Positions 1-36,301 of a stretch of DNA of 36,301 nt are shown in pieces. A model generated the notes under the pieces. That model was not told the origin of the DNA and searched no databases. It worked only from the letters and a program-made list of their open reading frames with translations. The position numbers and the translations under genes are program-made. This DNA is from an uncultured Butyrivibrio sp. (GTDB lineage: Bacteria; Bacillota; Clostridia; Lachnospirales; Lachnospiraceae), in NCBI GenBank assembly GCA_947168335.1, contig CAMVLM010000023.1:1-36301 (forward strand), given 5' to 3'. Position 1 is the stretch's first letter, and each line of letters opens with the position of its first letter.

Positions 1-677
1 ATACAAGATGTATCATTTATGATCTTTGTGGCCACGGTAAGAGCAAAGATTCCGGTAGAGAAAGGGTTACCATAGAGTCCCTGGCATTGGATCTTGGCGA
101 GCTTATAACCAAATTGGATTGTGAAGATATCAATCTTTTTGGCTGGTCAATGGGGGGTGCTGTTGCATTTAAGTATATAGATATGTTTGGATGCGATAGT
201 ATCAGGCAGACTATTATTTGTGACATGTCACCCAGGTATTTAAATGATTCCGATTGGCATCTGGGAAGCAGGAAGGATGATTCCATAATTAAGTCGCCTG
301 AAGATTATGAAAAATATGATTTCTATACTATTTTTAAGGATTTTTCATTAATATCCATGCCTGAGCTTTCGAAGATTCCGGAAACTGTTTTGGACAGGCT
401 CCTCAGAATGAGAATTAGTAGCTGTAATGAAAAGATCGTGCTCAGCCTCATAAAGTCTATGGAAGATATGGACAACAGGGAAGTGGTCAGAAAAATAGTA
501 GTTCCGCTGACTTTTTTCTATTCGAATCCCGGATCTATATTTTCTCCTGAACTGGCAAAGTGGTATAGGGACAATGTATCAAGCGCATTTCGGGCTGTGG
601 AGTTCGAAGGTGATCACATGTTTATCATGGATGACCCGGATGGTTTTGCCAAAAATCTGGCGGAGGTGCTGCTCTAA
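1..677 (+). CDS. Alpha/beta hydrolase, 5' end cut by window
   Basis: The frame is open from the first bases (codons from position 3) to TAA at 675-677, so the start lies before the window. It reads YDLCGHGKSKD, the usual oxyanion-side motif of alpha/beta hydrolases, then the nucleophile elbow GWSMGG (catalytic Ser about codon 49 of the visible part) and a late EGDHMF giving the catalytic His. The usual Asp of an HGxxD segment is not obvious; the equivalent stretch reads FFYSNPGSIFSPE, so the acid may sit elsewhere. The family hydrolyses esters, amides or similar bonds on small molecules; the substrate cannot be told. It is probably cytoplasmic, since no membrane segment is visible. Family call is strong, specificity unknown. 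Confidence 0.85.
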   Translation, partial: TRCIIYDLCGHGKSKDSGRERVTIESLALDLGELITKLDCEDINLFGWSMGGAVAFKYIDMFGCDSIRQTIICDMSPRYLNDSDWHLGSRKDDSIIKSPEDYEKYDFYTIFKDFSLISMPELSKIPETVLDRLLRMRISSCNEKIVLSLIKSMEDMDNREVVRKIVVPLTFFYSNPGSIFSPELAKWYRDNVSSAFRAVEFEGDHMFIMDDPDGFAKNLAEVLL

Positions 678-684
678 AATGTAT

Positions 685-721
685 GTTAGGGGCTCCTAAC
701 TGATTGACATGGTAATATAAT
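685..721 (+). promoter_or_regulatory. Small hairpin and possible promoter
   Basis: GTTAGG (685-690) and CCTAAC (695-700) form a 6-bp stem with a 4-base loop. It is followed by TTGACA (704-709) and TATAAT (716-721). These two hexamers are only 6 bases apart, so they cannot be a -35/-10 pair together; TATAAT could be a -10 with a poor -35. There is no U-tract after the stem, so it is not a good terminator. Confidence 0.3.
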
Positions 722-784
722 CTTGTTAGCGAAAGATAACGTATTGGAATGACTAACAATCAACCTTCCAAGAAGGATGGATCT

Positions 785-1367
785 ATGAGTGATATATCCG
801 GCTTATCTAATTATGTCACGGCGACAAAGAGCGTGACCGAAAGTTACAAATCCCAGAAACTGGAAGTTAATGCAAAATCAAGGAGTGCTAAAGCAGACTC
901 ATTTTTTTTCTGTAAAGTATGGGCAGTCCAGCTATTCTTCTGCAGCGGTTTATACCAAAAGTTATGGCACTGCAAATGCAGAGGGGTATGACCGTTATGG
1001 CAGAAAAACAGATGGCGCAGAAGGAAGCACTGAGAAGGCTGAGGCAAAAAAGGCAGAAAAACACAGAGAAAAGAAGCTGGAAGAGAAGCGGCGTGAAGAA
1101 AGGATACATGAAAGACATGAAGCTGCACATCCGGATAAGGACCATGATGATATCTATGAGGAACTTCGCAGCAAGAGTGTGTGGGAAGAAAATGAATTAG
1201 ACTATACTTGTGGCATTTCTGATGATGAACTTACGCAGAGGTTTATTGAGTCAGTTCGTATTGATGAGGAGATAAGAAAGATAAAAGGACTCCCTACATC
1301 GGGTTATGATACTGATCTCAAGAAGGCATATTTGCTATATCCAGATGGGAGGAAAGAATATGTCTGA
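785..1367 (+). pseudogene. Frameshifted charged protein upstream of zeta-like gene
   Basis: Two overlapping frames join into one protein if one T is removed from the run of eight T at 902-909. The first frame starts best at ATG 785, which has AGAAGGA seven bases upstream (an earlier ATG at 749 has no ribosome site). The second frame carries on with SVKYGQSSYSS and ends at 1367. The joined protein would be about 193 aa: a Ser/Thr/Lys-rich N-terminus, a highly charged Lys/Glu/Arg middle (likely helical), and a C-terminus with ISDDELTQRFIESVR. No known domain is recognised. It overlaps the next gene by 8 bp, so the two were one operon, and it may be an antitoxin-like or partner protein (inference). 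The break could be decay, homopolymer slippage, or a sequencing error. Confidence 0.5.
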
Positions 1368-1596
1368 ACAGGAAAAAAACATGCTTCCAGAAATCATGTT
1401 TTTTGCTGGACCGAATGGCAGTGGAAAGTCCACGATTACAAGAATATTACATGTCTATGATAACTCAGACAAACCATATAGAATATTTAAAAAGAGAAAA
1501 GATGCCTATTTCCGATGGGAAAACTAATTTTGGAATGTGGAAGCAATCGAAAAGCTAACTGGAATTGGAAAATATTCAGAGTATAAAAAAGTATGA
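1360..1596 (+). pseudogene. Broken zeta-toxin-like P-loop kinase gene
   Basis: ATG at 1360 opens a protein with a clear Walker A, FAGPNGSGKST, as in zeta-toxin/UDP-GlcNAc-kinase-like P-loop proteins. Right after it the sequence jumps to what looks like the C-terminal end of the same family (HVYDNSDKPYRIFKKRKD, then WEN). It hits TAA at 1525-1527; reading on in frame gives a further 22 codons, NVEAIEKLTGIGKYSEY and so on, to TGA 1594-1596. Full-length members are about 190-270 aa, so around 100 or more residues between the P-loop and the tail are missing, on top of an in-frame stop. The gene cannot make an active kinase. It overlaps the upstream frameshifted gene, so both partners of this apparent module are damaged. 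Confidence 0.7.
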
Positions 1597-1833
1597 TGAA
1601 AGTAGTAAGCTTCGACAGTGGTCGAGGCTTTATTTCTTATGAATATACGTTTAGCTTTGGAACCCATCGGTGCCAAAACTACACTAGCAGTCAACATTGT
1701 AAAATGACCGAAGCTCGACCTTATAGAGGAATCAAAAGTGGAAGTGACTATAATCCGCCATGGAAAAGTAAAACACACATTATAAAAATAGCGAAGCTGT
1801 TGTAATGACGTTGTGATTATTTACAAAGACCTG
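1597..1833. other. Intergenic stretch, no supported gene
   Basis: A 70-codon open frame at 1593-1805 has no ribosome site and an odd composition. Another frame holds short open pieces broken by stops. It looks like degraded sequence between the zeta remnant and the MerR promoter; nothing recognisable was found. Confidence 0.4.
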
Positions 1834-1876
1834 TTGACTCTTCCCTTAGGGAACCCCTTAAGGTGGATTTATAAAC
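1834..1876 (+). promoter_or_regulatory. MerR-type palindromic promoter region
   Basis: TTGACT (1834-1839) is followed by two adjoining palindromes, TTCCCT-T-AGGGAA (1841-1853) and CCTTAAGG (1856-1863), then TATAAA (1870-1875). MerR regulators bind palindromes lying between the -35 and -10, normally with a 19-20 bp spacer. Here the spacer is 30 bp, about one helical turn too long. The site sits about 20 bp upstream of the MerR gene, so autoregulation is likely. A strong ribosome site (AAGGAGG) follows at 1881. Confidence 0.55.
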
Positions 1877-1895
1877 AAAAAAGGAGGTTCTGAAA

Positions 1896-3077
1896 ATGGA
1901 AAAGAAAATGACATCAGGTGAAATGGCAAAGAAGGCCGGAGTTTCTCAGAAGGCGATAAGACTTTATGATGAAAAGGGACTTCTTAAGCCAACAGATTAT
2001 TCGGAGGGAAATTACCGTTTATATGACGGCGCTGCATTGCAGATTCTTGAAAAAATTGTGGCACTTAAGCAGATAGGTTTTTCTCTTGAAGAGATTCGTG
2101 ATAATTTAAAAGATGGTGAGGTTTCTGATATCAAGGGTGCACTTGAGATTCAGCTTCAGAAGATGGAAGATAAGAAATATCAGCTGGAGAAAATTACGGA
2201 CGCCATCAAGAGAACGCTGGCGCGGAAAGAAAATCTTGATTGGGACGATGTAGCCGGAATTGTTCAGAATGTAAGCATTGATCAGTCTGCAGATGAGCAT
2301 CATTGGGATGCGCTTAAGCATACAGGAACTGAACTTGACTGGTATGTGAGGATTTTTGAGTCACTTAAGATAAAGGAAAATGAAAAAATTCTTGACCTGG
2401 GATGTGGATATTCCAAGCTGTGGAGAAATAATTGGACAGATATTCCTGTAGGGACAAAGATTACAGGCTACGATATTCATGGAAGCTGGGCAGATGATTT
2501 TGCAAAGTTTATTCCGGATAACAAAGAAACTCTTCCAATGGGTGTTACAATCAATCTGGAATTTGCTGACCTTGAAGAGGATAAAACCTGGGAAAAGATA
2601 GAAAGTGAAAGCCCTTACGATTTAGCAATTGCTCATTATCTTGACTATGAAGTAAAGGATTTTGAAGCTATAGTGTCCCATGCCAGCAATGTGCTTTCGG
2701 AGGAGGGTGTCTTTTCCTGCAATGGTGGTAATGTTGCAAAGTGGAACGAATACTTCAAAGAGGCAGTAGAGGCTGTTGGTGAAGATCCGGGTTTCATTGA
2801 TAAGGTTGTAAAAGAACAGACACAAAAGAGGGAAAGCTTTATCTCTTTGCTGAATAATTATTTTGGACGAGTGGAGTCAGTTCTTTTGCCTAATTACTGG
2901 CATTATACTGAAGGTTTAGATATTGTCCAAAAGATGAAGGACTATTATGCAGGTCAGGAGAAAGTAATTGCCCGCTTTGAGGATAAGCTCGTTGATTATT
3001 TCCAGGAGGAAATAGCCAAAGACGGCGAAATTGTTATGGAAATCAAAAGCCAGTTCTGGCACTGCTATAAAAATTAA
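1896..3077 (+). CDS. MerR regulator fused to SAM methyltransferase
   Basis: This 393-aa protein starts at ATG 1896, eight bases after AAGGAGG. Residues about 5-72 are a MerR winged helix (SGEMAKKAGVSQKAIRLYDE, then GNYRLYD). Residues about 80-112 look like the dimerising coiled coil. From about 155 comes a class I SAM-dependent methyltransferase domain: motif I ILDLGCGYSKLW (DLGCG at 167-171), an acidic strand end GYDIHG (D193), and a later AHYLDYEV. In the MerR family the C-terminal domain usually binds an effector; here that place is taken by a methyltransferase, so SAM or the methyl acceptor may be the signal (inference). The next gene follows after 15 bp with its own ribosome site, so they may be co-transcribed. 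Confidence 0.9.
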   Translation: MEKKMTSGEMAKKAGVSQKAIRLYDEKGLLKPTDYSEGNYRLYDGAALQILEKIVALKQIGFSLEEIRDNLKDGEVSDIKGALEIQLQKMEDKKYQLEKITDAIKRTLARKENLDWDDVAGIVQNVSIDQSADEHHWDALKHTGTELDWYVRIFESLKIKENEKILDLGCGYSKLWRNNWTDIPVGTKITGYDIHGSWADDFAKFIPDNKETLPMGVTINLEFADLEEDKTWEKIESESPYDLAIAHYLDYEVKDFEAIVSHASNVLSEEGVFSCNGGNVAKWNEYFKEAVEAVGEDPGFIDKVVKEQTQKRESFISLLNNYFGRVESVLLPNYWHYTEGLDIVQKMKDYYAGQEKVIARFEDKLVDYFQEEIAKDGEIVMEIKSQFWHCYKN

Positions 3078-3092
3078 GGAGATTTAACAGTT

Positions 3093-3776
3093 ATGTCCGG
3101 ACAGATAACTCATATGGTTATTGCCAGCAGACTTATAGAAAAGTTAGGATTAGATGAGGGAAAGGAGCAGCTGATATTAGGATCAGTTGCTCCTGATTCA
3201 GTGCATTTTTCAGATGATTATCTGCCTAAGAAGGTTCATTCTCATTTGTTTGAGAACTGTGGTCCCTGGGGAGATACGCAGGATTATGACAATTGGATAG
3301 AGAATATTAAATCGTTTTGGAAAAAGTATGTTGTGAATGAATCGGATCAGGCAAATAAAATGTTTTTTCTTGGAATTGTAATTCATTGCCTGACTGATTA
3401 CTGGAATGACCTGCTGATTTGGCGGGCTTTACAAAAGAAGATGATACCACCTATGAGCTATGACAGTTTTAAAGAAGGATATTATCCTGAATCTTTCAGA
3501 ATAGACAGGTGGTTGTATCAAAATATAGAAAATGCTGATGTGCTCATGAAATTGTTGAGTGACTCAAGAGAAATGGATTTTGAGGATTATCTGAGGGCAG
3601 TAGAAATTTCTAAAATGAAGGATCATCTTATTAACGTGCAGTACAATCTGCCTGACCCGATTGATGTATCCGGACATAAATACTATTCAGCTAAAATGAT
3701 GCACAAGTTTATTGAGGAAGTACCTGACAGAATTTGCGGTCAGTTAAATGAGTTTCAGAAGGAGATTTACATATAA
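3093..3776 (+). CDS. Zinc-dependent phospholipase C family protein
   Basis: A 227-aa protein beginning MSGQITHMVIASRL with AAGGAG 11-12 bp upstream. It matches the zinc-dependent phospholipase C-like fold found as stand-alone cytoplasmic proteins in clostridia. Likely metal ligands are H7, D35 and H38 (in GSVAPDSVHF), H49/H51 and H98/D102 (in GIVIHCLTDYWND). There is no signal peptide, unlike secreted phospholipase C toxins, so a secreted virulence role is not supported and the true substrate is unknown. It sits 15 bp after the MerR-methyltransferase gene and is followed closely by the HAD gene. Confidence 0.8.
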   Translation: MSGQITHMVIASRLIEKLGLDEGKEQLILGSVAPDSVHFSDDYLPKKVHSHLFENCGPWGDTQDYDNWIENIKSFWKKYVVNESDQANKMFFLGIVIHCLTDYWNDLLIWRALQKKMIPPMSYDSFKEGYYPESFRIDRWLYQNIENADVLMKLLSDSREMDFEDYLRAVEISKMKDHLINVQYNLPDPIDVSGHKYYSAKMMHKFIEEVPDRICGQLNEFQKEIYI

Positions 3777-3804
3777 GAATGCAGAACCAAGGGAGATTAA
3801 GCGA

Positions 3805-4410
3805 ATGAATATTTATGTGGATTTTGATGACTGCCTGTGCGAGACAGCGCGCCATTTCTCAGAACTAGTGGAGAAAATGTTTGGGAAAAAGGTTCCCTAT
3901 GAGGGTATGAAATATTTTAATCTGCAGAAGTCATTTTCTCTGGATGATGATCAGTATGAAAAGATGATGATAGAAGGTCATACACCTGAAGTCCTTTTGT
4001 CTTACGAGGAAACTCCGGGGGCTGTAGAAACCATAAATGGATGGATTGACAGCGGGGCAGAGGTCTCAATAATAACCGGCAGACCGGCAGGTGCTTACGA
4101 GGCATCCAGAAGATGGCTTGATGAACACGGGCTTGAACGTGCAAAGCTCTACTGCCTGAATAAATACGGCAGGGAGAATTTTGTAAAGAACAGTGAATTC
4201 AGTCTTGAACTTGAGGATTATTACAAAATGCATTTCGATGTTGCGGTTGAGGATTCCCCGGCAGCATTCAAATTCTTTGACCATCTGCCTGAACTTAAGG
4301 TGATGGTAATTGATCGTCCATGGAATCATGATACAGAGCTTCCGGGAGATAATTATACCCGCTGTTTTGATTGGGATACCATAAGGAAAAATTGCGCAAA
4401 ATGCAATTAA
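3805..4410 (+). CDS. 5'(3')-deoxyribonucleotidase-like HAD phosphatase
   Basis: I place the start at ATG 3805, preceded by GGGAG, rather than at an upstream in-frame ATG (3748) lying inside the previous gene; the protein is then 201 aa and begins with the catalytic strand. HAD motif I is VDFDDC (D6 nucleophile, D8 acid/base in this numbering), motif II falls in SIITGRP, and motif IV is VAVEDSPAAF, followed by VIDRPWN. These are the marks of the NT5C family, which removes phosphate from (deoxy)nucleoside monophosphates. It is a cytoplasmic enzyme, likely for nucleotide housekeeping or damage clean-up. It follows the phospholipase-like gene by 28 bp. Confidence 0.85.
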   Translation: MNIYVDFDDCLCETARHFSELVEKMFGKKVPYEGMKYFNLQKSFSLDDDQYEKMMIEGHTPEVLLSYEETPGAVETINGWIDSGAEVSIITGRPAGAYEASRRWLDEHGLERAKLYCLNKYGRENFVKNSEFSLELEDYYKMHFDVAVEDSPAAFKFFDHLPELKVMVIDRPWNHDTELPGDNYTRCFDWDTIRKNCAKCN

Positions 4411-4424
4411 CTAATATAATAGAG

Positions 4425-4562
4425 ATGTGATGTTCCTGGAAAGCAGGAACCACGGAGGAGATAATCACATGAGAATGCGAGGTAATTACTCGGTGCAGTT
4501 ATAATGCTGGCAGCAGGTTGTACCGAGGTTATAGAAAAAATATGCTGTCACATACTGCACCG
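4425..4562 (+). other. Structured leader with mini-ORF, remnant of a lost gene start
   Basis: ATGTGAT (4425-4431) can pair with ATCACAT (4464-4470), enclosing a perfect 7-bp hairpin GTTCCTG/CAGGAAC (4432-4450) and the ribosome site GGAGGAG. The ATG at 4469 then opens an 11-codon frame (MRMRGNYSVQL, stop 4502-4504). Further on, CGGTGCAGT (4491-4499) and ACTGCACCG (4554-4562) form a 9-bp inverted repeat. This looks like an expression leader whose gene body was lost; the next coding sequence is a headless methyltransferase. Confidence 0.4.
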
Positions 4563-4570
4563 AACGGATA

Positions 4571-4876
4571 ATGAGACAAATGGTACTTCCTGATACGCCG
4601 CAGCCATTCCCTGAACTGGAGATGTCAATTCAGAGGAAAAAGTTTGAGGAAGCAGGATTTGAGATAATCCGTGCAGAAGAAGCGTTCAGACCAATACGTT
4701 TTAGTGATGTTGGTGCTTTTGTGTGGTTTGCACACATCATTGAGTGGGAATTCCCCGGATTTTCTGTAGAGAAGTGTTTTGACAGGCTTCTTAAAATGCA
4801 GGATAATATAGATAAGAATAGTTTTGTAGAAGGAACTATCCACAGATATCTGATTGTGGCTCGGAAAAAGGATTGA
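4571..4876 (+). pseudogene. C-terminal half of a class I methyltransferase
   Basis: The 101 codons resemble only the C-terminal half of UbiE-type SAM methyltransferases common in Firmicutes: KKFEEAGFEIIRAEEAFRPI, then DVGAFVWFAHIIEWEFPGFS and the tail HRYLIVARKK. The SAM-binding half with the Gly-rich motif is absent. There is no ribosome site before ATG 4571, and upstream codons in this frame reach a stop at 4532-4534. It is best read as a 5'-truncated gene; without its SAM site it would not be catalytic. Confidence 0.75.
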
Positions 4877-4884
4877 TTTTATAG

Positions 4885-4917
4885 GGCGGTAGGTTTTTGG
4901 CTTACCGCCTGTTTACT
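4885..4917 (+). terminator. Hairpin terminator after methyltransferase remnant
   Basis: GGCGGTA (4885-4891) pairs with TACCGCC (4903-4909) around an 11-base loop rich in T. A weak T-rich tail (TGTTTACTTATT) follows. It separates the remnant from the SdpI-like gene. Confidence 0.55.
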
Positions 4918-4948
4918 TATTACGAGCCTGAAAGCGGAGGTAAAGAGT

Positions 4949-5329
4949 ATGAAGTTTTGGTGGTTTATGATGTTCGCAAATTGTCTGACTCCATTTCTCA
5001 TGATCGTATTGGGGTGGCTCTTATGGAAGCATTATCCGAAAGAAATAAATAGCTTCATCGGATACAGAACAAGAAGATCGATGAAGAACTCTAAAACCTG
5101 GAAATTCGGCAATGAATTTTGTGGCCATTTATGGTACAGAATCGGACAGATATTATTAATACCTTCGATAGTGGCTCTTGTGCCGTTTATCAACAGTGAT
5201 AAAGAAACAATAGGCTGGATCAGTTCAGTATTAGTAATGATTCAGATGGTAATATTATTGGGCTCACTTATACCTACAGAGCTGGCACTAAAAAAGAGGT
5301 TTACATTTGATAAGCCTGAGGAAGGCTGA
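4949..5329 (+). CDS. SdpI-family membrane protein
   Basis: A 126-aa integral membrane protein with about three hydrophobic segments (roughly residues 5-27, 65-85 and 90-112). It carries the family hallmark GYRTRRSMKNSKTW followed by FGNEFCGHLW. SdpI is the immunity protein and signal receptor for the SdpC cannibalism toxin in Bacillus subtilis; most homologues elsewhere have unknown targets, and no SdpC-like toxin gene is visible here. The ribosome site GCGGAGG lies about ten bases before ATG. It stands alone between two hairpins. Confidence 0.85.
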   Translation: MKFWWFMMFANCLTPFLMIVLGWLLWKHYPKEINSFIGYRTRRSMKNSKTWKFGNEFCGHLWYRIGQILLIPSIVALVPFINSDKETIGWISSVLVMIQMVILLGSLIPTELALKKRFTFDKPEEG

Positions 5330-5442
5330 TAGGGATTTGAAGCAGGACCGGTAGTAACGATAGTAATAAATGATGCAGGCTATGAACTGCGGAATTCAAC
5401 TGAATAAAGTATAAGGACACAGATTATTGATGAGGCATCAGA

Positions 5443-5484
5443 CCGGGAGTGCAATGTACACTCCTGGCCCGACGCCTTTTCTTT
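5443..5484 (+). terminator. Hairpin terminator downstream of SdpI-like gene
   Basis: CCGGGAGTG (5443-5451) pairs with CACTCCTGG (5459-5467), nine pairs including one G-U, with a 7-base loop. A T-rich tail begins about ten bases later (TTTTCTTTATAT). The 113 bases between the SdpI stop and this hairpin hold only a short open piece with no start or ribosome site. Confidence 0.5.
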
Positions 5485-5577
5485 ATATAATCTTAATACC
5501 TGCCATCAAGCCTTAATATCATCTTATCCGATTAGATTATACAATTTGGGAAAATAAAGAAAATCGGAGGCCATAGT

Positions 5578-5739
5578 ATGTCCGGCTTTTTAAAGCTTAA
5601 AGAAAAGCTTTCTTCATTTCAGATTATTATATTGGGATTTTTGGTTGTGATCTTTTTGGGAGCGATTCTCCTGATGATGCCGATATCGGCTCGCAGCAGG
5701 GAATTCACTTCCTTCGGAACGGCATTGTTTGAGAAGTAA
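5578..5739 (+). pseudogene. Stub of TrkH/KtrB-type potassium transporter
   Basis: ATG 5578 follows a ribosome site (ATCGGAGG). The 53 codons read MSGFLKLKEKLSSFQIIILG, a hydrophobic segment, LLMMPIS, then REFTSFGTALFEK and a stop. This is the N-terminus of TrkH/KtrB proteins up to the first membrane helix and the start of the first selectivity-filter region, where an intact gene would continue for about 400 more residues. No further fragment of the transporter follows before the glycosyltransferase. The start signals look intact, so a short membrane peptide could still be made. It is best explained by a large deletion. Confidence 0.75.
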
Positions 5740-5823
5740 AATGTTTAAGAGTATGGTATTATAGCAATGGAGTTTTGGAATAAGACTTTATAGAAATACA
5801 TTCAGATTGGAATTTAGTAAATT

Positions 5824-6546
5824 ATGACATCAGCACCAAAAACAATAATCGTAATGCCTGTTGCTAATGAGGCGGAAACCATGGAACAGGTTATTGATGA
5901 GATTTTTTCTCTTCCGTATGAAAATCTGTACTACTATCCTGTAATAGATGATTTTTCCAAGGATGACACTGAAAAGATAATCCGCAGGAAGGCGGAGAAC
6001 AATCCGAAGATCAAACTGATTTATTATAAAGAATCCAGGGGAGTAATAAGCTGTTACCTTGAAGGATACAGGCAGGCGCTTGAAGATGGCGCAGACAGAA
6101 TTATTGAAATGGACGGTGGAATGAGTCATGATCCAAGACAGATTCCCCAGTTTATTGAAAAGCTGGACCGGGGCTATGACTGCGTATGGGGATCAAGATT
6201 TACCAAAGGTGGTGGGGTTAGTGACCTCCCTTTTTACAGAAGACTTTTGAGCGGAGGCGGAACATTCCTTTCCAACCTTGTGCTGGGAACCAGACTTAAG
6301 GATATGACCAGTGGTTATGAGGCATTTCAGCGTCATGTACTGGAATCAATAAATCTTGACAAAATAATGTCTACGGGACATATGTATCAGACGGAGATGA
6401 GATTTTACTGCAGAAATCTGAACTGTGTAGAAGTGCCGATTCATTATGTCGGTTCATCAACAGGACTGAAAGCATCCACTGTTTTGGAAGCTCTTTCTAT
6501 TTTATTCAAATTAAAAGAACACGAACAGTATATCTGGAAAAAATGA
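5824..6546 (+). CDS. GT2 glycosyltransferase, DPM1-like
   Basis: 240 aa, no membrane helix, matching polyprenyl-phosphate sugar synthases of the dolichol-phosphate mannosyltransferase type. Visible motifs are IIVMPVANEAETM at the N-terminus, IDDFSKDDT in the nucleotide-binding loop, EMDGGMSHDP, GSRFTKGG and LKDMTSGYEAFQR. In typical members the third motif is MDADLSHDP; here the second Asp of the DxD is Gly while D97 and the SHDP part are kept, so metal binding may differ. The likely role is moving a sugar from a nucleotide sugar onto undecaprenyl phosphate for the GT-C protein two genes down. No good ribosome site precedes the ATG, so translation may be weak or the start misplaced. Confidence 0.85.
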   Translation: MTSAPKTIIVMPVANEAETMEQVIDEIFSLPYENLYYYPVIDDFSKDDTEKIIRRKAENNPKIKLIYYKESRGVISCYLEGYRQALEDGADRIIEMDGGMSHDPRQIPQFIEKLDRGYDCVWGSRFTKGGGVSDLPFYRRLLSGGGTFLSNLVLGTRLKDMTSGYEAFQRHVLESINLDKIMSTGHMYQTEMRFYCRNLNCVEVPIHYVGSSTGLKASTVLEALSILFKLKEHEQYIWKK

Positions 6547-6586
6547 GTATTTGAATTCTGTTTTGAAAAGCAGATGAAAGGAAATC

Positions 6587-7804
6587 ATGCCTGAAACGAA
6601 ATATCTGATATTGGGAGCCGGCCCGGCGGGGCTTACTTTGGGACGGTGTCTTAAGGACAGAGGAATCACTGATTTTATAATATTGGAAAAAGAGAATGAG
6701 GCAGGAGGCCTTTGCAGATCGGAGGAAGTAGATGGAAAACCTCTTGATATCGGCGGGGGCCATTTTCTTGATGTAAGACGCCCTAAAGTTTGCGAGTTCA
6801 TGTTCAGGTTTCTTCCTGAAGATGAATGGAATGTGTTTGACAGAGATTCAAGGATCAGGGTTCACGGATGTGAGATTTCACATCCATTTGAGGCCAGTAT
6901 CTGGCAGCTTCCCACCGAAATTCAGAAAAAATATCTGGATTCAATAAAGGCAGCAGGCTGCAACACCGGAGCACCGAAACCGGTTATGTTCACTGACTGG
7001 ATCAGATGGAAACTTGGTGATGAGATTGCTGAAAACTATATGCTGCCCTATAACAGGAAGATGTTCTCCGACACTCTGGATGAGCTTGGGACATATTGGC
7101 TTGAAAAGCTTCCCAATGTAAGTTTCGAAGAAACATTGAGATCCTGCGAAGAGCATAAGAGCCTTGGAACTCAGCCCGGGCATGCCAGATTTTATTATCC
7201 CAAAGAGTATGGATACGGTGAGCCTTTTGTGAGAATGGCAGAGAGTATGAAGGAAAATATAGTCTACGGTGCGGCTGTATCAAAACTATCCCTGAAGGAA
7301 AGAACTGTAATTGATATTAACGGTGAAAAGTATAGTGCAGAGACTATTGTGACGACAATCCCCTGGGATTCAATGGAAATCATTGGAGCAACAGATGAGT
7401 TTTCAGAGTCTGTGACAAAGCTTAAGCATACCGCGGTTGAGATAAGGTACGTGTCAGAAGATCCTGGCAGCAAAGCCCATTGGATTTATGTGCCGGATCC
7501 GGAGATCGCGTATCACAGAATTCTAAGCAGGTGCAATTTCTGCTCTGACAGCAAAGGATACTGGGTCGAAACGGTAAGCACAAGAACAGGTGCGTATGAC
7601 TCCACTGAATGGAAGAACAATTTCAGGTACCTCAATGCCTATGCGTATCCTTTAAATACGATAGATAAAAGAGAATGCATGAAATTAATATCTGATGAGG
7701 CAGCAGAATATGGTGTTATAGGTCTTGGAAGATGGGGAGAGCATGAACACTATAATTCTGATGTGGTTATCGAGAAGGCTATGGTGCTTAGCGAAAGATT
7801 ATAA
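6587..7804 (+). CDS. FAD-dependent oxidoreductase, amine oxidase/UGM-like
   Basis: 405 aa with an N-terminal Rossmann FAD site, YLILGAGPAGLTLG (residues 7-18), followed by an Glu for the ribose (IILEKENEAGGLCRS) and the GGGHFLDVRR motif typical of the protoporphyrinogen-oxidase/UDP-galactopyranose-mutase superfamily. The family includes sugar-ring mutases and desaturases working on isoprenoids. Its place between a polyprenyl-sugar synthase and a GT-C transferase suggests it acts on the sugar nucleotide or the polyprenyl carrier (inference). The ribosome site AAAGGA is six bases before ATG. The spacing of 40 bp before and 21 bp after supports an operon. Confidence 0.8.
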   Translation: MPETKYLILGAGPAGLTLGRCLKDRGITDFIILEKENEAGGLCRSEEVDGKPLDIGGGHFLDVRRPKVCEFMFRFLPEDEWNVFDRDSRIRVHGCEISHPFEASIWQLPTEIQKKYLDSIKAAGCNTGAPKPVMFTDWIRWKLGDEIAENYMLPYNRKMFSDTLDELGTYWLEKLPNVSFEETLRSCEEHKSLGTQPGHARFYYPKEYGYGEPFVRMAESMKENIVYGAAVSKLSLKERTVIDINGEKYSAETIVTTIPWDSMEIIGATDEFSESVTKLKHTAVEIRYVSEDPGSKAHWIYVPDPEIAYHRILSRCNFCSDSKGYWVETVSTRTGAYDSTEWKNNFRYLNAYAYPLNTIDKRECMKLISDEAAEYGVIGLGRWGEHEHYNSDVVIEKAMVLSERL

Positions 7805-7825
7805 TTTTTTACAGGGAAGAGTAAA

Positions 7826-10000
7826 ATGGGAAAAGTTAAAAAAGGCATACTCTGCGGCATGGTTTTTATCATTGCTGTGGGAATGCTGTTTGCATTATCG
7901 GTAAAAACAGGAATCAAAAACAAGTCGGAGGACGTAAGACCTCCGCTTTTTGATACACCCTCATATGTTGAAGTGTCAGAAAAAGAGCCGTTGACGGTAA
8001 AAGTAACTGCGGATACTGATGCCCATCTGGGAAGCCTCAGCGCAGTCATAGTTAATACTGATTCCAATGGAAAGGGAAGTATCGGATTTAAACTGGTTAA
8101 GGATGATGGCGAACTTATCTTTGAGACAGAGGTTCCTGAGGCAGCGGTCACTGTCGGTGAGTGGTTTGAACTGGGAACTCCGGAAATCATGATAAGTTCC
8201 GGAGAAAACTATGAGCTGACAATTGAGGCAAAGGGGTGTAATCCATATTTCATAAAGACTCAGATAGATGCAACAAACAGGATACTTCCGTTCACAGAGA
8301 CTGTTGTAAAGAAAGATGCTGAGCTTGGCAATGGCATATCAATCGGTACATCAATTGTTTCTGATGATTATCTGACTTATGGAGAGATATTCTATTATTC
8401 GAAGCTGATAATTGTTTTGTTGGCAGCTGCCCTTATTATGTTTATCCTGCTTGGAAAAGAGGGAACTGTCTCATTATTAAATAAAATACCGCTTGAAAAT
8501 GCAGTTAAAAATTTTGGTAGTGATATTTTCCTTGTTATTTTATTCATAACAATATGTTTTTCCATATATATCAACGGATATCTTGAGGGAATCAATATAA
8601 GTGCTGATTCTGCGGGGTATTTGAGAGAAGCTGTAAATATGGCATCAGGCCATGGTTTTCACTATGATGGCCTTGCCGGCTACAGTAACACATGGTTTGC
8701 AAACTGGCCTATTCTCTACCCGCTGATGATAGCTGCTGTGATGAAAATTACAGGAATGGAAGTTTATGCAGCCTCCAAGCTTCTGTCCATGCTGCTTGTG
8801 GGTGTGCTTATCGCAGTTATCAGATTTGTTTATAAAAAAGACGCCTGGTTTTATGGATTGTTCATGACCAATCTGGGACTAATGTATCTGTACTGGTATT
8901 CCTGGAGTGAACTTCCGTTTATTCTCTTTATGGTGCTGTTTTGTCTGGCTCTTACGCGGGTCATCAGTGATGAAAAGATGTATATCAGGAGTTATGTATT
9001 CCTTGGACTTACTATGATACTGTGCTTCCTCACCAGATACTTCGGTATTTTTACCTTTGGAGTGATGGGATTGTATATACTTGTACTTATGTTCAAGAAT
9101 TTCAGGGATAACAATCACAAATTATTTAATTGGAAAGTCGTGGCGATGACAGTCACATCTGCAATATCCGGTGTTATTTGCCTGCTGTATCTGATAAACA
9201 ACAAGATACAGAATGGCATGCCCTCGGGCGTCAGCAGATCAATGTGGTGGGACGATTATCAGAGTCTTACAAATGACCTTGTAAAAGCCCTTTTATGTGA
9301 GATTTTCAATATATTCCATATGGATGTTCCTTCATACATAAATACTATCAGCTATGGAAAAAGTGTTCTCATAGTTATGCTGGTAATATTGATGGGTGCT
9401 GTGTTTATCCGGAAGAATTGCAGACGTTTCACAAGAGCATCCGTTTTTATTACAACGGGTATAGTGTATTATGCAATGTTTACGGTAATCAGGTATTTTT
9501 CATCTATGGATACCTTTTACTACAGATTTTTTGCACCGGCGACTTTCCTTATCACATTGGGACTGGCGGAACTGCTTATTAAATATGTGAAGGATGGAAG
9601 GATATATAATTATCTGCTTGTGGGAGCAGCGGTTTATCTTGCTATTTTTGCATACGGTGATCTGACTGAGCATATTATGAAAAAGAGCATTCCGTACTAT
9701 GATATCGTCCAAATGTCATGGGATGAGGATTATAGTGAGATTCCCGATCACAGTGTTGTTATCTTCAGTACCCTTGATTACAGATCGCTTTATTACAGAG
9801 CCGATGTTGTGGAAGGAACAATAGAGCCTTCCGATACTATGGATACATTAAGAGAAAGATATAATAACAGCAGTTATATGTGCATACTCACCTCAGATGC
9901 CATGGCTATGCGGGATGCGGGCATTTATGATTCCAGCATAAATGAAGCTATAGATAATGCTGTCAGTGAAGGAAATAAATATTGCGTCATAGGGTTGTAA
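7826..10000 (+). CDS. GT-C-like multispanning membrane glycosyltransferase
   Basis: 724 aa. One membrane helix (about residues 5-25) precedes a polar domain (about 40-185) that looks beta-rich and external, a second helix at about 190-210, then about ten hydrophobic helices to residue 620 and a soluble C-terminal domain. In the first big external loop, after the helix at 232-250, the sequence ISADSAGYLREA puts an Asp (D261) where GT-C enzymes of the ArnT/PMT type hold their catalytic acid. Such enzymes transfer a sugar from a polyprenyl phosphate donor to lipid, protein or glycan outside the cell. With the preceding GT2 and FAD genes it forms a plausible three-step set. The polar N-terminal domain is unusual and may bind the acceptor. 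The acceptor is unknown. Confidence 0.75.
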   Translation: MGKVKKGILCGMVFIIAVGMLFALSVKTGIKNKSEDVRPPLFDTPSYVEVSEKEPLTVKVTADTDAHLGSLSAVIVNTDSNGKGSIGFKLVKDDGELIFETEVPEAAVTVGEWFELGTPEIMISSGENYELTIEAKGCNPYFIKTQIDATNRILPFTETVVKKDAELGNGISIGTSIVSDDYLTYGEIFYYSKLIIVLLAAALIMFILLGKEGTVSLLNKIPLENAVKNFGSDIFLVILFITICFSIYINGYLEGINISADSAGYLREAVNMASGHGFHYDGLAGYSNTWFANWPILYPLMIAAVMKITGMEVYAASKLLSMLLVGVLIAVIRFVYKKDAWFYGLFMTNLGLMYLYWYSWSELPFILFMVLFCLALTRVISDEKMYIRSYVFLGLTMILCFLTRYFGIFTFGVMGLYILVLMFKNFRDNNHKLFNWKVVAMTVTSAISGVICLLYLINNKIQNGMPSGVSRSMWWDDYQSLTNDLVKALLCEIFNIFHMDVPSYINTISYGKSVLIVMLVILMGAVFIRKNCRRFTRASVFITTGIVYYAMFTVIRYFSSMDTFYYRFFAPATFLITLGLAELLIKYVKDGRIYNYLLVGAAVYLAIFAYGDLTEHIMKKSIPYYDIVQMSWDEDYSEIPDHSVVIFSTLDYRSLYYRADVVEGTIEPSDTMDTLRERYNNSSYMCILTSDAMAMRDAGIYDSSINEAIDNAVSEGNKYCVIGL

Positions 10001-10004
10001 ATAA

Positions 10005-10033
10005 TTAACAATGTTGTTTCCACATATTGTAAA
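10005..10033 (+). promoter_or_regulatory. Possible promoter of hybrid kinase gene
   Basis: TTAACA (10005-10010), 17-bp spacer, TGTAAA (10028-10033). A start site about 7 bases later would leave the ATG at 10034 out of the transcript and favours the ATG at 10055. Confidence 0.35.
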
Positions 10034-10054
10034 ATGAAACAAAGGATAAACCAT

Positions 10055-11656
10055 ATGGGAATCAATGTGAACAGAAATCGAATCAGAATAATAACATGTA
10101 TAATTCTTATGTTACTGTCGCTTTTTATGGGGGCAGTATCTTTGATGTATTCATGGCCGATAATATATCTTCTTGTGTTTACTTTCTCGTTTGCACTTTT
10201 CCTTGTGTTTGGCGTGTATATTTATGTCTCCGCCAGAAGACAGAGCGATTATGAAAAGTTAAGACATGAGAAGGATGAAATAATAAAGGAAGCGGACAGG
10301 AAAACAGAGTATTTCGCAAATATGTCCCATGAGATAAGAACGCCGATAAATGCCATTATGGGTTACAATGAGCTGATTCTCCGCGAATACAATGATCCTG
10401 CTTTGAGACAGTATGCGAGCAATATAAGATCCGCAGCCAACTCTCTTCTTGCCATTGTAAATGATTCCCTTGATTATTCCAGAATAGAAGCAGGAAAAAT
10501 GAAGCTTTTCCCTGCTGAGTATGATCTTGGCATCCTTATTGAGGAGCTTGTAAATATGACGCGCCCCAGAGCTTTGTCTAAAGGTCTGGAACTCAGATGT
10601 ATCGTAAATGAAAGCATACCCAGAGTGTTGTACGGGGATTCTGACAGGATTAAACAGTGTGTTATAAATATCCTGACAAATGCTGTTAAGTACACAGAAG
10701 AGGGAGAGATTGTTCTTGCTGTGGATTATCAGGAAGTTCCACAAAATGAATCGGATGGAAAGACAGAGATCGATCTGGAGATTTCTGTTCGCGATACCGG
10801 AATTGGAATAAAAGAGGAAAACCTTAAGAGACTCTATAAGCCCTTTGAGAGGATTGATGAGGAAAAGATAAAATCAGTAGAGGGTACGGGACTTGGTATA
10901 ACCATCGTCAAGAAGACTCTGGACCTCATGGGATCAAAGCTTGAGGTAGAGAGTGTATACGGAGAAGGAAGTAATTTCCATTTTACTGTCAAACAGGAAG
11001 TTATGAGAACGGATCCAATCGGCAATTTTGAGCAGCTTTATGCAGAGAAAATTGTTGATCAGATGGCATATAATAACAAATTCATCGCTCCCGATGCCAG
11101 AATCCTGGTAGTTGATGATGCGGAGATGAACCTGTCGGTTATAGAAGGTCTTTTGAGAAAGAGCAGAATTCACGTTGATTCAGCCCTCAGTGCGCAGACC
11201 GGAATTGAACTGGCAAGAAAAAATGATTATGATCTTATTTTCCTTGATCTTCGAATGCCCGGAATTGGTGGAGCGGCAATGGTCAAAATGCTGAAAGAGG
11301 GCGAGAGTGAAGAAAAAACTGAAAAGCGAAGAGATTTCTGGAATCAGCCCCTGTCAAAGGTAAAGGAAGAAAATGATGATGATTCCCAAAACGAAGAGAG
11401 CAGGAACAAATATACTCCCTGCATAGCTCTTACAGCCGGAGCACTTCAGAGGGTGCAGTCAGATTATGTGAAACAGGGATTCTCCGATTATCTTCTGAAG
11501 CCTATTGTGTATAAGGAACTGGAGATGATATTGATGCACTATCTTCCGTCTGAAAAGATTCTGATGACAGATGATGAGAATAGAGATAAGCCTTTATTTA
11601 TGACAGAGAATAAACTGATAGAGGCAATGGAGATCTTGGAGCACAGGAGTAACTAA
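10055..11656 (+). CDS. Hybrid sensor histidine kinase with C-terminal receiver
   Basis: I choose ATG 10055 because AAAGGA lies 8 bases upstream; an in-frame ATG at 10034 has no ribosome site. The 533-aa protein has two close membrane helices (about residues 10-33 and 36-60), then the dimerisation domain with the H-box FANMSHEIRTPINAIMG (H92 from this start), a full HATPase domain (N-box INILTNAVKY, G1 VRDTGIGI, F-box YKPFERI, G2 EGTGLGIT), and a receiver (ILVVDDAEMN, phospho-Asp in FLDLRMPG about 398, Lys in LLKPI). The receiver has an acidic insertion of about 30 residues before its fourth strand. There is no extracellular sensor of any size, so it may sense membrane state or a partner. It is the only complete ATP-using kinase of the next four genes; its stop is followed directly by the next start. 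Confidence 0.93.
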   Translation: MGINVNRNRIRIITCIILMLLSLFMGAVSLMYSWPIIYLLVFTFSFALFLVFGVYIYVSARRQSDYEKLRHEKDEIIKEADRKTEYFANMSHEIRTPINAIMGYNELILREYNDPALRQYASNIRSAANSLLAIVNDSLDYSRIEAGKMKLFPAEYDLGILIEELVNMTRPRALSKGLELRCIVNESIPRVLYGDSDRIKQCVINILTNAVKYTEEGEIVLAVDYQEVPQNESDGKTEIDLEISVRDTGIGIKEENLKRLYKPFERIDEEKIKSVEGTGLGITIVKKTLDLMGSKLEVESVYGEGSNFHFTVKQEVMRTDPIGNFEQLYAEKIVDQMAYNNKFIAPDARILVVDDAEMNLSVIEGLLRKSRIHVDSALSAQTGIELARKNDYDLIFLDLRMPGIGGAAMVKMLKEGESEEKTEKRRDFWNQPLSKVKEENDDDSQNEESRNKYTPCIALTAGALQRVQSDYVKQGFSDYLLKPIVYKELEMILMHYLPSEKILMTDDENRDKPLFMTENKLIEAMEILEHRSN

Positions 11657-13468
11657 GTGGAGCTGATATTTAACTTATATCTGGAATTGGCAGCACTGCC
11701 TTTTGACATAATATTGTGTGTGTATTTCTGGTATAAATACAGAGATACCTCCAGAGTAAACAGGGAATTCAGGATTCTTGCATTCCTTGTTACGATTGGT
11801 GACCTTATAGACGTTATGGATGCAGTCTATGTGAGCCTTGGACCGCTGATACCACCTCTATTCAGGTATCTGCATAATACGGTTACATATTCTATTGCTA
11901 CTATTGCTGCTTATCAGTTTGTAAGATATGTTACAGCTTATGTAGGTGACAGATACAAGACCAGTATGGGCAGTTTTATAAATAAAACTATCTTTTATAT
12001 GTATGTGGTCATTCTTGTTCAGAATGTTTTTACCGGCACGGTTTTCTCCTTTTCAATGGATAAGGGGGCAGTGTCAGGTCCTTTATATACGTTGATAGTT
12101 TATGCGTATCCTTTTTATTACATACTTTTTGGCGGAGTATTCATACTTACTCACAGCGAAAAATACACAAAAGCCATGAAATATGCGCTGATGATAGCGT
12201 TCTTTTTCATGGTTGGAATGTATATTGTTCAGATGTTCTTTGACAGACACCTTTTGGTTACTTTCTTTGCGGCATCGGTAAGCCTTTTTGTAATATTTCT
12301 TACATTGGAGACTCCGGATTACGCCAAGCTCAACAAAACAATGGAGGAGTTATCCATTTCACGGCGTGAACTGGAGGCCACAGGAATCAGGGCAACTGAG
12401 ATGAGCAGGGCTAAGAGCCGATTCCTTGCACAGATGTCAAATGAGATAAGAACACCGGTAAATGCAATAATGGGTTACAGTAATCTGATCCTTGCTGATA
12501 CCAAGGAGGAGAGTACAAGAGAGTATTCCCAGAGAGTTAAGATTTCCGCCAACAGACTGCTTGCTTTCTTTGAAAACGTGCTCAACTACGTTTCAGAGGA
12601 ATCGGATGAAAATGGTCCGAGAAGATTACCGTCACTGGCGGATCTTATAGAGCAGACTGATGAGAGTGTGTACCTTAAAGACAGTGATACCACAAGGCAC
12701 AAGGCCGTGGGCGGAGTGTCCGGGGTCAGAATCCTTGTTGTGGATGATTCAGAGCTTAATATAGATCTTATGGTAAGGATGCTAAGACCTGTTGGATTTA
12801 CTGTTGATACTGCAACCAATGGCAGGCAGGCAATTCTGCAAGTGAGGAAATTCCGCTATGATCTGATATTCATGGATCATCTGATGCCTGTGATGGATGG
12901 AACAGCAGCATTAAAACAGCTTCGTGATGAGAAGCTTTGCGAGGATACACCTGTGGTAATGCTTACTGCCAATGCGATCAGTGGTGAGGAAGAAAAATAT
13001 CTCAAACAGGGTTTTGCCGCATATCTGACAAAACCGTTTACAGAGGATTCAATCCTGGAAGTACTTAAGAAATTCCTGCCAATCACTGACAGCCAGTGGA
13101 AGGGAGAAGTTGGAATCAGCGCATGGGAGGATCTTCAGGAAAAACTGCCAACTGTCAGAGTTGCTGATGCCAGAGAGTATTTCTTACATGATATAGAGTT
13201 TTACAAGGAGTTGCTGCGCGCCTTTGCGAATAATGGAATTGGAACGGAACTTAGTGCTGCAATAAGAAAAGGAGATTATTCACTGTGCCTTGCCATGATA
13301 AGGTCTCAGCATGATTGTGCTATTTTCCTTGGAGCGGAAACAATCGTGAAAATAACCGAGAGACTGGAGAGCCTGCTTAAGAAGGGTGATTATGAGCTCT
13401 TAAGAGAAAGAGCCGGAGCATTTTTAGCTGAGAAAAATATACTGGCAGAGCAGATTGAAGCTATTTGA
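11657..13468 (+). CDS. 7TM protein with degenerate H-box, receiver and degenerate HPt; no ATPase
   Basis: Starts at GTG directly after the kinase stop, with GGAG ten bases upstream, so translation is coupled. It is 603 aa. Residues 1-218 form about seven membrane helices ending in TLETPDYAKL. Residues 252-312 look like a histidine-kinase dimerisation domain, but the H-box reads MSNEIRTPVNAIMG: Asn262 replaces the phospho-acceptor His. No HATPase domain follows. A receiver (ILVVDDSELN, D407 in FMDHLMP, Lys in LTKPF) comes next. The C-terminal helical domain resembles HPt, but the place of the HPt His has Arg549 in IRSQHDCAIFLGA, with a His three residues on. So only the receiver Asp looks phosphorylatable. 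It may be a scaffold, a phosphate sink, or a dimer partner for its paralogue at 13869 (inference). Confidence 0.85.
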   Translation: MELIFNLYLELAALPFDIILCVYFWYKYRDTSRVNREFRILAFLVTIGDLIDVMDAVYVSLGPLIPPLFRYLHNTVTYSIATIAAYQFVRYVTAYVGDRYKTSMGSFINKTIFYMYVVILVQNVFTGTVFSFSMDKGAVSGPLYTLIVYAYPFYYILFGGVFILTHSEKYTKAMKYALMIAFFFMVGMYIVQMFFDRHLLVTFFAASVSLFVIFLTLETPDYAKLNKTMEELSISRRELEATGIRATEMSRAKSRFLAQMSNEIRTPVNAIMGYSNLILADTKEESTREYSQRVKISANRLLAFFENVLNYVSEESDENGPRRLPSLADLIEQTDESVYLKDSDTTRHKAVGGVSGVRILVVDDSELNIDLMVRMLRPVGFTVDTATNGRQAILQVRKFRYDLIFMDHLMPVMDGTAALKQLRDEKLCEDTPVVMLTANAISGEEEKYLKQGFAAYLTKPFTEDSILEVLKKFLPITDSQWKGEVGISAWEDLQEKLPTVRVADAREYFLHDIEFYKELLRAFANNGIGTELSAAIRKGDYSLCLAMIRSQHDCAIFLGAETIVKITERLESLLKKGDYELLRERAGAFLAEKNILAEQIEAI

Positions 13469-13483
13469 CGGAGGCTATAGAAG

Positions 13484-13849
13484 GTGATTAAAAGAGTTTT
13501 GGTTGTAGAGGATTCTGAAGTCGAGGGAATCTATATAAAGGGCCTTTTGGACAGGATCGATAAGGTTGATGTGACCATTGTAAGAACACATGCCGAGGCA
13601 ATCGAATGCTGTAATAAAAGCGCCTTTAACCTGGTGCTGATTGACAGTATCATGCCTGATGCAGAGCCCTATGAGCTTCTTGATGCTATTCATAAAACTT
13701 CCGATAATCAGAAAGTGAAAGCACTGGTAATGGGTAATGCCTCTGATTTTGCAGAGGAAAACTATCTGGAAAAGACAGGATTTACAAATTATCTTGAGAA
13801 ACCTTTGGAATATCATATGCTTAGAGCAGCGATATCCATGTATGCTTAA
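13484..13849 (+). CDS. Stand-alone receiver domain (CheY-like)
   Basis: 121 aa from GTG 13484 with GGAGG upstream. It is one receiver domain: acidic pair VVEDSEVE, phospho-Asp in LVLIDSIMPD (about D53), and Lys in YLEKPLE. The usual Thr/Ser in the fourth strand (MLTA) is replaced, the text reading LVMGNASD, which may alter the phosphorylation switch. It has no output domain. In this position it is likely a phosphate shuttle or sink between the flanking multidomain proteins. The gap to the next gene is 19 bp with AGGAGA. Confidence 0.85.
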   Translation: MIKRVLVVEDSEVEGIYIKGLLDRIDKVDVTIVRTHAEAIECCNKSAFNLVLIDSIMPDAEPYELLDAIHKTSDNQKVKALVMGNASDFAEENYLEKTGFTNYLEKPLEYHMLRAAISMYA

Positions 13850-13868
13850 AAATTAGGAGACTTTAATT

Positions 13869-16355
13869 ATGACAATTAGTCCCGCTTATGAAATAGCAGC
13901 AATATTTTTTGACATAGTGGTATGTGTATTTGTCGGACTGACATACACTGATTCGTCAAAAACATCAAAATCGTTTCTTAGATTCGCAGTACTTTTGACC
14001 ATAGCATGTATGGGTGATGCCTTTACCTGTATTATCATGGCCAACGATGCTTTTTATGGGCTGTACGTCAATTATTTTATACATGCATTTAATATATTTT
14101 CATCCACACTGGCAGCTGAGGCTTACACGGAATATGTTATTGCATGTACCGGTGTTGACATTAAGAGTCTTGTTTTTACCAAGATAAATGTGGCTGTTAT
14201 AGTAATTCAGACATTTTTGATCCTGCAGAATCTGTACACCGGAAATGTTTATACATACAGCGTTGAAGCTGGGTACGCGCATGGACCTCTTTTTATTGCG
14301 TGCTCTATAATAGTGCCTCTTTATTACATACTTCTGGCAACGGGATTTATGGTTGTAAACTATATGAGTTATTCTGTCCTTCAGATTGCCAGTATGTCGG
14401 TATCTACGGTTGTTCTTATTCTTGTGTACGTATTACAGATCATGTTTTTCCAAAGGGTGTCACTTGCATTTTTTGCGGCATCAATTGCTTTGCTGATATT
14501 GTTTTTTACTCTGGAAACGCCGGATTATCACAAGCTTGAAAACACAATTGATAAACTTGAGAAAGCCGAGAAGGATGCCCACGAAGCCAGGAGAAAGGCC
14601 GAGGAGGCAAATGATGCAAAAAGTGAGTTCCTTTCTCAGATGTCCCATGAAATAAGGACACCTATTAACTCAATTCTTGGCTACAATAATCTGATCCTTG
14701 AGAACACCAAGGAAATCAAGACTTCTGAGTATTCGGGAAAGATAAAGGGTGCAGGCGAAAACCTTCTGGCCTTTTTCAATAATCTCCTCAGTGTAATTGC
14801 GCAGAACGACGGAGAGACTGTAGATATAAAGAAGCTTTTTGATTATTCGTCCCTGATCGATAAGGATGTGGATGAAGTCCTTGTGCCGGTTATGCCCAAG
14901 GCATCTGTTCTTGTTGTTGATGACAATGCCATGAATGTAGACCTTCTTCTGAAAATTCTGAAAAAGACCGAAATGACGGCTGATACTGCCACTGATGGGC
15001 AGAAGGCACTGATGAAACTCAGGAAAAGAAAATATGACCTTATCATCATGGACTATATGATGCCTGTTATGGATGGCGTAGAGACACTCAGTATCATGCG
15101 TGAAGAAAGACTATGCCCGGGCTCTCCTGTTGTCATGCTTACTGCAGGCGGTTTAAGAGGTGATGAGGGCAGGTTTAAAGAGCTTGGTTTTGATGCATAT
15201 CTTACAAAGCCGGTTGTGGCAAATACACTCTACGAGCTTTTGAGTGATATTATGCCGGTGGAGCTTATAGAACAGAGAACTACTCTTGATAATCTTTTTT
15301 ACAAGGAAAATCAGGGAGCAAAAACCACGACTGAAAGTGTTGCCAAAAGAAGTCTGGAGGACGTTTTCGAGGGAATCGATACTAAGGCCGGACTGTCATT
15401 CTGTATGGATGACGAAGAGTTCTATATATCCCAGCTTGAGATGTTTGCTGACAGTGGCAAGGGAGATGAGCTGGAAGGCTATTTTGAAAACAAGGATTGG
15501 GACAATTATCTCATAACTGTTCATGCTTTTAAGAGTACTGCCAGAACAATAGGCGCCAACGATATAGCTGACGAGGCACTGGCGTTGGAGACGGCACTTA
15601 AGGAAGGAAGACCGGACGAGGTTCTGCAGGGACATTCCGGACTAAAGGAGCATTTTGACAAACTGGCAGAGATGATCAACAAGGGAATTGCGGAGATAAA
15701 CAGTGCTCCGGAAAGTCCGCAGATAATCGAAGAGCCACAAACGGCCATCAGGGATCAGGAGAAAGCATCTGATGCTGTAAGCCTGTCAAATCAGATACTT
15801 CTTGCTCTTGCAAATACAGTTGATTCCAGAGAGATGAACGGTCATGGAAGATCCATGAGAGTTGCCAGATACTCTGCGGAAATAGCAAGGCGACTTGGAA
15901 AGAGTGAAGAAGAGCAGAGAGATATTTATTTCATGGGGCTTGTGCATGATATTGGAAAACTGGTAATCCCTGAAAAGATTTTGAGGAAACCTGATTCACT
16001 GACAGATGAAGAATCGGAGATTGTAAGGCAGCACCCCATTATAGGATATGAGATCCTAAGGAATGTATCTGAGATGCCGGGACTTGCCACGGGAGCCAGA
16101 TGGCACCATGAAAGGTATGATGGAAGCGGATATCCTGACGGACTTATGGGAGAGGAGATCCCCATAGAGGCAAGAATCATAGGCATTGCCGATGCGTATG
16201 ATGCAATGACGTCAGAGAGACCCTATGCTTCGGTTATGCCTCCCTCAAAAATAATAAAAGAACTGGATAAAAACCGTGGAATACAGTTTGATCCAGTTCT
16301 TGCGGATATACTGATTGAAATGATAGGTGAGAGCGTAAAAGCCTTCGAACCCTGA
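13869..16355 (+). CDS. 7TM–H-box–receiver–HPt–HD-GYP phosphodiesterase
   Basis: 828 aa. Residues 1-217 are a 7TM region clearly paralogous to that of the gene at 11657 (shared QNLYTG, GPLF, PLYYIL, FFAAS, TLETPDY). A charged coiled coil (225-250) leads to a dimerisation domain with intact H-box LSQMSHEIRTPINSILG (H260) but no HATPase domain. Then come a receiver (SVLVVDDNAM, D395 in IMDYMMPVMDG, K448 region), an HPt domain with its His kept (VHAFKSTARTIGA, H552), a linker, and an HD-GYP domain (LVHDIGKLVIP with H693-D694, then HHERYDGSGYPDG). HD-GYP enzymes hydrolyse c-di-GMP. The protein thus offers phosphorylation sites at a His, an Asp and an HPt His upstream of the phosphodiesterase, but needs another protein to supply phosphate; the hybrid kinase at 10055 is the obvious candidate. 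Confidence 0.92.
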   Translation: MTISPAYEIAAIFFDIVVCVFVGLTYTDSSKTSKSFLRFAVLLTIACMGDAFTCIIMANDAFYGLYVNYFIHAFNIFSSTLAAEAYTEYVIACTGVDIKSLVFTKINVAVIVIQTFLILQNLYTGNVYTYSVEAGYAHGPLFIACSIIVPLYYILLATGFMVVNYMSYSVLQIASMSVSTVVLILVYVLQIMFFQRVSLAFFAASIALLILFFTLETPDYHKLENTIDKLEKAEKDAHEARRKAEEANDAKSEFLSQMSHEIRTPINSILGYNNLILENTKEIKTSEYSGKIKGAGENLLAFFNNLLSVIAQNDGETVDIKKLFDYSSLIDKDVDEVLVPVMPKASVLVVDDNAMNVDLLLKILKKTEMTADTATDGQKALMKLRKRKYDLIIMDYMMPVMDGVETLSIMREERLCPGSPVVMLTAGGLRGDEGRFKELGFDAYLTKPVVANTLYELLSDIMPVELIEQRTTLDNLFYKENQGAKTTTESVAKRSLEDVFEGIDTKAGLSFCMDDEEFYISQLEMFADSGKGDELEGYFENKDWDNYLITVHAFKSTARTIGANDIADEALALETALKEGRPDEVLQGHSGLKEHFDKLAEMINKGIAEINSAPESPQIIEEPQTAIRDQEKASDAVSLSNQILLALANTVDSREMNGHGRSMRVARYSAEIARRLGKSEEEQRDIYFMGLVHDIGKLVIPEKILRKPDSLTDEESEIVRQHPIIGYEILRNVSEMPGLATGARWHHERYDGSGYPDGLMGEEIPIEARIIGIADAYDAMTSERPYASVMPPSKIIKELDKNRGIQFDPVLADILIEMIGESVKAFEP

Positions 16356-16356
16356 T

Positions 16357-17070
16357 TTATTTGAGAGAGTACTCGGTTAGCATTCTTGCAGCTTCCCGGA
16401 GGCTCTCTCTTCTTATGTGGACAGAATCTCCATCTTTCATAACGAAAACCTGAAGATCCTTATCAATGCTTTTTACATGTGCAAGGTTTACCAGGTAGCT
16501 CTTATGGCAGCGCATAAAGGAATCATCAGGTGTCTGCGCTTCCACGTTGTCAAGTTTGCCGGTAAGCTGCAGAACTGCACCGTTTGCCATGTGGAGGAAA
16601 ATGGTGTGTGAACTTTGCTCTGCATAGCAGATTTTTTCATATGCAAAGTTCATGTCCTTGCCGTTTATTCGCAGTGTTACACCGCCCTGGCCATCCTTCA
16701 TCTGAAGTGCAAGATCCAGGACTTCACCAACTTCGGTTGGATCAAAGGGTTTCATCAGGTATCGGATTACTCTGTTTTTATAGCCGTCCATAGCGTGATC
16801 CTTGCTGGCTGTGGCAAAGGCAATAGGTACGGAGGAATCTACTGCACGTATTTTGCTTGTGACATCCACACCGCCCATACCCGGCATAAGAATATCCATA
16901 AAGATCAGGTCATAAAAACCCGGTCTGAAGGATTTAAGGAACATTTCACCTGATTCGAAAAGGTCTATCTGACATCCCGGGTGCTGTTTCTCTATAAGAA
17001 ATTGTAACTGGCGTCTTTGTGAAAGCTCATCATCACATACGGCTATTCTGAAATCGTCTGTTTTGCTCAT
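16357..17070 (-). CDS. LytTR-family response regulator
   Basis: 237 aa on the minus strand, start ATG at 17068-17070 with GAGGG seven bases upstream. Residues 6-125 are a receiver (IAVCDDELSQ, phospho-Asp in LIFMDILMPGMGG, Lys in YLMKPFD). Residues about 140-235 are a LytTR DNA-binding domain (MRCHKSYLVNLAHVKSID). Members bind direct repeats and often control surface polysaccharide, bacteriocin or virulence genes. No cognate HPK10-type kinase is next to it. Its stop lies one base from the stop of the convergent HD-GYP gene, so each transcript must run into the other. Confidence 0.93.
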   Translation of the reverse strand: MSKTDDFRIAVCDDELSQRRQLQFLIEKQHPGCQIDLFESGEMFLKSFRPGFYDLIFMDILMPGMGGVDVTSKIRAVDSSVPIAFATASKDHAMDGYKNRVIRYLMKPFDPTEVGEVLDLALQMKDGQGGVTLRINGKDMNFAYEKICYAEQSSHTIFLHMANGAVLQLTGKLDNVEAQTPDDSFMRCHKSYLVNLAHVKSIDKDLQVFVMKDGDSVHIRRESLREAARMLTEYSLK

Positions 17071-17123
17071 AATCAGGCCCTCATAAAAGTAAAAATCTGT
17101 ATGAATATTTTAACACAATTTGC

Positions 17124-17150
17124 TTTATATGGGCATAAAACAAATGTCAA
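17124..17150 (-). promoter_or_regulatory. Promoter of LytTR gene
   Basis: On the minus strand TTGACA (complement of 17145-17150) is followed after 15 bp by TATAAA (complement of 17124-17129). The spacer is slightly short, but both hexamers are close to consensus. Confidence 0.5.
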
Positions 17151-17186
17151 GTACGAAATTTGAAAAATACATTGCATTTTCTGATG

Positions 17187-17215
17187 TTTTCGTATTTAGG
17201 CAAAAGGGGTATACT
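17187..17215 (+). promoter_or_regulatory. Possible promoter of surface protein–GGDEF pair
   Basis: TATACT (17210-17215) is a good -10; the -35 at 17187-17192 (TTTTCG) is weak. It lies 56 bp before ATG 17271, divergent from the LytTR promoter. Confidence 0.4.
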
Positions 17216-17270
17216 AAATTAGTGGTATATTTTCTATCTTGAATTATTTTCAAGGGGAAGAGATGGGGAG

Positions 17271-17933
17271 ATGAAAAGATATTCTTCAAAAAGCAGGATT
17301 ACTTTGCTTGTTCGCATGTTTACAGTGGCATGCTTAGTTTTTCTGCTCTTTGGAGGAACTTGCTCCGAAACGGTTCATGCTTCACATCCAAAGTACTATA
17401 CCAATCATGTAATATTTACTGCACCAAGTGCTGAAAAGATATACGACGGCACACCTCTTACAGAACAGATCGATGTAACGGTGCAGGGACTGCCTGAAGG
17501 CTTTACTTATAAAGCTGTCGCAGAGGGCAGTGTTACTTATCCCGAAGATAACCAGGAAAATAATAATATAGTTACCGATTACATAATCTATGATCAGAGT
17601 GGACTTAATGTTACGGAGCTTTTTGTAAATGTTGAACTTCGTCCGGGCACTCTGAGAGTAAGCTATTCGAACGCAGGTGTGTTGGGAGCAAGAAGAGACA
17701 CTAAAGGAAATGTAACAGGATTTGCGTATACCGAACCCGTCGATGAAGATGAAGATAAAAACGTTGAGATAGAGGATGAGGACACTGCTAAAGCCGGAAA
17801 ACTGAATAATTCTGTGGAAACGTTGCCTATGAGCACATTTTCAGTAGAAGTGCTGGTGTATAGTATCCTATTTGTTATTTTGCTTGCGGTATTTGGAGTT
17901 TTTGTTACTGATAGCAGGAAGATGAGGGAATAA
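17271..17933 (+). CDS. Membrane-anchored extracellular protein with YDGTPLT domain
   Basis: 220 aa. A signal peptide (about 1-37, hydrophobic VRMFTVACLVFLLFGG) is followed by one external domain with the motif KIYDGTPLTEQ, which in Firmicutes surface proteins marks Ig-like or MBG-type repeats. After an acidic stretch (EPVDEDEDKNVEIEDED) comes one membrane helix (about 190-212) and a short positive tail. So the protein is held in the membrane with its domain outside. Its stop overlaps the ATG of the GGDEF gene (TAATG), implying a fixed stoichiometry; it may act as a co-sensor for that cyclase (inference). The exact ligand is unknown. Confidence 0.75.
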   Translation: MKRYSSKSRITLLVRMFTVACLVFLLFGGTCSETVHASHPKYYTNHVIFTAPSAEKIYDGTPLTEQIDVTVQGLPEGFTYKAVAEGSVTYPEDNQENNNIVTDYIIYDQSGLNVTELFVNVELRPGTLRVSYSNAGVLGARRDTKGNVTGFAYTEPVDEDEDKNVEIEDEDTAKAGKLNNSVETLPMSTFSVEVLVYSILFVILLAVFGVFVTDSRKMRE

Positions 17934-19570
17934 TGAGATCTATACAGGAAAAAGTTACTTTGCTTATAACAGTGGCTATCCTTGTGGTAGCACTTGCGGT
18001 CGGACTTACTGCAGCCTATTCTCTTAGACTTGCAGGAGGCTATGATTCTGCTCAGATATTGAGCCTTACCTGTGAAAATGAAGCAGTAAGTATTAACAGA
18101 AGACTTTTAAATACAGAAGAAGCGGTTCAGATTCTTGCAGACTATGCCATAGAGAGACTTTTTTCGGTAGAAAAGCTTGTAAATGATGATGGATACAGAG
18201 ACAGCTATACGGTTCAGCTTGGAAATCTTTTCGCTGATATTGCCAAGAATGTTTCGGGAGCTACAGCATATTATGTACGTTTTAATCCTGAGATAATGCC
18301 GGCTGATTCGGGACTGTACTATGTAAAGAATGCTGAAGATGACCAGTTTGCTGCAGAGAAAAATATTGATCTTCTGGCATATGATGAGAATGACGTTAAC
18401 GTAATCTGGTGGCATAAGCCGGTTGACAACGGAGCACCTACATGGATTTCTCCCTATTACAGTGAATCCAGGAATGCTGAAGTTATCTCTTATGTTATCC
18501 CGCTTTATGAAGATAATGTTCTGGTTGGAATAGCCGGAATGGACATAGATTTTAATGAAATACTTGAGGATGTAAAGAAGGTCAAGATTCTGGAAACCGG
18601 TTATGCATGCCTCGCCAATAATGATGGAACAGTACTCTATAATCCAGGCTTTGAAGCTGGCGGTAACATGAGCGATATGCCTATTAAGGAGTCTCTTTCT
18701 TTTGAGGCACTCAGCAGTGGCAATGTTCCTATAAAGTATACTTTTAACGGAATAAAGAAGCAGATGGCGTACAGAACACTGGCTAATAACATGAGAATTA
18801 TCATCTGTGCTCCTACAAGTGAGATAAATGCTACAAGTAACATGGTAATAAGACAGGTTCTTGTTTCTACGGTAATGGTTCTTTTGACATTCCTTTTCCT
18901 CACTGTAATGCTTTCAAGAAGAATCACAGGGCCTCTTAAAGAGCTTGCTGATGTGGCCAGACAGATTAATGAAGGAAAACTCGAGGTGAATTTCCCTGTG
19001 GAAACAAAGGATGAGGTAGGAGAGCTTACCCACGCCATGGAGAAGATGGTACATCATCTGAAGCATCATATTGATGACCTTAATTCACTTGCTTATCACG
19101 ACTCACTGACTGGTGTTAAGAATAAGACAGCATATGATGATGTGGCTGCGAAACTTGATGGTACCGAAGGTGAGAAGGAATATGGCATAGTAGTACTTGA
19201 TGCCAATAACTTAAAGAAGATAAATGATACTTACGGCCATGAGAGAGGCAATATCTATCTGCAGAATGCCTGTAAACTTACATGCCGTATCTTCAAGGGA
19301 AGTCCTGTTTTCAGAGTGGGGGGAGACGAATTTGTTGTGCTTCTCCAGGGCGATGATTATGATAACTGCTACAAGCTGATGAGAGATTTTGACGTTGAAG
19401 CAGAGAAACATAACAAGATGACCGAGAATGACTGGGAAAAGATAAACATCGCCAAGGGCATGGTTAAATATGACCCTGAAACTGATAAGAATATGGAGTC
19501 CGTATTTAAGAGAGCAGATGCCAGAATGTATATAGCAAAGCAGAAAATGAAGCTTGCTGAGGCACTCTGA
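17933..19570 (+). CDS. dCache–HAMP–GGDEF diguanylate cyclase
   Basis: 545 aa. A helix at 8-30, an external double-Cache-like sensor (about 35-300, with WISPYYSESRNAEVISYVIP and GIAGMDIDF typical of dCache_1), a second helix (about 305-327), HAMP (330-382), and a GGDEF domain (385-545) with the active motif RVGGDEFVV at 462-470. It should make c-di-GMP from two GTP in response to an external ligand. The RxxD inhibitory site normally just upstream of GGDEF is absent (the segment reads IFKGSPVF), so feedback control at that site is not expected. It is coupled by TAATG overlap to the YDGTPLT protein. Confidence 0.93.
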   Translation: MRSIQEKVTLLITVAILVVALAVGLTAAYSLRLAGGYDSAQILSLTCENEAVSINRRLLNTEEAVQILADYAIERLFSVEKLVNDDGYRDSYTVQLGNLFADIAKNVSGATAYYVRFNPEIMPADSGLYYVKNAEDDQFAAEKNIDLLAYDENDVNVIWWHKPVDNGAPTWISPYYSESRNAEVISYVIPLYEDNVLVGIAGMDIDFNEILEDVKKVKILETGYACLANNDGTVLYNPGFEAGGNMSDMPIKESLSFEALSSGNVPIKYTFNGIKKQMAYRTLANNMRIIICAPTSEINATSNMVIRQVLVSTVMVLLTFLFLTVMLSRRITGPLKELADVARQINEGKLEVNFPVETKDEVGELTHAMEKMVHHLKHHIDDLNSLAYHDSLTGVKNKTAYDDVAAKLDGTEGEKEYGIVVLDANNLKKINDTYGHERGNIYLQNACKLTCRIFKGSPVFRVGGDEFVVLLQGDDYDNCYKLMRDFDVEAEKHNKMTENDWEKINIAKGMVKYDPETDKNMESVFKRADARMYIAKQKMKLAEAL

Positions 19571-19586
19571 TATTGCATTTCTTTGT

Positions 19587-19615
19587 TTGTAATACACCCC
19601 ATAAAACGATATAAT
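19587..19615 (+). promoter_or_regulatory. Sigma-A promoter of thioesterase gene
   Basis: TTGTAA (19587-19592), exactly 17 bp spacer, perfect TATAAT (19610-19615), 29 bp before the ATG at 19645. A strong ribosome site (GGAGGG) follows. Confidence 0.75.
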
Positions 19616-19644
19616 TAATATCATCAAATCTTGGAGGGCGTAGT

Positions 19645-20154
19645 ATGAATAACAGAGTATTTCATGTGGATCACCAGATTGCCAGTAAAAATGTTGAGGA
19701 TTCCATTACAGAGTGGACAAAGGTTGTAAAATACAACGATATTAACGGCTATGACAGACTGTTTGGCGGTGAGCTCATGAGCTGGATAGATCAGGTCGCA
19801 GGAACCGTGGCTTTGAGGCATGCGGGAACTCCGGTGACAACAGCAGCTATCGACAATATGCAGTTTAAGCAGTCAGTTCTTCTGAATGATATAGTTGTAC
19901 TTATCGGAAGGATAACCCATGTGGGCAGAACCTCCATGGAGGTCAGAGTGGACACCTATGTTGAGGACCTTCGCACAGGAATGCGACATGTGGTAAACAG
20001 AGCATATCTTACAGAGGTTTGTGTGGATGAGGATGGCAGACCCACAACGGTTCCTTACGGACTTAATGTTAAGACTGAGGCTGAGAGAGCCGAGTGGCAG
20101 GGAGCTGAAAAGAGAATAGAACTTCGTGCTCAAAGAAGAAGAGAAGGGTTCTGA
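19645..20154 (+). CDS. Acyl-CoA thioesterase, hotdog fold
   Basis: 169 aa. The hotdog signature is DRLFGGELMSWIDQVAG (catalytic acid D49), followed by AAIDNMQFKQSV and the strand VGRTSMEVRVDTYVED, as in YciA/YkhA-type acyl-CoA hydrolases. These cut acyl-CoA to free acid plus CoA. The tail is very Arg/Glu-rich. It stands alone between a clear promoter and a terminator, just before the butyrate genes, which could mean a role in short-chain acyl-CoA balance (inference). Confidence 0.88.
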   Translation: MNNRVFHVDHQIASKNVEDSITEWTKVVKYNDINGYDRLFGGELMSWIDQVAGTVALRHAGTPVTTAAIDNMQFKQSVLLNDIVVLIGRITHVGRTSMEVRVDTYVEDLRTGMRHVVNRAYLTEVCVDEDGRPTTVPYGLNVKTEAERAEWQGAEKRIELRAQRRREGF

Positions 20155-20168
20155 TAAAAATTGAAATG

Positions 20169-20212
20169 AAAGGCGCATCGTGGTATCATTTAAGCGGTGC
20201 GCTTTCTTTTTT
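20169..20212 (+). terminator. Terminator after thioesterase gene
   Basis: AAAGGCGCA (from 20169) pairs with TGCGCTTT (from about 20198) with one bulge, followed by CTTTTTT. It lies just after the stop and before the ptb ribosome site. Confidence 0.65.
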
Positions 20213-20262
20213 GTGCATAGTTAATAAATATTCAAATATATGGTTTTCAGGAGGTAATACTG

Positions 20263-21180
20263 ATGAGTAAGAGTTTCGATGACATTCTTGCAAAGCTTAA
20301 AACAGCCAGCACCAAGAAGCTTGCTGTAGCTTGTGCGCAGGATGAGCCTGTTTTGGAGGCGGTTAAACTTGCAAAGGAGCGTGGTATTGCGGATGCAATC
20401 CTTGTAGGTGATAAGGATGAGATTGAGAAGATCGCAGCTTCTATGAACATGGACCTCTCTCAGTATGAGATAGTAGATGTTAAGGATACTGTTGAGGCAG
20501 CTACTACAGCTGTTCAGCTGGTACACGATGGCAAAGCTGATATTTATATGAAGGGCCAGCTTGATTCAAAGACCTTCCTGAAATCAGTTCTTAATAAAGA
20601 GGTTGGACTTCGTACCGGAAGACCTCTCTCTCATGTCTGCGTATTTGAGATTCCCGGAATTGATCGTCTTTTATTCCTTACAGACGTTGCATTCATGCCT
20701 TATCCGACACTTGAGGATAAAAAGGTTATCATTGAGTATACAGTTAATGTAGCAAGAGCTTGTGGCGTTGAGTGCCCTAAGGTTGCTCCTCTTGCAGCAG
20801 TTGAGGTTGTAAATGAGAAGATGCCTGTAACTGTTGAGGCTGCAGAGCTTACGCGCCTTAACGAGGCTGGTGAGATCAAGAACTGTATCGTTGACGGACC
20901 GCTTTCAATGGATCTTGCAATCGATCCTTCTGCAGCAGAGCACAAGGCTGGTGCTAAGGACCGTAAGATTGTTGGTGATGCAGATATCCTTCTTTTCCCT
21001 GATATTCATGCAGGTAACCTTACATATAAGACAATCGTTCGTCTTGCAACAGTTAAGAACGGTAATATCCTTACAGGAACAAAGGCTCCCGTAATTCTTA
21101 CATCACGTTCTGACTCTGTTGAAGTTAAGCTTAATTCAATCGCTCTTGCAGCTGTTGTTGCAGAAGAGAAGAATCTGTAA
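20263..21180 (+). CDS. ptb: Phosphate butyryltransferase
   Basis: 305 aa, ribosome site AGGAGG about 8-9 bases before ATG. It belongs to the phosphate acetyl/butaryl transferase family: the N-terminus KLAVACAQDEPVLEAVK, the central MKGQLDSKTFLKSVLNKEVG with RPLSHVCVFE, and the C-terminal DILLFPDIHAGN are typical of Ptb. It converts butyryl-CoA and phosphate to butyryl phosphate. Codon use is strongly biased (CTT, GCA, AAG, GTT), a sign of high expression. buk follows after 86 bp holding a GC-rich hairpin. Confidence 0.95.
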   Translation: MSKSFDDILAKLKTASTKKLAVACAQDEPVLEAVKLAKERGIADAILVGDKDEIEKIAASMNMDLSQYEIVDVKDTVEAATTAVQLVHDGKADIYMKGQLDSKTFLKSVLNKEVGLRTGRPLSHVCVFEIPGIDRLLFLTDVAFMPYPTLEDKKVIIEYTVNVARACGVECPKVAPLAAVEVVNEKMPVTVEAAELTRLNEAGEIKNCIVDGPLSMDLAIDPSAAEHKAGAKDRKIVGDADILLFPDIHAGNLTYKTIVRLATVKNGNILTGTKAPVILTSRSDSVEVKLNSIALAAVVAEEKNL

Positions 21181-21209
21181 TAATCAGAAGAATTTATAAG
21201 TAAATGCAG

Positions 21210-21233
21210 GCCTCCCCGATTATTAGGGGAGGC
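21210..21233 (+). other. GC-rich hairpin between ptb and buk
   Basis: GCCTCCCC (21210-21217) pairs perfectly with GGGGAGGC (21226-21233) around an 8-base loop. No T-tract follows, so it is more likely an RNA-stability or processing element, or a weak attenuator, than a full terminator. Confidence 0.6.
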
Positions 21234-21266
21234 TTCAAAATAGCTGACCATATAAGGAGGCATATA

Positions 21267-22334
21267 ATGATTAAAAGTTTAATAATCAATCCCGGTTCTA
21301 CTTCAACCAAGGTAGGTATTTTTGAAGATGAGACACTTACCAAGGAAGAGACATTAAGACACAGTACAGAAGAGATCAATCAGTACGCTACAATTATTGA
21401 CCAGAAGGATTTCAGAAAGAACATCATTCTTGACTTCCTCAAGAAAGAGAATATTGATATCAAATCCTTTGATGTTATCGTAGGAAGAGGCGGACTTTTA
21501 AAGCCCATTCCGGGTGGCACATACGAGTGTACAGATGCACTTCTTGATGATCTTAAGAAGGGTGTTCAGGGACAGCATGCATCTAACCTCGGCGGAATCC
21601 TTGCAAGAGAGATTGGTGATGAGATCGGTGCTAAATCCTATATCGTAGATCCCGTTGTAGTTGATGAGATGGAGCCTGTAGCACGTATTTCCGGTATTCC
21701 TGAAATTGAGCGTGTTTCAATCGATCATCCTCTTAACCAGAAAGCAGTTGCCAGAAGATTTGCCAAAGAGAACGGCAAAAAATACGAGGACATCAACGTT
21801 ATAGTTGTACACATGGGTGGCGGTACATCAGTAGGTGTTCACAAAAAGGGCAAGATGGTAGATGTATTCGCAGCACTTAACGGTGATGGAGCATTCTCTC
21901 CTGAGAGAACAAACGGTGTTCCCGCACTTGCACTTGTTGATATGTGTTTCTCCGGAAAATACACATATGAAGAGATGAAGAAGAAGATCGTTGGCGGCGG
22001 CGGTCTTAACGCATATCTTGGAACAAATGATATGAGAGAAGTTAACCAGATGTGTGATGATGGTAATGAGAAGGCACAGCTTGTGCGTTCAGCATTTATC
22101 TATCAGGTTTGCAAGAACATCGGTGCATGTGCAACAGTTCTTAAGGGTCAGGTAGATCAGATTATCTTAACCGGTGGTATCGCTTATGGTAAGGTGATCA
22201 CAGATGCTATCACAGAGAGCGTTGGATTTATCGCACCTGTTACTGTTTATCCCGGGGAGGATGAACTTCTTGCACTCGCACAGGGCGCACTCAGAGTAAT
22301 GAATGGTGAAGAGCAGGCTAAAATTTACGCCTGA
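21267..22334 (+). CDS. buk: Butyrate kinase
   Basis: The start is ATG 21267 after AAGGAGG; an in-frame ATG at 21204 lies before the hairpin and is not used. The 355-aa protein has the acetokinase-family features: LIINPGSTSTKVGIF at the N-terminus, VIVGRGGLLKPIPGG, VVHMGGGTSVGVH and ILTGGIAYG. It converts butyryl phosphate and ADP to butyrate and ATP, the last energy-yielding step of the ptb-buk route. Codon bias matches ptb. No terminator is seen before the next gene, 13 bp away. Confidence 0.95.
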   Translation: MIKSLIINPGSTSTKVGIFEDETLTKEETLRHSTEEINQYATIIDQKDFRKNIILDFLKKENIDIKSFDVIVGRGGLLKPIPGGTYECTDALLDDLKKGVQGQHASNLGGILAREIGDEIGAKSYIVDPVVVDEMEPVARISGIPEIERVSIDHPLNQKAVARRFAKENGKKYEDINVIVVHMGGGTSVGVHKKGKMVDVFAALNGDGAFSPERTNGVPALALVDMCFSGKYTYEEMKKKIVGGGGLNAYLGTNDMREVNQMCDDGNEKAQLVRSAFIYQVCKNIGACATVLKGQVDQIILTGGIAYGKVITDAITESVGFIAPVTVYPGEDELLALAQGALRVMNGEEQAKIYA

Positions 22335-22347
22335 AAATTAGGGGTTT

Positions 22348-23967
22348 ATGAAGGTATTTCTTGTTGAGGACGAATTTGTTGTAAGAGAGGGTATCAAAAA
22401 TAATATCGATTGGGCAGGTCATGGCTATGATTTCTGCGGAGAAGCAGGCGATGGGGAAGTTGCTTACTCCATGATACAGAAACTTAAGCCTGACATTGTC
22501 ATAACCGATATTAAGATGCCCTTTATGGATGGGCTTACTCTAAGCCGAATGATCAAGGAAGAATTTCCGTGGATCGAGATTATTCTGCTGACAGGATACG
22601 AAGATTTTCAGTTTGCCACTGAGGCAATCAGGATCGGCGTATCCTGTTATCTGTCAAAACCCATAAGTGGAGAAAATTTATTAAAAGAGGTGGATGCACT
22701 TTCTTCAAGGATTGCCGAGAAGAGCAAGGAGCGCGAAGCCAGATTACGCTACGAAGAGGATATGAAGGAGAGAAGGGAACTGGAAAAACTTGAGTTTTTC
22801 AGAAGCCTTGTTACCGGTGGAAAAGATTTTTCTGACCTCATCGATAGCGCTAAAAGGCTGTCCATAGATATTACAGGGATGCGTTACAATACCATCCTTC
22901 TTAAGGTGTGGTCCACAAGACATGATAATTACGAATATTCACAGAGTGTTGTTGAGGTTTCTGACGGAATAAGTCAGATAGCTGAAAAATACGGTGCACT
23001 CTGTTTTGATTTAAATGTTGAAGGAATGGCTCTTTTATTCAGGGGAGATGACGATGAAGCACTGAACCGGAAGATGGAAGAGTGCATAGATAGTCTGAAA
23101 GAGCTTTTTAATGACTACAGTCATATCAGATATTTTGGCGGCGTCGGCCAGTTTGTCGGAAGGATTACTGAGATACCTGTGTCCTTTGGATGGGCAAGCA
23201 GGGCCTTTGCACATATGTATCTGACTGAGGATAACGGATTCCTGGTGGGTTCGGAGGACGGACTTAAGCCGGAAAAGGAAGATGTGATTCTTTCTGAGAT
23301 TGATCCCAGGCATATAGACAGACGTCTTATCAGAGAGTTTCTGCGACGGGGAGAGATGTCTGAGACTGAATTTTTCATGGAAGAATTCATAAACGGAATG
23401 GGGAAAAATGCCATAAGATCTACAATGCTCAGGCAATATATCGCTATGGATATATACTTCTGTGTGGGCGATTTCGTTGAAAATGAGCTGGGGCTTCCAA
23501 GGAAAGATCTTGGAGAGGCACTGGAGACACCCAGTCCCGAGATACTGGCAGATGAAAATAAGACAGCCAGATATCTTGAGAGGATAGTGAATAAGGCTCT
23601 GGAGCTTCGAGATGAGAATTCCAAGGGACATTACAGGGATGTGGTCAGCGATGTGATCGCATATATTGAGAATCATTATACCGAGGAGGATCTGTCACTC
23701 AATACATTGGCGGCACATGTGAATTTTTCACCAAATCATTTAAGTGCAGTGTTTAAGCAGCAGACAGGCAAGCCGTTTATCAAATATCTCACAGATTACA
23801 GAATGAATGCGGCTAAAGACCTTCTTAGCAGTACTTCCAAGAAGAGTACAGAGATAGGTATTATGGTGGGATACAAAGATCCCCATTATTTTTCATATTT
23901 ATTTAAAAAGACACAGGGCGTAACTCCTACACAGTACAGAAGCGGGAGCTTTGGAGAGGGAGAATGA
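22348..23967 (+). CDS. YesN-type response regulator, AraC output
   Basis: 539 aa. Receiver at 1-120 (VFLVEDEFVVREGI, phospho-Asp D54 in IVITDIKMPFMDG, Lys in YLSKPIS), a middle region of about 300 residues with no clear fold, and two AraC helix-turn-helix units at the C-terminus (LAAHVNFSPNHLSAVFKQQ and IGIMVGYKDPHYFSYLFKK). It pairs with the next gene, which it overlaps by four bases (ATGA). This type usually turns on the neighbouring sugar ABC operon. It begins 13 bp after buk with the weak site TAGGGG, so some of its transcript probably comes from ptb-buk. Confidence 0.93.
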   Translation: MKVFLVEDEFVVREGIKNNIDWAGHGYDFCGEAGDGEVAYSMIQKLKPDIVITDIKMPFMDGLTLSRMIKEEFPWIEIILLTGYEDFQFATEAIRIGVSCYLSKPISGENLLKEVDALSSRIAEKSKEREARLRYEEDMKERRELEKLEFFRSLVTGGKDFSDLIDSAKRLSIDITGMRYNTILLKVWSTRHDNYEYSQSVVEVSDGISQIAEKYGALCFDLNVEGMALLFRGDDDEALNRKMEECIDSLKELFNDYSHIRYFGGVGQFVGRITEIPVSFGWASRAFAHMYLTEDNGFLVGSEDGLKPEKEDVILSEIDPRHIDRRLIREFLRRGEMSETEFFMEEFINGMGKNAIRSTMLRQYIAMDIYFCVGDFVENELGLPRKDLGEALETPSPEILADENKTARYLERIVNKALELRDENSKGHYRDVVSDVIAYIENHYTEEDLSLNTLAAHVNFSPNHLSAVFKQQTGKPFIKYLTDYRMNAAKDLLSSTSKKSTEIGIMVGYKDPHYFSYLFKKTQGVTPTQYRSGSFGEGE

Positions 23968-25280
23968 GCGGAAAAAGTGAGAGACAGAAAAGGTCAAAAT
24001 CACAGCTGGCCGGTCAGATAAGGATATCTTATTTCATTCTTCTTTTGCCCACTATTATTTTCATGATTTTCGCCTTCTATAATCTTAAGAGGGTAAATGA
24101 GAGATATAATGACATGCTGAATTCAGTGGTTGCTGCCAGTGAGTTCAGTCTGGATTTTAAAGAGGATTTTGATTTTGAGACTTATCTTCTGATCGTAGGC
24201 AACGTTTCTCCTGAAAAATCGCAGCTTCAGGGGCTTCTTTCTGATGCAAGGAAGGTTGTTACCGGGCTTAAGGATTATAAAAATACCAGAGATAATCAGC
24301 AAAGAATTGAAAGTGCGGAAAAATATCTGACTAATCTTGAGGGATATATAGACAGAATAAAAGAGAATCTTCAGTATGAAGACAGATATGACAACAACAT
24401 GCTTATCTGGGAAAATGATGTTCAGATTGTTACTTCCCTTCTTCAGGAGACCATAAACGAGTATATCTATTATGAAAACAAGCAGCTTCAGACAGCTCAG
24501 AAGGAGTCTGAGGCTTTTTACCTGAATTCAATGAAGATTTCCGTGGTTATCGTTGTTTTCATAATTGTATCCATAATAATTGTTTCATCCCTTGGACCTA
24601 TCTGGATCACCAGGCCTATTGAGGAGCAGGTAAAAGAAGAGCAGAAACAGCTGCGTAAAGCGGAGTTTGAGGTCCTTCAGGCTCAGATAAATCCCCACTT
24701 TTTATATAATACACTTGATGCCATCGTCTGGTCGGCTGAAGCCGGAAATAACAGGCAGGTTGTAAAGATGGTGGGAAGTCTTTCGGAGTTTTTCAGGAGC
24801 TCTTTAAACAAGGGTAAGGAAATTGTTACGATCAAAGAAGAACTGCAGCATGTAAGAAGCTATCTTGAAATTCAGCAGATCAGATATCAGGATATTTTGA
24901 GCTATCAGATTGATGTGGATGAATCCATAAATGCATATTATATTCCCAAGATAACCATTCAGCCTATAGTTGAGAATGCTCTTTATCATGGTATCAAGAA
25001 TAAACGAGGTGGCGGTAAGATAACCGTTACCGGTTCAGATGCCGGTGAAAATATAAAAATTACGGTTCATGATAACGGTATGGGCATGACTGAAGAGCGA
25101 TTAAACGAAGTCAGAGACAGTCTGAATCACAGGGGAACTGATAATCACGCAATATATGGAATGTATAACGTAAATGAGAGAATACATCTCAGTTTTGGTG
25201 ATGCAGGAGGCCTTGATGTTGACAGTGTTTATGGTGAAGGAACCACTGTCACCATAACCTTGCCGAAAATCTTAACCTGA
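23964..25280 (+). CDS. YesM-type sensor histidine kinase
   Basis: 438 aa. Two membrane helices (about 21-42 and 190-213) bracket an external helical region of about 145 residues, likely a four-helix sensor. After a short linker comes the His_kinase motif LQAQINPHFLYNTLDAIVW (H245) and a HATPase domain (QPIVENALYHG, VHDNGMGM, YGMYNVNERI). No full HAMP is seen. The likely signal is a sugar or a sugar-loaded binding protein of the downstream transporter. Confidence 0.93.
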   Translation: MSGKSERQKRSKSQLAGQIRISYFILLLPTIIFMIFAFYNLKRVNERYNDMLNSVVAASEFSLDFKEDFDFETYLLIVGNVSPEKSQLQGLLSDARKVVTGLKDYKNTRDNQQRIESAEKYLTNLEGYIDRIKENLQYEDRYDNNMLIWENDVQIVTSLLQETINEYIYYENKQLQTAQKESEAFYLNSMKISVVIVVFIIVSIIIVSSLGPIWITRPIEEQVKEEQKQLRKAEFEVLQAQINPHFLYNTLDAIVWSAEAGNNRQVVKMVGSLSEFFRSSLNKGKEIVTIKEELQHVRSYLEIQQIRYQDILSYQIDVDESINAYYIPKITIQPIVENALYHGIKNKRGGGKITVTGSDAGENIKITVHDNGMGMTEERLNEVRDSLNHRGTDNHAIYGMYNVNERIHLSFGDAGGLDVDSVYGEGTTVTITLPKILT

Positions 25281-25324
25281 ATCGTAAAAAAATCAAACAA
25301 ATATAAAAATATAGTAAAAAATTC

Positions 25325-25440
25325 AACTTGATTCAAGTTTTTATTCCATTTATTTTTATCCGCCTGAGTTTAGAATTATAAATAACAGGGGACAGTGCCC
25401 CGCAAACCTATTTATCTAAATACTTAGGAGGGAAAAAGTT
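25325..25440 (+). promoter_or_regulatory. Regulatory region of sugar ABC operon
   Basis: A perfect palindrome AACTTGA-T-TCAAGTT (25325-25339) lies about 100 bp before the binding-protein gene and is a candidate site for the YesN-like activator. A -10-like TATAAA sits at 25377-25382 with no good -35, as expected for an activated promoter. A small stem GGGG/CCCC (25389-25402) lies in the probable leader, and AGGAGG precedes ATG. Confidence 0.5.
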
Positions 25441-26532
25441 ATGAAAAGAAAGTTATTGTCAATCGTTATGGCATCTGCTATGACACTTAGCCTTGTTGCT
25501 TGTGGCGGTTCAAGCACAAACACAGCAACAGAGACTGCTTCTACTGAGGAGAAGACAGAGGCACCTGCAGCTGAAGAGAAGACTGAGGAGCCTGCAGCCG
25601 AAGAGAAGACAGAAGAGCCTGCAGCTGAGGATACAACAGCATCTTCAGGAAAGCTCATCAAGGTTGGTATCATAAACAACGATCCTAACGAGTCTGGTTA
25701 TCGTACAGCTAACGATGCAGACCTTAAGGCAAGATTTACAGAAGAGAACGGTTATGATGCATCATTTGCATACAGCTTAAAGAATGATGAGCAGATTGCA
25801 GCAGCTCAGACATTTATCCAGGATGAAGTTGATTATCTTCTTCTTTCAGCAGCTGATACAGCAGGCTGGGATTCAGTTCTTAAGGATGCACAGGATGCAG
25901 GAATAAAGGTTATCCTTTTCGACCGTACAATCGATGCTGATGAGAGCCTCTATGAAGCTTCAATCGTATCTGATATGGCTAAAGAAGGACAGACAGCAGT
26001 TGACTGGCTCGCCGGACAGAACCTTGAGCAGGTAAATGTAATCCATCTTCAGGGTGTTATGGGATCCGCAGCTCAGCAGGGACGTTCCGGAGCACTCAAT
26101 GACAAAGTTGCAGCAGAAGACAACTGGAACATCGTTACACAGCAGACAGCAGAGTGGAACGCAGAGAACGCTCAGCAGATCGTTCAGTCAGTTATCGATG
26201 CAGGCACAAAGTTCAACGTAATCTATGCTGAGAACGACGATATGGCTAAGGGTGCTGTTGCAGCTCTTGACAAGGCTAACATCTCTCACGGCGTAGGCAA
26301 GGACGTTATCGTAATGGGCTTTGACTGCAACAAGTGGGCACTTGAAGAGCTTCTTGCACAGAACTGGAACTATGATGGACAGTGCAATCCTTTCCAGTCC
26401 AGTTACATCGATGAGATCATCAAGACTCTTGAGAGTGGCGGTACACTTTCAGAGAAGACAATCATCATGGATGAGAAGGGCTTCGATGCTGAGACAATCA
26501 CTCAGGAGGATGTAGATAACTACGGTATCTGA
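25441..26532 (+). CDS. Sugar ABC transporter binding lipoprotein, YtfQ-type
   Basis: 363 aa. A lipoprotein signal (lipobox LVAC, Cys21) is followed by a 45-residue Glu/Ala/Pro/Thr linker with three repeats, then a periplasmic-binding-protein domain: LIKVGIINNDPNESGYRT, VDYLLLSAADTAGWDSVL, VILFDRTIDADESLYE and NVIYAENDDMAKGAVAAL. The DRxIDxxxSLY motif links it to YtfQ-type furanose-binding proteins, but its N-terminal ligand segment (NNDPNESGYR) differs from that of the second binding protein downstream. Codons are strongly biased, so it is highly expressed; a GC-rich hairpin after its stop would protect or isolate its message. Confidence 0.92.
   Translation: MKRKLLSIVMASAMTLSLVACGGSSTNTATETASTEEKTEAPAAEEKTEEPAAEEKTEEPAAEDTTASSGKLIKVGIINNDPNESGYRTANDADLKARFTEENGYDASFAYSLKNDEQIAAAQTFIQDEVDYLLLSAADTAGWDSVLKDAQDAGIKVILFDRTIDADESLYEASIVSDMAKEGQTAVDWLAGQNLEQVNVIHLQGVMGSAAQQGRSGALNDKVAAEDNWNIVTQQTAEWNAENAQQIVQSVIDAGTKFNVIYAENDDMAKGAVAALDKANISHGVGKDVIVMGFDCNKWALEELLAQNWNYDGQCNPFQSSYIDEIIKTLESGGTLSEKTIIMDEKGFDAETITQEDVDNYGI
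25546..25626 (+). repeat. Three 27-bp tandem repeats in lipoprotein linker
   Basis: Units at 25546-25572, 25573-25599 and 25600-25626 encode EEKTEAPAA, EEKTEEPAA and EEKTEEPAA. They make an acidic, flexible stalk between the lipid anchor and the binding domain, and could vary in copy number by slippage. Confidence 0.9.
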
Positions 26533-26555
26533 TATATAAGCATAGAATTTTAGTT

Positions 26556-26587
26556 GGGCGCGGCGCGGCGAAATCCGCACCGCGCCC
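26556..26587 (+). terminator. GC-rich hairpin after binding-protein gene (attenuator/stabiliser)
   Basis: GGGCGCGG (26556-26563) pairs with CCGCGCCC (26580-26587) and, inside it, GCGG (26565-26568) with CCGC (26575-26578), leaving a 6-base loop and one mismatch. GGTTTTG follows, too weak for full termination. Such hairpins commonly let the binding protein be made in excess of the transporter. Confidence 0.65.
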
Positions 26588-26608
26588 GGTTTTGTGGAGG
26601 TATTGCCG

Positions 26609-28123
26609 GTGAATGATAACAGAGTGCTGGAAATGCGCGGCATTAACAAATCTTTTCCGGGTGTAAAAGCATTGCAGAACGTTGATTTTTCTCTGAATAA
26701 AGGGGAAATACATGCTCTGATGGGGGAAAACGGAGCGGGAAAATCAACACTTATCAAGGTTCTCACAGGTGTTTACACCAAGGATGCAGGAACAATCACC
26801 ATGAGTGATGCGGGGGAAGTCCAGATTCATTCGCCTCAGGACGCTCAGAAGTGTGGTATAAGTACTGTTTACCAGGAAATAACTCTCTGTCCGAATCTTA
26901 CCGTGGCGGAGAATATGTATATAGGTCGTGGCGAAGGGAAGATAACAAATTGGAAAAAGATGAACGAGGATGCTGAGAAGCTCCTTAAGTCATTGGAAAT
27001 TCCTGCAAAAGCCACACAGCAGCTTGCCAATTGTTCAATCGCTGTTCAGCAGATGGTGGCTATTGCCCGTGCTGTGGATATGGATTGCAAAGTCCTTATC
27101 CTGGATGAGCCTACATCATCTCTTGATGAGCAGGAAGTTGAAAAGCTGTTTGGTCTCATGAGAGACCTCAAAAATAGAGGAGTTGGAATAATATTTGTAA
27201 CTCATTTCCTTGATCAGGTTTATGAGGTTTGTGACAAGATAACAGTTTTAAGAGATGGTCAGCTTGTAGGAGAATATGAAATAAAGGAGCTGCCCAGAGT
27301 TAAGCTTGTTGCCAAGATGCTTGGTAAAGAGATGGACGATCTTTCGGATATTAAGGGTGAAGGCGGAACCTATGAAGGAAAGGATGCTGATGAGAAGGTA
27401 TTTGAGGCATCTGAACTTCAGAGCAATGCAGGTATCAAGCCCTTTGATTTCTATATCAAAAAGGGTGAGGTAAATGGATTTACAGGACTGCTGGGTTCCG
27501 GACGAAGCGAATGTGTAAGAGCTATCTTCGGCGCAGACAGAGTCATTAAGGGGAAGGTAAAAATGCATGGCAAGGAGGTAAATATCAGCAAACCTCTTGA
27601 TGCCATGAAGAACGGAATTGCATATCTTCCGGAGGATAGAAAGGTAGACGGAATCATAGGTGATCTGTCAGTAAGGGAAAATATTATTCTGGCACTTCAG
27701 GTACTTAAAGGATTCTTCAAACCCTTCAGTAAAGCGGAAGCCAATGCATTTGCAGATGAGTATATTAAAAAGCTGAATATAAAGACAGCTTCAGCAGATA
27801 CGCCTATTAAATCACTTTCAGGCGGTAACCAGCAGAAGGTTATTCTTGCAAGATGGCTCCTTATGCATCCTGAATATCTGATTCTTGATGAGCCTACAAG
27901 AGGTATTGACGTAGGTACCAAGGTAGATATCCAGAAGCTGGTTCTGGAGCTTGCAAAGGAAGGAATGAGTGTAACATTCATTTCTTCAGAGACAGACGAA
28001 ATGTTAAGAACGTGCTCCAGACTTGTGGTTATGAGAGACAGGAAGGTTGTAGGGGAGCTTTCCGGGGATGATCTCACACAGAACAAGATAATGAGTACTA
28101 TCGCAGGGGAGAGCAGTGTATGA
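26609..28123 (+). CDS. Sugar ABC transporter ATPase, two ABC domains (YtfR-type)
   Basis: I take GTG 26609 as start (MNDNRVLEMRGINKSF), eight bases after GGAGG; an in-frame GTG at 26594 overlaps that site. The 504-aa protein has two ABC domains as in RbsA, MglA and YtfR. Domain 1: Walker A GENGAGKST, Walker B LILDEPTSSLD, signature region LANCSIAVQQMVAIARA. Domain 2: a degenerate Walker A (LLGSGRSECVRAIFG), signature LSGGNQQKVILARWL and LILDEPTRGIDVG. It powers import through the two following permeases. The stop overlaps the next start (ATGA). Confidence 0.95.
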   Translation: MNDNRVLEMRGINKSFPGVKALQNVDFSLNKGEIHALMGENGAGKSTLIKVLTGVYTKDAGTITMSDAGEVQIHSPQDAQKCGISTVYQEITLCPNLTVAENMYIGRGEGKITNWKKMNEDAEKLLKSLEIPAKATQQLANCSIAVQQMVAIARAVDMDCKVLILDEPTSSLDEQEVEKLFGLMRDLKNRGVGIIFVTHFLDQVYEVCDKITVLRDGQLVGEYEIKELPRVKLVAKMLGKEMDDLSDIKGEGGTYEGKDADEKVFEASELQSNAGIKPFDFYIKKGEVNGFTGLLGSGRSECVRAIFGADRVIKGKVKMHGKEVNISKPLDAMKNGIAYLPEDRKVDGIIGDLSVRENIILALQVLKGFFKPFSKAEANAFADEYIKKLNIKTASADTPIKSLSGGNQQKVILARWLLMHPEYLILDEPTRGIDVGTKVDIQKLVLELAKEGMSVTFISSETDEMLRTCSRLVVMRDRKVVGELSGDDLTQNKIMSTIAGESSV

Positions 28124-29205
28124 GTAAGCAAATAAATAATAACGAGAGCTTTTTAAAAAGGCTCGTGGGAAATCAGCTATTTATTCCGCTTATAGCGCTT
28201 ATCCTTTTGGCGGTAATAAATCTGATAAATGATCCCGGATTTTTTAAGATAACACTTGGAACTAATAATGCCGGCTATCCTGTATTTTCAGGTTATCTGA
28301 TCACAATACTGGATTATGGCTCAGAGCTTGGTATTCTTGCTATTGGAATGACACTTGTTACTGCAGCTTCCGGTGGACAGGATATCTCTGTAGGTGCAAC
28401 AATTGCCATCGCCGGTTCAGCAATGCTGAGGATTCTCTGTGGAGGAACCTCCAGACCTACTGAAATACAGGCACCTATTATTGTGGCATTTTTAGTAGCA
28501 TGTGTTGTTGGAATGCTTTGCGGTGCATTCAACGGTATTCTTGTGGCTGTATTCAAGATTCAGCCAATGATCGCAACGCTGATACTGTTTACAGCGGGCA
28601 GATCCATTGCAGCATGGATAAATAACAATGAGCTTCCTATCGTTCCTGATCCGAAGTTTGCATACTTTGGCGGATTCATACCAGGTATTCCGATTCCGAC
28701 AACGGTATTTATTGTAATCGCATGCATTATTGTAATTGCACTTGTTTTGAAATTTACCAACCTGGGACTGTACACACAGGCAGTTGGTATCAATGAGAAT
28801 TCATCAAGACTTAACGGAATAAATCCTACTTTTATCAAATTCCTTACATTTGTTATTTTAGGACTTTGTGTTGCAGTCGCAGCCCTTATCAAGGTCAGCC
28901 GCCTGTCAACCATTAACTATTCTGTTATTGCAAAAGATATTGAAATGGATGCCATCCTGGCTGTAGCACTTGGTGGCAATGCCCTTTCAGGTGGTAAATT
29001 CAACATGTGGGCATCTATTTTGGGAGCATATGTAATTCAGTTCCTTACCACAACACTTTATAAGTTCAATGTTTCATCAGATGCCCTTGCAGCATATAAG
29101 GCTGTAGTAGTTATCCTTCTTGTGGTATTCTCAGCACCCAAGGTAAGAGAGCAGATGGGACAGCTTGGAAAGAAGCTGGGTTCTTCCAAAAAGGGGGTGG
29201 CCTGA
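28120..29205 (+). CDS. Sugar ABC transporter permease 1 (YtfT-type)
   Basis: 361 aa, about eight to ten membrane helices, overlapping the ATPase gene by four bases. It contains the family signatures GMTLVTAASGGQDISVGA (near residue 75-95) and ILAVALGGNALSGGKFN toward the C-terminus. Having two unlike permeases after one double ATPase is the layout of the YtfT/YjfF furanose system rather than ribose or galactose systems with one permease. Confidence 0.93.
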   Translation: MSKQINNNESFLKRLVGNQLFIPLIALILLAVINLINDPGFFKITLGTNNAGYPVFSGYLITILDYGSELGILAIGMTLVTAASGGQDISVGATIAIAGSAMLRILCGGTSRPTEIQAPIIVAFLVACVVGMLCGAFNGILVAVFKIQPMIATLILFTAGRSIAAWINNNELPIVPDPKFAYFGGFIPGIPIPTTVFIVIACIIVIALVLKFTNLGLYTQAVGINENSSRLNGINPTFIKFLTFVILGLCVAVAALIKVSRLSTINYSVIAKDIEMDAILAVALGGNALSGGKFNMWASILGAYVIQFLTTTLYKFNVSSDALAAYKAVVVILLVVFSAPKVREQMGQLGKKLGSSKKGVA

Positions 29206-30240
29206 ATGAATACAGAAAAGAAGAGCATATTTAATAAGATCAGTGATACAGGGCTTCTCCTTACAATTACAATAGTTATATTTTTTGCTATGTATTTGGG
29301 AGCAATAATCTTTCAGGGCGGCGGATTTACAAAGCCTCAGATGTTTTTCAACATTCTGAACTCAAACGCTGCACTCATCATTACAGCCTGTGGTATGAGC
29401 GTTGTTATGATAACCGGTGGTATTGATATTTCAGTAGGCGGTGTGGTTGCGCTTGTCTCCATGTGTTGTGCGGTTTATCTCGATCATCACAACGGAAGCA
29501 TACTGGGATCAATTTTAATAGCACTTGGAATAGGTGTCCTTTACGGACTGGTTCAGGGCTTCCTCGTAGCTTACCTGGATATTCAGCCTTTCATCGTATC
29601 CCTTGCGGGCATGTTCTTTGCAAGAGGTATGACAACTATTGTTAATACTGCTCCTTTCAACGTTGCTAATGAAGCCTTCACAAAACTGAAACTTACCAGA
29701 ATAAACATTCCCGGAATGGGAACAGTTAACAAAAAAGGCATCTATGTTCCTGCTTATGTTGAAATTGGTGTAATCGTAGCATTTGTTATTGTGATATTAT
29801 TGTTTTTAGTACTTCGCTGGACCAGGCTTGGAAGAAGCTTCTATGCAGTGGGAGGAAATAAACAGAGTGCATTGATGCTTGGAATTAACGTTCAGAGAAC
29901 CAAATTCCTGTCACATCTTATCTGCAGCGTGCTTGCAGGTATAGGCGGCTATGTTTACTTCCTGCATGTTGGTTCAGGATCTGCCAGTCATGCCATGGGT
30001 ATGGAAATGAATGCGATTGCATCCTCTATCATAGGTGGAACAATGCTTACAGGTGGTGTTGGTAACATAATCGGAACACTTTTCGGAGTGCTTTCACTTA
30101 GTACCATACAGAACATTGTGTCTTCTGCAGGCCTTGATCAGGCCTGGTGGACAGGTATCACCATTGCAGCTATGCTTTGCATTTTCCTTCTGATCCAGAG
30201 TGTTGTTATGGCACAGAAAAAGAGAGCGCTTAAGAACTGA
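29206..30240 (+). CDS. Sugar ABC transporter permease 2 (YjfF-type)
   Basis: 344 aa, its ATG directly after the TGA of the first permease. Signatures are CGMSVVMITGGIDISVGG and SSIIGGTMLTGGVGN. Compared with the first permease it keeps the more usual ITGGIDIS form. It should pair with permease 1 as a heterodimer in the membrane. Confidence 0.93.
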   Translation: MNTEKKSIFNKISDTGLLLTITIVIFFAMYLGAIIFQGGGFTKPQMFFNILNSNAALIITACGMSVVMITGGIDISVGGVVALVSMCCAVYLDHHNGSILGSILIALGIGVLYGLVQGFLVAYLDIQPFIVSLAGMFFARGMTTIVNTAPFNVANEAFTKLKLTRINIPGMGTVNKKGIYVPAYVEIGVIVAFVIVILLFLVLRWTRLGRSFYAVGGNKQSALMLGINVQRTKFLSHLICSVLAGIGGYVYFLHVGSGSASHAMGMEMNAIASSIIGGTMLTGGVGNIIGTLFGVLSLSTIQNIVSSAGLDQAWWTGITIAAMLCIFLLIQSVVMAQKKRALKN

Positions 30241-30242
30241 CC

Positions 30243-31283
30243 ATGAAGAAAATTACAAAAACAGCGATTGTACTGCTCCTTAACCTGTTATTAATTACAG
30301 GCTGCGGGAGCAGTACTTTTACAGAGGAAAAAACTGAAGAAAGCGAAAGCCCAAAGAATCTTATCACCGTGGGTTTTTCCCAGCTGGGAGCAGAATCTGA
30401 CTGGAGAAATACCAATACTTTGTCTATGCAGAGTTCCTTCACGGAGGAGAACGGATTTAATCTTATCTATAAGAACGGGCAGCAGAAACAGGCTAATCAG
30501 ATTACGGCCATACGTACATTTATCCAGCAGGGAGTTGATTATATAGTCCTTGCTCCTGTTATGGAGAGTGGCTGGGATACGGTGCTTGAAGAGGCAAGAG
30601 ATGCGGAGATTCCTGTAATTCTTGTGGACAGGCGCGTGGATGTTGCAGATAAGAGCCTGTATTCATGCTGGGTCGGTTCTGATTTTGAACTTGAAGGCAG
30701 AAAGATGGCAGCCTGGATCAAGGCCTATACTGAGAAAAAAGGTGTGGCCCCGGAGGATGTCCATGTGGTAAATCTGCAGGGTACTCTCGGTTCAACTGCT
30801 CAGATAGGAAGAACGAGGGCACTTGCAAATGCTGCAAGAGAGAATGGTTGGGATCTGCTGGCTGAGGTTTCGGCTGATTTCACAGAGACCAAGGGCAGGG
30901 AAGTGATGTCAGGGCTTCTTAAACGGTTTGACAATATAAATGTTGTTTACTGTGAGAATGACAACGAGGCTATCGGAGCAATCGAAGCCATTGAAAGCGC
31001 AGGAAGACATGTAGGTACAAACATTAGTTATGGGGATATAATGGTTGTTTCCTTTGATGGTGTGAACGAGGAATCAATGGAATTCTGTAAAGAGGGTAAG
31101 ATTTCCTGTATTGCTGAATGTAATCCTCATCATGGACCGAGAGTTCAGGCACTGATAGAATCGCTGGAATCCGGTGAGACACCTGAAAAATTCAATTATG
31201 TGGATGAGAAGCTTTTCAGCTCGGTTAAGGCAATTCCCAGTGTTACTGTCGATGGTGTAGAATATGATGTGGAAGAGCCATGA
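30243..31283 (+). CDS. Second sugar-binding lipoprotein, close to YtfQ
   Basis: 346 aa, 2 bp after the permease stop. Lipobox LITGC (Cys21), then a binding domain much closer to E. coli YtfQ than the first one: VGFSQLGAESDWR, NGQQKQANQITAIRTFIQQG, VILVDRRVDVADKSLY and VNLQGTLGSTAQIGR. YtfQ binds galactofuranose; a furanose or similar sugar is therefore the likely ligand. Codon use is less biased than in the first binding protein, suggesting lower expression. It may widen the ligand range, or serve the YesM kinase as a sensor (inference). A strong terminator follows. Confidence 0.92.
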   Translation: MKKITKTAIVLLLNLLLITGCGSSTFTEEKTEESESPKNLITVGFSQLGAESDWRNTNTLSMQSSFTEENGFNLIYKNGQQKQANQITAIRTFIQQGVDYIVLAPVMESGWDTVLEEARDAEIPVILVDRRVDVADKSLYSCWVGSDFELEGRKMAAWIKAYTEKKGVAPEDVHVVNLQGTLGSTAQIGRTRALANAARENGWDLLAEVSADFTETKGREVMSGLLKRFDNINVVYCENDNEAIGAIEAIESAGRHVGTNISYGDIMVVSFDGVNEESMEFCKEGKISCIAECNPHHGPRVQALIESLESGETPEKFNYVDEKLFSSVKAIPSVTVDGVEYDVEEP

Positions 31284-31359
31284 TATTTCTGATGCATTTA
31301 TTTTGGGGTGATGACAATAATAGTAAGGAATGCTGCTTTTTGAGTTGAGATTAAATTAT

Positions 31360-31403
31360 AGTGCTAAACCACATTTTAAAATCTGTGGTTTAGTACTTTT
31401 TTT
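31360..31403 (+). terminator. Strong terminator of sugar ABC operon
   Basis: A 14-pair stem (31360-31373 with 31384-31397, one G-U) and 10-base loop are followed by seven T (31397-31403). This is the best intrinsic terminator in the window. Confidence 0.92.
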
Positions 31404-31439
31404 ATATCTTCGTTATTGAGAAAATATGAAGTCAACGGA

Positions 31440-31660
31440 AGATTGCTTCTTCAAAGGGTGGAACAACTTCAGAAGTCGAGTTAACAGCTCACAAACCTGG
31501 CAAGGCTACAATCACATTTACCACAGTTGATGGTGGCTTCACAGCTACAGAAAACGTTGAGTCTATCAAGGTATCTGGTGAGAGCAATATCAAGGTTGGT
31601 GCTACAGCAGCTCTTAAGGCTGAGGTTAGTGCATTTGGAAGCGCAGCTAAGGCTGGTCAG
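31440..31660 (+). pseudogene. Truncated copy of Big_2 surface-protein module
   Basis: From about 31465 to 31660 the sequence is nearly the same as 35820-36095, the 3' module of the surface protein downstream, in the same orientation about 4.36 kb apart. It encodes LTAHKPGKATITFTTVDGG and VESIKVSGESNIKVGA. Compared with the full copy it lacks 15 bp between two GTTGA repeats (35908 and 35923) and 72 bp between two TAAG repeats (36015 and 36087). No start codon or ribosome site precedes it, and at its 3' end it runs straight into the Rpn remnant on the other strand. It is a dead or silent cassette. Confidence 0.85.
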
Positions 31661-32316
31661 TATATAAACTTGCAAAGGAATCGGATATTTCTTCTGCAGA
31701 GTGGCCTTTACTTAAAGCGTTACTGATAATTTTTGTTACACCTTCGTCAAACCCTTCTTTACGGGTGCTGTCATTATGGAGCTGTTCATAATATTCAACT
31801 GTACACATATCTTGGACCTCCTGACGGTATTTGGTAAGAAAATCATAGAGGATTTTCTCTTTAATACAATCATCTATAGCTGTATTTACTGCTTTCGCAA
31901 TGGCAGTTCTTTTGTCTGCTACTTCCTTGACTTTATATTCGGTTATATAATATTTGACCTTGTCTACGAATAACGAATATTCATTCAAAGTCTTACATGC
32001 TTCCAGCAGATTCCTATTGTGATTTACGTTGATGTTTAGCGTTGTAACAGTAAGTTCAAGCTCTGGGTTATCTATCGGTTTCTCGAAGTGGTCAGATAAT
32101 TTCTGAGTAGATACATCAGGCAGGTCATCCTCACCATTGTAGAAAACAACAAATCTTGGTGTAGCTGGATCCGTTAACAGCATTGTAGAGGGATAGAAGC
32201 TCAGTCTTGTCACTAAATAGTCTCCTAAAAATGGAATCCTTGTAGTTTTTGTTCTCAATGTTTGCAAAGTTTGTGCCTTCTGCAGCTGTTTCTGGTTTTG
32301 TTTCTAAGTTACTCAA
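31647..32316 (-). pseudogene. Broken Rpn-family recombination-promoting nuclease
   Basis: The minus-strand gene starts at TTG (32314-32316) seven bases after AGGAGG and reads ENKNYKDSIFRRLFSDKTEL then LLSLYNAVNGSSYT, the N-terminus of the PD-(D/E)XK Rpn/transposase family. It then leaves frame. A second frame takes up at TPRFVVFYNGE and runs through LELTVTTLNINVNHN to KEGFDEGVTKIISNALSKG, ending at 31647 within the Big_2 fragment. About 60-80 residues between the two parts, which hold most of the nuclease core, are missing, and the tail has been replaced by fragment sequence. Rpn proteins are DNA endonucleases that raise RecA-independent recombination. It cannot be active as it stands. Confidence 0.8.
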
Positions 32317-32366
32317 TATAAGTCCTCCTTATGTGAAATAATGGTTACGTCAGAATTCACATAAGG
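32317..32366 (-). promoter_or_regulatory. Hairpin covering the Rpn ribosome site
   Basis: On the minus strand CCTTATGTGAA (complement of 32356-32366) pairs perfectly over 11 bp with TTCACATAAGG (complement of 32327-32337), loop 18 bases. The 3' arm includes the first four bases of the AAGGAGG ribosome site used by the TTG start. The fold would hide that site, as seen in transposase messages that are kept silent when read from outside. Confidence 0.6.
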
Positions 32367-32665
32367 CAGGAGATTGGACGAAGCTACACTACTTAATTGT
32401 ACCGTCAACATACAAAAGTATGTTGTATTGTAGAATTATTCAGTGAGGCATATTCTAAGATAATTAGAATAATCCCTGACATTTACTACAAACAAAAAAT
32501 GTAAAAAGTAAAATGGAAATCATTGGACGATTGTCCGGATGCCGTATTTGAATACCGACGAGATGATACATTATAGTATGGAGTGAGTTTTGTCAAGAGT
32601 AAGGAATTATTTCAGGGACGTGGTATCTATTTCCTACAGCGTAATCTGTATTACTCCTGTTAAAT
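32367..32665. other. Intergenic region with two hairpins
   Basis: CAACATAC/GTATGTTG (32406-32425, 8 bp, loop AAAA) and TATTCTAA/TTAGAATA (32451-32471, 8 bp, 5-base loop) are perfect stems. Either may end transcripts of the HTH gene on the minus strand, though neither has a strong T-tract. No coding frame is supported in the rest. Confidence 0.5.
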
Positions 32666-33298
32666 TCAGACGACATTATAAATATCCCTTTCTATTATTC
32701 CGTATTTGAAGAAATATTTTCCTATGGCATCATCTTTGCATTCGTCGATGGCAGTTTGTTTGGCATCATGATGGCCAAGCTTATCCAGGTAAATGACATC
32801 AGTAGGAAAGATGATGTAATCAAGCTTTAGTTGGCGATAAGAATTGTACTCGTCAAAGTATGGCACGGTGTATTTGTCAGATATATAGTCAAGTAATGCA
32901 AGGATGTAAAAAGCTTTGGAATACCATTTTTTATTCCATAAAATTCCAACAAAGTTGAAGGTGAGAATAGTTTCGACAAAATCAATGTCTCCTTTGCTTT
33001 TTAACAAATGACAAACTTCCGATTTAAATAATTCAAAAGTCATGTATTCTTCCAGGCATCTGGAAACACGCAGATCCTTTTTGACCTTTTGAGTGGTTCT
33101 GGCTGATTCGATAGTGTCAAGTTCTGGAGATGAAGATTTGTCCGTTTTTAACAGTTCTTGTATCAGTTCTATCACATATTGTGGAGTCTGCCTAATGCCC
33201 TGCTCCCATGATTGTAGTGTTCGTATATTTAAATAATATTTTTTTGCGAAGGCAGATTGCGAAAGGTGTGTCTGCATCCTTAATTCCTTGATAGTCAT
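32666..33298 (-). CDS. HTH protein with uncharacterised C-terminal domain
   Basis: 210 aa, ATG at 33296-33298 with GAGG upstream. The first 50 residues are an XRE/HigA-like helix-turn-helix (LSQSAFAKKYYLNIRTLQSW EQG, the recognition helix around residues 23-34). The remaining 150 residues are not recognised: mixed charged and aromatic, no membrane helix (for example IDFVETILTFNFVGILWNKK). A 19-bp palindrome lies 22 bp upstream of the start, so it probably represses itself. Similar stand-alone HTH proteins occur beside mobile or toxin genes, but no toxin is visible here. Confidence 0.75.
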   Translation of the reverse strand: MTIKELRMQTHLSQSAFAKKYYLNIRTLQSWEQGIRQTPQYVIELIQELLKTDKSSSPELDTIESARTTQKVKKDLRVSRCLEEYMTFELFKSEVCHLLKSKGDIDFVETILTFNFVGILWNKKWYSKAFYILALLDYISDKYTVPYFDEYNSYRQLKLDYIIFPTDVIYLDKLGHHDAKQTAIDECKDDAIGKYFFKYGIIERDIYNVV

Positions 33299-33319
33299 AG
33301 TATTTTACCTCATGCATAT

Positions 33320-33338
33320 TATACTACAATGTAGTATA
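33320..33338 (-). promoter_or_regulatory. 19-bp palindromic operator upstream of HTH gene
   Basis: TATACTAC-AAT-GTAGTATA is a perfect palindrome with 8-bp arms, placed 22 bp before the HTH start. GTAGTATA also provides a -10-like TATACT on the minus strand, so binding here would block the promoter. Confidence 0.7.
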
Positions 33339-33457
33339 AATTGTAAAAGAGCACATCCTCATATCTATGACAGATAATTCATTCAAATCTAAATTTTTTA
33401 TAAACGAATTTTTAGAAAATCCCCCAACCATGCGAAATGTAAATATAAACAAAATAT

Positions 33458-33481
33458 AAAACGCATCAGCGTTTTTTTTTT
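33458..33481 (+). terminator. Hairpin with ten-T tract before surface gene
   Basis: AAAACGC (33458-33464) and GCGTTTT (33469-33475) pair around ATCA, and the run of ten T spans 33472-33481. It faces the surface gene. No plus-strand gene lies just upstream, so it may block readthrough from the rearranged region into the surface gene, or attenuate it. Confidence 0.6.
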
Positions 33482-33600
33482 GTCGATTAATCGATAAATT
33501 AATGCTACAGTGAAGATGTGCTCAATATATTTCATTTGGGCATGGACGGAAACTCTCGTGTAGGAACGAGGAAATAATTTCTTATGTGGAGGTACAATCT
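33482..33600 (+). promoter_or_regulatory. Promoter and leader of surface protein gene
   Basis: A palindrome TCGATTAATCGA (33483-33494) precedes an extended -10-like TGCTACAGT (33503-33511). A leader of about 80 bases follows with a small stem CTCGT/ACGAG (about 33553-33568), and the ribosome site GGAGG lies 10 bases before ATG. The rest of the region from 33339 holds A/T-rich sequence with no gene. Confidence 0.4.
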
Positions 33601-36301
33601 ATGAAGAGAAACAACAGATTATGGTCATTTGCACTGGCCGGTGCATTGGCTGTAAGTAACTTAAGTGCTGTGGCTGTGGCTCCGTTCACAGCGATTGTTG
33701 CACAGGCAGCAATTACGACTGCTCCTGTTGTTGCGGTAGTAAATGGAACAGGGGCTAAGGATGGTTCTGCAGTTGGTAAAGAATTGGAAGTTGGTGCGAT
33801 GATTAGCATTTCAACGACTGCTGCAGAAACTGAGGCTAAGGATTATACGCTGTCAGTAGCTTTAGATGGAACAAACTGGACAACATTGGGTACAAAAAAG
33901 GGAACTGCGTCTAGTGCTCTTGATTTTTACTATATTGTACCTGCCTCTGCTGCTAGCACAAATACGATGAAATTTAAGATAACTGATGGGACGGCTACAA
34001 TAACAAGCGCAAGTGGATTGCTTGTTGGGACTGACAAAGTTGATAGTTTAGGTGCAGTAACTTTTGGCACTACTTTGAATAAAGGCGGAGTTGTATCAGC
34101 GAGTTTAACAGCCGGTGTTAGAGAAAAGCTGGATGATACATATAAAACAAAAGCTACTGACACTACAGAAATAAGATGGACGTTAAAAGATGGAACCAAT
34201 GAAAATGCATTTAAGGTTTATCCGATTAGTGCTGATGGTGAGAAAGCTGTATTTGAAGCAACCAAAGATGCTGCGCCTGGTAATAGCGGGGCGGTAGTTG
34301 CAACATATTATGTAAATGATGTAGCTATTGGTAGTACAACATCTGCTGCGAAGACTGTGCAGTCTACGAATAATTCTGGTGCATTAAATGTTAGTGTAAT
34401 GAATAATTCAGATAACTCGCAAATCACATCTGCGCAACTTGCCAATAAAAAAACATTGACAGCAGTAGCGTCATCTCAGACAGCAGATGGTGAAAGGTTG
34501 TCAGCTGGTCCTACTTATATGTGGTATGTGGTTAAGGGACAGGATGCGATTACTATAGATTCGCCTGCAGTTGCGGCTACATCGAAAACGATAACAGCTG
34601 TTAGTGGAACAAAAGATGTAACTTCAACAATAAAGGTTGTTGCATCTGGTACAAAGACAGGAACTCCTGCTACAAGTTATGAAGGAAGTTATACATTTGA
34701 TGTGGTTGTGAAAGCTTTACCTTCATATAGTGTTAGCCTCAATAAATCGGCGATGACATTTAAGGCAGGTGATGCGAAGCAGGAAGTTAAAGCGTCATTC
34801 TCGATTGCAAATGATGATGGATCTCTTGATACAAGCAAATTGTATTATGATTGGAGATTAGATAATACAAGTACAAGAGTTGCTACAACAAGTGATGGAA
34901 CAACTTGGCTTGGAAAGACAACATCAAATAATCCTACAGTTAATACTGTAACAACAGCGACATGGGCAAAAGCTGCAGCTGGAAAGAAGATGGTAGACTT
35001 CTTCAACAAGAGTACAACAGATTCTGTATATGTAGCATTGGAGAATGATTATAGTGCAGGAACAACGGTACTTGGAGTTGCTGTTTATGCAAGTGAAGCA
35101 GCTTATAACAATGGGAAAGGCACTCCTATTGCAACATCTTGGGTGGATGAAAATGGTAAGGGTGTCGCATCAAATGGAAAAGTAACTGCAAGTTCCTTCT
35201 GTGTAATAAATACGGTTAAAGATGAGCTGGCTGTTAGCACAAGTGCAGATAGTTATACTCTCAAAAAAGGGACAACACAGTCTAAGGCTATAAGCGTAGA
35301 AATTAAGAATGCAGATGGTAAATATACAAATGCTGATTTGAAGATATTTACAAAGAAAGCATATGAAGCAACAAGTTTTTCATTTGACACGACTGCATCA
35401 GTTACTACAGGTGCATTTATAAATGGTGATGAGACAGCTGTTGCTGGAGAGACTGGAAAATATACATATGATCTTAATTCTAAAGGAACAGGCGGATCAG
35501 TAGCAGGTTCGTATGTAATTGTTGCTAAGGCAGCAGATGGCTCAATAGGTTCAAAGTATATAACTATTAGAACAGAAGAGGGTATTTCTGCTACAGGTCT
35601 TAATCTTGATCTTACAGATGTTATTCTCGCAAATATTAATGATAAGGCTACAATATTTGCAACTGTTACTCCTAGTAATTTAAAGGAAGATGGAAAAACA
35701 TTTGATCCTGAAACTAGCGCAGAGATTCCTGATGTAGAGTTAAAGTCTAGTGATGAAAAGGTTGCAACAGTTGCTTTTGGCACGGGTATTGGCGCAGCTG
35801 TATCAGGTGCATCATGCACAAGTGAAATAGTTATTACAGCTCACAAGCCTGGCAAAGCTACAATCACAGTTACCACAGTTGACGGTGGATTCACAGCTAC
35901 AGCAAACGTTGAAGTTAACGGCGTTGAGTCTATCAAGGTTTCCGGTGAGAGCAATATCAAGGTTGGCGCAACATCAGCACTTAAGGCTGAGGTTAGTGCA
36001 TTTGGTAGCGCAGCTAAGACAGTTGAGTGGGCAACATCTGATGCTTCTGTAGCAACAGTTGATGCTAATGGCGTTGTAACTGGTGTTAAGGCTGGTTCCG
36101 CAGTTATCACAGCAACAGCTCTTGCAGACACAGAGAAGACAGCTTCCATCACAATCACTGTAAAGGATAAGACAGAAGCTGACAAGAAGGCTGAGGAAGA
36201 AGCAGCTAAGAAGGAAGCTGAGAAGAAAGCAGCTGAGGAAGCAGCTAAGAAGGCAGCTGAAGAAGAAGCTAAGAAGGGCGTTCCTGCAGGAACAACCAAG
36301 A
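33601..36301 (+). CDS. Secreted mosaic surface protein with Big_2 domains, 3' end cut by window
   Basis: The frame is open for 900 codons from ATG 33601 to the window edge; open frames on the other strand here are shadows. A signal peptide (about 1-36, cleavage near IVAQA-AITTA) is followed by a Thr/Ser/Ala-rich, cysteine-poor region of about 620 residues that looks like several beta-sandwich repeats not recognised by motif. From about residue 663 come two Big_2 (bacterial Ig-like) domains; the second reads VEWATSDASVATVDANGVV then VTGVKAGSAVITATA. Residues 857-892 are a Lys/Glu/Ala helix (EEEAAKKEAEKKAAEEAAKK). From about 35820 the codons switch to the biased style of highly expressed genes (ATC, ACA, AAG), while the earlier part uses many ATA, AGT, TTA and GCG. 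So the gene looks assembled from two sources, and its 3' module also exists as the fragment at 31440-31660. It is likely an abundant wall or S-layer-like protein. Confidence 0.88.
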   Translation, partial: MKRNNRLWSFALAGALAVSNLSAVAVAPFTAIVAQAAITTAPVVAVVNGTGAKDGSAVGKELEVGAMISISTTAAETEAKDYTLSVALDGTNWTTLGTKKGTASSALDFYYIVPASAASTNTMKFKITDGTATITSASGLLVGTDKVDSLGAVTFGTTLNKGGVVSASLTAGVREKLDDTYKTKATDTTEIRWTLKDGTNENAFKVYPISADGEKAVFEATKDAAPGNSGAVVATYYVNDVAIGSTTSAAKTVQSTNNSGALNVSVMNNSDNSQITSAQLANKKTLTAVASSQTADGERLSAGPTYMWYVVKGQDAITIDSPAVAATSKTITAVSGTKDVTSTIKVVASGTKTGTPATSYEGSYTFDVVVKALPSYSVSLNKSAMTFKAGDAKQEVKASFSIANDDGSLDTSKLYYDWRLDNTSTRVATTSDGTTWLGKTTSNNPTVNTVTTATWAKAAAGKKMVDFFNKSTTDSVYVALENDYSAGTTVLGVAVYASEAAYNNGKGTPIATSWVDENGKGVASNGKVTASSFCVINTVKDELAVSTSADSYTLKKGTTQSKAISVEIKNADGKYTNADLKIFTKKAYEATSFSFDTTASVTTGAFINGDETAVAGETGKYTYDLNSKGTGGSVAGSYVIVAKAADGSIGSKYITIRTEEGISATGLNLDLTDVILANINDKATIFATVTPSNLKEDGKTFDPETSAEIPDVELKSSDEKVATVAFGTGIGAAVSGASCTSEIVITAHKPGKATITVTTVDGGFTATANVEVNGVESIKVSGESNIKVGATSALKAEVSAFGSAAKTVEWATSDASVATVDANGVVTGVKAGSAVITATALADTEKTASITITVKDKTEADKKAEEEAAKKEAEKKAAEEAAKKAAEEEAKKGVPAGTTK

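Follow-up and report, generated by a model that had tools for sequence, protein, structure and literature searches.

A candidate split hybrid-kinase phosphorelay with two ATPase-less 7TM receptors in a rumen Butyrivibrio

We analysed a stretch of 36,301 nucleotides (hereafter the window) from an uncultured Butyrivibrio sp., a rumen bacterium. It contains a gene for a hybrid histidine kinase (K) followed by genes for two 7TM proteins, P2 and P3, that carry phosphorelay domains and no ATPase domain. Together with a nearby LytTR response regulator, these genes are strongly supported as one genetic unit. Their domains and conserved residues point, with a probability of roughly 0.55, to a split hybrid-kinase phosphorelay, in which K would phosphorylate its partners in trans, P3 would relay phosphate and set the level of c-di-GMP, and P2, a receptor without phosphoaccepting histidines, would act as a brake.

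Gene order, co-inheritance and operator of the island

K (10034-11656, forward strand) is a sensor-less hybrid kinase composed of a TM hairpin, a DHp domain (H99), a HATPase domain and a receiver (D405) with a variable insert. In Pfam it matches HisKA (E = 1.4e-19) and HATPase_c (5.9e-24), and its receiver match is interrupted. The initial annotation had recognized the ATPase of this upstream protein and placed its start at 10055 instead of 10034. K abuts P2 (11657-13468, forward) in the window and overlaps it in several orthologues; the start codon of P2 is a GTG behind a plausible ribosome site. Next on the forward strand are R, a one-domain receiver (13484-13849), and P3 (13869-16355), which is convergent with the gene for the LytTR response regulator (16357-17070, reverse strand). 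A candidate dyad operator (17146-17185, forward) separates the latter from S (17271-17933, forward), a small secreted protein anchored by a C-terminal TM segment, and from a dCache-HAMP-GGDEF diguanylate cyclase (17933-19570, forward; GGDEF 4.4e-24 in Pfam). The initial annotation had not mentioned the R gene, the HD-GYP domain of P3 or the conserved genes for LytTR, S and the GGDEF protein that lie to the right of P3.

Conserved residues were counted over 12 orthologous loci, one per species (11 initially, with NC2002 as the twelfth). All 12 genomes, that of the window among them, have the order K-P2-R-P3. The surroundings of the island differ: the gene to its left in the window (7826-10000) has a homologue at only two of ten loci, although the contig of L072 starts about 1.7 kb before K.

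Among 79 genomes of the genus, K, P2, P3, the LytTR gene and the operator seed described below were each found in the same 12 and were absent from the other 67, a cut-off of E ≤ 1e-50 being applied to P2/P3-type matches. Two further genomes (G048 and G033) had one P2/P3-type match each, of another architecture. K orthologues of the island genomes reached 566 bits or more, compared with 370 bits for the next best among the matches listed; LytTR orthologues scored at least 375 bits, compared with 108 bits for the next best in another genome. K adjoins P2 in all 12. The island genomes may form one clade, in which case the co-occurrence would not be phylogenetically independent. The earlier proposal that one kinase drives several membrane proteins stands as far as the genetic unit is concerned, K being present only together with P2 and P3 in these 79 genomes; the phosphotransfer itself we infer. 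In wider searches, which scored a capped number of candidates per genome, the matches listed placed contiguous DHp-receiver proteins (E ≤ 1e-50) in at least 9 of 397 genomes of the family, the window's own among them; for the class the figure was at least 1 of 291, again its own. In 348 phylum genomes searched at E ≤ 1e-36, the matches listed held no full-length match beyond its own, with receiver-only partials. All these figures describe the spread of the P2/P3-type subgroup, as distinct from ATPase-less HisKA proteins in general.

The genes to the right of P3 were similarly conserved. The LytTR protein has both a receiver and a LytTR domain in Pfam, with the receiver residues present in 11/11 orthologues. 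S, which had no Pfam match, was found at all nine other loci whose contig extends that far, and the GGDEF motif of the cyclase was present in 11/11. Between LytTR and S, GTCAAGTACGA was invariant in 10/10 aligned intergenic regions, with drifting flanks. Exact matches to the seed GTCAAGTACGAAWTWTG numbered 41 across the genus, with 1 to 8 in every one of the 12 island genomes and none in the other 67; the reversed control gave none anywhere. With two mismatches allowed, the window's own genome yielded four matches and the reversed control three, so only near-exact copies are meaningful. The operator is an inverted repeat with 13-base halves, and in 31 copies the dyad was completed beyond the seed to TACGAAWTWTGAA, 8 bases and TTCAWWWTYCGTA, the outer bases not being part of the query. 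In the window's own copy the seed is followed by a TTCA..T..GTA half, this second half being just partly kept. Binding sites of LytTR proteins usually consist of two direct repeats.

Flanking genes were counted for 31 of the 41 copies (loci L314, L315, L320-L347 and the window). Eight copies precede S, with the LytTR gene divergent. The other 23, classified by eye from N-termini and hydropathy, stand before (i) a signal peptidase I gene (six copies), (ii) a long surface protein of one family (seven), (iii) other secreted-looking proteins (seven), or (iv) unassigned genes (three). In the window's own genome, Pfam matches of three genes downstream of such copies were signal peptidase S26, InlB B-repeat and, below the cut-off, MucBP. 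Of the island proteins scanned, only LytTR has a domain recognised as DNA-binding, and it is thus the likely reader of the dyad site. The operator-linked genes are its likely regulon, and the exact co-occurrence of operator and system offers a ready transcriptional readout for testing the latter. S and surface proteins encoded elsewhere in the genome also have a VLGARR motif in common; it precedes the C-terminal membrane anchor and once stands directly before LPQTG (L318:686-5800 and 9187-10335). This motif is possibly a sorting or processing signal.

Two receptors without an ATPase

P2 and P3 are paralogues with 35% identity over aa 9-587, and their N-terminal hydrophobic regions show six and seven hydropathy peaks, respectively. 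Pfam identified HisKA (2.9e-12) and a receiver (1.4e-25) in P2, and HisKA (1.6e-10), a receiver (3e-23), Hpt (1.4e-05) and HD_5 (3.5e-38) in P3. Neither had a HATPase match at E ≤ 1, which bears out the earlier description of two paralogous 7TM phosphorelay proteins lacking this domain. The H-box and the start of the receiver are separated by 96 residues in P2 and 86 in P3; the initial annotation had put the distance at about 80 and had seen no N, G1, F or G2 boxes in it. DHp and receiver lie 42 residues apart in P2 and 34 in P3, compared with roughly 190-200 in ATPase-bearing relatives. Since the HATPase_c model is 111 positions long, no divergent HATPase can hide at residues 310-345, a possibility that had been raised.

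Both proteins had been credited with an H-box and an HPt-like domain, which is correct for P3 (H260, H552) and incorrect for P2 as regards the histidines. In the DHp of P2 (12389-12601, forward) the H-box reads SNEIRTP, and N262 (codon 12440-12442) replaces the phosphoacceptor histidine; Asn was found in 12/12 orthologues. At the corresponding site of the degenerate HPt-like domain (13124-13444, forward) P2 has R549, and the orthologues have R, M or T in 12/12. P2 is therefore without a histidine phosphosite. Its receiver (12728-13072, forward; phosphoacceptor D407, codon 12875-12877) keeps the DD, D, T and K residues in 12/12, so P2 should be phosphorylatable on the receiver only. Behind the lost histidine, position 263 is E or D and position 266 is T in 12/12 orthologues. 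An E/D-x-x-T motif has been tied to phosphatase activity (PMC3591291); the motif cited there includes the histidine that is absent from P2.

Mean pairwise identity among P2 orthologues was 59% for the 7TM head, 87% for the DHp, 77% for the receiver and 61% for the HPt-like domain. The DHp is thus the most conserved domain of the protein, with 50 of 71 columns invariant, and it is more conserved than the DHp (83%) or the ATPase domain (70%) of K. Because a DHp with neither ATPase nor histidine is conserved at least as well as that of a true kinase, its sequence indicates that it is not a relic and must serve contacts or phosphatase action. Why the most conserved part of P2 should be a domain lacking both is the question that this protein poses. 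Sequence searches against solved structures matched this domain to ordinary DHps and yielded nothing convincing for the 7TM head, which also had no Pfam match at E ≤ 1. With P2 as query, 77 matches were obtained in the window's own genome, nearly all to HisKA or receiver parts.

Judging from its residues, P3, unlike P2, could transfer phosphate, and its enzyme output is an intact C-terminal HD-GYP domain. H260, D395, H552, the receiver residues and the HD-GYP residues were kept in 12/12 orthologues. Its c-di-GMP phosphodiesterase domain (15783-16325, forward) has the HD dyad and the HHE..DGxGYP motif, with the HD, HH and GYP residues in 12/12. Mean pairwise identity was 84% for each of the DHp, the receiver and the HD-GYP domain. 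The two proteins that had been taken together as scaffolds thus appear to be different things, namely a possible relay with an enzyme and a protein open to phosphorylation on its receiver only. In R, which lies between them, the phospho-Asp, a Gly and Lys were each present in 12/12, Gly replacing the switch Thr.

The residues H99, N216, D254, G256, G284, G286 and D405 of K were present in 12/12 orthologues; from the receiver of one of these, an active-site Asp and the Lys are missing. K has no sensor beyond its short TM hairpin, and in 2/12 genomes it has no TM segment at all. These two versions (L068:9810-11237, reverse strand, and L072:1678-3108, forward strand) would be soluble.

Ancestry and kinase neighbours of related proteins

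Three trees (7TM head, DHp-receiver and kinases) were calculated by a quick method without bootstrap. Nine duplicate loci (L098-L102, L104-L107) were dropped before the tree, FF and neighbour counts, and L103 was kept. The DHp-receiver tree comprised 160 rows and was built without L258_6, L259_4, L260_4, L261_9, L311_6 and L312_6. In this tree P2, P3, L108_8, L109_8, L208_7, L214_7, L218_4 and L245_7 clustered in a single ATPase-less group (SH-aLRT 98), whose sister comprised three one-piece kinase-HD-GYP proteins (support 94). One ATPase-less clade beside one-piece proteins suggests a single ATPase loss within the group. Further losses were separate in the same tree (L087_5, L235/L238 and L239_10). 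One-piece proteins of the order 7TM-DHp-ATPase-REC-HPt-REC-HDGYP occur in other genera (L111, L113 and L210-L213, of which L111 and L113 were checked with Pfam), and their existence makes it plausible that the split parts act in one pathway. An FF pair in DHp helix 2 was found in 29/34 ATPase-less DHps and in 0/159 kinases; as 24 of the 29 are P2/P3 orthologues, its independent support comes from about five groups (P2, P3, L245, L218 and L108/L109/L208).

A single origin of the 7TM-DHp joint was not supported, since the 7TM tree separates P2 and P3 and the DHp-receiver tree unites them. This disagreement makes domain shuffling likely. Only 3 of the 54 members of the 7TM head family matched HisKA_7TM (PF16927), and these weakly (best E 3.3e-05); no Pfam family matched more than 4 of the 54. 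The head occurs on complete hybrid kinases, directly on HD-GYP proteins and on two GGDEF proteins, and a 7TM-REC-HDGYP form also exists. At L074-L080, L110, L114, L115, L231 and L247 it is joined directly to an HD-GYP domain in proteins of about 440 aa. These fusions lack any phosphorelay domain, and the head can therefore act without phosphate.

Other ATPase-less proteins had different N-termini or surroundings. At L260 (6568-9225, reverse) and L311 (5323-8007, forward), ATPase-less DHp-REC-HPt proteins have an N-terminus resembling an iron-sulphur, hydrogenase-like domain, the cysteine motifs being recognized by eye. Solitary 7TM-DHp-REC-HPt proteins with both histidines and no kinase nearby were seen at L235 (6301-8259) and L238 (5468-7405); the genes around them look flagellar by eye, and their ATPase loss is a separate one.

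A same-strand kinase within 3 kb was found for 32 of the 35 ATPase-less proteins with full flanks, 23 of which are P2/P3 orthologues, compared with 32 of 111 full kinases. Counted by lineage, 9 of 14 have a kinase-like neighbour (Butyrivibrio, L087, L108/L208, L214, L218, L245, L258, L259 and L260), and eight have one not seen to be degenerate, the exception being L108/L208. The lineages without a kinase within 3 kb are L109, L235/L238, L262, L311 and L312; L312 has flanks of only 4.7 and 4.4 kb, a kinase lies about 4.5 kb upstream at L262 (L239_6), and L261 was left out of this count as it lies at a contig edge. The expectation that such proteins always sit beside an intact kinase was thus rejected as a rule. 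Homologues without a nearby kinase, named beforehand as an observation that would tell against the proposal, do exist, all but L109 being outside the P2/P3 clade or not placed relative to it.

Within the clade, six loci lie beyond Butyrivibrio. An apparently intact adjacent kinase was present at three of them (L214, L218 and L245), a degenerate one at two (L108 and L208) and none at L109. Pfam checks of the neighbour kinases covered L245_6, L108_7 and L208_8; in a search with strict motif strings, G1 of L214_6 and the N-box of L258_5 went undetected. The clearest sister case is that of L245, where a sensor-less K-like kinase is followed by an ATPase-less DHp-REC-HPt-REC-HDGYP protein, whose 7TM head is cut to one helix, and then by a REC-HPt protein. 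At L108 (7487-8962) and L208 (7982-9445) the K-like gene is present minus its histidine and ATPase boxes (L108 has a HATPase match with E = 0.017, and L208 has none at E ≤ 0.1), and the 7TM partner persists. At L109 (8977-10848), in the same neighbourhood, the K-like gene is gone, and a start resembling its own leads into the 7TM gene. Loss of the kinase with retention of the partner weighs against strict dependence in that lineage. In the kinase tree, the kinases beside clade members grouped weakly, in a 14-row group that includes three others (84) and in a 17-row group (91), with a long branch common to two of them. L087_6 and L258_5, the two kinases beside ATPase-less proteins that are not in the clade (the partner of L258_5 was absent from the DHp-receiver tree), fell elsewhere.

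Proposed phosphorelay, alternatives and known systems

In the phosphorelay that we favour, K, which has no sensor, would be the only ATP-using member, and the 7TM receptors P2 and P3 would sense without using ATP. After autophosphorylation on H99, K would hand the phosphate on in trans, either directly or by way of its receiver. The recipients would be the receivers of P3 (D395) and P2 (D407) and perhaps R, and H260 and H552 of P3 would serve as phosphotransfer sites. Two outputs are predicted, (i) degradation of c-di-GMP by the HD-GYP domain of P3 and (ii) action of the LytTR protein at the dyad operator on the secreted surface protein regulon and on the island's diguanylate cyclase. P2 would be a receptor subunit whose DHp provides a surface for interaction, and its most likely role would be that of a brake set by a ligand. 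Braking could take the form of DHp-assisted dephosphorylation through the kept E/D-x-x-T residues, together with the phosphate-accepting receiver. More tentatively, the island might represent a modular receptor kinase of an undescribed kind, with sensor-less K as the shared catalytic subunit of two ATP-incapable 7TM receptors, the P2 DHp as purely an interaction or phosphatase surface, and a c-di-GMP output and operator-defined surface regulon of its own. A single conserved cassette would then set both a second messenger and the surface coat.

The initial annotation had suggested mixed dimers through a shared dimerisation domain, and K could in this way phosphorylate H260 of P3 across a dimer of K, P2 and P3 DHps. 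All three proteins carry HisKA-type DHps, the His-less DHp of P2 is highly conserved, and heterodimerisation has been described for RetS and GacS (PMC12189002). However, positive sequence support for mixed dimers was not obtained, and we regard them as doubtful. In similarity the DHp of K ranks 53rd (to P2) and 100th (to P3) of 159, for six further ATPase-less proteins the kinase next door ranks between 20th and 145th of 159, and the helix-2 FF pair of P2 and P3, absent from K as from every kinase compared, would fit P2-P3 pairing better. It is also conceivable, though unlikely, that P2 and P3 are mainly phosphate-free, with the 7TM head moving the DHp bundle and so gating the receiver and HD-GYP domain, and with other targets for K. 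Such a mode would agree with the 7TM-HD-GYP proteins without DHp or receiver in several related genomes, with the 7TM-REC-HDGYP form, and with the persistence of the ATPase-less partner where the kinase is degenerate or gone. It agrees poorly with the invariance, in 12/12, of the P2 and P3 receiver residues and of H260 and H552 in P3, and with the presence of K in exactly the P2/P3 genomes.

The genome is rich in kinases, nearly all of the 77 matches to P2 being to HisKA or receiver parts, and solitary ATPase-less homologues exist, so that other hybrid kinases might phosphorylate P2 and P3 with the neighbouring K being incidental; the restriction of K to the same 12 of 79 genomes and its position beside P2 in each render this quite improbable. 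That P2 is the decaying, non-functional copy of a hybrid kinase would account for its loss of two histidines and the ATPase, yet with the DHp and receiver identities given above over 12 genomes and the invariant Asn this is scarcely credible, and P2 was rejected as a pseudogene.

Compared with known systems, the split phosphorelay shares single features with several of them. RcsD has a His-less kinase-like part; RetS, in contrast to P2, contains a kinase-like CA domain, and its gene lies elsewhere. The RcsC-RcsD-RcsB system likewise combines a hybrid kinase with a separate membrane phosphotransfer protein (PMC12471899, PMC12189002). The C-terminal HPt, however, is the working site in RcsD, whereas P2 has R, M or T in its place and P3 has its H-box histidine and an HD-GYP domain besides the HPt. 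RetS, a protein resembling a hybrid kinase that restrains GacS by heterodimerisation and by drawing off phosphate (PMC12189002), provides a model for P2. Spo0B, including the membrane-bound Spo0B-TM (PMC12826061), is a kinase-derived DHp protein with a histidine and no working ATP-binding domain that relays phosphate between receivers, and PhyT is a membrane-bound histidine phosphotransferase whose conserved histidine relays phosphate and which holds its target at the membrane (PMC5898713). By sequence, P3 alone of the two receptors resembles this type in having a DHp with a phosphoacceptor histidine and no working ATPase. It differs from Spo0B in adding a 7TM head, a receiver of its own, an HPt and an HD-GYP domain, and P2 differs in having no histidine. 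The output of PhyT is PhyR and the general stress response, and its abstract mentions no receiver or HD-GYP fusion (PMC5898713). The likeness to HisKA_7TM sensors is limited to the weak matches of three head-family members, the head of P2 being unmatched.

Closest in principle are the split kinases CheA3/CheA4 of Rhodobacter sphaeroides (PMC3591291), in which, as proposed here, ATP use and phosphotransfer sites are on separate proteins. Here, in contrast, the DHps are of the HisKA type, there are two membrane receptors, one of them without any histidine, and the output is an HD-GYP domain. Since K keeps its own histidine (H99, 12/12), receiver and DHp, the split is not complementary as in CheA4, and of the two receptors P3 is a HisKA protein without HATPase that could transfer phosphate, and P2, with Asn in 12/12, is not. 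HisKA proteins without HATPase made up 3.66% of the 42417 HisKA proteins in SMART (n = 1556; PMC3591291). The system had been proposed as undescribed, which does not extend to its kind: split kinases are known (PMC3591291), and it is this particular system of which the literature searched, at the level of titles and abstract openings, held no description. Non-chemotaxis split kinases have been counted in databases but, in the part of PMC3591291 available, without a defined partner, ancestor or output. In the island described here, a kinase and its ATPase-less receptors are co-inherited, one-piece relatives show the likely ancestral domain order, and stages of kinase decay are visible in L108, L208 and L109.
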